A stretch of DNA of 64,000 bases from Capitulum mitella (taxonomy: Eukaryota; Arthropoda; Thecostraca; Pollicipedomorpha; Pollicipedidae). The notes under the pieces are model-generated. The model saw only the letters and a list, made by a program, of their open reading frames with translations. It did no database searches and had not been told where the DNA came from. Where the stretch lies: contig CP099848.1 of assembly GCA_030062745.1 (NCBI GenBank), positions 18,091,081 to 18,155,080 of the forward strand, in the 5' to 3' direction. Positions 1 through 64,000 of this stretch are shown here, one piece after another. The position numbers were made by a program, and so were the translations under genes. The number at the start of each line of letters is the position of its first letter. Within the stretch, counting starts at the first letter, position 1.

Positions 1-1
1 C

Positions 2-1040
2 AGCATCATTGAGACGATGGTTCCGTATTACAGCCCTTACTTCACGGAGCAGTACAGCCGCGGCAAACCGGTATGTTTTGGTTTCAAGTTATGTTGTTGT
101 ACAACAGACGGCTATTTGCCGCACGCTAAGCAATCCTGTGATAAATCAGCGAGCCCTGATGACACAGGACTTGGTTTGGGAGTTTAACATCGTATTTGCA
201 ATGGTGGATAGATGCGATATCCGCGAGGGACATCAGCTGTTTTTTGATAGCTTATTTACCTCGGTCCCGCTACTCGAAACTTTGTCCGAGAAGAACTTTG
301 CTGGAACCGGAACTCTGTTACAACCGCCTGGCCGGCGCATCTCTGCCCTCCAAGTCTGTCTTGGGAAAGCAATGGAGAGGGGAGTGCGCCGTGACCTACT
401 CTGGTGACATTGCTGTCATGTCCTGGCATGACAATAAGGTTGTGACGTTGGCAAATAACAAACATGATGTGCGTCCTATGGCCCGGAAGTCAAGGTGGTC
501 CAGGAAAGACAAGAAGGTTGCACAAGTAGGGATGCCCAGAGCCAGCAGAAAGTACAATCAGGCGCTGGGAGGCGTGACCAGTCCGGTCAGCCTGTGGCCG
601 CCTACTGGATTCGTATCCGCAGTAAGAGGTGGTGGTGGCCATGCCTAAACTTGGGATAAGTGCAGCTGCCGTGAACGCCTGAATGTTGGAGCGGATGGTG
701 ATCGGTGACGAAGAGCCCGGCCTCCTCGAGTTCATCAGAGAATGTGCCACGGAAACACTGTCCAGTCGTGGTGTACCCAGAGACACGGTGTACCCAGAGA
801 CAGGCCAGGGCGTCCACTGAGCATCTCAGGGGCTGCTGGAGACGGTGCCCGGGCTGATAGCAGGGATCACTGGCCAGCAAAAACAGCAACTAGAAGAGGA
901 ACATACGTCACTGTGGACCCAGGTCCGCGTATAAGTGTGTGAGGTGCTACACGTGCCTGTACATCCCGAGTGTATGCGTGATTACCAAAAGGTGTAAAGG
1001 AATGAAAAAGGGATGCGCCCATTGTTCACAGGCCTGAATG
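2..1040 (+). pseudogene. piggyBac transposase pseudogene, 5' end cut by window edge
   Basis: Decayed piggyBac-type DDE transposase spread over three forward frames. Bases 2-150 read SIIETMVPYYSPYFTEQY then RGKPVCFGFKL, the family's E-x-M-x-PY and KP-x-x-G-x-K region. Bases about 180-330 read FFDSLFTSVPLLE, the second catalytic Asp region. After a frame change, about 300-570 reads SRWSRKDKKV and KYNQALGGV. After another change at the GGVD site the frame gives YWIRIRSKRWWWP, and TGG to TGA makes a stop near 670 before DEEPGLLEFIRE. A Cys-rich tail follows at about 935-1035. The first catalytic Asp position is Ile and the third sits on a frameshift, so no active enzyme can be made. Family identity is recognised by eye. 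It may be a relic of the machinery that moved the TTAA elements elsewhere in the window, but no terminal repeats link them. Confidence 0.8.
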
Positions 1041-3137
1041 ACCTGCAACCGGAGTGCACGGAGTGCCATGAAGCCATTTATTCCCAGCGAGGACTTCTTT
1101 CTTAAATAGGCAAATGAACTGAGCGAGGATTTTGCTGTTGTTTCTAGGTACAATAGAATGCTAACGACGTACTGATTTTCTTCATTGGGAGACAGCCTGC
1201 AGCTTTGGAGGACAAAGTTCGATTGGGAGTTCTTGGGACGAAGATTGGCTACAGAGAAGCAGTGTTCAGTGACTGAAACGTAAACAAAATATTGCAGAAT
1301 TGCTGCCGGACACAGGAAACCGACTTTGGTAACAGAAAATAGAAGCTGCGAGATGCCAGTAAGACTTATTTTGTACTCTGTCTAGGCTTTGCGGTGTTTC
1401 GCTTTGGCATAATGATTTCGTATCTGCCGCTTGGGCATTCCCATTTGGAATACACTGACTTCTAGAATTTTCACACACTGGCCTCATACCACCCTCAATA
1501 ACCAACGCTGAAAGGGAAACCGGGAATCTTAAAAGGGGAAAATGTCGGTTTTAATGGGTTAAATGCCTGGCTAGGCTGTAGTAAAAAGGCAACACAAAAC
1601 AAAACGAGAACAACAGGCAGAAGATGCACAAATGTTAGGGAAAACAAGTGCACAAAATTTTGCGGATGTGCGTCACTCATCGGTTTTGTTGTTTTTGTAA
1701 CCCCAGAAAATGAAAAGGTCCAAGACGCCTCAAGACCCAACGGTGGGCCTGTGCTCAAATCTAAGATTTTGAATATTGAACAACGTAAATAACAACATGA
1801 ATAATTTGATAAAACCTACCACATTGTGACTGTCGTACTTATGACATTGGTGGAAATAGTATGACACGATCGTAAGAATACGATTATTACTGCCTGGTTA
1901 TCATTGCCTTCGTCCAAGGTTAGAAGAAGGGAGCTCGGCACCCATTTGCCCTCAATTAAACGTACACCCTCTGGCAACTGACGTAAAAAAGAAACCAAAT
2001 GGCCTAACTCGTTGGCTTTTGACTGACGAATCCCCTGCTCATTGCTCAGTTTTCTGAGAATCATGCCGTGCTTCTTTTACGCCACCATTTCCCACCGATC
2101 GTCGCTCTCCTGTTTCTGCGTTAACTCCGTCTTACCGCACTCAACCCACCCTTACACCGGCATCCTACCTGGGCACAACCGTGAGTGCTTTAAAAATCCG
2201 TTTGAGTGCGCAATCGCGTGCTCAGACCTCGCCACGGCGCCGCACAGAAGCTCCGGCTGGGCTCGGCGGCCTTCGCAGGCCAATCGTGTCAGACCGCAGT
2301 GGCAGACCGCCGCCGGTAGCATTAGCGAGCGGCCGCCGAGAGGACAGCGGCTAAGTGGCACTCATTTATTGTGGGTAACGAGTTCGTTTCAAGAGTGCCG
2401 CCACAGAGCGCCGAGTCACGCGGGCCTGATCACGGTCGGCTCCCTGTGGACGCGTGACGCTCTCTGTTGTACGGCCCCGGATTACAGCTCCGAGGCTACA
2501 GGCCCGGTACAAACGGCTCTGCGGCTATAGCTGCTCCGTGGAACGATTGATTCGGTTTGGTTTCGGTCTGTCCGCAAATTGGTCAAACCTTCAGGAAATG
2601 TTGGACTGAGCGTTGGAATCTGAGTGTGCTCCCCTGCAGTGAGATAATATATGTTCTGGGACCTCGCATGCTACTGGCAAACTCATCAGCACGTCTCCAG
2701 TAAAATTATCACGTATAGGTCCCGTAAGTTATCTACCTCAAATGTTTTTAACCTAATAACATTTCAGACCAAGATTACACCCAGTAAGTTGGTCTTGAAT
2801 GAAAGGATGCTTATTACTGCTAGCACACGTAAAACGAAGCATCCGGTTTATTCCTTCCGCTGAGTTGGTACATCTTGAGTCATATGTCCACCCTTTTCGT
2901 GTCATTTTCGCCATTGGTTTGAATGAAGGGAAAGGATCCCTTGCAGTTCTGTCACAAAGAGTGCAAACCAACGATTGGTTTGGTTCAGCAACCGCAGCCA
3001 CAGTAGATTTTGCTGTCAGTTTTAGCATCAATCGATATTGCTCTGGAATCGGAATTTCCTACTCTGAGCGCGTCAGGATAAAGGAAACTTAAACAAAGTA
3101 AAAAATGGTCTCAACTGGGTCCTGGACCTCTGCAATG

Positions 3138-3181
<44 letters not shown>
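3138..3181. repeat. AT dinucleotide microsatellite
   Basis: Uninterrupted alternating AT run of about 44 bp, followed by a short GT run. Confidence 0.95.
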
Positions 3182-3194
<13 letters not shown>

Positions 3195-3865
3195 ATGTAT
3201 GTAGCATTCTAGGGTTTCTTCGGTCGATACGCGTCCCCGCACGAAACGCAGCTCTGGCTCGAGTATTATGGAGTGATGTATTATGGCGACGATTTCTGAA
3301 ATCAGTATCGATCACAAAAACATTCTTCAGAAAGCAAGTCATCGCACACATCGCACACCACAACATGAAAATAAACGGCAAAAACAGAAGACACGCGGCA
3401 TGAAATCATTAAAAACAAACGATTCGAAAAAGTAACTTGCGTAGCGACGAGCAAAACTTAAACCTACCTCCTCGCAGGCATCACAGGATTTGTGCAACCC
3501 AGATCAGGGCCACTGAGCAAAGCACCAGTGGCGATACCGCGCGGCCGCCCAACAGCGACGGTGGACAGAGCTGGAATACATCTCAGTTTAACCATCTTCT
3601 AAGCAAATGTTAATCAAGAGGAAATAACTTAATCCCGCGAAGCCATGAATACGTTAACAAGAGGACTTCTTGCCGAAAGGTGATCCGATATGCCCGATGA
3701 ACATTTTAATTACGCGATAAAACAAGTCGGTCTGCCCGAGCGGGCACAAACCGAAATAACGTTTTGTCCTTCTTCACCACGTCAAAAAGAGTGGCCGTCC
3801 AGCCCCCGCAGTCAGAAAATCGGTTCGATCACGTGAGTCGCGAATGACCGAGCCGGGCAGGGCTC

Positions 3866-3867
<2 letters not shown>

Positions 3868-3911
<44 letters not shown>
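3868..3911. repeat. AT dinucleotide microsatellite
   Basis: Alternating AT run followed by GTAT steps. It has the same layout as the array near 3138. Confidence 0.95.
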
Positions 3912-3922
<11 letters not shown>

Positions 3923-5709
3923 TACACGTCAAGAGAAGCCGGGTTAATATGCAAATGCATATATACTGAGACTCACGTTGCAGCGTTATCCCATCTGTAG
4001 GAGGTGAGGAAATAATGCAGTCGGGGGATGATTCCCATCCTTCCGACGCGGATTTTAGAAACATTAAGGCTGCAATCACCCTGAAAATCCACAACGCTGT
4101 TTATGAAGCTCTGCCATCGCGTATGCGTATACATAGGATGACGCGTTGGAGTTCTTTTAAATCATAACACCACCGAACTGCAAAAACCCATTCGGAGTTT
4201 CGGCACTGTTCTGCCAACCCCAAAAAAGCATTACTGTTTTAGGTTTACATGTGTATGTATGTACTGTTTAGGTTTGTTTGTTTAGTACTGTTTTAGGTTT
4301 CACAGTCCAGAGTCGAGCTCTATTAGCGGTCAGACGCATGGCAAGTTTTGTTTGCGACCTGCATGTGAATAGCGTCACGGAGCGCTGGCGCAACCAGGGG
4401 TGCCCGGGCGCCTCCCAGCCCCGCCTACATTTTTTTCCTTAATGGCACGGACGCAAAGAACGAGGTATCTCGCCATACCCCATTTGCGGGAACGAACACC
4501 GATGATCCAGAACAGTCTTCCTAGTGAAACCCATTTCACATCGTCTTTCCAGCATCACACATCTCTTCGTGTGCTGCCACCACATCACACATTTGTTGGT
4601 GTCATCACACGAAGAGAATGCAGTTATCACTGACGTAGTATTTTGTCGCACGCCATCCATAAAGCCTGTACAGGACACCGGGCTGGTTTTCCGAATAACC
4701 CATTTTACGTAACATGACAGCAGTTATTTTGGTGCTGCATATTCAAAAGTACTCATAGCTCTGGCCCTGCTCTCATCGTAACGAACATACGACCGGGACA
4801 AAAATGCGTCTTTGCACTGTTTGAAAGTTTGCTTAATTAATGATCTTCAAAGTGTTCCACTCACAGTTCTAATAAGTGATAATGAAGAACTAATAATTCA
4901 TCAGTGGGCCCTAAATAAGAGTTAAGTTTGTGTTAATTCCACGCAGTTTCATCACTTGAATTTTCTCACTGTAAATAGGAGATTGCAACAGGTGTGCTGG
5001 CGATATGTTCGCTGATTTGGCAGCGTCGTTGCCTAGACAGGTGCACCGAATGTTGCTGACCATGTTTTCTTTTCACTTTTCCTTTTATTGTTCTGGTATG
5101 CATTGTGCTCTTAGTGATATTTGGCGTCAATTTTGCCATCATGATGTGCTCTGTGACAGAGCATATTCCCTTTACCACCACCACCGAAGGCGCCCATGTT
5201 GTCATCTATCGGCTAAAATCTGTACTAATGATTTCATGTCTGGCCACGTCGTGGTGTTGCCGAGTGGCAGGTGATCGTGAAAATCTGCACGTGACGATAT
5301 GAACAAGAACGTTGGGACTGGGGAATGGCGGGGGGAGGTGAAGGAGGGGGTAGGGAACAAGTGCGGTAGGCATTTTTCGTGACTCTGAAATTTCGTCGCG
5401 TGGGGTTTGACCGTATAGCGTGAATACCTGGAGAAAATTTAAATAGCTTCCTAAGTGGTTTTCGCCACCGTTCCATCGCCATCAATTGGCCACGGTTCTA
5501 TGGTTCTATGGTTGCATAGAACGAGTTTTCGTTAAATCTGTCATTTGTCCCTTCCCGCTGAATGATCCAGTGGTTCATGAGCTAGTGATGGCATCACCGA
5601 TGAGAAGACGGGCTAAAATGCTGTTCTCCAGCTTCGGAAAGTATGACATTCTTTCAAGGAATGGAAGGAAGGCTCAGGTAGGGGACACTGAAAAGCTGAA
5701 ACCGCTGGC

Positions 5710-6119
5710 CAGGGGCGTCGATTTGTATTCTTTCGAGGGGAACCTGGTCCATCCATTGTTGATTTGGGCCCCTCCAATGTTGGTTTGGGCCCCCCCCCCC
5801 CATATTTTCTGCCAGTTGTAAAGGGAATTGGGCAAAAATAACGAAAGAAACGGCCGCAATAGGTAAAAGATAGGCAGAAAGTAAAGAATAAGGCATAAAT
5901 TGTATATCTTTCTAAATATCTTTCTATCTTCTATATACATTTCTATATACATGGGATATACACAATTTTCTATTTGAAGAATAATAACGAAGAACTAGAA
6001 ATTTCCATCGGTCAAAATAAAGTGGGTTAAATCCGTTGAGAAACCAACATTTGGGGGAGGTTAGGTTGTCGGGCCGACGGCTCGGCCCATCCAATCATTT
6101 ACAGAAATTTACGCCCCTG
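5710..6119. mobile_element. hAT-like non-autonomous element with 8-bp target duplication
   Basis: Starts CAGGGGCGT and ends ACGCCCCTG, a perfect 9-bp inverted repeat with hAT-type CAG...CTG termini. Flanks read ccgctggc at 5702-5709 and acgctggc at 6120-6127, seven of eight bases identical, which is the 8-bp duplication typical of hAT. It is 410 bp long and has no transposase frame. Its interior shares the phrase ttgggggaggttagg with the element at 58813-59331. Confidence 0.75.
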
Positions 6120-6377
6120 ACGCTGGCAGTTATAGTTAATCATTTCTGCGGAAAGATAAAAGGCCGGGGAAATGTCTTTGTTCTGGGGGAATATCTCCCC
6201 CTATTACTGTCCATCACTACTGACGACGAAAAAAACATCATGCACTCCACGGAGGTCTAAAGCATTTGGAGAACGGTGCCAAAATACGTAGATGTCGTCC
6301 AAGGAAAGACGGGGGACGTATGAGCGTGCGCGGGTCATGCGTGCCGTGTCGGTCAACGTTGGAGAAAGGTGACCAGT

Positions 6378-6833
6378 GGAACATTTCACGGATTGAATTC
6401 CCAGGATCCGGTCTAATCCGGGTCGAGAAGTCTGGAATCCAATCCATTCGCCTTTTCCGAAATTCCTGCGGCCGGTCTGGTCCAATCCGTAAAAGCAAAA
6501 ATATGCTTATAAACATCTGCGTTAATCTGTTTCCAAGTTTTTGCTCCTGTCATCATAAATGGACAAATCTGGCATATCTGAGCGTATTTTGTTGCTCCGT
6601 TTTAACAAATTCAATATAAGTCTCCCGAATGGCTGCAAGAAAACCATGTCCACTTAGCGTCTTTTAAGATTTAACTGATTTCCAGTCCGTTCAATACATG
6701 TGACCTGGCAGGTTTTTAATCCGGTCCGGTCCTAATCCATATCTCACTTAAATTTTCTGGTCTGGGCCGATCCTCCCCACGGATCAATCCGCAATCCGCG
6801 GATGTATTCAATCTGTGAAGTGTTTTTCAGTTC
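6378..6833. mobile_element. Short interspersed element, copy 1 (second copy 16725-17170)
   Basis: About 450 bp of non-coding sequence. The copy at 16725-17170 shares, in order, the ccgccttttcc/aaattcctg segment, the gtccg(t/g)gaaagcaaaaaatat segment and the terminal gatca-ttcgcaatccgc segment. The ends are loosely inverted: aacatttcacggattg at the left and caatctgtgaagtg at the right. Its right edge abuts retrotransposon endonuclease coding sequence, so it probably inserted into that LINE. Confidence 0.6.
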
Positions 6834-9800
6834 ATGGAAAAACTTGAATCTCTGTTGGATCAACTCGACCAAAATAAGAAAACAGTTATGCTTTCTGGGA
6901 ACTTTATCTTTGACCTTCAGAAAACATGTAGCCACGAACACTTATCATTCCTCAGCCTTCTAAAACCCTACGGTTTCTCTGCCAGTTACCAATCCAACCC
7001 GTGTTACGAATCAGAGATCGTCTTTAACTGATATTTTTGTTAAAGACAGCTCAATTTACCGGTCACCAGGAATTGTAGTATCTGATTTATCGGATCATTT
7101 TCCGATATTCCCATCACTTACTCCAAGCGTTCATGATATCTTTGAAAAGAAAAAAACGGAAAATATTTGACTTCAGTAAGATGGCAAACTGAAATGAATA
7201 CCTAAATATCAGACTAAGACATTTTTGGTGCACTGAGGACCCAAATGAAGCATGCAGTGAGTTATTATCCGCGTACCAAGATGGAATTAATTCATTTTGC
7301 GAGGACAGGGAATATTCTAGGAGAAAGTGTCCATTAAAACCTCGGATCAGCCCAACGATATTGTGTTCAATAAGTAAAAATATGAACTCTTCAAGAAGTA
7401 CTTAAAACAAAAGAGCGTTATTAATGAAAATGATTCGCAGAAAACACAGAAATATATCAACAAATACCATTCGGGATCCAAAGAGATTGTACTTCAAGTG
7501 GAAAGTGGAGCAGAGTGGAGCAAAGTGGAAGGGAATAAAAATGACATAAGGAAAACTTGGCAAATTATTTACCACATTCCCGGAGAGCTAGACGGTATGA
7601 CCGATTCCCGGCGGGGGCGACTTCAGCTCCAAATGAAATCTCGGGGTGGATGGGGGTGGATGGGATTAGGAACCAGTGGAGGCGCACGGGCGCTGGCAGG
7701 AATGAGCAGAAACAGCTGGCCTCGAATGGAAAAATTAGTCACGTCAGAGAAACAATGCCAGTCAACCGAAATCCGGCATATTCTCCCCGTGGGACGGACG
7801 TTTATCCGATTTCATCTTTGTTTGGCCACCAAATGACCGTGAATCTGAGCGTGATGCAGGAAACCATCCGTCAGCCCTACCCACGCCCGGACCTCACCGT
7901 TCATCTTCATAACCAAAACCCTCGACGTAAAAGTGAACCGTCTATACGCTGTCCACATCTGACCTGCCTCATCCTTTAAATGTTCTGCTGATGGCAGTGA
8001 CCGCAAAATGCAGCCCGCTTGTGCGCAGGCGCCCCCGTTCACGGCAAGCAACGGCTCCACAACGACGGACGTGGGCGGCTACAGCTGTGTCCGGCTGGCG
8101 ACACATTCCGGGACCCGCGATGCCCTGGCACGGGTCCAGGCGTGTTCCGGCGGCCGCAGGGATCGATCTGGTCCATTTTGCGCATTGTTGCAGAATGTTG
8201 CACAGTGTTGCACACGGACCTATATCTCTGCAACGGTCAGCCAGAGCGCCAAACGGACACCGCCAGCGTGCTCGCGAGGTAACAACCGACCTAACGGCAT
8301 CTTGGGTCGAAAGTTGCAAAACGTTGCAATGTAGCGAAATCGCCCCCTTTGCAATGGCACGTTACAGTACGTAAAAGGAACAGCTTGGAAAAGTCATTAG
8401 GTTTTGTGAAACTGCGCCACAAACCCTGGAATGGGCAAGCAAAGAACCCGAGTAGGAGGATTCGGCCTCCCCCTGCTGGGAATAGGGTTAATAATTTAAT
8501 GAACAAAAATATAGGCAACCGGACAAATTGCCTTCAGTCCTATTTGATGATGATAATACACAGTATAACGAGAAGCTGTTGCTTTTAATTAAGAGGGATT
8601 TAATGCTTTTTCTCCTCTATTGGTCAGAAACCTGAAAGTAAAATTCCCCATTCAAACAAAAACCCAGTTGACTGTCTTACCGAGCAAGATTATGAATCCT
8701 CTCGAAACAGCTTATCTACCACTTCTGGAGAAATTGAGGCCATACTTAAATCTCTGAATCAGGTGAAAGGAAGAAAAGTCGGTACAAGTGCACGAATCCT
8801 ATTAGGTACTTACAAAATCATTTTGGAACATCTAACATTTTTATTTAACATTTGTCTTCAGTCACCCGTGTTGCCCTCATTACTAAAAATTGCTATCATT
8901 AAGCCTGTTTTCAGATCCAGAGATAAAAATGAATTTACCAGTTATCAGCCGTTTGCGTTACTGCCTGTCTTCTCAAAAATATTAGAAAAGACCGTATATA
9001 GGTATCTTTCTTTTTACATTAAGGAAAAACAGATTTTGTCACCTCTTGAATTTGGATTCAGGAAGAAACACTCCAACCTACGTGCCTATTTCGCTCTTAG
9101 CTGATGAATTACTGAATCACGCATTGAAAAGCAAATTATACTAACAGTTTATTTTGATCTGTAAAAAGAAGTGTGACACCGTAGGCATCTCTAAATTATT
9201 GGAAAAACTGAAAAAGACTGGTCTCATTGATCCATTGTTTAACATACTGAATCATTTTTAAATAGCATGTATCAGAAACAGAAGCAAATAATGTTTCAGA
9301 TGATTAAGAACAAAAAATGGGAATATCTGAAGGCGAAATTTTGGGGCCATTGTTACCTGTAATATGCATCAATGATCTTTCTTTTGTTTCTAGCTGATTT
9401 AAAACATACCATTTTGCTAATGATATCGTAGTAATGTTGGACGAAAATTAATAAATATATAACATAATAAATATATAACATATTTTGACATAACATAACA
9501 TATACAAAAAATATATAACATGAAAAAGTGTGTTGAAAAATGTATTCCTGAAGTAAGGCAGTGGTTCTCTGCTAACAGGTTATCTCTTAATGCATCAAAA
9601 ACCGTCTATCAAGTTTTTTCACGCACCTGTCGAAATTGATTTTGATATAATCTTGGACAACACCAGACTATGCCGAAATAAATAATTCAAATATCTCTGA
9701 GTTACAACTGCCGAGCATTTAACCTGGGTCTGCCATATCAACAAAATATCAACCATCATCAGCATTTTCATCGGTGTTATAGGGATGATTTAACATTCAC

Positions 9801-10320
9801 TATCATGCAGGGAGTTTAAACTATTTTATAACACCGTATACTACGTTTTCTGAATGGCTGTGCAGTCATTTGTGGGAAAAACTGTGCTTCCAGAATTGAT
9901 AAAGTCGTAAAATTACAAAAAAGGGCGTTAACGACTATTGACCACAAACCTTATTTGTACCCGTCAAACAATTTACTCATAAAACATTTTTACTCGAATT
10001 TCCCGACATTGTTAAAGAACAAAATATGGTAATATTGCTAGGATTCTTAAATCAGACACTGCCCCCCCCCCCCCATGATGTTAATCTTTTGATTGTATGA
10101 CGGACCAGTCAACATCAGAAAACGAAACCACTTTCATGTTTCCTTCTACAAACCAGGCTCTTCTCTCTATCAACAGCGGCTCCTAAAACAGAGAATGATA
10201 TAATTAGTAAGATATTTCCTAGAATTTCTTGTGTCCGAAGAAAGAAAACAAATTTAAAAAAAAAAACTTGTGAAAAAGCTTATTTTGGACAAGTACAAAA
10301 AATGGCCATCGAAACGACAT
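6834..10320 (+). pseudogene. Non-LTR retrotransposon (APE endonuclease plus reverse transcriptase), broken
   Basis: Degenerate LINE of the Jockey/CR1/L2 kind. From 6834 the forward frame gives MEKLESLLDQLDQNKKTV, then SGNFIFDL, matching the GDFN motif of the APE-type endonuclease. Near 7095 another frame gives VSDLSDHFPIF, the SDHxPI motif. At 8763-9104 a clean frame gives the RT core: IAIIKPVFR, YQPFALLPVFSKILEK, SPLEFGFRKKHS. Later pieces include ISEGEILGPLL, HFANDIVVML (normally FADD), WFSANRLSLN and LTWVCHINKIS. Multiple stops and frameshifts separate them, and FADD has become FAND, so the element is dead. A TTAA-element fragment interrupts it at about 7571-8487. Confidence 0.8.
7571..8487 (-). 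mobile_element. Degraded family A TTAA element nested in the LINE, interior replaced
   Basis: Left end keeps attcccgg and gctagacggtatg, the 3' end of family A in reverse. Right end (about 8370-8491) keeps gcgccacaaaccctgga, gcaagcaaagaacccgag and gggaatagggttaa, the reversed 5' end with its TTAA. The interior from about 7630 to 8365 does not resemble family A and is GC-rich around 8000-8290. It may be a later insertion or a replaced core. Confidence 0.6.
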
Positions 10321-10412
10321 CAGCAGCTGATCAAGTCAGTTAAATTGAGTCATGTAATTTGGCTTTCTACAGCATACCGAAATTGACAAAAATCCGTTGG
10401 TGTGTTCTTTAA

Positions 10413-11608
10413 CCCTCGCACTGGAAGGGGACACAAAAGTGCCCCCCTCCGGTCTCGGAAATGGAGAGATCTAGAAAAATGAAATTTTATGGACAGGGTG
10501 AAGTCATTACGATTTACATTGTGTACAATTTTCATGACCGTAGGTATATATCTTCAAGGTCAAACGGGGATGAAAAGGTTGACTTTGGACACCTTCTCGG
10601 CCCGTACAGGCCATTCTGTACAACTTTTCGGACGAAACGGGAAAAGGGTGTTTGTTTCAGCATTAAAACATAGAATACGACAATTTCTATTCATTTGGCA
10701 TCTTCAGTGAGGATTTTGGTTGGAGGTCATGTCAGTTTATTGACCTACGGCGTCATGTTTTTATCTTTTGCAGATCAGATTTCGAGCAGTACGGGATAGC
10801 TTGAGTTTAAAGAAGGGCGCTACACGCAACTTTTGACGTATTTTCAGTGAAGGTAGCGAACATCGGTACATTTGGTCACTTCTAGCGTTTATATTTATGT
10901 ATGTATGTATACGTATGTATGTATATATACGTATATATGTATATGTATGTGAGTATCAATGTGCCAAACGGTTTTATTGGTGTTTTCGAATGCTTATTTC
11001 ATGCAGATCGACATGTTGCACAGCAAGTGTGGACCAGGTCACAAAATATTTGCCCTTGACCCTCGATGACCTTGACCTGAAATGACCTTGGTATGTCATT
11101 GATATGTGTATCCATGATATGTGTATCCATTGATATGTGTATCCATGTGCTCACACAAGCTTTTGTTAGGGTCGTTGAATGCATATTTCATACAAACCGA
11201 CATGTTGCAAAACAAATCTGGATCAGGTCATAGGCTGGTTGACCTTGACCTTTGATTGACCCTTATTGACTCTTGACCCTTATTGCTTTGGTCTTGGTGC
11301 ATCCATTACTTATGCCCGAATGACGCCTCGTGGTTGTGTTCAAATGGTAGTCTTAGGTAGAACGCTAGTCCTCTCACAAGGTTCCCATTTGTCAGCGACA
11401 ACCGTCGTTTTCGCTACGCTTGTTTGACTTCAGATGCTTGAAACTTCAAAAAATTCCGGCCGGTTTTTGATTTGTCTTTGGTTCAGTCGACGAATTATTG
11501 AACTGCCATAAATGTCACAAAGTAGCGGCAACCAGCTCCGATCCGTTCTCGAGATATTCAGGAAAAACAGGTGGGGAGACACAAAAAGACCCCCTTCCAG
11601 TGCGCGTG
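10413..11608 (+). mobile_element. Family B TTAA element, copy 1
   Basis: About 1.2 kb, bounded by TTAA at 10409-10412 and 11609-11612. The left end CCCTCGCACTGGAAGG is inverted at the right end as CCTTCCAGTGCGCGTG. TTAA target sites and CCC-type termini fit piggyBac-like (or Kolobok-like) non-autonomous elements. There is no transposase frame. The interior carries ATGT/GTAT tracts and two roughly 150-bp units containing TGACCT half-sites. A second copy lies at 34697-36185. Confidence 0.75.
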
Positions 11609-11714
11609 TTAAGTTCCTCCTTTTCATTGCTGTCCTGTTGTTCTCCTGTGTTCTTTGTTTATTTTTTTTTAAGTTCTTTTTAACTAATTCTATTTAATAC
11701 CCAAACATGGCATT

Positions 11715-11769
11715 CCTCGCGAACCGGGCGGCGTTACTAGCTTGCTATCTGCTTGCCCGGTTCGCGAGG
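11715..11769. repeat. 15-bp perfect inverted repeat
   Basis: CCTCGCGAACCGGGC at 11715-11729 is exactly inverted as GCCCGGTTCGCGAGG at 11755-11769 around a 25-nt spacer. It lies just outside family B copy 1. Function unknown. Confidence 0.9.
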
Positions 11770-11984
11770 CCCTTCACTAATTATCATCGGTGGCGGGAGT
11801 AGATTTAGGAAAAAAGAACAGCGGGGAGGGGTGTGACCCGAAGTGATTCTTGAAGTAGTGCAGAAACCATGGTATTTAACGTAATTGGGTCATACGGTCA
11901 TGGGAGGGCATTCTTTCCTACCCATTAACGGGTAGGGGATTATTACTAAAAAATAAAACAATAAAAATAAAAAAGTGCTATGGT

Positions 11985-12190
11985 GGCAAGGTTTCGTTAG
12001 TTGGTAAAGCGCCTTTCTGCCTCATCTGTCGGGGAGTGCCTCTGACCAGTCTAGTCTGCCTGTTTGTAATGAGGCCGTTAGCGTCCCGGGTTGTAGTGGA
12101 ATCGATTAGGGCGCTAGCTTTTAGTGGGACTTGTGCTTCTGCCTAAATACAGGCACACCAGCTTTGGTGCATGGGTGACGAAACAAGCAC
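11985..12190 (+). repeat. Possible tRNA-derived SINE
   Basis: ttagttggtaaagcgcc at 11997-12013 resembles a tRNA A box, and about 70 bases later cccgggttgtagtgg weakly resembles a B box. It does not fold as a tRNA and no second copy was seen here, so this is tentative. Confidence 0.3.
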
Positions 12191-15100
12191 GTTGTTAGCT
12201 ATTTTATGATAGTGCCCTTTCTTCTCAAACCAGTCCATACATTCCAACTGAGTATTTCTCCGAAGACATGCTAACAGTTTAGCCTTAATGCTGGGAGTAA
12301 TGGTGTGCACCACTGGCGTACTCTTTTAGAAATTCCTGCAGGAATGATGCCGCAAACAAGCAAAAGAGAAAGGAAGAGAGGTAAGAACGAAATGACAGGG
12401 ACCATTTAATACAATAAATAGCGAATAGAAAAAGGTTCATGAATGCAATGTCAAATGGCCAAGCGCAAAAAATAGGATGGAGCACTCTTCTCGGCCCCAA
12501 TTGTCTGAAACATAGGATATTTCACTCCCTGGCAGTCGTCTGCACCCATGCAAGTGTCCGCATAAAACTGCAGCCTGCAACTGTGCAAGCTCTAAGGCAA
12601 TCGAAAATCTCACCATACTCATTGGGAAACTCAAGTCAGAGAATGCTGCTGCTTTGTGCACGAATTCTTCCTACTCCCGGCATTCCAGTGTCCAGTCAAT
12701 TTAACTGCAAGACTAGCTCTTCCAACGCAAATCTGGCTGCGGCGAAAGTATTTACGTCACGGTGAAATGGATCTATTCTCAACTCAGCCAGTTCAGTATG
12801 TCATCGTTTTCTCAACTTGGACAGACCTCTTGGCGCTCTCCACATAGATTGCAAATCCCCGACTTTTCCGTCTCGGTATGTTAAAACGGCAACTCTCACC
12901 CTTGATTACCCCTCCCCACAGCCTACTCTCTTAGAAAATCTTGCGTGAGTCGCTGTGACTTTAACACGGGAACGCATCGAGCGGTTAAGATCATGGAAGA
13001 TGGCCGCGGCCCGGCGTACTCGCTTGCCTTCCGGGTCCAGGCGCGGTCCGGTGATAGCCCGCGGACGTGCAGTCCAATCGTGCGCGGCATCAGCGGTCGC
13101 CGGCCGTATGACAAAGCGCCGGCTTTTAGCGTGGCTGGCCGCTCGGTGTGCAGGCAGCCCTCGGGGCCGGAGGAGAGAGCTCGGGACCCCGACCGAGAAA
13201 GCGCCGAGGGCCGCCGTGCCCGTCGCCTCGGCGAATCGGTCGACGATCGACAAGAAATGCCGCGGAGCTTGCTGGCGAGCGCGTCGCGGGATGCGGGGGC
13301 ACGTGAGTCATTGATTTCACCCATAGATGAAGGGAAGCGGTGAACGCCAACGGGCAGAACCTGTTTTTATCCCCAGGACCGGCAGGAGGTATTTCGACAC
13401 TTGACGGTCTGAAAAAGCCAGTCTCTTGTAGTCGGAGCCCAGATGCCTGACATAGCAGGAAATGGACGAACACAAATACCGGACGAGCTGAGAGATGGAA
13501 AGCCTGGCAGGGACGTTCCTTTCAGTCACATCGCGCTTAAAGACTGCCAGTACTGGCCTGGAAACAGACCGAAATACACGTGGTCAAATAAGGGAAATTT
13601 TCAACGGATTATGTGTAGTGTGGGTGTCGTTTGGCGCGGACTGTAATATGGCCTAAGCAATAAAGAATTTTCTCACGAAAAATTTGGTACTAAATTTGCC
13701 CCGCTTCTCGCAGCAGGTCATAGGAAATCTTTGAAATCCACGCAAGCAACCACGCACTCAGAAGTCTAGATTGCCGCCGCATGTAGGACTGCGTTCATTC
13801 GCTTGCTGCACTCGCTCCCTCATTCTGTCCAGACTAAATAAAAAAAGCGATAAAATATGCCTACTCGGTACCACTTATGAGACATCTCGTGAGGTATAAA
13901 CCTCAGATATAAACTGTTGCAGGTCTGTTTAAAATCGGAATGATATGCTGACCTATCGTTTCATGTGTTTACTTTCCGTTCACGCATTTTGCATTACAAA
14001 CGAACATTTATTGATTTATGTGAGCATTTTTCACCCGAGAAATTGTAAGTTTAAACATCACGCGCACCCATGACGTTGTTCGCTGCCTTTACTGGGCGGT
14101 TTAAAAACGACGTAGAAGGAAACATATGAGAGCAAAAACCTCACTCCTGGAGAAGTTATGCATATACAATAACAAGGAACGAAGACAGCAAACGACAGAG
14201 ACAACAACGAGACAACGAAGCACATGGTGCATAGTGTGGTACCATATTCGCAATGAAGTTTGAGAGGGAGGACTGTTCCCCTCCATTAAAATGTTGGGGT
14301 ACGTGTCGTCCCATTGCTCAGTTCTCGGCGGACGAGGCACTCATGTACCGGATGACTTGCGTTCAGTTTCTGTATTTGCCTAGTACGTGTGCTGCATACC
14401 GTCCGTAAATACAGTTAACAGACTGATGGACGGCCCGTAGCATCCAACCAGACTTAACATGGCGAAGCAATACAGAGGTACAACGATTCAACAGTCACTA
14501 ACGACAAAAGCTATATTTCCATCTAAAAGGATGCACTGTTGTCCAATGCTGTCACTCGCAGGCTAATGTTCGAATTCAAAAATGCGATATTACAGAATCA
14601 CTTACCTGTCCGTATCACGTGGCAAGGCATAGGAGTGACTATGTGCATTGCAACAGGCAACTTCCCTTCTACTCGTACTACTCACTTTCCCCTTCAAACA
14701 ATTACCACTGCGTCGATCCTGACAGCAGTTATGGACATTTCCGCGTCAAGCCCGTCACATGCAGCACGAAATGACTATTTCCTGCTGCAACCAGCCCAAC
14801 CCTCCGCTCAGCTGTGGTCCGTCCGTCACGGGAACTGTGGCGACTCCGTCACGACCGCTGGTCGCGCGCGCAGGTGGCTGCCGGCTGCTCACTATCACCG
14901 GCGCATGACTCGCCCTCCTCCGGCCACGTAACCTGGAAGGTCGTTCGAGGGCCGGCACGTGGCGAGCATTCACTCGGGGCCGGCTGCGTACGTGACCGGG
15001 ACTTTCAGCCAAGGAGCGTCGTGGGAATCCGGTGTTCGCTGCGATAATGAGTTTACGGCCCGCTTGCGTAACCGGTATCGGAGCGGTGACTCAAGGGTGG

Positions 15101-15555
15101 GCGAGATGCGATTCCGCGGAAACAGCCTAAGGGATTTCCTCTCTCCCTCTCTCTCCCCTCTCTCTCCCTGCCTCTCTCCTGGATCTAGTTACTTCATTTT
15201 CTTATTACATTATGCTGGGACTCTGCGGTTATCGGAAACATGGTGGCTGATCGCCTCGAAACAGATGGCAATTGCTACGGCTTTTCTTCACATAATAATC
15301 ACTGATAATCGTGACCCGCAGCTTTCTTGAAAAAAATATTCCGTAACAAAGCGCAACTTCAGTTTTAAAGCTGCGTGGTACAGGTTAAAAGAGTGAAATT
15401 TGACCGTCATCGTACACGAGTGGTCTAATACACCGGGCCGTAACCGCGACGCAGTTCATATGGGTCACCAATGTGAGTTCATGTTCGATATCCGAGCAAA
15501 ACGTTTTTGTTGGATTCGGGAGCGAGGTTAACCATTCGCCCAAGAAACACAAATC

Positions 15556-15700
15556 TTAAATTAAAAAAAAAAAAAAAAAAAAACTGTTTTTGTTTTATAA
15601 AAAAGAAAAAAAAAAAAAAAAAAAATTAAAAAAGGAAGGGGAAGAAGAAAAAAAAAAAAAAAGGGAAAGAAAAAAAAAAGGGGGGGAGGGAAAAAAAAAT
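15556..15700. repeat. A-rich low-complexity tract
   Basis: Runs of A broken by G, including a 23-base A run near 15560 and AAAGGGGG steps. Likely a decayed poly(A)/purine microsatellite. Confidence 0.9.
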
Positions 15701-16724
15701 AAGTTTATTGGCAGACAACAGTCCACATTTGAAGGCAGCCCCAATGGCGATCCTTTGACCCCAGAGAAATAGGAAGGTATAAATTTCCGGTCTCGTCTAC
15801 AGCGTACGTTGTCTTGTATGCCTTCATGGGATCAGCCAGTTTGGATTTAACATTGTATTCTTGGTATCACATAATATCAGCAGTATCTTGATCACGGACA
15901 ACATTTTTTGGGTGTAATCGTCGAATTTCAAAGCGACATGCAAGACTCTGTACACAATATGTAAACGCGGTATCCAGGTCGAGAGTTAGCCACAGATCTC
16001 TGTCTCTCTCTCTTTATATACATTTATATATACCCATGCCTCCCCCTCTCTCTCTTTTCTTTTGCTCCCCTTCCTTGCTCAGAAAGGATACAAATCTTGA
16101 AATTTCATGGGAAACTCCACGGAAAAGCTGCGCTGCGGAAAGACTGGTTTCCTTGCAGTAACGGCACCGACTATTTGCAGGGCATCTCGGCAGCGCGGCG
16201 TATTCCCGTGGGCCGCTGCGGGCCGGGTCCGGAGCCGGTCCGGGCCTGTCTCGTGTCGGCGAGCGGCGGGCCCGGCTCCGGAAGCCGCGCGCTGCCCCAG
16301 GTCAGTCCGACGTGAGGCAACCGGGTCCGGCGTCCGGCCGGCCGGCCGACCGATGAGCCAACGCGGGCCCGCATCTAACCGGAAAACGGGCGCGCCTTTC
16401 GACGCGGGCGCGGCGGCTCCACTTTCACCGGGCCGGCCGGCCGCCGACGGCCGCGCAGCCTTGCACTTGAGCCGGCGAGCGGCGACCGCCGGCGTCGGCG
16501 GTCAGTCGCCGGCTGGAGCCGCCGCCGCCGCCGACGGTCTCCGGAGAAGGTGCTGCTGACGACAGGTGGGCGGATCAGCGGCTGTCCAGGCCAGGTGTGG
16601 CGCCGGAGGCAGGCTGACGGCCAGGTGTGTCTGGCGGCTGGTGCCGTGAGCAGGTGTTGGTGTTCAGCCTGGGGAGGTGAGGGCACGCGCGCGAGCGACG
16701 GAAAGCTAGTCTATGTCGAGTGGA

Positions 16725-17170
16725 ACACTTAACGGAACTGTTTTTAGGATCTGGTCCAGTCCGATCCCTGGAGCCTGGGATGCAATGCATCCGACATCCG
16801 CCTTTTCCAAAATTCCTGAAGCCGTTCCGGTTCAGTCCGTGAAAGCAAAAAATATTGTTACAAAAGTCTTCGTCAGTCTTCATTCTAGTTTTTCCTTCCG
16901 TTATCACAAGCAGACAAATGTGGCTCATCTAATCATGTTTCATGAACCCCTATGAGCAAATTCAATAGTCTCCTAACTGTCTGTAAAAGCTTGTTCAGTT
17001 AGCGCCACTTTAAAATTAGTTTTCTCCAGTCTATCCAAGTTGTATGGCCTGGCAAATTGTAAAATCCGATCTTGTCCTAATCCCTATCTTGCTTGAATTT
17101 TCTGGTCCGGTTCAATCCACCTTGCGGATCAGTTCGCAATCCGCCGATTTATCCAATCCGTGAATTTCAC
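16725..17170. mobile_element. Short interspersed element, copy 2
   Basis: Collinear with 6378-6833 along its length, including ccgccttttccaaaattcctg-type and gcaatccgccgatttatcc-type segments. It ends caatccgtgaatttcac. Non-coding. Confidence 0.6.
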
Positions 17171-18195
17171 AAAGATCGTTCGTCTTTTGAGAGAACTATA
17201 GCTCTAGGCAGTTCATCAGTGAAGAGTACAAGACCATAAGTCAACCAAAGTTCTGCTAAATCAGTCTTATAGTAACTTGAATTATGACTTTCCTTGTCGT
17301 CTAATAAGACTCAGTCTACATGACTACCGTTTTAGTTATTTTCTGGAAAACCCTTCCGAGGTAGATTAGTGCTAAGTAAGTCCAGTTTAAAATTGGTTTA
17401 CGTACCTTTGGGCAGACGCCTTTTCTCGAGTAACGGGTATTCACGAGCCTAGAGTTCTCTGAACTTCCCTGTATCCAGGTAGTCAGAGAAGACACTGGTT
17501 GTCCTTTTGGTCGGCGGCTGACCGGCTGTCGGTCAGGAACTTCAGTCTCGGCAGTAAGCAGTTATCAGAACATAGCTTTGCCTTCATGTGAACTTGCAGA
17601 AGTGCGAACTGGCAGAACTGACTGCAGTGTTGCTGCCCACCGGGAGTAAGATGGCCGGATGCTTGACGGGAAAAAGCCACGCGCTCCAACATTCCCGCCA
17701 GATTTGCAGTACTGTAATGGAAGGACATCCCTTGCAAGCACAACAAGAAGCTAGCGTTTCACAGCGCTTCATTCGCAACCTGTCGACAAGCGACCTGAAA
17801 GATCTCCCCAGCCCACCTTTCGTTTAACGTTTTAGACCAAGTCACAGGACGGTTTTCTCCTCTGGCGCACTTGCGTACATAAGACGGCACACTGAAGACA
17901 CATCGAGCCGTACAACTGAAATGCTAATATTACCTGTCATTTCGTAGACTTTTGCTTCATTCTCTTTGTTTCGAGCTGACAGAGTGCGAGTTTGTAATTT
18001 TCCAAAGCTTACTTGCGTCCCTTCGCAAGTGAAGCGCATGCTGCGGCCTCCAGTGCTGGGCCCCGGTGACCAGCCTTCCCAGGCAGCTGCCGACTGTTTG
18101 TTTGGCTCGGTCTGGACTCGTGACGCGGAGGTGGAGTGTGACCCACACATTGTTCCTCGCAGGCGACCGGCGGCGGAACCGATCAAGACGAAGTG

Positions 18196-21100
18196 ATGGA
18201 CCACGCCGGGGTGGCGTTATTACTGCTGCTAGGTGAGCGCGCGGTCAGCCAGGCGAGCATAGACTGTCGGCTGTGGGCGCAGCGTGCCCCAGCCAGGGGC
18301 TTTCTAGTGCCGACAGTGGCCACCTCCCAGGTGGGTCTTTATGCCCGGCGAGCCGCTTCGCACCGGTGGAGATGTTTTCGACTGCGGTGGAAGGTAAGAT
18401 GGTGGCAGTATTTTGAGGAGTTCTACAGTATGTTTCCTGCAGTGGTGGTAACGCTTCGCTGCAAATGAGACCCTGAAGTGACACGATTGATTCTGCGTGC
18501 AGGAGCCACCAAAGGGTTACGGGCGACGAGAAACATGGCCAGCGGAGGTCCAGAGATGTCAACGGACTTCTCCCCTAGTAATCTTTGTTTAACTTTCCTC
18601 GGGTTCGGCGCCAGGCGTTTGGCGTTTTTCTCGAGACGTTCTGTCACAACTTAGCTCCGTTACGAAAACCCGAGCTACTCCGCTGCAGTTACGGAGGGCA
18701 GCGTCATCCGCATTGCCGAATAAGCCCGTTGTGGGGCACTTGACAGATATTCCGAGGAGGAGTTTTGCTGTTCCGTAGATGCGGTCAAGCCCCAGTACGT
18801 GCAGCCATCTCCGACTGACTCGCGTGCTCTCACGATCTCAGTAACAGCGTCTGACCGTCAGATGCTCTGCACCCTATGTGGGTTCTTCGGTGGAGAAGGC
18901 CTCTCTCGGTACGCGTCCGGGAGTGTCGGGGACGCGGCTGCAACTGTGTCGCGTGCCGCTGACTCTGAGGCGCTGCCGTCCGTCCCCAGCGTGCGTTCCC
19001 GGCTGCCGTCCGTGGATGCCGGCGCCCAACAGCCAGTCCCTGCACTTGGGCGACCTGACCGAAGAGCAGAACCAACTGGTGCAGAGACTCTGGGCGCACA
19101 TCTTCTTCTCGGTGCCGGAGACCGAGGTCAATTACCTCCTGCAGGCCGCCAAGACCTCCTCCACAAAGATGCCTGTTGACGGCAGGAACGTCACCCAGGT
19201 CAGGATTAGGAGCTTCTCTCATTTCCAACCAAACAATTTGATTACATCGGTGTAGGTTTCTGTTGCTTTGTGGTTGCTTTGCTTCCCCTCCCCTCAATTT
19301 CCATCGATTACTTCCAGAATTTTGTAGTGGATTTAACATGGGACCATGTCAGGTGAGCACCCGAAAAAATATTGAGTCCCCAAGACTATGCATAAGCGGG
19401 TACCATAATTCATTAAATGCTCTACCGACACTTTACAACATACAAATGAGTGCATGCTCTCTGTTTTCTACTTCGCTGAAAAAAACGCCGTAAGACTTAA
19501 CCATACTACCGATTATCGAGTATCATTGGGTTTATTGAATATGTATAATGACAGCATGTTATTTAGTTATGAAACGTTAAAAACCACTAATTTCCTGGGT
19601 TCGTACGCCTTTCTGCTTTTTAAGCTGAACAGCTGTATGTGTCACAAACTGTCCAGGAATGACGCATCACTTACAAAATTATTCACATTCACATTGACTG
19701 GATTGTCGCTTCGCATACATCGTCGCAGTGTGGGCGCAAGTCCGTTTTATCGCCAGGTGTGGGAGGCTGGTGTACCTGTGGAGGAAGCCGACAATGACAT
19801 GGTGCGTGGTATGCCGGTGGACCACGTGCCCGAGGATGACCTGCTGTGGAGCGTCTACAGTAAAGAGATAGAGCGCTACGCAGAGGTAACCACAGCACCA
19901 CTGGAGAAGCCGAACACCGGAGGCGTGCTGACCACTGTTAATTTGTGCACCTGTCGTTCATATTTTGCCTTTCGCCAGAGTTCACCAAACATGTCAGCGC
20001 GATATCATGACGCATATCAATATCGTGTTTCGTTTGAGCGATGTTGGCGGAGTTCTCGTTCAGAGCCGCCTCCTCAGAAAACTTCGAATCAAAGATCCTT
20101 TCGCACTGGCACGCCGTATGCACAGCAAAAAGCAAATGGCGCGCAACTGCGTCCTAAACGAGAACCTTTTCAGCCACGATTCGACCTAGCATGTGCAAGT
20201 CTGTGGTGCTTGGCTGAGCTGTACTCTGAATTTATCCCCTCTGTGTCTGCTGTTGACTAGGTAGATCGGGAGGTTGCCAGAGGAGACCGGTATCCACGCG
20301 TCAACCAGCATCACCTGGAGCTGATGCTGGAGAACGTTTTCCAGAACGTGCGGTCTGACGAGACTGACTCAGGTGAGGTGGAGTCACGTGTGGCGCCTGT
20401 GGCTGTATCACTCTGGCGAAGGGCGGAGGATCACGCTTCAGACAAATCAGCAACTTAGGAATCAATACGTGTCGGTGGCTCTGGAAAGTCGGTTCTGTGG
20501 ATGTTTAATGGCCGTGTGTAAAACGTCATGCATATTACAATGTACTGACGACATTTTGATGGCATTCGTTTAATTACAAGTTTTTGCTGCATGGCGTCCA
20601 ACTGCATGGTGTTCGAAGGGTCAGCTGTAAACATTTTACGTCTCTAGTGAATGGTTTTGAGCTGCAATAAAAACAGTTGAAAACGCATCACGCGAACCAG
20701 TTTTGACAACCTTTTTTCTCAGCGCTAAAGAGTTCCGTCCGGATGTACATCACCCGCAAGTTCTACGCCTACAACCTGCTGTCGCTGAACCACGTGTTCC
20801 AGTTCAAGCCGGCCGACCTCAGGTCATTACAGGAGGCCTTTTCGCCTGACCAACAGGATCTGGAGTCCGCCGTGAGTGGAGGGCTGGCCACACACGGCCT
20901 ATGAGTGGTGGGCGCAGTGTTATCAATGCTAAGTAATAAGCTTGTGGCCTGTTCTTTCAGGCTGAGTTGAGAAGCTTAATAAAAACAGTCTTAAATAGTA
21001 GGTTAACCCTATTCCCGGCAGGGGGGCGGAATCCGCCCCCCCTCGGGTTTTTTGCTTGCCAATTCCAGGCTTTTTGACGCAGCTTCACGAAACTTGGTGA

Positions 21101-24100
21101 CTTTTCCTAGCTATTCCTTCTACGCGCCGTGACAAAATTTCGAAATTCTATTTTGCTCAGGGGCGGAGCCAGGCAACGTTTTTGGGAGGCACCTCAGGTC
21201 ATTTTTGGCCATGTTCAGGGTAAAAGGAAAATGTCTGCCAAAAACAGAGTTTTTAAGATAGAACTTAAAACTTTATATGAATATATAGCTAAATAGCTGG
21301 GTAATGTGCATATGTAATTTTGTTTATCTGAGGTCACAAAACAAGGTCAGGTCAAGGTCAAAAGTCAAAATTTGTTTTTTTGCAATCATTTCGGCGCCGT
21401 TTTTTCAAATGCCAAACCCGGAATATATATGACGTAGAAAGATGCCCTCTACTTGTGTACCAAGTTTCAGCTTGATACCAGGTCAGGTCACGGAGCTATG
21501 ACCTAAAATGTCAGTGCACGTACCATATATCGCAAAAGCCAAAAAATGAATTTTTTTGGAATAGAGTGAATTTAATCGATTAAAAACGTTTACAGATAAT
21601 ATTGAATGCACACGACATCATTCCAGGTGACCCCAAGGTCACTGGAGGTCATTTAAGGTCAAAGGTCACAAGTTGATCTGAGAAACGTGTGACCATGACA
21701 GTTCCCCCTTTTTTATGTCCCTGGCACCGCCTATGCTAACATTATACAAACATTGTAATGCGATTTGTACTTCTTTAGCATAACATGACTAGCAGAAGCT
21801 AAAAAAGTGTTTTGGCCTCTTTTGTTCATTCCGTTCTTGGAAAACTAATCCCCCTATTTTTGAAACCCTGTGAACGCCCATGAATTTTCTAAAAATTTCA
21901 AATTTGCATACCCATGGTAAAAGCCCTATCCATAATCTCTCGATTGATGCCAGTTTCATCGAAATCGGTCCATAAACAACGGAGTTATAAGAAGTCAAAA
22001 AGTACCCCCCATTTTAACATTTTTGCCCCCCTGTATCCACAAATTTCAAAATTTTGAAAATTTCTTTTTATCAAAATGTAGTTCACGTCACGGCAAATCG
22101 ATTTCCGTTTGTTGCAATGAAATCGGATAAGTAGTTCTCGAGATCTCAGGGGGGGGCCGAATCCGCCCCCCCCCTGCCGGGAATCGGCCATACCGTCTAG
22201 CCCTCCGGGAATAGGGTTAAGAGAAAAAGCAATTCCGTTTTTTTTTTAAATGGCGTTTTTTCCGAAACCTATAATGGCTGATTGTTAATGATCTGTTGCG
22301 TGATTTCTGCTCAACGTTACCCTCTCTAGCTGTTAATCGATAAATTGCTTTGCTAAAAACCACATTCAAGATACTGGCTAGAGCACAGACTATTCCGGAA
22401 CATTTGTTATACATATTGGATGCTGGAGTTAACTGCATTAAAATATTTAAGCAACGACTTGCAGATCTGCTGATATTGCCTTGTTCAGCCAGTTAGAAAA
22501 GACCTGGTCGTCATTCCTTTGGTCAACTCATGTAATGCAAGGTATTTCCAGACGGCCGAAAGGGGTGAGCCGCATGATAATTTCCAAACAGCGTAATTAG
22601 GGAATGGACTGCGGTACCATTTCATTTCATTTCGCATCAAAGGTGGCATTTAATTTCACAGAGCACGGTGCAGCAGCATCCCTTCTAACTACTAGTAGCT
22701 CAGTCAGTCGCATGTGTTAAGCATATAAATGTGAACAATTACAACAATGCCCAGCTCTCAAAAATGGTTTGATGCCCGTTTTTGTCGTCGCTCTCATTCA
22801 CGGTGCCATCTGCAGGTGCACGTGGAGCAGAAGCCGGAACCGATGGGGGTAAACGTGGTGGGCATCCTTCCGGGACGCCGCTGGGGCACCGACGCCGACC
22901 GGCTTCTGATCGTGGGAGCGCACTACGACACGGTCCCCAACAGTCCAGGTAAAGGAGCACTACGACACGGCACCCAGCAGTCCAGGTGCCGGAGCACTAC
23001 GACACGGCACTCAGCAGGCCAGGTACCGGGGCATTACGACACGGTCCCCAACAGTCCAGGTAACGGAGCACTACGACACGGTGCCCAGCAGTCCAGATAC
23101 CGGGGCACTATAACAGCACCCAGCAGGCCAGGTACCAGGGCACTACGACACGATGCCTAACAGTCCAGGTAACAGAGCGCTACGACGCAGTGCCCAGCAG
23201 CCCAGGTACCGGGGCACTACGACACGATGCCCAACAGTCCAGGTATCTACTACGAACTACGACGCCGCGTCCAGCAGTCCAGATATCAGGATGCAACGGC
23301 ACTGTGTCCAACAGGTACCACGACAGTGTGGCAGTTTACTGGCTACGACAGCAGAGGGGTGACGAGAGTCGAATTTCCTAACTTTTGTGAAACTTATGTG
23401 ACAGATATGCTCTGTCTGAAAAAAAACGCAAGGATTCCGGCACTGGGCAAAAATTAATGAAAGTTAATGCAGTCTTGAAGACTGCACTATCTTTCCCTAA
23501 TTTTTGCCCAGTGCCGGAACCCTTGCACAACCGTCGAGAAATCCGATGCTAAACCATTCCGACTCTGTGCACAACAGTTCAGGTATTGAGCTGTTACACG
23601 GCCGTACTTACTGTCCCTGAACCGTGAGATTACAACGACCTGCTGATCCAGGTATTTGGACATTATGACGAAGATCCAACTGTTCCGCAACTGGGACATT
23701 GCATCATCTGGTCCGGCGGTCTAAGACTGGTGAAGTGTTGCCGCTATTTGCGAATGCTATGGTGACATAGCGTCGCAGACTCTCACGCCATCTCTTGCGA
23801 GACATGACAAAGCCATGAGGCCGGCGGATTCAAGCTCAAACATCGCAACTCGAAGCTGATGTCACGTTAAGACCATAATCAAGTCGAGATGAAGATCACC
23901 AGTTGGGTCCGCCCCTGAGACGCTAGACCCGTCCCTACGATTACCCTCGCTGGATCTGGCCGTGCCGGTCCTCTTATGGGTCCGTCCCTGAGACGTTAGA
24001 CCCGTCCCTACGACTACCCTCGCTGGATCTGGCCGTGCCGGTCCTCTTACGGGTCCGCCCCTGAGACGTTGGACCGGTCCCTACGATTACCCTCGCTGGA

Positions 24101-26333
24101 TCTGACCGTGCCGGTCCACTTATGGGTCCGTCCCTGGCCGTTCATGCGCTGGATCCAACCTACGAATGTGTCTTCTGGATACTTCTGTCAGCTTTCGAAT
24201 ACATCCCCGTCCTCTTTGCTCGCACTTATGCTGTTGCTGTTGCACTTGTGATCGCACTTAATTTTGCTGTTGATCCGTGGCGCGTTTTGCATACCTTTCA
24301 ATACGATGATTATTCCGTATGTCCTCTGAATTGCCCCCTCCCCAACAAGTCTCTGTTGATTCCGTTTCTGTGAGATCTGTACCTAGCTCCCCTCCTGACA
24401 GAGCTTTGGTTCCGCCACTGTGAGAACTGTGCCTGGGTCCGCTCCTAAGAGAGCTGTATCTGGCCCGCCATTGCGGTGGTTGTACCTCAGTCCTGCTTCA
24501 CTTGAGAGGGTTGTACCTGGGTCCGCCCCTGTGGGAGCTGTGCCTGGGTCCACCCCTGAGAGAGCCGTACCTGGGTCCGTTCCTAAGAGAGCTATATCTG
24601 CGCGCACCCTTCAGAGAGCCGTGCCCGGGTCCGCCCCTGGGAGATCCGCACCTGAGTCGGCCGCCGGCGACGCCGGCTCGCTCTGCTCCAGGAATGGACG
24701 ATAACGGCTCGGGGGTGGCGGCCGTGCTGGAGGCGGCCCGCGCTCTCTCGGAGACCGGCTGCCGCTCCGAGTTCAGCCTGGTGTTCGTCGCCTTCGACCT
24801 GGAGGAGATCGGCGGCGCCGGCTCACTCGCCTTCGTCCAGCAGTTCCTCAACGACAAGATCCTGGAGCCAGCCGGCTGGCCCCGGGCGCAGGGCGCCTTC
24901 ATCCTGGACACCGTCATGAATTACAACGCCAGCCGCGGCGTGCAGACGGTGCCGCCCGCCTGGGTGACGCAGGTGCGGTGCTCTGGTCGGCCGGGCGGCC
25001 TGACTGGCCCCAGGGGAAGAAGGCAGGCCTGCTTTTCAATGTCCCCATGAGACGGTTGGTCCTGGGAAGTCGATGTTATAAAAGAACGCTAAATTGCGCT
25101 GCTCCGTTGTCAAATGCTCCTGTGACGCGTGTCCCGTGCTATCGTGACTTGTGTCCCACACGGCACGACTTTCAGCGCCATCTGTTGACTTCGCTAGATC
25201 CTGTTTAAGTTTTATGGGGGACAGTTCCTTGCACAATGGGGGCCGTATAAAATGAATGAGAGATGTAAGCTACGTACTGGAATGATTTTTGCAACTGAGT
25301 GGTTCATGAACGCCCTTGTCTTAACCAAGTGTGTGTGTGGGGGGGGGGGGGGGCAGCGAACTGACTGTCCAAGACGTATAGACCTTGGCATCATCCGAAA
25401 CTGTTAATTATCCTTGACACCTACGCCGCGTCTCATCCCCCGCACCTGAACGCGGTCGTCTGTGGGCAGATGGCGGAAGCTGTGCAACGTCTAGACGAGA
25501 ACGACGCCCGGGGCGACTTCCTGGCGGCCGTGTACCGCCGTCACGTGGACCAGCACCTGGTCGACGCGTACGCCTACCACTACCAGCGGCTGGGCAACAA
25601 GGACCGGTACCGGCTGGAGCGGTACGACGTGGACCTGCCGGCATCCCGGCCGACGGACGACGTGCTCTACGCTCACATGGACGCCATGCGCTCCGACCAC
25701 AGCCGATTCTGGTGAGGACGCTTCGGACAGGGATTCGGGGGTCTTAACGGCAACACGTGTAGTGTTGCATGCTCGTTGACAGCTGCCCATGAAGTCGCTG
25801 ATACAAAGGACACATATCAGAATTGAACTGTATGGAGTTCACTAAGCTGAATGGGAAAGAACGGCCTTGGGGATTCTGGAGATAGGCATTTTCTGCAGCT
25901 ATCGGTGGATTGGTAGTAATCTTGCAGATGACGTATTTGCCAAGTAGTAAAAAGCTATCGGTAGTTCTCCAGTGCCGACCTGTCAGCCCGTACAGAAAGA
26001 AAACACAGGGTCGTCAAGTTCCTGAACGTTGTTTGCGTGCCGGCCAGGTACCTGTCGCGGGCCTCGAACGAGTCGGCAGCGCCCGAGACGATCCCGGCCG
26101 TGCTGCTGACCGACACGGGTCCGTTCCGGGGCGTAATGGCACGCTGCTACCACGAGGCCTGCGACAGCGCGCCGCTCATGCACCATGCCAACGCCGACAA
26201 CCTGCCATTCCTGACACAGTCCACCCAGGCGCTGGTCAACACTTTGGTCGACCTGAGCAGGGCTGAGTGCAGCGGCCAGCCGCTGGCGAGCCCCCCGCCG
26301 CCACTGCCATCTGTTGAGAAGAATTTGAGCTAG
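18196..26333 (+). CDS. Secreted M28-family zinc peptidase, nine exons, 525 residues
   Basis: Likely a zinc exopeptidase of MEROPS family M28, secreted or lysosomal. Exons: 18196-18232, 18990-19198, 19757-19885, 20261-20372, 20723-20871, 22816-22948, 24692-24972, 25470-25711, 26048-26333. Every junction is GT-AG and phases agree (1,0,0,1,0,1,0,2). The first exon gives MDHAGVALLLLLA, a signal-peptide start. Predicted zinc ligands are all present: His248 (HYDTVP), Asp260 (MDDNGSG), Glu295 with catalytic Glu294 (DLEEIGGAGS), Asp329 (ILDTV) and His476/477 (HHANADN). Residues 14-212 form an N-terminal region with a conserved look (LWAHIFFSVPETEVNYLL). The Pro-rich tail ends SVEKNLS. The start has G at +4 and follows a possible acceptor (cctcgcag). 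Introns hold a family A element (intron 5) and minisatellites (intron 6). Substrate cannot be told from sequence, and the M28 subfamily is uncertain. An AATAAA lies at 27379-27384 if the 3' UTR is long. Confidence 0.88.
21007..22216 (+). mobile_element. Family A TTAA element, copy 1 (1210 bp)
   Basis: Flanked by TTAA at 21003-21006 and 22217-22220. Termini CCCTATTCCCGG and CCGGGAATAGGG are perfect 12-bp inverted repeats. Next to the left terminus is a GC hairpin (ggggggcgga and tccgcccccc around one base); the right end is similarly G/C-blocked. No transposase frame. TTAA duplication and CCC start fit a piggyBac-like MITE; Kolobok also uses TTAA. It sits in intron 5 of the M28 gene and carries arrays of AGGTCA half-sites. 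Confidence 0.88.
21331..21668 (+). promoter_or_regulatory. Nuclear-receptor half-site arrays inside family A element
   Basis: AGGTCA occurs at 21331, 21344, 21349, 21355, 21636, 21646, 21656 and 21663, with AGGTGA at 21625. The second group reads DR5, DR4, DR4, DR1 with starts 11, 10, 10 and 7 bp apart. TCAAGGTCA (21352-21360) and CCAAGGTCA (21633-21641) match the FTZ-F1/SF-1/ERR monomer consensus YCAAGGYCA. Binding is inferred, not shown. Confidence 0.55.
22913..23310 (+). repeat. 37-bp minisatellite built from the M28 exon 6 end and splice donor
   Basis: About ten degenerate units of the form gagcactacgacacgg-cccagcagtccag-gtaccg. The first unit is the real exon end, coding for HYDTVPNSPG and followed by the donor gtaaag. 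Later units repeat the coding segment and a CAG|GT donor-like junction. A 37-nt unit is not a multiple of three, so use of a later donor would shift frame. Units become more diverged toward 23300. Confidence 0.88.
23428..23526. repeat. 99-nt near-palindromic hairpin
   Basis: gcaagg-ttccggcactgggcaaaaatta on the left is inverted as taatttttgcccagtgccgg-ccttgc on the right. The centre is itself a perfect hairpin, tgcagtctt-g-aagactgca. Could be a tiny MITE or a miRNA-like precursor; it lies in intron 6 of the M28 gene. Confidence 0.85.
23905..24140. repeat. 73-bp minisatellite, three full units plus a partial
   Basis: Units begin gggtccg(c/t)ccctgagacg at 23905, 23978 and 24051, with a partial unit at 24124. 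The full units differ at only a few positions. Intronic. Confidence 0.92.
24370..24665. repeat. About 30-bp degenerate minisatellite before exon 7
   Basis: Repeating phrase of the type gagagc(t/c)gt-cctgggtccgcccctg, about ten units, running almost to the acceptor of M28 exon 7. The open frames across it on both strands are repeat artefacts. Confidence 0.85.
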
Positions 26334-29300
26334 GTTTCGCTCTCGTGCGTGACCCGACTAAGCGCAGCGTGCCGTACCGGTACATGTTTGTTTTGCCAAC
26401 GGCAGTTTATTTGGGAGCTCCAACACCTCATTGATTTTCTGGTTCGGACAGATCAGAATCGGTTGGATTGGTTCGGACAGATCAGAATCGGTTGGGCCTC
26501 GTTATTTTGTGAATCGAGTTACCTGCTCCTATCACATTCGTGTTAGTCGTGTTTATGCATGCGGCTAGCTGCAGCTCTGTTATAGCGAGCTCAGTGTCAC
26601 GCACAGGTTTGCGCGGGCCACTTTACCAGTGCGCTTGTTTCTTTTTGATCAAGTCCAAGACAGTTACTTCAAATGGCGTTAAACATGTGCAACATAAGCA
26701 CATTGCGACAGGAAAGTGCAATTTCTTGTTCTTCGTTTTTATTGTCTGCACACTTGCATTGATGTTTCTGAAAATCTGGAACTCAGAGGCCCATTGCGGG
26801 TTGTTAGTTTTAACAAAATCTACCAGTGAACATATCCCACAAGTGTTCTGTTCTTTATGAACGCAAATGTGCTATATTTACTTCAGAAAGTTAAGCATAC
26901 GTTAAAAACAGGGTTCGAAAGACGCTGAATTTGTTGTTGTTTTTATACTTTCCTGACGTAGCTAGAGCACACCAATTTCTTGATGTTTCTTTTTTAGCAG
27001 AGAGAGAGAAAAAAACTTGAGAGAGTAAGTGATAGTCCTGCAATTGCGAGAAAATTGCAAAAAATTGCGAGAGTCCTGATTTCGTGTCAAAAAGCGGACA
27101 GTTATTACTTCTAGGTGGTCTTTAATCGCGAAGATCGTTAAATGACTGGAACATAAAGGAATGTGTGATCGACAGTGTTCATGGCGGTAAAATTACATAT
27201 GAGCTTAAAGTTAACTCCTGTGTTACCTGTAAGCAATGTGCATTTTTATAACGCATGGCTTATCTGCATACGCTGTGTTACCGTAATTGTTGTCTTGGTG
27301 AAGTGTGTGTGTTCGGTTTGCGGTGCAGCGAACTGGGTCTAGGACATGTGTTAGGCGTTGTGATTTGATCCAGCAGGGAATAAATCAAAGAGTGTGTTAC
27401 AAATAGAGAAAAGAAAGTTACACCAGTTTACAGTCGCGTTTCCTTTCTCCTCTTTCGCAGTGACTAGGTGGCTGGACTATATTACTAGTCATACCTGAAG
27501 TGCAGGGTTCAGTTAAACTGTTTATAAGTGTTTCATATCTGTAAAGGTTGTTTTTAGTGTACTTGCAGCACCACTAAACGCATAGTTTCGGAATTAAATT
27601 CTGCCGCCAGGGCCATAGCCGCCAAAGTATCTAAAGAAATAGCTCTAAAGCAGAACAGTCGTCGCTACTGAAATGGGCTGCACCTCGGAAACGTGGCTTC
27701 ACAATGGCCAAACGCAATCAGCTTGAACAAGTGGCGAGAGGGACACTGAGCATGTCAGCCCACAGGATCGGAAACCGACAGACAAAGTAGAAAACGCGAG
27801 AGTATTCAGAGCGACAGGTGGTCCACGTCACAGCTAATTCACCACCAGCCAGCGTTTTAGCTGGTAAGCTCGCCCCCCTGAGCTGAGTCAGCACTTCACG
27901 TGCATCAGTTTGACAGGCGAGCGCGGTGCACGACATTATAGGGCGTCATACGGTGACTTTTAGAAGTGCGCAAAAAAGGTCGAAAAGTCGAAAAACATGC
28001 GGCTCTGTGAATTGCGCCGCATTGTCGCGGCCACGGATGACGAAGCATCGCTGCTGTTTAGATCCGTATACATTTGCTTTTTCAAAAACACGATAAAACA
28101 GACGCATTGAGAACTCAGGGTCGGTGGCAATACAGAGGTGGGGTAACGGGGAAAGCGAACAGAGAGCCGACCGTTGGGTGGCCAGCACATGAGACGATTT
28201 GCCATGAGAAAGGAACCAGCCATGGTCAACATACCACGTTTTGCCACTCGAATGAAAACGCAGACCTGACCGAAACAAGTAATTTACGCAATGAGCCGGA
28301 AACGTAGATCATTAGCCAAACAAAGGACAACACGTGGCTGGTCCTGGCAACAGGAGAGCTAGTTCTGAAGGACGATTTTATTGCAAGTTCAGCCGTACGG
28401 GCCACTGCCGAGCTAGTGGCTGCTTCGGAGCGCTCCGAAATGCGTGTGCCGTCGGCTGGTGGTTGCACACCGCCGGCTCCCCGCGCCCTCGGCTCGCAAG
28501 TGCTCGTGCTGCGGCCCACGGAGCGTCCGGTATGGTTGATGGTGTACACGGACGACGCCAGCAGGCGTCGTTGCGAGGGGCGTTGACGACACGCACACCG
28601 ACCAGCGCCGGCAGCAGCTTCTCGACTGTCGACGGCTAGCCGGCGGCCGATCCGCAGAAGGCTGGTCCTCGCCTGACGCTCAGCACAAGAAAGGTCGACG
28701 GTCGACAAGATGACGGTCGGGGCGGGCTGCTGGCGGCCGTTCACCACAGGCGAAGAGGCCCGCTTCCGGTAGCTTTTTATAAAATCTGAATGTTTTTAGG
28801 GAGGTTGTTGGCACGCCGCTTGCCGCCTGTGACGTATTTCAGACAGGATACCCCAAAGTCCATCAGCCTGTTTGGCTTTGTGCGGAGGCTTGGACTTTGG
28901 CGGAGAAAAGATTTAACGATAGACAGACAGTCAGACAGACAGGGAGACGTATTCAAGACAAATAGACTGCTACTTGCCGCTTGCTTGGAGGCCTTCTCAC
29001 GCAAACAAGCAGAAGCGAGTGATATGGGCGATATGCTATTATTACACGTATGTCTGGGGTAAATACAAGACGAATGCTGGGCAAGAACGGTCAGCTGCTG
29101 GAAAAATCGCTGGCTGGTTCTTCTAAAATTAGCGCGGTCGGAAGAAGGTTATCGAGAGCAACTCATTCAAAAAAGCAAGCGAAACATATCAGCTTCAGTT
29201 TTTAAGGAGGTTCATTCTGATACATTTCTAGACCTACATGTTGTCCAGCTCGTGGTGTTCAAGTGCCAGCAAGGTAACACGGCCATGGAAATCGTATACC

Positions 29301-31200
29301 GTGCAATTAAAAATTCGCGATAAAATAAATAAAAATTGGATGTTTTCAACGAATACCAGCCGCCTTGTAATTGTGAATGTATCAAAAATCAAGGTTCAGT
29401 CAAGGTTACGCATATGTTTACCACTATATTTGGTTCCTGCACCTCATATAAACTCCTGCACAATAAATATTTGACTATGTTGCGCCCAGTGCTGCTTAGC
29501 TTCTCGACAATTTAACGTTATCTCCCGATTGTTATAAGATCTACGAATCACAAATGGTTGAAGTTTCTTATTTTTCGTTAATGTCAGACGCACGCATAGA
29601 AATGAATAATCAGACTTGCAAATGATTCAGATCCGAATTAGAATCAGTTCTGCTTCTTAGACGCTTTTCGTGAATAAGAACCAAAATCGATTTCATATTT
29701 TGCATCTGTGGGTCAGAATCAGAATCAGAATTATGTTTTGGGCCGGACATTAGAATTGAATCGATTCGGAAAGTTGCTGGGGATCGATTCCCTTAATCGA
29801 TTTCCAAATGCTGGTTCATTCAGAGGCAAGTTTCGTTCACGTGATCAATGAAACAATTTGTTATCAATGCTTATCAGAATAATCATGATGTCTGTCAGCA
29901 TTTAGAGTACAACCAAATGAGAGGATGAAATCAAGATTATTTCCATGACAAAATGGAAGGTAAAATATTTCTCTCTATTGTTGACATATACATGTCTACA
30001 TTCTGCACCCTTAAGTAATGCTTGGACCTCAAGTGAGCACTTATTACGTAAGTGATGGTGTGGCAACATATAGCGGCAAGACGTAATAACAAAACTGTGA
30101 TGTGAGTCGCGGAAATCGAGTTTATTCCCTGAACTTAAAAATGGCATTTAAGGCAAAATGGGATCGATTCGCTGCTTTTCAATGTGAGTCGAAATCAGAA
30201 TTGGATTTCTCGTCTTGGGCTGCAAATCAGAATCAAATATATGGCCAGTTTCGTGAAACGCTTACATGTCTGTTAGTAGTGCCTTGTATTTCAATCAGGC
30301 GGTTCAGTGCGGTAAATTATACAAGTGAACCAAATATCGCTTGAAAACGTGTTCTTCACGCCGTAACAAAATCCAGTTCGTCTGCAAGCCACCTAAGCCG
30401 ATGGTCTTGTTCTGCCAAACTTGGCGACATCTTCGTGTTCATCCTTTGCGACTTCTATGGCACCACCAGGCACACTCGCGCCAAGTGCGGAAGTTGTTGC
30501 CGTTTGCCCTGCAGCCACCCCAGAAGAACCTCCGACAGCCACCACTGTGGGAAAAAGAAACTTGCAGTCTGCGAAAATGAGCACATAAAAATCTATAATA
30601 TATTTGATGCTGATTGTTTGACTATGTTCCGTTCTTTCATATTCATAGGTTTTGGGTCTGAAATTTGGTTCAGTTCAGTCCATATTACCATAATCTTTAC
30701 TTGTCAAAAACATTGTTAATCGTAGTTGGGCGATGACATCAGTACTGCCTAGATCGTCCGGCTGGCTGACGCGGCCAGCGAGGTGAATACAAGGGGACCG
30801 GGGGCAGCAATGGAATCCTGAAAATGAAGTCAAAGATGAAAAAGACTACTCCGTGGCTCTGTCACTCAGTTTGTTTCCTTTTACTTTGTCCTAGTTCCCA
30901 CTCACCTTCATGATGCTACCGCAACCGGTAAATGTAGCCACAACTCTTTTCCACGAGTTTCAGGACGCAGTCGTGATATTAACCCGATGTTGACGTTGCC
31001 TGCATTGGACTTTTTGTCATAAAAAACCGTCTTTGATTGCCTTGTTAAAAGGATATATTTAGGGGTTAGAGCATCCGCCAACACCGACTGTAATACCTCT
31101 CACACGCGCCAGCCAATGTAAATGCAACGCGCCTCTCTGGAAGGGAGTTGTTTTATTTGCACCGCAAAAAATTTGAGCAAATCAAATTGTTTGGTTTGTA
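26334..31200. other. 3' flank of the M28 gene and gene-poor stretch
   Basis: No recognisable gene. A 29-bp direct repeat (ggttcggacagatcagaatcgg) lies at about 26440-26500. A GC-rich island spans about 28330-28760. Bases about 29600-30290 repeat the words gaatcagaat and atcgattc, suggesting an old degenerate repeat. Confidence 0.55.
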
Positions 31201-31899
31201 AAAAATCCTAATTATCGTGCAGATGGTTAACCCCAAGTGAGAGCTCATTTGCCCATTTCGTCTGTGTTTTGAATTGTCAGTAAGCTGCTGAAAAACATTT
31301 TTGCAGTCTATCAACTTAACTGAACATTACCAACGAAAATTTCTGTGGTGGAACTTTGTAAGCCCTGGCCAGGATTCATTATTTGACCGCCATCGACAAT
31401 ACAAGGGTACGACTGCCTTCTCCTCTACCAAGATGAAACGAGCGTGTAGCTTGGCCTTCGAGCTACATGATGATGTCTACTTTGATCCTTTTAGATCACA
31501 CGGTGACCTTACAGGCGACCTCAAAGGAGGTCATGTTGGTGGATCCCGAATTTCATTGGATCATATGGCATAACATATATGAAACTTTCAATGGGCCAAA
31601 AAACTTTTGACTTTACAAAACAACTATTATTTAAATTACTGGTCGCACACAAATAAGCGTCCCCGATTACATCTTGACCTTTCCAAGCTCGACGGAAGGT
31701 CAGAAAAGGCTAGTGACCTTTGTTCACGGTTTTAACATCAGATGACATTTATCCAAGATGGCTTGGAAAATGTGAGATATAATTTTTCGAAACCTGGATG
31801 AAAATAAAAGTTTCGAATTTGGTTTACATTTGTATAGAACAAAATTTACATGAATGAAAAGAACATTTTAATCAAAACATATTTCAAGAAAACTATAAA

Positions 31900-32140
31900 A
31901 ATGTTTAAAAAATAATAATATAACTAATTCTAAACATTAGAATAGCAGCTCTTATTGACATTCTGGACTGTCCATCGTATTGCCTGTAAAATGTTGGCAT
32001 GGCCAGTGCCAATGATATTAAAAAGGGGGTATATATCACAGTCGCATTCTGACCCTTTCACATCATGATCTTTGTCCTTAAATGACCTCAAATAACCTCA
32101 AATAATGTTTAAAACAATTTCATTCATTCGAACTGATCAT
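31900..32140 (-). repeat. Diverged relative of family A
   Basis: Contains in order a ttggcatggccagtgcca-like segment, aaaaagggggtatat, and ccttaaatgacctcaaat. These match the reversed family A order (gcggtgccaggg, aaaaagggggaact, ccttaaatgacctcc). Ends not identified. Confidence 0.45.
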
Positions 32141-33222
32141 ATTCCTCAATGTTCTGTTCATGGCTGTTGTGACACAGGGTTTACACTCGGGTATTTTAAA
32201 CCGACACCGCCTGGCGGGTGTCAAAAAGGGCACCCCCTGCTACCTCAGGATCTAACTGTCGGATCTGAACCAGTCTACCAACAATCGATAGCACTGAGTC
32301 TTGCAATTCAGAAAATGTTATGCTGCGCCTGGTCACATGAGTGATGACGTCACAAGCCACGTAAAACGCATAACACGACGTCGGAAAAAACTAACATTAC
32401 TTCGTACATCAAACCACTGGAAATAGTGGTCTTAAAGCAATAAATGTTGTATCAAACGAAAGGTCACGATCTTTTGCATTAAAGTCATGCCAGAATGTTA
32501 AACAATGTCGTGTCAAGATCGTTCTAGGTCAAGTGACATACCGGTCTTACTTTACAAGCCAAAGATCGATACTAACTCGCAGCAGTTTTGATCTAATTGA
32601 CAAAAACGATGGAAGTGAGATCTTCTTATGATCAGTTCTGCATTATCTGCGTTTCATCCAGTCAAGGTAAGTCCAGATTAGGTGGAATAACGTTGCATTA
32701 CTCTCCCTGACAAAGAATGGCAATTACTCCTTAGGATTCTTAACTGTGCCAAGCACAGAACTGAAATGATTCCTCGTAATAACTGGACCTGCTCTGTCTG
32801 CTCTTTGTCCGGTTCAAGGCCAGCCAAATCAGGACAAACTGACATTTTCCTTGGAAAACTGACATTGACTTGGAATTTTCTCTGACTGAATAATTGTTGT
32901 CTGCTGCTTCTGGACGATATTCTACTGCTAATATTGAATTTCATTCGTTTTGACATCTACCTATGACGTGACCTGACATGACCTCACTTAGCATTTGGAG
33001 AATATTGTTAAGAGGCCGATATAGATTTGCTTGTCTAGCTTGAATGATGAGGTACATCTGCGGTACCACTTCTTTTACTCAGAATGCAAATCAGTCCAAA
33101 TGTCGTCATGCATGTGACACAGCATGATTTCTAATGTTGATGTGTTACGGTTCTATATCCTTTTGGGGACCGTATCCTAAGTAAATCCAAATAATTCGGT
33201 CATTAAATTTGCTAATGTTTAA

Positions 33223-34429
33223 CCCTATTCCCGGCAGGGGGGGCGGAATCCGCCCCCCCTCGGGTTTTTTGCTTGCCAATTCCAGGCTTTTTAACGCAGC
33301 TTCGCGAAACTTGGTGACTTTTCCTAGCTATTCCTTCTACGCGCCGTGACAAAATTTCGAAATTCTATTTTGCTCAGGGGCGGAGCCAGGCAACGTTTTT
33401 GGGAGGCACCTCAGGTCATTTTTGGCCATGTTCAGGGTAAAAGGAAAATGTCTGCCAAAAACAGAGTTTTAAAGATAGAACTTAAAACTTTATATGAATA
33501 TATAGCTAAATAGTTGGGCAATGTGCATATGTAATTTTGTTTATCTGAGGTCACTTTACAAGGTCAGGTCAAGGTCAAAAGTCAAAATTTGTTTTTTCAA
33601 AATAATTTCGGCGCCGTTTTTTTAAATGCCAAACCCGGAATATATATGACGTAGAAACATGCCCTCTACTTGTGTACCAAGTTTCAACTTGATATCAGGT
33701 CGGGTCACGGAGCTATGACCTAAAATGTCAGTGCACGTACCCTATATCGCAAAAGCCAAAAAATGAATTTTTTGGAATAGAGTGAATTTAATCGATTAAA
33801 GACGTTTACAGATAATATTGAATGCACACGACATCATTCCAGGTGATCCCAAGGTCACTGGAGGTCATTTAAGGTCAAAGGTCACAAGTTGATCTGAAGA
33901 ACGTGTGACCATGACAGTTCCCCCTTTTTTAGGTCCCTGGCACTGCCTATGCTAACATTATACAAACATTGTAATGCGGTTTGTACTTCTTTAGCATAAC
34001 ATGACTAGCAGAAGCTAAAAAAGTGTTTTGGCCTCTTTTGTTCATTCCGTTCTTGGAAAACTAATCCCCCTATTTTTGAAACCCTGTGAACGCCCATGAA
34101 TTTTCTCAAAATTTCAAATTTGCATACCCATGGTAAAAGCCCTATTCATAATCTCTCGATTGATGCCAGTTTCATCGAAATCGGTTCATAAACAACGGAG
34201 TTATAAGAAGTCAAAAAGTACCCCCCATTTTGACATTTTTGGCCCCCTGTATCCACAAATTTCAAAATTTTGAAAATTTCTTTTTATCAAAATGTAGTTC
34301 ACGTCACGGCAAATCGATTGCCGTTTGTTGCGAAGAAATCGGATAAGTAGTTCTCGAGATCTCAGGGGGGGCCGAATCCGCCCCCCCTGCCGGGAATCGG
34401 CCATACCGTCTAGCCCTCCGGGAATAGGG
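33223..34429 (+). mobile_element. Family A TTAA element, copy 2 (1207 bp)
   Basis: TTAA at 33219-33222 and 34430-34433; perfect CCCTATTCCCGG / CCGGGAATAGGG ends. It is nearly identical to copy 1 over its whole length, with only scattered substitutions and small gaps, so amplification was recent. The half-site block is retained. Confidence 0.88.
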
Positions 34430-34696
34430 TTAAAAAACGAAGCATGTTCGCGCCACCGCCGGAAGAGGCAAAAACATGCATGCAAGGGTTCATTTATGAC
34501 GTCATATCTTCATGACCTAACGTAGCATGAAAATGGTTTTGGTGTCTAAATATGTAGAATAAACTATTGAACAGGTGCTGGAAATTTGGTTGGGCTGACT
34601 CTAACGGTTCAAAAGTTATTAAAAAAGCGGGGTGACCTGTTTGAACCCCCAGGAGGGGCCGAGTTAACACCCACAGTGGAAGGAGGTTTCACGCTA

Positions 34697-36185
34697 ACGC
34701 GCACTGGAAGGGACACAAAAGTGTCCCCCTCAGATCTCAGTAATGAAAAGAGCTAGAGACTTGGAATTTTAAGGAAAGGATGGGGTTAAAACGATTTACA
34801 TTGTGTGCAATTTTCATGACCTTAAGTCAATATCTTCAATATCAAATGTGGTCGAATAGGTAAACTCTGGACACTTTCTTGGCCCGTGCAGGCCATTCCG
34901 TACGACTTTTCGAGTGAAACGGGAAAAACGTGTTTGAGCGTTAAACGTGGAATACCACAATAACCATTCATTATTGCGTCTTGACTATGAATTTCAGGTC
35001 GAGGTTATGCCAGGCCATTGACCTATGGCATCATTTTTTTCATCTTTTGCAGATCAGATTTCGAGCAGCACGGGGTAGCTTGAGTGTAAATAACGGCGCT
35101 ATACGCATCTTTTGGCGAATTTTAAGTGAAGATAGCCATCATTGGTACATTTGATCACTTCTAGCGTTTGCTTATCTCCGCAACGTCAAAAGAAATGAAG
35201 CGAGGTCATTAACCTTGGATGCGGTTTTTTATTTTTTTCCCAAAGTAAGTTTTATGTCGACTGTCTGCGCTAAAGCTGTCTCGTTATACTGAATCCAGTT
35301 ACACGGTTTGAGCCCTGTAAAACGTAGGAAAATTCTCATGTATATATATATACCCATTTTGTATGTATGTTAGTATATGTACATATGTGTATACATATGA
35401 GTATAAATGTGCCAAACGTATTTTTAGTAGGGCCTTTGAATGCATAAGTCATACGAACCGACATACTGCAAAGCAAATTTGGACCAGGTCACAAAATAGT
35501 TACCCTTGACCTCTGATGACCTTGATCTGCATTGACCCTGGTATACATAAGCGTATTTATATGCACACACGTGTTTTCATTAGGGTCTTTGAATACATAT
35601 TTCATACAAATAGACATGTCGCAAAGGAAATCTGGACCAGGTCTCAAAATATTTGACCTTGACCTTTGATGACCTTGACCTTTACTGACCCTGGTATGTA
35701 TAAGAGTATCAATGTGCGCACGCGTGTTTTATTAGGGTCTTTGAATGCATATTTCACATAAACCGATAAGTTGCAAAGCAAATCTGGATCAGGTCACAAG
35801 CTGGTTGACCTTGACCTTTGATGACCTTGACCCTTGATGGCCCTGGCTCTGGTCTTGACACATCCATCACTTATGCCCGAATGACGACGCGTGACTGTGT
35901 TCAAATGGTAATCTTAGGTCGAACGCTAGTCCTTTCACAAAGTTCCCATCTGTCAGTGACAACCGTTATTTTCGCTTTGTTTGCTTGACTTCAATTGCTT
36001 GAAACTTCAAAAATTTTCGGCCGATTTTTGATTTTTCTGCGTCAGTCGACGAGTTATTCAATGTTATACATGTCACAAAGAAGCAGCAACTAGCTCCGTT
36101 TGACTTAACTTGAAAATCTCGTTATCGAGATTTTCAAGAAAAAACAGGGGGGGGGGCACAACAAGACCCCTTTCCAATGCGCGTG
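34697..36185 (+). mobile_element. Family B TTAA element, copy 2, with an extra internal unit
   Basis: Starts cgcgcactggaaggg and ends ctttccaatgcgcgtg, matching the ends of 10413-11608; the flanking TTAA sites have decayed to CTAA and TTTA. The interior holds three roughly 150-bp tandem units (from about 35401, 35556 and 35706), each with tagggtctttgaatgcat-like, ggaccaggtcacaaa-like and gaccttgacctttgatgacc-like segments. Copy 1 has two such units. Confidence 0.75.
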
Positions 36186-36196
36186 TTTAGTCATAG

Positions 36197-36246
36197 ATGT
36201 CAGGTCAGGTCACTCTGTCACCTGACAGAGTGACCTGACCTGACAT
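36197..36246. repeat. Perfect 50-bp palindrome containing AGGTCA sites
   Basis: A 24-bp arm (36197-36220, atgtcaggtcaggtcactct then gtca) is exactly inverted at 36223-36246 around a 2-bp CC centre. It lies 11 bp outside the right end of family B copy 2. Confidence 0.95.
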
Positions 36247-36877
36247 GGGTCTTTAACCTGGAGTGCAAGTAGGGATGCTGTCTTAAGTCGCGTGTATTCA
36301 GTTTTTCCGTTCTGAAAATTAGCATGAGAAGCTACGCCTGAAAGCAAATTTTGACTTTTCTCCTTAACCTGATATGAAGTCACTTCTGGTCAGCGAAAAC
36401 GTTTTCGCACGCTTGCTCATTTATTTACCCATGCATTCATCTGAAGTTTTAGGCTTTATTTTAAAAACATGTTTTTGTCAGCCACTTTGTTCTACGCTAA
36501 ACAGTGTCAAACAGTGGTTGAAGTGCCTCCTAAAAACTTGGCATGGTTCCGCCCCAAAGAAAAAACAAAGTTGTCAAAATTTGCTGGAAAACATAGAAAT
36601 AGCAGATAAAGAAGGTCAACAAGTTTTGTAAAGCTGCTACCAAATCCGGCCATTGGGGCAAAAACCGGAGAGGGCTTTCCAAAGGAAAAACGACACTTCA
36701 TGCAATAAGCAACGTTTTAAGACCGACACTTATGAAAAGTAGACTAAGGTGGAGCATGCTCCTTAATGATGAGAACATGTTAGAGTCATGACGTTCACCA
36801 TGGCCAAAATCGCCAAAATACACAAAAGCAAAAAAAAAAATACACAAAAGCAACAGATAAAGCGAAATGACACTTGC

Positions 36878-37008
36878 CGGCCAAAATACCACCGTGGGAT
36901 CCTGGCTTTGCAAGGGCCGACCTTCTTGGGCTCATAACAGCGAGGATGGGCGGCCGCGACCACGCAGATCAGCAGGCCCAGGAGAAGGCAGACGGAGCGG
37001 ACCAGCAT
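36878..37008 (-). CDS. Signal peptide plus first half of a Kunitz (BPTI) domain, partial gene
   Basis: From the ATG at 37008 the minus strand reads MLVRSVCLLLGLLICVVAAA, a clear signal peptide. It continues HPRCYEPKKVGPCKARIPRWYFG, matching the start of a Kunitz domain: first Cys, GPC-x-A loop with a basic P1-like position (Lys after GPC), then the R/Y aromatic strand. The rest (C-x-x-F-x-YGGC-x-GN-x-N-x-F) is missing. The exon may end at 36878 in a GC-type donor (gcaagt, phase 2); this is inferred. Reading through gives a hydrophobic Phe-rich run that is not Kunitz. No matching downstream exon was found toward 30 kb, so the gene is either interrupted by the TTAA elements below 36.2 kb or is a relic. 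Secreted serine-protease inhibitor if intact. Confidence 0.5.
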
Positions 37009-38083
37009 GACGGTACTCAGAGCAGCAGCACACTCTGCTGATGGCGCCGGTCGAATAGGGCGTCTGAATCGTGGACAGGTGGTCCGACCACGCTGACGGC
37101 GGCATGACGTAGCTAGTGTTTTGACCTTTTCAAGGACTCGTAGCAAACCAAGTGAAACGCCACGGCTGTCGCGCTGCGAAGCTTTCTGCGCGATTCACAT
37201 TGTCTAGTTAAATGGCGCAATTCACTCGGCCGTGGAAAGTTTGTTTGCATTCTCTGATGCCACAGATCGATTATTGCCTGTGAAGTCTGTGACCTGTGGG
37301 TGTGTGGCGACCATGTTTTGAACAAAGATCGAGGATTTCCGGACAAACCGCTACCGACACCTCTCTTTCGTTATCTTACAAGAAACCCACTACATTTCCT
37401 ACGGCAGAACTGCATTCATCGTTGGGTATCGGGATGAGATTGTGCTCCTATGTGCGTTCCAAGCTTCCCAAGTCATTAGCGTCTGCAAGGTAAAATGCAA
37501 ATGGTTACGAGAGTGGAGGCGGTTTCGTCAGAGACAGGAATCTATTGATACGATGACATTGTGTGATGCAAAGGAATACGAAACACTGCCAAGTACAAGT
37601 GAGAGACTGTAGACATCTGCACTCGACGTCATGACCAATAACGTTATACATGTGGCATTAGAACAACTGCAGCAGAAACCAATAATAGTGAAGATATGAT
37701 AAGGAACGAGAGGACGGTACATGCAAGGCAAAGACTGTAGACATTTAGGCTCCGCGTCAAGACCAATAAAGTTAACTTTGCTGGATTCAAACAGCAGCAG
37801 GAGAAATCAAATAATAATAAATAAAAAAATCAATCTTTTTCATGATGCATATGATTAATATCTGCATTTAACCATGCATCATTACCGAAATGTCAAAAGC
37901 AAAATATCGAACAGAATAAATGCTGGCAGAGATGAAAAGCGACCAAACATCGAAGGGCAAAATATTAAATGTGGAGAAATACCGAATAACGATATTTATA
38001 GAAATGGAAAAATTTTGAGGGACAAAGACTGGATAAACAAATAACCGATGCAAGATACAGAAATGGAAAAATATGGACCTTGA
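37009..38083. other. No recognisable gene
   Basis: Contains the 5' flank of the Kunitz exon. A loosely duplicated phrase (gactgtagacat and gaccaataa-gtta) occurs at about 37605-37650 and 37735-37780. Confidence 0.5.
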
Positions 38084-38087
38084 TTAA

Positions 38088-39290
38088 CCCTATTCCCGGA
38101 GGGCTAGACGGTATGGTCGACTCCCGGCAGGGGGGGCGGATTCGGCCCCCCCTGAGATCTCAAGAACTACTTGTCCGATTTTATCGCAACAAACGGCAAT
38201 CGATTTGCCGTGACGTAAACTACATTTTTATAAAAAGAAATTCTCAAAATTTTGAAATTTGTGGATACAGGGGGCAAAAATTTCAAAATGGGGGGTACTT
38301 TTTGACTTCTTATAACTCCGTTGTTTATGGACCGATTTCGATGAAACTGGCATGAATCCAGAGATTATGGATAGGGCTTTTACCATAGGCCCGCAAATCT
38401 GAAATTTTCTGAACATTCATGGGCGTTCACAGGGTTTCAAAAATAGGGGGATTAGTTTTCTAACGACTGAATGAACAAAAGAAGCAAACACTCTTTTTTG
38501 GCTTCTGCTAGTCATGTTATACTAAGGAAGTACGAATCGCATTACATTGTTTGTATAATGTTAGCATAGGCGGTGCCAGGGACATAAAAAAGGGGGAACT
38601 GTCACGGTTACACGTTTCTCAGATCAACTTGTGACCTTTGACCTTAAATGACCTCCAGTGACCTTGGAGTCACTTGGAATGGTCTCGTGTGCATTTAATA
38701 TCATCTGTAAACGCTTTCAATCATTTGAATTCACTCTATTTGAAAAATTTCATTTTATGGCTATTGCGATATAGGGTACGCGCACGGACATTTCAGGTCA
38801 TATCTCCGTGACCCGGCCTGATATCAAGCTTAAACTTGGTACACAAGTAGAGAGCACCCTTCTACGTAATAAATATTCCGGGTTTGATATTTGAAAAAAT
38901 GACGCCGAAATTATAGCGAAAAAATAACTTTTGACTTTTGACCTTGACCTGACCTTGTAAAATGATCTCAAATAAACGAAATTACATCTGCACATTGCCC
39001 AACTATTTAGCTATACATCCATATAAAGTTTTAAGTTCTAGCTTTAAAACTCTGTTTTTGGCAGACATTTTCATTTTACCCTCAACATAGCCAAAAATGG
39101 CATGAGGTGCCTCCCAAAAACGTTACCTGGCTCCGCCCCTGAGCAAAATAGAATTGTGAAATTTTGTCACAGCGCGTAGAAAGAATAGCTAGGAAAAGTG
39201 ACTAAGTTTCGTGAAGCTGCGTTAAAAAGCCTGCAATTGGCAAGCAGAAAACCCGAGGGGGTGGATTCCGCCCCCCTGCCGAGAATAGGA
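38088..39290 (-). mobile_element. Family A TTAA element, copy 3, reverse orientation
   Basis: TTAA at 38084-38087 and 39291-39294. The left end ccctattcccggagggctag is the family 3' end reversed; the right end has decayed to ccgagaatagga. Full length (1203 bp), with more substitutions than copies 1 and 2. Confidence 0.85.
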
Positions 39291-39294
39291 TTAA

Positions 39295-41076
39295 CATCGA
39301 AACGTTAAGATGCCCAATGGCGGAATATCACGGGGTTATATTTTGTATCATCGTGGCAGGGACAGACATCATACCAGGGCGGGTATCGAATGGCCAACTT
39401 TCGCATTACAAAATATGGCGTGGGGCAATACGTAACATCTAAATATATCAAAGGATTAAGACTATACCAGGACAGGATCATCATAGTATGATGGTCAAGA
39501 CCTTCCGTCTGTCAAGATCGCGGACGAAATCCAAGTCCCGGTTATTCGAAATGTTCCCGTTCCTTCTCCCTAAGTTGTGACTGTTGCTGACAGATGTCAT
39601 CAGCGTGAGCCGTCGCCGAAGATCGTCGGTGCATTTTACGGTTCTTGCATCCGAAACGCTGGGGAAAAACATTTTCTAACCCAATGTCATGCGTTCTTGC
39701 CAGCTGGAAGATCTCTGGCAACAGTAGTCACAGTCTATCGCCAAAATACAACTGGGAAAAGAGCAGGGGATTTTTTTCTTTTTTTACTCCCAGGAAACGA
39801 ACCTCTCATCCAGGCCTGCAAAATGCGAGTATTTCTGCAGCCACACTATCATGTCCAGTAGCAAAACCAGGATATCAGCCCGGTCGGTTAGGCTCGGCGA
39901 CCCTTTGAAACAACCGGAATATTCATCTCATAGAATTCTAGCTTAACAGCAGAGATACTTGGGAGATTATGCGTGAATCCTGGAAAGCTCTCACGACATT
40001 CCTGCTGGGATGCCTTCGTGCAATTTTCGGGAAAAGTCACTACAGGCAGTTTGTAGGTAACGACAATGCGGAAGGATGTAATGAAACAGTCTGGACTGTC
40101 CGGACTTGATGAAATGACGATCGGACGCTCCGACTAAAAATCTGCTTGGCTCTGACGGCCCAAATGGGAAGACGAACGAAGAATACACGACTCATTCGTC
40201 GTCCGTCTTTCTTCTGACGAACAGACAAACGGTCAGACGAAAAAGCAAGGAGATGGACGGACCATGGACGACGGATAATGGGAAAGGCGGGGGAGGAGGG
40301 CGAGGCTGCCCCTATCGGCAAAGCCGGAGACAAACATATCATTTTGCTCGTAAAAACAACCTGATGGCCCAAGCTTGCGGAGGGGCCACCAAAAAAATGG
40401 AGCAAAAATCATTGTGTTAGCGTACGTACTGTAAAAATCAGGCACGCAGCCAGGGAAAAAAATCGTGGAGTCCTCGCCCATTGGTGGGCCCTCTCACTTC
40501 ATGTGGGCCTCTTGGACAGCAGTGACACTCAGAAGGCTGGCATGGGCTCCACAGGCCGGCAGGATGCCCTACAGATCGGCAGGAGGCCCCCACAGGCTGG
40601 CAGGACCCCCTGCCGGCCTGTTGGATGTCCGGAAAAAATGGAGAAAAACAAATATGGCGACAGACGTGAAAGTGAATGCTAGATGGCGAATGCTTAATGA
40701 CGACATGTAAAAAGGCGACACGTTAAAATTGCGACTGGCCAAATGGCGAATGCCAAAATGACAACATGGAAAAAGGCGTCACTAGCCAATGGCGAATGTC
40801 AAAATGGCGCCATGCAAAAAAGGAGACGATCTAAAATGGCGATTGGCCAAATGGTGAACGGCAAAATGGCGATATGTGCAAAGGCGACTTACCAAAATAG
40901 AGAACGGCCAAATGGCGAGCGGCAGAATGACGACCTTGAATTAGACGGCATGCCAAAATGGCGAGATGATAAATGCAAATGACAAAATCGTGAATTTTTT
41001 GGGAAAAATTACCTAAATGGTGCGCGTTGATGGTTTTGGACTCAGATTAATATACGTTAAACCCCGATATATCTCA
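39295..41076. other. No recognisable gene; ATGGCG-type minisatellite at its end
   Basis: Frames at 39.5-39.9 kb and 40.0-40.5 kb overlap on both strands and show no known domain. The only clear structure is the ATGGCG array listed separately. Confidence 0.5.
40650..40970. repeat. Irregular minisatellite with nine ATGGCG cores
   Basis: Degenerate units of roughly 20-40 bp containing aaaatggcga, caaatggcga or ccaatggcga. Nine ATGGCG cores occur within about 320 bp, all in one orientation. GCCAT (reverse of ATGGC) is the core of YY1/Pleiohomeotic sites. Confidence 0.75.
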
Positions 41077-42439
41077 CCCTCATTTCCGGCAGTGAGGGCT
41101 GAATCCGCTCCGGGCCTGTTGCTTGCCAATTGTAGGATTTTTGACGCAGCTTCACGAAACTTGGTCACTTTTGCTACCTATTCTTTCTACGCATCGTAAC
41201 AAAATTTCGTAATTCTGTTTTGCTCAGGGGCAGAGCATGGCAATGTCTTTGGGAGCCCCTCAGGCCATTTTGGCCCTGTTGAGGGTAAAAGAAAAATGGC
41301 CACCAAAAAGAGTGTTCTTAAGATTGAACTTAAAACTTTATACAGTTGTATAGGTAAATAGTTGAGCAAGCATACAAGTACAATTTTGTTAATATGAGGT
41401 TACTTGACAAGGTTAGCTCAACGTCAAAAGTCAAAATTTGGTCGCATTGTAATAATCTCGGCGTTGCTTCCCCACATGCCTAATTCGAAACATATATGAC
41501 GTAGACCGGTGCCCTTTACTAGTGTACCAAGTTTCAGGCTGATATGAGGTTACAGGGTTACAGAGCTATGACCTAAAACGTCAGTGCGCGTACCCTATAT
41601 TACAACAGGCGCAAAGATGAATTTTAGAAGCAGAGTGAATTCAAGTGACTGGAAACGTTTCCAACAATATGAAATGAACTCAAGAACATTTTAAATGACT
41701 CTAGGGTCATGGAAGTTCATTTAAGGTCAAACGTCGTAAGCTGACCTGATGAACATGTAACCATGACCGTTCCCCTTTTTCATGTCCCTGGCACTGCCTA
41801 TGCTAACATTACATAAAAATATAATATAAATTGCACTTCTTTAGCATAACATATCTATTAGAAGCTGAAAATGTGGTTTTAATTTTGTTTGTTAACAAAG
41901 TTTTTGAAAAAACTAATCATACCATTTTCAAAACCCTGTGAACGCCAATGAATTTTCTAAGAATTTCAAATGTATGGACTAATGGTAAACGTCACCTGCA
42001 TAATTTCTCCATTTATGCCAGTTTCATCAAAATCGGTCCATAAGCAACAGAATTATAACAAATTCAAAATTATTCCCCATTTTTCACTTTTTTGCCGTTC
42101 CCTGCATGCACGCTTTCTGGAATGGAAGTGTAGTTTACGTCTTGGTAAATCATTTTTGTGTAAGGGGGAGGTGAATAATAACAAGGGATGCTGATTGCCA
42201 TTCGGTTTTGTTTTCGGCCGCATTGCTACACTCTAAGAGTGGGGGATTTCCATAGCAGCTTCAAACTAACTATCCGATTACTGAGCAAAACAGAATAACG
42301 AAATTTTGCTACAGAACGTTGAAAAAATAGCTGGGAAAAGCGATTAAGTTTCATGAAGTTGCGTCAAAAACCCTGGACTTAGCAAGCAAAAAACCCGAGG
42401 AGGGAGGATTCAGCTCCCCCTTCGCTGCCGGGAATAGGG
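41077..42439 (+). mobile_element. Family A copy 4, diverged, ending in an inverted copy of its own 5' end
   Basis: The left part (41077-about 42160) follows family A from tttccggcag to near the 3' end. The last 170 bp (about 42270-42439) instead match the reversed 5' end (gagcaaaacagaat, gcgtcaaaaaccctgga, gggaatagggttaa). This gives long, imperfect inverted ends. TTAA at 42440-42443; the left TTAA has mutated. Confidence 0.7.
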
Positions 42440-43611
42440 TTAAATCGGTCCAGGCCCGTATCATAAAGCCCTGCAGGCACCCTGTTATAGGCATTCGTGC
42501 AGCTAAAGCAGTTACGTACGTGCAGGCGGTATGTGGACAAAGGTCGTCAGAATGTACCGCCTGGAGAACCAGGGGACAAGTTCAAAAGATTGAAATTGGA
42601 ATCACCGAATGATACCGTTATACAGGACTGTTTAGTGAACATCCACCGAATCTGACTTTCAGGGTCATCGAGGTCTGCAGTAATCTGCTGGACCGTGTAA
42701 GTGGGATGACGATAGGCGGAACCGAACAGAATACATCTATGTTTGGATGTACGAATGGTTACCTCCACAGTTTCAAGATCTGATGCGACGTTTCCAGAAT
42801 AAGGCGCAGGGAGAAAAACAACGTCAAACGAGTCACGCGATAGGACTGGATGCAGGGTCGGTCACGTCGGTGCAGTTGGTAGCCGCGAACATCAAGCAGA
42901 CGTGCAGGTACGTTCGGTGACAGCCAAGTCTCGCCCAGGGTTATGTCAAAATCTTATAACGTAGGCAGGTCATGGCGCAAATCAAGAAGTTTAGGCATTG
43001 GAGATGGACATGTAACTGTCCGATCATAACTTAATCAGAGCAATGGTGTCCTGGCACACGCCACCTGGCACTGCCTCTACGGCCGTGAGCGCTTGATCAC
43101 TTACGTCAGCGCATCCACCGCTCCCCAGCCGCCTCCCCAGCTTGTGGTGGGGGAGGGGGCCGGGCGCTTGCGGCGGCACGGAAGTCAGCTGGGCGCGGGC
43201 CGCGTGGCGGCTTGGTGCTCACGTCGGCTGGGATTGGGACGCTTCGCTGGAATGCTTCTCCCTAGGCTAGATGCCAGGCCGAATGCCATGGGTCAGGGGC
43301 GGGTGAAGCGGCACTGACGAACAACAGCACAGAACACCAACAGCGATTGCAACAGATCGCGATGCATTGCTGCATCAGACTTGCGGGGTATTGAATGATA
43401 ACACCAGCCGTGACGGTACCAGTTGCAATGGTCTGGTTCTAGCTGTCCTTTGAGTAACAGACACGAACCGGTTCTGTCAGGTGCTTTCTAGAATGATAAC
43501 ATGCAAGCAGATTCAATCACTCTCGCTCCTAGCCGCTCTGCTTCTCATTCACAGCCACTTCGCAGTCACTCGCAGTCGCTCTGCAGGCACTCCCAGACAC
43601 TCTGTAACTAC

Positions 43612-43730
43612 TACAGTCCTGGCATGACCTAGAACAGTAGTACGACCCAGGACTGTGGTATGACCCAGGACTGTGGCACGACCCAGGATTGTAGTATGAC
43701 ACAGGACTGTGGTATGACCCAGGACGGGTG
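43612..43730. repeat. About 21-bp tandem repeat, six units
   Basis: Units of the form gtatgacccaggactgtg with small changes. Confidence 0.9.
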
Positions 43731-44752
43731 CCGCGCTCAGTTCACTATTAACTTCCCCCCTCCCAATTAACATGTTAGACGAGGCCGTGGTTTGATCCTC
43801 GTCTTCACATCGCACTGCGTTAGCATGGAGACCATCAGACCTATAGAGGACTGCCCGGCGGTGGGAGGAATCCGGCCACCTCGGCGTGTTCTGACGAGTC
43901 GTGAACCGCAACCTGCAGCGCCGAGCGTCCTGCTCGTCAGCCCTTTCATCACAGATCAGACGACCACAACCGGACGCCATGCGAAGCCCTCATCATCCAA
44001 CCGCTGAGGTATGTTTGGTGCGTTGGTAGATAGTTGATAACGTGGCGTGCCTTGTCGTTTCACGCCGACATGAATCTGGTCATACAGAAAACGAATCTCT
44101 TGGGGACGTTGGTACTGCAGAGGGGTAAATGTCGAATTTTGTCGTATGCTGTTAGTATATGACAAAATGTACAGGATAAAACGAAAATTGTATTTAATTA
44201 ACCTCATATTTGCCTCACAGGAAAAACATGTAATGTTTTCTTTTGTAACATGTATATGGTCACTGTGCTGTATTCCTGCGAAATCGCTAAATATCTAGTA
44301 CAGACCGTTTGGCTCAGGGGGGGGGGTCATGCCCTCATGCCCCTCCCTTACCTACGTGCCTGGGTCCATGGTTTTGCCAGGGGGCGAGTTTTTAGGGACG
44401 CCAAAACTGCACCTGACAGGCGCCACATTTGACCGCAGCACCGCTTAGATCATGCGAAATGTTTAACTGCATGTGACGGGCGGCGCCGAAAAGACTCACG
44501 GGGACGTTTTGACGCGTACACACGTACACACTTGAAACTGGGGTGCCGTGCTTTATATGGGCATATTGCATCATACATGCACCAGGGCCTAACTAACACG
44601 TTAACTGGGGGACAATAACCACCAGTGACCGCCATCCCCCCAAGTACAAGTACAAGTACCCCAAGCGAAATCCTCCCAGTGAAAAAGTTATTTCGCTAGC
44701 AGCCCACGAACTACCAGGTTTTTGGCATGCTTCAGGCTGAGAATGTGAATAG

Positions 44753-44759
<7 letters not shown>

Positions 44760-44804
<45 letters not shown>
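44760..44804. repeat. AT dinucleotide microsatellite
   Basis: Alternating TA run flanked by atgtatgcatgta-type sequence. Confidence 0.95.
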
Positions 44805-44807
<3 letters not shown>

Positions 44808-44912
44808 ATGCATGTACGTATGTATGTATGCATGTACGGCGAGGCTCCTATTCGTAAATAAAAACGGAAACGGAAAATAAGTTCATAATTCTTTGAAAAA
44901 AGTCAGATTTAA

Positions 44913-45561
44913 CCCTGTTCCCGGCAGCAGGGACTGAATCCGCCCCCCTCGGGTTTTTTGCTTGCCAATTCTAGCGTTTTTGATGCAGCTTCACGAACCT
45001 TGATGGCTTTTCATACGTATTCTTTCTACGTACTGCGACAAAGTTCCGTAATTCTATTTTGCTCATGGGCGGAGACAGGCACCTTTTTAAGAGGCACCTC
45101 AGGCCATTTTTGGCCCTGTTGAGGGTAAAAGGAAAATGACTGCCAAAAGTAGCGTTTTTAAGACAAAATTAACAACTTTATAAGGATGTATAGCTAAATA
45201 GTTGGGCCACACACGAATGTAATTTTGTTCATCTGAGGTCACTTTGCAAGGTCAGGCCAAGTTGAAAAGTCAAAATTTGGTTTTATGGCAAATATCTTAA
45301 CGCCTTTTTTATATGCCAAACCCGTAATATTTATGACGAAGAAGGGTGCTCTCTACTTGTGCACCAAGTTTCGGCTCAATACCAGGTCGGGTCACGGAGC
45401 TATGACCTAAAATGTCAGTGCGCGTAGCCCATATCACAACAGCCGTGAAATGCAATAAAAATTTCACAAATAGAGTGAATTCAAATGATTGGAAACATTT
45501 GCAGATAATAACGAATGTACAAGAGATCATTTCAAGTGGTTCTAAGGTTATTGGAGGTAAC
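44913..45561 (+). mobile_element. Family A copy 5, 5' half, split by copy 6
   Basis: Starts after TTAA at 44909-44912 with ccctgttcccgg and follows family A up to ttggaggtaac. In intact copies this is immediately followed by the internal TTAA within the half-site array. Here that TTAA is the insertion point of copy 6. Confidence 0.8.
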
Positions 45562-45565
45562 TTAA

Positions 45566-46281
45566 CCCTATTCCCGAAGGGCTAGACGGTATGGTCGATT
45601 CCCGGCAGGGGGGACGGATTCAGCCCCCCCCCCTGAGATCTCGAGAACTGCACATCTGATTTCATCGCAACAAACGACGATCGATTTGCCATGACGTGAA
45701 CTACATTTTTATAAACAGAAATTTAAAAAGAATTGAAATGTGTGGATACAGGGGGGCAAAAATGTCAAAATGGGGATATGTTTGGACTTCTTATAACTCC
45801 GTTGTTTATGGACCGATTTCGATGGAACTGGCATGAATCGAGAGATTATGGATAGGGTTTTTACCATGGGTACACAAAGCTGAGATTTTGAGAAATTCAT
45901 GAGCGTTCACAGGGTTTCAAAAATAGGAGGATGAATTTTCTAAGAAATGAATGAACAAAAGAGGCAAAATCACTTTTTTGGTTTCTGCTAGTCATGTTAT
46001 GCTATAGAAGTACAAATCGCATCACAATGTTTGTATAATGTTAGCATAGGCGGTGCCAGGGACATGAAAAAGGGGAACTGTATTTATACTGTTCTTCAGA
46101 CCAACTTGTGACCTTTGACCTTAAATGACCTCCAGTGACCTTGGGGTCACTTGGAATGATGTCGTGTGCATTAAATATTGTCTGTAAACGTTTTCAATCA
46201 TTTTAATTCACTCTATTTAACAAAATCATTTTATGGCTATTGAGATATAGGGTACGCGCAGCGACATTTTAGGTCATAGCT
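45566..46281 (-). mobile_element. Family A copy 6, inserted at the internal TTAA of copy 5, truncated
   Basis: Begins right after TTAA 45562-45565 with ccctattccc and gggctagacggtatgg, the family 3' end reversed. It runs through gacctttgaccttaaatgacc and breaks off after aggtcatagct near 46281. The far end and the rest of copy 5 are missing. Confidence 0.8.
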
Positions 46282-47776
46282 AGAATTTGTGAATTATGAA
46301 CGATCCCTATACAATCAAAATAATGTTTGGGAGACATACTTAAGAAAAAATAACCGAATATGGTACCATAGTACCTTCATACAGCGATAGCCATATTTCG
46401 CCATTTCAAGCGCACCGTCGACACTGCGAGAACGTCTTTTCGCGGTAGTGTTTGACGCCCAACGAGACACAAGACTTGAACCAAGACTTCGGACACCTGA
46501 GCGGAAGAGTCTGTGTGTCCTAACTCACAAACAAACAAAGAAACCAACATACTGTGTTTGAATTTCAGTATTTGACATTTGAGCTGTAATGCTGTCTTTG
46601 AACTATTTATTTTAAACTGAACTGAAATTCACTATGCTTTCTTCCGTTTTGCCGTAGCTGTGTGTCATGTGGTGGTGCTATTGCAGTGCTGAAGTGCAGC
46701 TTAATTTTAGGGAATGGGTAGGGGCATTCGAAAATGTATGGGTTTCTGAATGCCATGATACTTTTGGCCCTTTTTTTAGTTAGTATCCTGGTGCCCAAAG
46801 TTTGGGCCTTGGTTGTTTTTACAGTTTGATCCTCCTTTCAACTTTCTAGATATCTTAAGCCCTGGATGCAATGCCATTTTTTAAGAGGAAGCTTCAAAAA
46901 TGGATTCATTTGGCCCCATCAAGAGGCAAGAGGGTTTTTTACAACTTTAAACTCACAAACATGCACACAGTCTGTGTTGCAATCATTTTGTGTGTAGCCC
47001 CTAATGGACTTTTAGGGGAGCAGTGGGAATGGTTGAAGTAAGATTCAAAGAGTTTCTTTTTTAAGTCAGAGGTGGTCCATTTATCTACTGTTTGGAGAGT
47101 CCTGCCACTTTTCTTTTGTAAGCTATCTTATGTGAGTATGTTTGCCATCCTGGGTCATTGCATGAATATTGTGCTGAAATGATGTATGCCTGGTTTGCAT
47201 GGTCAGCAGGTAATGCAGGTGTTAATGCACATTTATACCTTTTTGCACATGTACTTTTCTATATATGCTACAAATTGTAACAGAGAGCTTTCTTCTAAAC
47301 ATATTTATGTTCTAAATTGTGTGCTTGATTAGTCAACACAACCCACATGTGTAAATGGTTCATTGCAAAATTCTACCAGCACTGACTCAGATTAAAGATG
47401 TGCATTCAAATATTAACAGTAATGCTACATTCATTGGCTTGTATCTGCTCATGTTGGCATTCAACAACTGGGAATAGTACATAGGAGATTTTTTCAGAAA
47501 AATTTTGAGTTTGGTAAATGAAAAGTTTTGAGATATTATGCCAGTTATAAATGTACTTCTTAAACTACACAATAGAAGTGAACTCTTAGTTGAGAATCTG
47601 TGTTGAAAGTGGGAAATTTTCTCTAAAGATGCATCTTTTTTTACAGATGACTGTCAATGATAACAGTTTTAAAACATGTTTGAGATAATTTAATCTCATA
47701 GGATTAAGTAATAATGGTTTGTATTATTGTTTGTATGTTCTTATAGTGCTACCATGCTTGATGGTTGGAAGTCAGA
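46282..47776 (+). other. Upstream region of the Abraxas-type gene, CpG-poor
   Basis: No open frame of note. From about 46550 CpG almost disappears while TpG and CpA abound. Promoter and 5' UTR should lie here; the CpG-containing patch at about 46400-46510 is the best guess for the promoter. Confidence 0.4.
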
Positions 47777-50700
47777 ATGAGTGGAAGTAATTGTGATGAA
47801 ACTATTTGTATCATGACTGGGACACTGCTCTCTGGTCTTTTGAAGGAGAATTTGCAACCTGGCAATGACAGAGTGAGTAAAGCATTCTGAGTAACATTAA
47901 TGCTTATGCATGCTATGTTCATTTGAGTGTATGGCCAGCATTACCATACCTTGTCATGTTTTTTGTGAAATTACAGGGAAAACAGGGCTTTAAGCAATAC
48001 CTGTCATCACTCCCAAATGTATTAAATGTGTGTGTGGTATAATATATATAGCTGCCAATGAGTTACCTCTTGTCATAAGTTAGGTTGCAAAGGTAATGAT
48101 AAGCCTGACTGCAGTTTCACCATGATGACAAAATGCATGTGTTTGGTTCTAAATGCACATGTCCTGATGGCATGTTCTTGCTGACATTTTAGGAGGGGTT
48201 CCTGCTGGGAAAATGCACAATGCAGAAGATTCAGGTGAATAGTGATGCCCTGAGCAACACTGCAAAAATGCAGGAGCACATTGGTGAGTAAGACATATAA
48301 TTCACACAAAAATTTCATTCTCTGATGGTGTGTGTATGTTGTCTTTGTGCTTGTCTATATAGACAAGCACAGGGATAGTTCTATGTGTGGTTTAAATGCC
48401 TTGCATGATGTATCCTTCTGTGTATGCAATGGACTCCTTTGTCAGTATGGTTTGTCATTCATCTTCTCATTGTCACTTTGTACTATTTATGGCTGTTGAC
48501 TTATGTGCATCCAAATACAATTCCCCACACAGTACACAGAATAAGTCACATCATCATGCTATTTACAGTCCATATTCCATCAACCATAGGTGTAGTGCTT
48601 TTGGTTGCAAGGATACTTGGTTAATACTGTAATAGCTTGCAACATGCTGTGTACTGGCATGACCTCTTTTTCAACTTCCTTTGAAAAGTTTTTCTCCCTT
48701 AGGTGTTTTTATGTGATTTTCATCGCTGATTCCAGATATAGCCTCAGATTTGCAATTTAAAAAAAAATTGGCTGCACCGGCCATTTCAAGTTTTTTTTCA
48801 TTTCCCTCATTTTTGCATGTTTGGCTAACTCTTGCACAAGCTGTAGAAGGAAAAGGAAAAATGGACATTTAACAATACACCAATTCTTTATCAATACGTT
48901 GGTGTTAACATGAAGTCTGTATCTTCGTCCGTTAGCTGGCAATATCGGTCAGAAAATTGTCTTTCCGTCGTAGTTCGCCCCTTCGGCAACAGGTGGTGTT
49001 AGTGTACCTTGACGGCAGGCCGTCGCCACAGTGGCGTTAGTTGTGAAGATCGCGGTTGTCATGAGGGCAGAAATGGATTTACCTGCCAGCAGACGTGTTG
49101 GTAGCTCACTGTGGGTACCAATGGACGAGATAAAACTGTACGATTATCCTCTGTGGTAATAAGCGATACAGAATCGTCTTAGATGCCACCGGCTCACTCG
49201 AATCGTACCTAACTGTGCTTACCTACTTACCGACTTACTCACTTACCTACTGACTCATGTGTACCTCACTTTCCTACCACTTACCTACCCTCCGGTACTT
49301 TCTGTCGCTTCTTCGGTGTTCCTAGGATGCCGGCATGTGAATAAACTTGTCATTTATCATAAGGGACCAGACAGGTAGTACTAATGATAATGTTTAACTG
49401 GCTTTTAAAGCCGAGAACATAATGCAACATTTGTTCGCGTTTTTTGAACTTTTTTAAATCATAATTTTTGCGTTTTTATTTTTGTTTAAATTAAAAAGGC
49501 GAAAACAGACGTGACCCTGGCGGCTGCCGTGGCTAAGGTGGTGGCGGATCCAGTCGTGACGGCGACGGAAGTCACGGCGGTGGCAATGGCAACGGTGACG
49601 GCCTCGGTGTGAGTAGCCGTGGCAGCCGAGGCAGCGACAGCAATGGCGGCGGCGGAGGTATGGGTGGCGTTCTATTCTTGGGGGCGGCGGAAGCTGGCTT
49701 TGGTGACCTGGCCTGGAAAATGAAGCCGGAAAGCTCTCCTGTTTAGAGCATGGCCATCTTGGCGGTCGGTACCAGTGACGGCGGCGGCTGCCTCGGTCGT
49801 CAGCTTCACCGCGCACTCAGTCGTCTGCATGTAACAGGGCACGCCGGTCTTCAGTGGCGCTTGTAAGCACATGTCGAGCTCGAACTCGTCCATCAGCTTT
49901 ACAAACGGTGGTTCAATCTCGCTTTCCTCAGCGACGCGCCTGACGTCAACCAGCTCGGTGTACTTCTGCGCGTGGAAGTTGATTTCCGGCGCTTTGAAGC
50001 TTCGGATCATCCGGCCCGGACAACGGCGCTGACGGATGGACCTGATTAGGTTGACCGCTTTGGCTCTGGTTGTCTGGTCTGCGTCACGTAGCATCGCAAG
50101 GACCACGTTCTCGGGGTGCGCCATGAAGGAGTTTCTGGCCATGCTGCACTGCACGGCGGCCAGCGAGACGCCGCTGATGTGTTGCCGCTGCCGCCACTTC
50201 TGGTCGACCAGGTGACCCGGCGCATCCACAGCGTCTCACCTGTGCTCGATGCTGATGACTGTCGGCACATAAACACAGATCACGTGTCGGGCCAGGGTAG
50301 AAAGTGCGTCGGATGGGTGTGGGACAGACATGAAGTGCTGGAGCAGGCGGCTCTGAGCCGTTTACCACCTGGCCATGCATAATTTGCCGTGCGCCTTTTT
50401 TCGCGACGCCGTTTGCGTCGCCGGTGACCACACCCTTCGCGCACTGGTACAGCAGTTTCATGTCAGAGCTCTTGCTGCCCTCTACAGTGTCCGGCAGATC
50501 AGGGAAACCATCATATCGCATATACTCGAATGTTTCCACAGGCAGAGTGTGCACGGGTCCCGCGATGCGCTTGCCTATCGGGCCGGAAAAGGTGGTCAGC
50601 CCAGCGGTCTGGCCGTCGATCTGACGGAAGAGGGCGCGATATGGCAGCTCGACTTGATGACAAAGGCACGCAGCCCTGCTCAGTGGCCGACCGGCAATCT

Positions 50701-53700
50701 CTTCGAACTTACCCAGTCATCCGCCCCGCCTACCCACAACCTGGTTGGTGCCATCACCGCCAACAAACGCTGTCACTTTTCCTACATCAGCGTCACGCTC
50801 TCCCATAAAAGCATACAACTTCTGTGCCAATGTTTCCCCCGTATGGCAACCATCACAGGTAAAATGACCTGTATGAACATTGTCTGGGTGCATATTCACA
50901 GATACGTTACGCACGGTATATACTTCTTCGAGCCAGCCGCAGACGTGATCTCCTTTTTCGTTTCATCATCGCGTCCATCACAAAACACAGCACAGCACTG
51001 CGAGGCGCCCACACTCACACGTTTTACTTCCTCGCTCCTGGTGTTATCAAGGGCCCTCTGCACTTTGGTTTTTGTGATGGCATTCCCGTTACAGCGATCG
51101 AGACTGAAAAAAGTAGTTCTGACGTATTTCGAGCACCATTGTCAGTGGTATCCAGAGCTGCTGCCACGGAAGCCAAATTCTCGCCTTTTTTAGGAAGAAG
51201 GTAGGACATGACGTATTCGGAGTCATTCCCATCTCTTTCACAGCTGTCTTACAGCTCATGTGACGGAGTATTGACAATTGCCAGAGCTGTAGAGGCGCTG
51301 GCGGTGGAGGAGGCAACGGTGATAGTGGCCGTGGCCGTGGCGGCGCTGACGGCAGCAGTGGTGTTGGCGTTGGCGGCGGTGGCGACGGCACGGGGGACGG
51401 CGACCAGTACAGCAGTGCGTGTAGCTGTAACGTCGGCCGCGACAGTAATGGCGGCGGTGGTTTCTGACGCATTTGATCTATTGATAACACGTGCTTTGTG
51501 GTGCCGCTGCTCTCGCTTCTTCCATTGTGCTGTTGTAGCCTGATCTACCGTCCCGATATACAGGCGCCGGCCCACTCTGGTCGTTGAGGAATGCCCTGGC
51601 ATAGCAATGTTCAGGTTGCGCAGTCGGTTTTGAGACGTCGGAAAGTGACGCCATGCGAGTGGTTATGCGAGTGACGTCACGCTGCCGAGGACGTTTCCTT
51701 ACTGCCTCCTTGAGCTTCCGTAGTTTGATGACCGCTTCTCTCACCCTATGGCTCTTCTCGTCGGAATCGATACCCGGCTCCAAATCTCGATAGCCTCATC
51801 AGTCACCTTGTCGATGCGTGTTGGCGTGGAGACATGGTTTTCATCGACACCTCGTTCTTGCATTTCTTCTAGTCCCAGCGTCATGATTTGCCCCACAACT
51901 GGACCGCAAGTTGGAAGCTGATTTGAAAGACATGGCTTCACAGCAAACTGGGCGTGAGGCAGTCTCATCTTCGTACGAAACGATGCTCCTTCCATGTTGA
52001 GCTCGTAATTGTAGAAAGGGCAGTAGCTACGTTCCTACTTTTGACAGCCTTGTCAGCCTAATGGTGCCTGCTACAATTTTTCACATCTTTCATGAAGCAG
52101 AAATAATCAATCCATACCTTTCACGAATTCAAAAATTTTCAGATGTTTTTAGCTACTAATTATTTACCTGAAACTCCTTGTCACAAAGTAAGAATAATAT
52201 TCAGCATTTTTTACTATTCTATTGTTACCTGTAAAACATGTATTCATTACTTCAGTCTGAATTGTGTGCGACGACTCTGTCTTGCCTATTGGTAACCACT
52301 GTGGATAATCCTACAGTTTTATCTGGTCCATTGGTACTCATCGAGAATGGCGAATACGTCTGCTGGCAGGTACATTCATTTTCGCCCTCATCACAGCCGC
52401 GATTTTTGCAACCAGCGCCATTTTAGCGACGGCATGCAGTCAAGACACACTGGCGCCACCTGTTGCGTGGAGGGTGGACTGCCTCGGAAGGACAATTTTC
52501 TGACCGATATTGCCGGCTAACGAATAAAGATAGAGAATTCGTGTTGATAAAGCATTGGCGTATTCATTGAATGCCCTTTTTTTCTTTTCTTTCCATAGCG
52601 TGCGCCAGCGCCAGCCAAACGTGCAAAAATGAGCAAAATGAAAAAAACTAAACGGCCGGTGAGGTAAAAAATTTCTGTCGAAAATCGTAAATCTGAGGTC
52701 ATGTTCGGAATCGACGTTCAGAGACACCAAAAACATCTTAGGAAGAAAAACTCTTCAAAAAAAGTTGAAAAAACGAGTCACCTACTGTGTATGCACCATT
52801 TTACTACTCCTTCCCTAGACTGTAGAGTGAACTTGTGTCTCAGAACAGAACATTTTGGTTTGTGTGCTAGTGACTCAGGTTGCATAGTTGATGGAAACTG
52901 TTACCGTTTGTTGGCTTCATGAGGCATCCTGGTGCACACTAACACTATTGTGTATTCTTCGGCCTGTTTATTAAGAGATCATTCACATTTGGCTTTTTGG
53001 TGTCACTGATAGTACGATTGATCACAATAAAGCAGTAAAATGATGCAGGTGGCCAACTGTCTGTATTGATATAAGTAAAGATGATAATAATGCAACACGG
53101 CTGCTGACTTCTGTCCCAGCCATGCTTGTGATAATATGATTGTAAAGCTTTGTTGTGTTGATATTTTTTTTATTGCTTCCAGTCATTTCAGACTTCCTCT
53201 CATGTGATCACATCGGAGAATTCTACACAGGCACAGGTCACTTGACTTCAGAGAAACTGAGCGCCCTGTTGGATGAAGATCTGGTATGTTATGAATAATG
53301 ACTTTCTTTACTAAACTAGTTTGCGTAACTCAACAGAACATGTTATGAAATGCTTTTCGTCAGCCGTGTGCATTATTGCATTTTCGCTTGGCTTCATTGT
53401 TTCCTATGTATGCATTCATCCTCATATGCAATTCCACATCAGGTATGTTCCTTGATGATCTGTGCTGCCTCTGCAATCATTATGTGCTCTCTTCATACCA
53501 AAAACGTTTTTTTCACTTATTCCATTCTTTGGTAGTGTTCCAGTGTGCATTACGTGATGGCTTTGTATCACCACCGTCATGCCTCTCGCCTGTTGGTCTT
53601 TTCTCTCCTGTCGGGCGGGATGTGTACCAGCTGTCAGCAGGATACACCCCTGACCGGCCGGCCTGCGTTCTTGGCTGGACAGGCGCCTCTGGTCGGGTGG

Positions 53701-54710
53701 TATCGGTTTCGGCGGCACACCCCGAGCCGGCCCAGCCTGCGCGAGCGCATCGTCCACCGTGAGCTGAGCGAGCAGCGCGCGCGGCCCGACGGCGGCAGCT
53801 TCCTCTTCCTCCTGATGTCCGAGGACCTGGTCGACGGCGTCGTGCAGCACGATCAGAAAGCTTTCGTTGCAAAAGAGAAGTGAGTTGACTCGGCGCCGGC
53901 CTTGGCATCAGTATAGATACCGTAGAAGATTTCTTCTGCTGGTGAAGTGGCGCAGACGTGCATCTATTCCGCAGTTTGTTGCTGCCTTTGTTGTTGTCAT
54001 TGCCACGGTCTTCCGCATGATGTGATGTTGCTGTCTTGTCGATGACATTACAAGTGCAATGAAGGGAAGTTGCACATGTCTACTCTAATGTTTTGTTAAC
54101 ACATGGTTGCATGATTTTTCATTGATTGGGTGTAGGTGGCAAATGTTCTGGGTTTTTTGGACATTTTTTAACTCCTTAACCCATTTTTACGAATATTGCG
54201 AGTCGCGAGAAATTGAAATCTACGCTGCGACTGCTCCCCTGAGCCTTTACAGCTCGTGGTACGTAGCATCGAGCGGTCGTTCTCGAATTGCGGTTGTCCT
54301 GCGGAAACTCCGGGCACTTTGTCGCCGTGACTCAGTGTCTCTGTGACCCAGTGCGGCTGTGACCCAGTGCGGCTGTGGCCCAGTGCGGTGTGACCGTTGC
54401 CGCCGTCTCCGACAGTCGTCTCACGGCCGTCCGGCTGGAGGTGGCGAACGTGGGCGAGTCGGCTGGCGCCGAGTACCGCGGTTCTCCGTTCTCTTCGCTG
54501 GGCCTGCTGCTGCCGTCCGCCGCCAGGCCGGAGCCGGCCGCCCTGGCCGCCCAGGGCGCCGCCCTCGCCGCCCAGAGCGCCGCCCACCACCAGCTGGCCG
54601 TGCTGCTCGACCGGGTGGTGCGCTCCGAACGCGACACTGCTGCCGCCTGGCGGGAGGTGGACGAACTGCGCCGCCGGCTGGCCGGGCGCGGCGCCGGCCG
54701 TGATGAGTGA
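47777..54710 (+). CDS. Abraxas-family MPN scaffold protein (BRCA1-A/BRISC complex), five exons, 259 residues
   Basis: Inactive-MPN scaffold that holds the BRCC36 K63-deubiquitinase in BRISC or BRCA1-A complexes. Exons: 47777-47872, 48193-48283, 53183-53283, 53683-53879, 54416-54710; all GT-AG with matching phases (0,1,0,2). Family landmarks in order: TGTLLSGLLKENLQPGNDR joined to EGFLLGKC (MPN start, junction at R|E); HIGEFYTGTGHLTSEKLSALL; LVGWYRFRRH then SLRERIVHRELSEQ; FLFLLMSEDLVDGVV; VRLEVANVGE; and a C-terminal coiled coil ending RSERDTAAAWREVDELRRRLAG. No JAMM His-x-His zinc motif is seen, as expected for Abraxas. It stops soon after the coiled coil, whereas vertebrate forms run past 400 residues; the C-terminal SPxF BRCA1-binding motif is absent, which favours the BRISC-type paralogue. 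Exons 1-3 are CpG-poor and exons 4-5 CpG-rich. Intron 2 is 4.9 kb because of a transposon. Confidence 0.85.
48654..49180. repeat. Left terminal inverted repeat arm
   Basis: Pairs with 52269-52784. The outer 270 bp nearly lack CpG, while the inner part from about 48925 is CpG-normal. Just inside the arm, 49205-49290 is a degenerate acttacct repeat. Confidence 0.8.
49672..51995 (-). pseudogene. Transposase-like gene of an unnamed family, broken by frameshifts
   Basis: Minus-strand frames line up as one protein. 51995-51741: MEGASFRTKMRLPHAQFAVK ... QLPTCGPVVGQIMTLGLEEM ... KVTDEAIEIWSRVSIPT. 51783-51478: a basic, helical EKSHRVREAVIKLRKLKEAV and FLNDQSGP. 51602-51249: an Ala/Thr/Val-rich run from a GC-rich repeat. 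About 51209-51100: GENLASVAAALDTTDNGARN. 50914-50717: a piece resembling a D-G-K...VGKVTAFVGGDGTNQVVG motif. 50690-50230: CHQVELPYRALFRQ and further pieces. 50229-49672: a clean 185-residue frame with GHLVDQKWRQRQHISGVSLA, SMARNSFMAHPENVV, KAPEINFHAQKYTELVD, VPCYMQTTECAVKLTTEAAA and DGHALNRRAF. I recall similar proteins of unknown function from arthropod genomes but cannot name the family. Several frame changes make it inactive. Confidence 0.6.
52269..52784. repeat. Right terminal inverted repeat arm
   Basis: Pairs with 48654-49180. It keeps CpG throughout (for example gcgtgcgccagcgcc at about 52600), unlike the outer left arm. The element's own promoter should lie here because the gene reads leftward. 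Confidence 0.8.
54330..54395. repeat. 16-bp tandem repeat at the exon 5 acceptor
   Basis: Four units of the type gtgacccagtgcggct immediately upstream of the acceptor at 54414-54415. They leave no good polypyrimidine tract beyond cgccgtctccgacag. Confidence 0.85.
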
Positions 54711-57700
54711 GCGGCCGCGGCTGCGACCCCGCAGGCGGTACCGCGGGATCGGGGACATCTGTTCACTGTTGGGTGTACTGAGCGAGTATCGCACGGACGT
54801 CGGTGGTTTGGACGAGTGTTGGGGACCAGTGTAGGATGTGAACGTGTGTGAACTTGGTTTATGACGTGGGTTAATCCGTCAAATGTGCAAAGAATGTCAC
54901 GAAACCTAGAAAATACATCATGCCTCTCTTGCTTAAGCCAAATTATGCGTGACGGACGAAAAACTGATGTTATCCTGGGTGCCCACGCCTAGTATGTTAC
55001 CGCATTCGCCAGTACCTACTTATGCCAAATGACTCGCGTTAACCGCAACTCAATCCTAGGAAAGGAAAAAGAGCAAAAGAAAATAGCACACACAGAGGAA
55101 GAAATGGTAGAAGTGAGAACACATGGGAATAATGGACTTATGCTTGTAAAGGTTTCTGCGACTGCTAGATTTAATTATTTGCAACATTATCTTCATTCTC
55201 TAGTGATCCGGATAGTTTAGGGATTTTGTTCGCGATGTCTCATGGACATTGGACATTATAATGTATTGCTGCTTTGTCATGGGATCAGTACGGTCTGTAA
55301 GCACTCTGTTGCTGTGCTCGACATGACTTGGCTTCCATTCCCCCCCCCCCCCACCCACCTCTCTCCCTGCTGTTTCACCTTTGAAGTATACCCTGTGCTT
55401 GGCGAAATAGCAATATGCCTATGATTGTGCGCAAAAAATAGTCGGAAAATATACGTAGTTATCCCAAACCACAATAATGCAAAATAGAACGAGAAAGCGA
55501 GGGGCAAAGCCTCGCTCTTCCGTTTATTTCACTTTTTGTTTTTTATTGAGTTACTATGTTCTGTCGAAATAAGAACTGCCAAGTGCCTGAAAACCTGCCA
55601 GTAACTCATTACCCATGTTGAAACTGGGGTTCTGATGCCTGTGACTCCCAGTCTTGCCTTTGGCCTTCTTGGCCTGAGCACGTGATGGGATACTGCTCCC
55701 CCATTTCTAATGACTTTAATGATGATGCAACATTAATAATATCATAATGCAACACTAAGAGTTTATGCGTCATTATTGCAGCCTTTTGACATTAATAATG
55801 GTAGTGCGACGTTTTTCCCACATCGAAGTGTAGGTAGGACCCGAAGGTATTCAAGGTTGTGTAGTGCTCTAATAGAGCTCTATCTCACGCACACTAATAG
55901 AGAAAACTTGAGTTGGCAGCTCGCTGTGAGATGATTTCGGCTCACTAATGACGAAACAATATTAAGTTGTAGTGCGTGTTATACCGTTGCAAGTGTACTC
56001 CCGTGCCGGAGCTCATCCTGCCTGCAAAAGAATCGGCTGCCTGATACGCAGATACGAGAAAGGTAAGATGAATGCAGTTTCCGGGCCATGCTTCTGTGGC
56101 CCCTAATGGAACTCAGACGAATGAATGACGCCTGGACGTGAACGAGTTAGCCCAAGAGGCTGTGTGTCTTAGCACACAGAAACAGACCCAGAGGCAACCG
56201 AGTTTTTTGCGTTTTGAAAGTTTTTTTGAATGCATTTGGGGAAATTTGTCCCAACATAAGCATCCTGTTTGGTAGGCAACCAGCCAGCAAGGATATATAT
56301 GCATATATGTATATGTATGAACTTGCAGCCTTACCCAATGATAACCATGTGCTTAATTTGAGAATTGTGATGTTAATCAAAGTACATGTGGTTTTGGCTG
56401 TAACTGGGTATTTACTGATTGTAACAATACTATCATGTATGATGATGTGATGGCTGTGTGTTACCAGTAATGCCACTGATGTGCACAAATAACTGTGCTG
56501 TCACTGTCTTCATTGCTGTGCCTATATGTTGTAGGTTATGCAAGTTATTTGCAGGCTTCTTTTGCCATTCCATAATTTGCAAGGTAAGGAAACTGGTCAA
56601 AACAAGTGGTACATCTCTCTTTGCTTCCAACTGACAAATTATGAGAAGAGTTTATGCTTGCATTGTTGTATTCAAGAAGGTATCACCATGATTGCTCGGG
56701 TTTCTGTGGTGACAGATTTCTGGCCAAGCATCCACACACAGATTTTGCTGTGTGTGGATACAAATGTGACACCACTTGCCATTTTTTCTGATGTACTTTT
56801 GACTGCTAGACAACCTGTGGCAGTGTCTGGGGTTTGTTTAGCTGATGCACCACAATGATGTGTGATGAGGCAACTTCTGATTGTTTGGTAGGGAATGTTG
56901 TGTGGAAGAAAGTTTAAGTTTTTGCATGCACTTGTTGGTTTGATAACTCAGAATCCCATGTGAAAGCTGATACCTTCAATGTAAACCTGATGACTCTGGA
57001 TTAGAATGAATAACATGGTGGGCCATGTAGATCTGCATTGGATAAATCAATCTCAGCTTAGCAATGTTACCAAGTCAGGCTGAGTAGAGTAGAAACTGAA
57101 ACATCATGAACATTGGGAATCTTCATCAGGTTCTTAGTCTGACAGAGGGGAATTATAACTAAAGCTTGTGTTTTGCACCACTGGAGAGCTGTCATATTTG
57201 TGCATTTGTTCATGTGCTGGGTCCCCTGCCATCAGCTGCTTTCCTGTGGACCAGTTTGAGGGCATTATTTTGGCATTATAGAAGTTGGGCCATCTTGTGT
57301 CCCATAATTTACAGACAGGGTAACACTACCACCACCACCCCTGTAACTACCAGGATCATGCTGCTGTCTTTGGCACAGTTGCTGCCCACTCAACAGCTGT
57401 ATTTTGTAGATGGTTGCAGTCTTTTTATGGGGAGCATGATTGGACCTGAATATGCCTAAAAGTGGCAGGAAGCTGCAGGTTTTTGTAGTTTTTTTTGGTC
57501 AAAAGCACATTTATTTATGCTCATTGCTAGAAAAACAAAAACATTGTTTTTCTCAGTGAGTAAAGTGAGTAAAGGAAAGTAAACATCACATTGTTTTGTT
57601 GTTGTTTTTTTCTCCTAAATGTGCCAGTTTTAGGAGGTGTGTGGGGTTCAACTGTTGTGAAAGTTGAGAAGGATTGGTGGTGCTGTTGAGATCTGATCTG

Positions 57701-58042
57701 TCTGCTTGATGAGGATGTCATCAAGCAGACTAAGCTCAGGAAATGTCAGCAGAAGAGCTTTGTCCCTGCAGCCTAGCATAGGCAGTATAGACATTAGTTC
57801 ACAAGGTTTTGACATAGACAGTCATTTACCTGGTACAGGTCAGGAAAGATGTTCCAGGACATCTTGATGCACCTTATTTGTGATTTCACAGTTCAGCTAC
57901 ATTATGTAATTTTGTGCTTTATGCAGTCCCATGTCTTATCAGACTCATGAAAGCCAAATAGAGGAAATGAGAACATGATCATTGGCATTGGATCCTGAGG
58001 CCAAAGAGACCTTGGATTTTGCATGATATCTTGGGGTATTAA

Positions 58043-58100
58043 CTTTGTTCCCAGCAGGGGGGACTGATTCCCCCCCAGATTTTGAGGACTGAGAATCTTG
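58043..58100. mobile_element. Family A end fragment, CpG-decayed
   Basis: ctttgttcccagcagggggg follows TTAA and is the family A terminus, with CCCGG changed to CCCAG and the next CpGs lost. Confidence 0.5.
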
Positions 58101-58370
58101 GGTTTGGGCTGACAGTATCATTACAGTTTCCTGTGTCTGGTGCCATGTTGACTCATAGATGACACTACCAACTAAATGCTGTGCCATAGGTGTCACTATC
58201 ATCACTGTGTACCAGCTGAGAGGGTGGTTCATTCATGAATGCTTAAAGAGGGGGTACCCTTATTCTTGTTTGCCTGTTGCTCTTCCTTTTTGTCTTTCAG
58301 TGTGTCTGTTCAGGGATTTGTCTTGCTTTTGCCACTTTTACCACTTGCATCATTGTTGGATATATATGTC

Positions 58371-58438
<68 letters not shown>
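58371..58438. repeat. AT dinucleotide microsatellite (longest in window)
   Basis: About 68 bp of alternating AT. Confidence 0.95.
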
Positions 58439-58443
<5 letters not shown>

Positions 58444-58812
58444 TTTGGCTTAAGTTTTTCATTCATGCAAGTCCAGTTGAATGCAAGGGCATAACATGCT
58501 TTTGTAAGTTTCATTCTTACCTGTTCAATGTTGTGTATTGTGTTTCTTTCTGTCTTTGGTAAAGAGAACATTAATTCTCCAATATTCATAGTATTATATT
58601 TTGATTTCCTTAACATTTCAGATTTACCTGACCCATTTTCAAAAGTGCCATGTTTTGTCATGTGTCTGTCTGTCATGTCTTTTGTCTGAATTAGAATGCA
58701 AATGTAAAAATAGTGCATACAGTCACAATGAAAGCACTCAGAGGATATTTCAACAGTTACACTACTAAAGGGGCACGTTATTAGGATGACATTGTTCACA
58801 GTATGTCATAGC

Positions 58813-59331
58813 CAGTAGCGTAGCCGGGGGGGGGGCTAGGGGTCCTGGGACCCCCGAAATTTTTCGGCCCAGTACCAGGCCTAAAGGCCCGGTACTGGCG
58901 CAACAGCGCCCCCTGGCCGGGAAAGGCAAACCCTTTCCTCTGCAAAGGGCCTCCAGACCCCAGGCAGAGACCCCTCTGACAGAGAGCAGGGTGCCCCCTG
59001 ACTGGGAAAGGTAAGTGAGAACCCCAGCATGCATCTACCAAGTTCCACGAAGGATGCTCCTCTGCAAAGGAGTCGTCATCCAGGAAAGGTCCGCCTGCCA
59101 TGGGATGGTGTCGGTCGGTGAAAACAAAGTGCCCTAAATCCGGCGAGAAGTTTAGAAACTCACATTTGGGGGAGGTTAGGCTGAGACCCCTCGATCTTCC
59201 CTCTCCCCCAAAACATTTAAACAAAACGACACCTCAGGCCATGGGGCCCCCGTAGTGTTCAGGGGCCCCCCTCGGCGTTGGGCCCCCATCATCCTCTAGG
59301 AACCCCGAAAAAACTCCTGGCTACGCCACTG
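58813..59331. mobile_element. hAT-like non-autonomous element with CAGT(A/G)GCGTAGCC ends
   Basis: Begins CAGTAGCGTAGCCGGG and ends CCTGGCTACGCCACTG, an inverted repeat with hAT-type ends. Flanking octamers gtcatagc (58805-58812) and gtcgcagc (59332-59339) match at six of eight. The interior is G/C-homopolymer-rich and shares gggggaggttagg with the element at 5710-6119. It is CpG-rich, in contrast to the CpG-poor DNA on its left. Confidence 0.75.
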
Positions 59332-59339
59332 GTCGCAGC

Positions 59340-62300
59340 TACTCGCGTTCATGTTGCCGTCACCTGGAACAGTTCCAGTGTGATACATGAACAAAGTTGA
59401 TTGTTTAGAGCAGGCTGCTTCGCATGTATCAAGAGGGCCTCGATGATAGGAAGTCTTCTTTTGTCCTTGACTCGTTTGAGTATCTTGGTGTTCTGCGTCA
59501 GATCTTCGCGGTCACTTGTCGTTGGTGTATTTGGAGCATGTGTTGGCTTGGTGCTCCCTCGTGCAGATGCATCGTGAGGCGACGTGACGGGGTCGTGGTT
59601 GTCATATCAATGTAGTTTCCATTGTAGTCTGCAAGAGACAAAAAGAAACATAGTACGGAACATCGAGCAGGCAAGAACGGAGTTCATTAAAGCGCGTTAC
59701 GCCCTTGCTTTTAATAAGACGCAGGCACGCACGCATGTATGATAGAACTTGCGCCATTGTGTCAGGTCTTGTTGGGTCAGACTAGGAGCAGCTTAGAAGT
59801 TATTGTTGATAATGGTTGCAATGATTATCATGCTTTTCCGCCAAAAGAAACAACAGAAGGCTTGCATGAAGGTAAGCTCCACGATTCAGATGTGGCAAAA
59901 CTTACACGAGGCGCAGAAGACATTATGTTGCACAGTGCACGCCAAGAATACTCCGGTGTTTACTCCACTTGATGTAAAAGTACCTTCCGTAAACTTCTTC
60001 TGAAATGATTGAAGACTTAATGGTGTTATGTTGTTGGATAACCATTACCTGAAATTTTTGCGGATGATATGTTTGTCAATAACTGAAGGGTTTGCAAAAT
60101 TCCCGCGCCATTTCGAACCCGTTCAAGAAGACTCCAGGAAAAATATCTGGAAGAGGTGAGGGGCCATTTTTCCGTGTTGGCAAGGGACATAACGGGACTT
60201 ATTTGTTGGACTACGTAAATGGAACCCCGTGAAACCGCCGTTAGAGAGCATTAAGTGGAGACGGAATGAAGGAGAAAGGTGAGGAGTGACGAGAAGAGAA
60301 ATGGAGACAGGATGGTTATGAAGCGTGAGGTTATGATTGCTCGAAATTTCTCCTAGTTTCTCTGTTTGAAACTGATAAGTCATGAAAAGCACATATTTCA
60401 ACGTACTAGTACATGAGCAGGTCTTATTCCCCGATTTTGACTACCAAACAAAACCAGTTACTACAGACCGAAACTATTGATTTAAAATCGAAAATACTTG
60501 GCATTGTCATGCATTTAAACACTAGAATCAGTTTTGTATTTGGCAGTTTTTTATTTGCCCACAGTAGACATTCACAAGTGGCTAAAATGTGTCCAATATC
60601 CGGCCAGATTGGGTGATTGGACTCCGTGGTGTCCCTTTCAAACTGGTTCTGCTTAGCTTATAGATCTCAAATTGTCTGCATCTGCAGAAAATTTTAGGCA
60701 CACGTCTGCATTTGGATGTAGATAAGCGAAGATAAATTTCATTGCTGTGTCTTCATGCCGTAGACAGATAATCCTTAAATGCTAGGTACGGCATCGACAC
60801 GGCTCCGTTGGACCTGATTACGGTGATACGCAGACCTCTAGCGCTAGCGCTTTTCCTTAAGTTCGAGCGATACGCTAGCCTTTTCCCACGTCCTAGGTAT
60901 TTGTGGGTGAGGAGACGGGCAAAGCTTATTTTGACGGTATGTAGGGCACGGAATTGGTGTTGATTTGCGAGGGTCCTTCGGACCTGGTCTCATATCCAGC
61001 CGTCACCGCTGGCCGTCGTTTGTTTATTTAGGAAACCCCACGGGCCTCACTCTGGGTGTCTGATACGTAGCGCCGCCACTGGACGTGGTCTCCTGTCGCG
61101 CCCCGGGCTTGGCCAATGCTCGTATTCCCTCGAGACGTCAGCTGTTGATTCCTTTCAGTCCTTCTCGAAGAGGCTCCCGGCTTTCGAACTGATGTCCTCG
61201 TTCTCGGACCCGCGGACTCGTGGGAGTTTCACTCCGCCCATGGGGCAGTGTCAGCAACAGGGCGCGGCCAGGATTTCCTTAACGTGGGGGTGGAACTCAG
61301 TGTGAACTGAAATCATACGAAAACCGCCTGCTGGGAAGACGATGTGCAATGGTTTTCACAAAAAATGGGTTTAAGGGGGGCTGCTTCCCCCTTTGGCTGC
61401 GCCTGTGGTCGGCAGTTTGTGTCAATGATGTCTGCGGCTTCCGACCCCATCAGGAGCCCCTGGGGGAGGGGCCTGGACGGTGTTGATCTTGGCAAGGACC
61501 GGCCAGTCAACTATACCTCTCACGGCGGTGGGTTGGGTGGTTACGGGCTCACTGGAACTGTTACCCAGCACTATCGAAGCGTGTGGTTCATTTGCCAGTC
61601 AGCGGCGAGCGCGTTGTTCAAACCAACGCGTACATACCATGGACTTCCTGGTGCTGTGAACCGTGGGAAACTTGAGAGCTGCTCATGCGCGCTGCAGCCG
61701 CACCGGTCATGCTGGTCTGATCCGGCTCGAATTGTGAATTTTAGCGGATACTGACTGTATCGGAGGATGACAGTCACCTGTTTTTCAATATTAGCAAGTT
61801 TGTGTGGGGAGGAGGACGTTTCGCTATATTTCGAAGTTTGTTGGAGGGGCACTGTACCCAGCTCACACAACAGTTCACTGAGTTGTTAAATGAGACATAA
61901 AGTATGAAGGGGAAAATGGCCAAGCAGTTGAAGTTTGAAGGTTTGTTCGGCAATGGAAATGGAATGGTTCGGCACCTTTGTCACTGTCATTATTGAACTG
62001 CCAGAACGTAACACTAGTAATCAACCCCGAACCTTTGTATAGCACGTGTGCAGGTTTTTCAGAATTTTATGCGCTGCTTGGTGGTTTGCCGACTCATCTG
62101 AGCTGTCAGTGTTTTTCGTGTGAGGACGCCATTCGATGCGTCGCTGCGGAGGAAAGCCTCTGCTGCAGTCTCTCATCCCATCGCCACCATTCTGCGTGAC
62201 AGCGCAGGGCGACTGGTGCGCCGGGCCGCGCCCGACCGGTGGGCTGGGGCGTGCTGGCAAACGTGGTTGGAACTGGCCTTCAGAGTTTGAGTTTGCACTT

Positions 62301-63270
62301 TACACTACTTGAACTGCCTTGAACTCCCTTCTGGGGGCTCGCCTCAACAACCCCGACTGTTGAACGAGGTTCGAAAGTCGAAAGTTCGAATTGGTTTGCC
62401 GGTTCCGCAATGGGGATGACTTGGGATGATCGGTTTCGCTTGAGGTTGGTGCGGATGACCTTCACAACTCCAAAGGTCATGGGAGAGCGTCCTCAGCATT
62501 CTCGGCGGCGATGACTGGCATTGCGAGAAACGTATTGGAATGCCTGAACATCAGCGTGGAAGGATGCCGTTTGTTTGTCAAGCGACGTCGTGATTGAAAA
62601 AGCAAATCTAATATCCATGCTTGCTAGCAGTTGACGAAGACTTAGTACTTTCACGGACAGGAAGAGATGATAGATGCATTTTGCATTTAAGATGTATTTC
62701 ACAACCTTCACACCACGTGTCTCGTTGTACCTACATCGGATCAAGGAAAATACGTTCCGTCACAAAATACCTTGTAGATATATGGCGAAGTCAACATGGT
62801 AGCGGTAGGACAAGAGAAGGTACCCGTATACACGTGCAACACATAAAAGGATCGCAGAACTAAACTGCGCTGTGAACACACACGAGATTTTGCGTTGCCG
62901 CGTGTTACGTTGCCTAGGTTTTGTCACACCTCCTATGGATAATTCATCCGCCCAATGCTGTGTATAAACATTGTCAGCGCGTGCTGCTCTTAGTGACTGC
63001 TTCCATTGACAACAAAACACTGAAAACTGAAAAACACAGCTCGCTTCGCACACCCATTCACCGTCAACTCATGCATCCATGAAATAAATAAGCGTGCTCT
63101 CAACCATTCCTATGAGACATAGACTTGCTTAGGGTTTGATATACTGGACTTCCAGAGATGCTGTGGTACATCGTTGATTAAATGGTTTGGTTCCCCCTGG
63201 CTGACGTGACTAGACTGTACTTTGACCTTCTCCTTGCCGGGCCGGGTTTGAGCCTGCAGAGATGGCTTCC
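59340..63270. other. No recognisable gene; possible small hAT-like fragment
   Basis: Open frames are short and lack family motifs. At about 61259-61405 cagggcgcggccagg and ggctgcgcctg form loose inverted ends around about 150 bp, possibly another hAT-type MITE without a convincing duplication. Otherwise nothing identified. Confidence 0.45.
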
Positions 63271-63382
63271 TCATTTTCTTCCGCTGAGGCGCCGAATCTC
63301 CTCATCCAGCTCTTCCGCTTGGTCTTCAATCACTAACGCCTGCAGACAGCCTTTAAAGTACTCTGTCGTGAAGCACTCCGAC
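63271..63382 (-). CDS. Last coding exon of an unidentified gene
   Basis: On the minus strand a strong acceptor (cacctttctttacag) is followed by 1 nt plus 36 codons and a TGA. They read SECFTTEYFKGCLQALVIED and then QAEELDEEIRRLSGRK, an acidic, helical C-terminus. The upstream exons would be at higher coordinates, probably beyond the window edge. I do not recognise the protein. Support is the acceptor quality, the frame ending cleanly and the protein-like composition; a chance frame is possible. Confidence 0.45.
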
Positions 63383-63715
63383 CTGTAAAGAAAGGTGACT
63401 GTTGAAGCTACATTGTATCATTTACGCGACGCAACATTTTTTCTCGAGTTGTGCTTGTACTTTCAGATGGGGTTTGAAGTTACGATGTTTCACTCCATGC
63501 TTTAACGAATATTTATATCGAATATTTGTACCGAATGTCTGCTATTTTTGGCGTGAAGTCCCATATCTTGGACACGATTGCAGTGACAGGCGCGTTTCAA
63601 CGTAGGGATATTTGCCCATTCTAAATAATTTTCTTCTTGCGCACTCCGTTTTTTTTTTTTTTTTGTTCAGTCGTGTACAACATATCTGTATTTTAGTTCA
63701 GTCGTATAAAACCTA

Positions 63716-63766
<51 letters not shown>

Positions 63767-64000
63767 GTATCAACAGCATTGGTATTTGGGAAGTATGTAA
63801 TCGTGCTAGAATACTCTTGTAGCCTGCTTCAGCTGAGACGACGTTTCACGTCACTTCATTCTCATGCTATTTATTTGAAGTTCCTCATTTCTGACTGCTT
63901 AAGTCAGCCGTCTGCTTGCGTCATGGTATCTGAGTCACTGGCAACGCAAGAAGGCTGGTGCAACAATGAATGCGCTGCGTTGTGGGGGCGGCCGCCCGGG
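63383..64000. other. Intron or flank with poly-T and AT microsatellite
   Basis: Poly-T at about 63650-63664 and an AT array at 63718-63763. No exon recognised up to the window end. Confidence 0.5.
63718..63763. repeat. AT dinucleotide microsatellite
   Basis: Alternating AT run of about 46 bp. Confidence 0.95.

Follow-up and report, generated by a model that had tools for sequence, protein, structure and literature searches.

Hermes, the hAT element closest to the one described here, prefers nTnnnnAn targets, duplicates 8 bp and combines 17-bp inverted repeats with a protein of 612 amino acids (PMC10368747), and published hAT inverted repeats measure 10-25 bp (PMC3942097), according to the excerpts of these and the following papers that are used here and below. 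Three other groups invite comparison. Galileo, of the P superfamily, has long terminal inverted repeats (TIRs), 7-bp target-site duplications with three 8-bp copies, and the domain PF05485 (PMC4168063). The TIRs of arthropod Mutator-like elements (MULEs) range from 13 to 1193 bp in the text of one paper, whose table lists lengths of up to 1527 bp (PMC13359780), while MuDR duplicates 4-10 bp (PMC10045372). A CxxH motif is common to hAT, Kolobok, P and MuDR, and Dada has a C/DxxH DDE transposase and a 6-7 bp duplication; the excerpt on Dada places elements with definable ends in small-RNA genes and describes Dada-U6 and Dada-U1 as lacking TIRs (PMC3706591).

Here we describe an element in an intron of the arthropod Capitulum mitella, found in a 64,000-nt stretch of contig CP099848.1 (the window, to which all positions refer). 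We conclude that 48655-52784 is probably the inactive remnant of a cut-and-paste DNA transposon of hAT-like type that was once autonomous; it would move in the hAT manner, yet the features tested do not allow us to place it within hAT. With Dada it shares the C/DxxH type of DDE transposase, 6-7 bp being Dada's duplication, but its intron site and long TIRs differ from the small-RNA-gene sites of Dada and from the TIR-less Dada-U6 and Dada-U1 (PMC3706591), and neither small-RNA-gene insertion nor a lack of TIRs was found in the window element.

Results

A broken gene between long inverted arms

The element consists of a broken gene on the minus strand between two inverted arms, which are each about 510 bp long and 74% identical to one another (Table 1). 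A sequence-only reading of this DNA had proposed two arms of over 500 bp paired in inverted order, and the alignment it asked for bore this out: the reverse complement of 52270-52772 aligns with 48667-49178 at a local score of 384, against 28 for the best of 200 shuffles, and the arms agree at 74% of 521 alignment columns (E 2e-91). The same reading had placed the element inside an Abraxas intron, and the joined reading frames of the exons on either side and of the exon that follows indeed matched Pfam PF21125 (Abraxas 1 MPN domain) at E 8e-22. Searches for tRNA and Rfam families gave no match within the window.

Table 1 Features of the element and its surroundings in the window
Feature	Position	Strand	Remarks
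Host exon (Abraxas 1), upstream of insertion	48193..48283	+	borders by eye
Left target-site duplication CTGTGTAC	48647..48654		8 bp; first 7 equal right copy
Left inverted terminal repeat	48655..49178		terminus TGGCATGACC, a decayed TAGGGTGACCC
G+C-rich low-complexity block	49491..49671		directly downstream of ORF stop
Transposase 3' part	49672..50394	-	frame (end mod 3) 0; stop codon TAG 49672-49674
3' part, RW codons	50370, 50367	-	
3' part, internal stops	50364, 50238	-	
3' part, candidate catalytic E codon	49818	-	motif PCYMQTTEC
Transposase middle part	50396..50962	-	frame 1; DGQTAG..FSGPIGK
Middle part, second D codon	50755	-	VGGDGT
Middle part, stop	50719	-	
Middle part, CxxH codons	C 50668, H 50659	-	
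Transposase segment, first D	50962..51090	-	frame 0; FCDGRDDE, codon 50979
Transposase segment ASVAAALDTTDNGARN	51077..51224	-	frame 2
Transposase segment RRLYIGTVDQATT, then A/T/V-rich low-complexity stretch	51249..51578	-	frame 2; stop 51249-51251
Transposase segment IDSDEKSHRVREAV..AFLNDQSGP	51565..51774	-	frame 0
Transposase N-terminal segment NQLPTCGPVV..VTDEAIEIWSRVSIPT	51759..52034	-	frame 2
Right inverted terminal repeat	52270..52784		terminus (reverse complement) TAGGTGACTCG
Right target-site duplication CTGTGTAT	52785..52792		8 bp
Host exon (Abraxas 1), downstream of insertion	53183..53283	+	borders by eye

The single broken gene claimed between the arms could be traced through nine segments in three frames, 701 codons in all. 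These hold one internal stop, with more at the joints, compared with 29 and 29 in the two wrong frames, a contrast that is supportive only, since the segments were picked to avoid stops. Total G+C at the three codon positions was 0.60/0.46/0.61, and position 2 was strictly lowest in 7/9 segments. Compared with an intact relative described below, segment 51249..51578 was 42% identical over 26 aa (E 0.006), and the N-terminal segment 51759..52034 gave no match at the corresponding place.

The duplication originally proposed was the 7-bp CTGTGTA, found 13 and 12 nt outward of the paired arms. Random draws produced a symmetric match of 7 bp or more in 68 of 20,000 cases, and an asymmetric test (37 x 37 nt) gave 260 of 4,975, so the window duplication by itself is moderate evidence. 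After other copies had fixed the element ends, we dropped the 7-bp version for 8 bp with one mismatch (7/8).

The window element belongs to a multi-copy family

The window protein has at least 155 matches in its own genome (window included; 461 first-look candidates, 150 scored) and the arm (48654-49178) at least 43, two of them the window's own arms (51 candidates, 40 scored); matches are present on each of the 16 contigs. Nine of 10 close copies compared carried at least one arm and seven carried both, the exceptions being L015, without arms, and L009 and L016, with one arm each. The window element thus belongs to a multi-copy family (family 1) whose copies share ~500-bp inverted ends, as expected of the DNA transposon with long inverted ends that had been read from the sequence.

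In family 1, target duplications were clean, in a fixed frame, in two of 10 paired copies (C12, 8/8; window, 7/8), the other eight agreeing at 0-6 of 8 positions; with shifts allowed, 3/10 own pairs reached 7, but so did 12/90 swapped pairings, four of which reached 8, because targets are often TA/TG-rich. We count this against the hAT-like reading. Exact TAGGG was found at 11 of 32 ends (29 alignable), the rest being variants such as TAGGT, CAGGG and TGGGG.

An intact relative makes perfect 8-bp duplications

The transposase of the window element recurs in a second and younger family (family 2), which duplicates 8 bp of the pattern nTnnnnAn. Family 2 elements measure 3.5 kb, have ~210-bp inverted ends beginning TAGGG and include intact copies of a 788-codon gene, whose product is 29-37% identical to the window protein in the aligned parts (tblastn E 5e-37; blastp of the read-through, 31% over 382 columns). 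Alignments between family 2 copies break off sharply at the element ends. Among 19 copies examined, all 17 having both ends showed perfect 8-bp duplications: 9/9 in a first round (10 fetched, L026 reading N at its left end) and 8/8 in a second (nine fetched, one right end not found). T at position 2 and A at position 7 each occurred in 16/17, the motif being [AC]TGnnCAn, and TAGGG stood at both ends in these 17 copies. By eye, a further copy nested in a family 1 copy has CAGGGCAT on both sides. The expectation of intact homologues between long TIRs with 7-bp duplications therefore held in this genome for the TIRs and failed for the 7 bp, and the window duplication is likewise better read as 8 bp.

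Values of dN/dS ranged from 0.64 to 1.29 in family 1 (10 pairs) and from 0.52 to 0.86 in family 2 (10 pairs listed), reflecting mostly decay after insertion and giving no strong proof of constraint in either family.

The protein carries candidate catalytic residues and the P-x6-E-R spacing of Hermes

The read-through protein had no significant match in Pfam (best 0.019, DUF4139, below its cut-off), NCBIfam, PHROGs or PDB sequences. For the intact 788-aa relative (L019:2629-4992), Pfam gave no significant match (best 0.073 and 0.089, unrelated) and no DNA-binding domain in the N-terminal part; neither its single sequence nor a 7-row profile retrieved any PDB chain, not even Hermes, with E values of up to 10 allowed. 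The claim that the protein fits no recognisable transposase superfamily thus stands for the families and PDB sequences searched. Weak Pfam and PHROGs matches of the pieces and the read-through (E 0.019 to 6) were taken as chance. With regard to an RNase-H fold with a helical insertion, two predicted structure models had a mean pLDDT of 33 each, too low for a usable fold or a fold search.

The intact relative carries D, D, CxxH, RW and P-x6-E-R, with D357, D424 and E736 as candidate catalytic residues (67 residues from D1 to D2, 29 from D2 to C and 312 from D2 to E). In this protein (P0004), P729-x6-E736-R aligns in spacing with P565-x6-E572-R573 of Hermes, whose E572 is catalytic. All 13 decayed copies covering the place keep P, E and R; D1 is kept in 4/4, D2 in 6/8, C in 9/10, H in 8/10, and the R and W of the RW motif in 7/9 and 9/9. 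The window copy, PCYMQTTEC, keeps E and has R changed (TEC). At E-4, where Hermes has S, the intact relative has S as well, and none of the 13 decayed copies does (T in nine). We count this against the hAT-like reading, together with the changed R of the window copy and the fact that the Hermes match was sought after the hAT idea had formed.

Discussion

The 8-bp nTnnnnAn duplication, P-x6-E-R at the place of Hermes E572, CxxH after the second D and TAGGG-type ends all liken these elements to hAT, whose ends are of the type YAGGG. The protein is very likely the transposase of the family, as had been suggested, since it is found repeatedly between long inverted ends and its relative lies between ends with perfect target duplications; we infer a DDE transposase of hAT-like type. 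Inverted repeats of 210-510 bp (the window element having ~510 bp and family 2 ~210 bp), rather than the 10-25 bp published for hAT (PMC3942097) or the 17 bp of Hermes (PMC10368747), count against this, as does the absence of a hAT Pfam domain or of sequence similarity to Hermes; PDB sequences gave no match, Pfam detected no BED finger, and the intact relative has 788 aa, not 612 as in Hermes (PMC10368747).

That the locus is a host gene, or that an inverted repeat surrounds unrelated coding sequence by chance, is refuted by the matches on all 16 contigs, the paired arms in 7/10 close copies and the relative's perfect duplications; nothing favours it except the single decayed copy in the window, and we give it almost no credence. 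A Mutator-like element is very improbable, since no MULE Pfam domain was found in the read-through or the intact relative, and the strict 8-bp duplication differs from those of MULEs, which are longer and variable. For MuDR, 4-10 bp are reported (PMC10045372); arthropod MULEs can nevertheless have inverted repeats exceeding 1 kb (PMC13359780), and CxxH occurs in MuDR as well (PMC3706591). A P-superfamily element like Galileo would also account for long TIRs and 7- or 8-bp duplications, yet it is likewise very improbable: Galileo has PF05485, no THAP or P-type Pfam domain was found in the intact relative, and the duplications, 8 bp in 17/17, follow [AC]TGnnCAn, not GTANTAC (PMC4168063).

A more serious, though still doubtful, alternative is a separate superfamily in the CxxH group of DDE transposases, sharing the hAT duplication and end sequence through a common mechanism without being nested in hAT. 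It is favoured by the absence of significant Pfam or PDB sequence matches to the intact protein and its 7-row profile, by an N-terminal part without a DNA-binding domain by Pfam and by inverted ends that exceed the published hAT lengths roughly tenfold (PMC3942097). Against it stand the duplication motif, the TAGGG ends and the P-x6-E-R spacing, all as in Hermes, and Pfam may cover hAT diversity unevenly, making the missing match weak evidence. We put forward only tentatively a superfamily-rank lineage beside hAT, with 8-bp nTnnnnAn integration, 200-500-bp ends and a CxxH-type DDE transposase whose N-terminal part contains no known DNA-binding domain; it would be numerous in this genome, have moved there recently and lie outside Pfam. 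The label "unrecognised superfamily" given to the element from its sequence is, as such, not supported, since the length and motif of the duplication, the sequence of the ends and the key-residue spacing all point to a hAT-like mechanism.

As a hAT-like transposase, the enzyme would bind metal ions through D357, D424 and E736 (numbered as in the intact relative); the CxxH after the second D may be the counterpart of the hAT zinc-like pair, and the RW-bearing segment between D2 and E that of the hAT insertion. It would cleave at TAGGG/CCCTA on either side of the element and insert the two ends into the target with an 8-bp stagger, with the long arms probably containing several putative transposase binding sites. 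The window copy would have landed in the Abraxas intron in antisense orientation to the gene, and stops and frameshifts would later have degraded it.

IMG/VR (protein searches and motif patterns) and phage records yielded no relatives, and none of 18 pattern matches in prokaryote genomes was confirmed, as one would expect if the element is eukaryotic. No paper came up in a literature search with peptide words of the family, and titles and abstract openings among the matches listed revealed no recognisable description of it. Since this recently mobile, multi-copy transposase has no significant Pfam match, Pfam-based annotation would leave it uncharacterized or take it for a host protein. The long inverted ends would widen the known range of hAT-like elements, and the copies provide a concrete set on which the limits of the hAT catalytic group can be tested.

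The window element and its copies in the genome

As the sequence-only reading had proposed, the element lies in an Abraxas intron, where it is bounded on both sides by Abraxas 1 exons (PF21125, E 8e-22 for the flanking exons and the next exon joined), its two arms align in inverted order, and the single minus-strand gene between them is broken by stops and frameshifts. Within the 477-Mb genome (16 contigs) the window corresponds to C10:18091081-18155080. Also within the element are two low-complexity blocks, both G+C-rich and alike in composition, one inside the open frame (A/T/V-rich) and the other directly past its stop.

Positions in the window and key residues of the putative transposase
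Feature	Position or residue	Note
Left arm / right arm	48667-49178 / 52270-52772	inverted pairing, 74% identity
G+C-rich blocks	49491-49671, 51260-51470	within the element
D1 (putative catalytic)	D357 in YYDGRED	window FCDGRDDE, placed by eye
D2 (putative catalytic)	D424 in GSDGT	window GGDGT
CxxH	C453xxH456	window CLCH
RW	R554-W555	window RW
E motif (putative catalytic)	E736 in PCHSQGVERW	window PCYMQTTEC
1.2-kb TTAA repeat	21003-22231, 33219-34444, 38084-39295 (-)	plus fragments
Open frame	8604-9104 (+)	
Open frame	24424-25050 (+)	
Residue numbers refer to the intact 788-aa relative.

When the genome was searched with the protein piece at 49672-50235, at least 155 matches were found, its own locus counted, with 150 of 461 candidates scored. 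These split roughly three ways: a close set, whose ten best rows other than the window's own are 60-83% identical; an intermediate one at ~37-52%; and a distant one with many members at ~35%. The left arm gave 43 matches, the window's two arms among them. Comparing the protein-match and arm-match lists for ten close copies (L009-L018, from the window element's own family 1) placed one or both arms close to the gene in nine, both of them in seven, and none in L015; arms and protein therefore travel together.

The aligned ends of further family 1 copies suggested a terminus near TAGGGTGACCCGTTTTTCAACTTTTTTTGAAAAG, and exact TAGGG was present at 11 of the 32 ends examined, 29 of them alignable. 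With its ends fixed from other copies, the window element terminates in TAGGTGACTCG on the right and TGGCATGACC on the left, and the two copies of its target duplication, CTGTGTAC (left) and CTGTGTAT (right), agree at 7/8 positions. A copy on contig C12 carries ATGCACAT on either side (8/8), and the remaining eight paired copies match at 0 to 6 of 8 positions in the fixed frame. When shifts were allowed, at least 7/8 was reached in 3 of 10 own pairs versus 12 of 90 swapped pairings (four of these 8/8); the TA/TG repeats that surround many of the copies make such matches frequent. Family 1 by itself would not settle the duplication length.

A younger family with an intact gene

The duplication length was settled at 8 bp by family 2, a set of distant relatives (L019-L028 in the first instance) forming 3.5-kb elements, among which similarity breaks off at the ends. 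Their inverted ends span about 200-220 bp (73-76% identity) and begin TAGGGTGGATCGAAAA. Full-length rows are 92.5-98.8% identical pairwise, implying recent movement; L019 holds one open frame of 788 codons, and a second stop-free full-length copy lies on contig C1 (57 of 1036 candidates scored). Both ends were found in nine of the first ten copies and eight of nine further ones, and all of these, picked for long open or full-length frames and hence non-random, have a perfect 8-bp duplication (9/9 and 8/8; 17/17 in total). The consensus is [AC]TGnnCAn, with T at position 2 and A at position 7 in 16/17 each. An eighteenth copy sits inside a family 1 copy (L013 with L072, at about C13:17910300-17913950), with CAGGGCAT on both sides by eye. 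The expectation of intact homologues between long inverted repeats held for the repeats but not for 7-bp duplications, and the candidate CTGTGTA at the window element gives way to the 8-bp sequence.

Exactly three TGA and three TAG codons mark 14 of 60 listed family 2 rows, a sublineage that includes L024, L025 and L027. In the fetched copies of this kind a downstream frame of 569 aa is retained, and the 8-bp duplications of L024, L025 and L027 are perfect, so such copies may have been moved in trans or use a shorter protein.

Conserved residues and comparison with hAT transposases

In a tblastn comparison (E 5e-37), the intact 788-aa protein aligns with the window element over two segments of 29% and 37% identity; N-terminal matches are weak (RKLYIGGVD against RRLYIGTVD, E 0.006). 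Similar unnamed proteins are presumably present in arthropods and cnidarians. Among decayed family 1 and intermediate copies covering each place, D1 is retained in 4/4 and D2 in 6/8 (gone in L012 and L050; L010 reads GGHDS, its D depending on the alignment). The C of CxxH persists in 9/10 and the H in 8/10, R and W of RW in 7/9 and 9/9, and all three of P, E and R in the E motif in 13/13. The S shared there by the hAT transposase Hermes and the intact relative is not kept in the decayed copies (T in 9/13), which slightly lowers confidence in the hAT-like reading. Distances in the intact relative are 67 (D1-D2), 29 (D2-C) and 312 (D2-E).

The catalytic residues of Hermes are D180, D248 and E572. 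Its D1-D2 spacing of 68 by this numbering, compared with 67 in the intact relative, is a lead rather than a test. The P-x6-E-R of the intact relative is spaced exactly like Hermes P565-E572-R573, in an alignment located with a consensus. The family 2 duplication also agrees with that of Hermes, given as 8 bp, nTnnnnAn, in a passage of PMC10368747. A CxxH after the second D is common to hAT, Kolobok, P and MuDR in the portion of PMC3706591 concerned. By contrast, inverted ends here (~200-220 bp in family 2, with longer arms in the window) far exceed the 10-25 bp stated for hAT in an extract of PMC3942097. Neither the read-through of the window gene, its broken frames joined, nor the intact protein had a significant Pfam or PDB match, and a 7-row profile had no PDB match. 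Taken together, we consider it probable that this transposon works like hAT; given the missing matches and long inverted ends, we do not assign it to hAT. AlphaFold2 models of two in-frame window pieces, each from a single sequence, had mean pLDDT of 33.6 and 33.3, too low to carry weight.

Most likely, the transposase would bind the long arms, which may offer several binding sites, and then pair the ends. Cutting would most likely occur at TAGGG/CCCTA through a D-D-E active site, a chemistry and fold that we infer, and the element would then most likely insert into a near-palindromic target, the joining points on its two strands lying 8 bp apart.

Other features of the window

The open frame at 8604 looks reverse-transcriptase-like by eye, and a Pfam search at E 0.1 gave no match; that at 24424 matches Peptidase_M28 (E 5e-13). 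Three near-complete copies and some partial ones represent a 1.2-kb repeat whose ends read TTAA-CCCTATTCCCGG...CCGGGAATAGGG-TTAA; it has the appearance of a TTAA-type (piggyBac-like) element that is non-autonomous.
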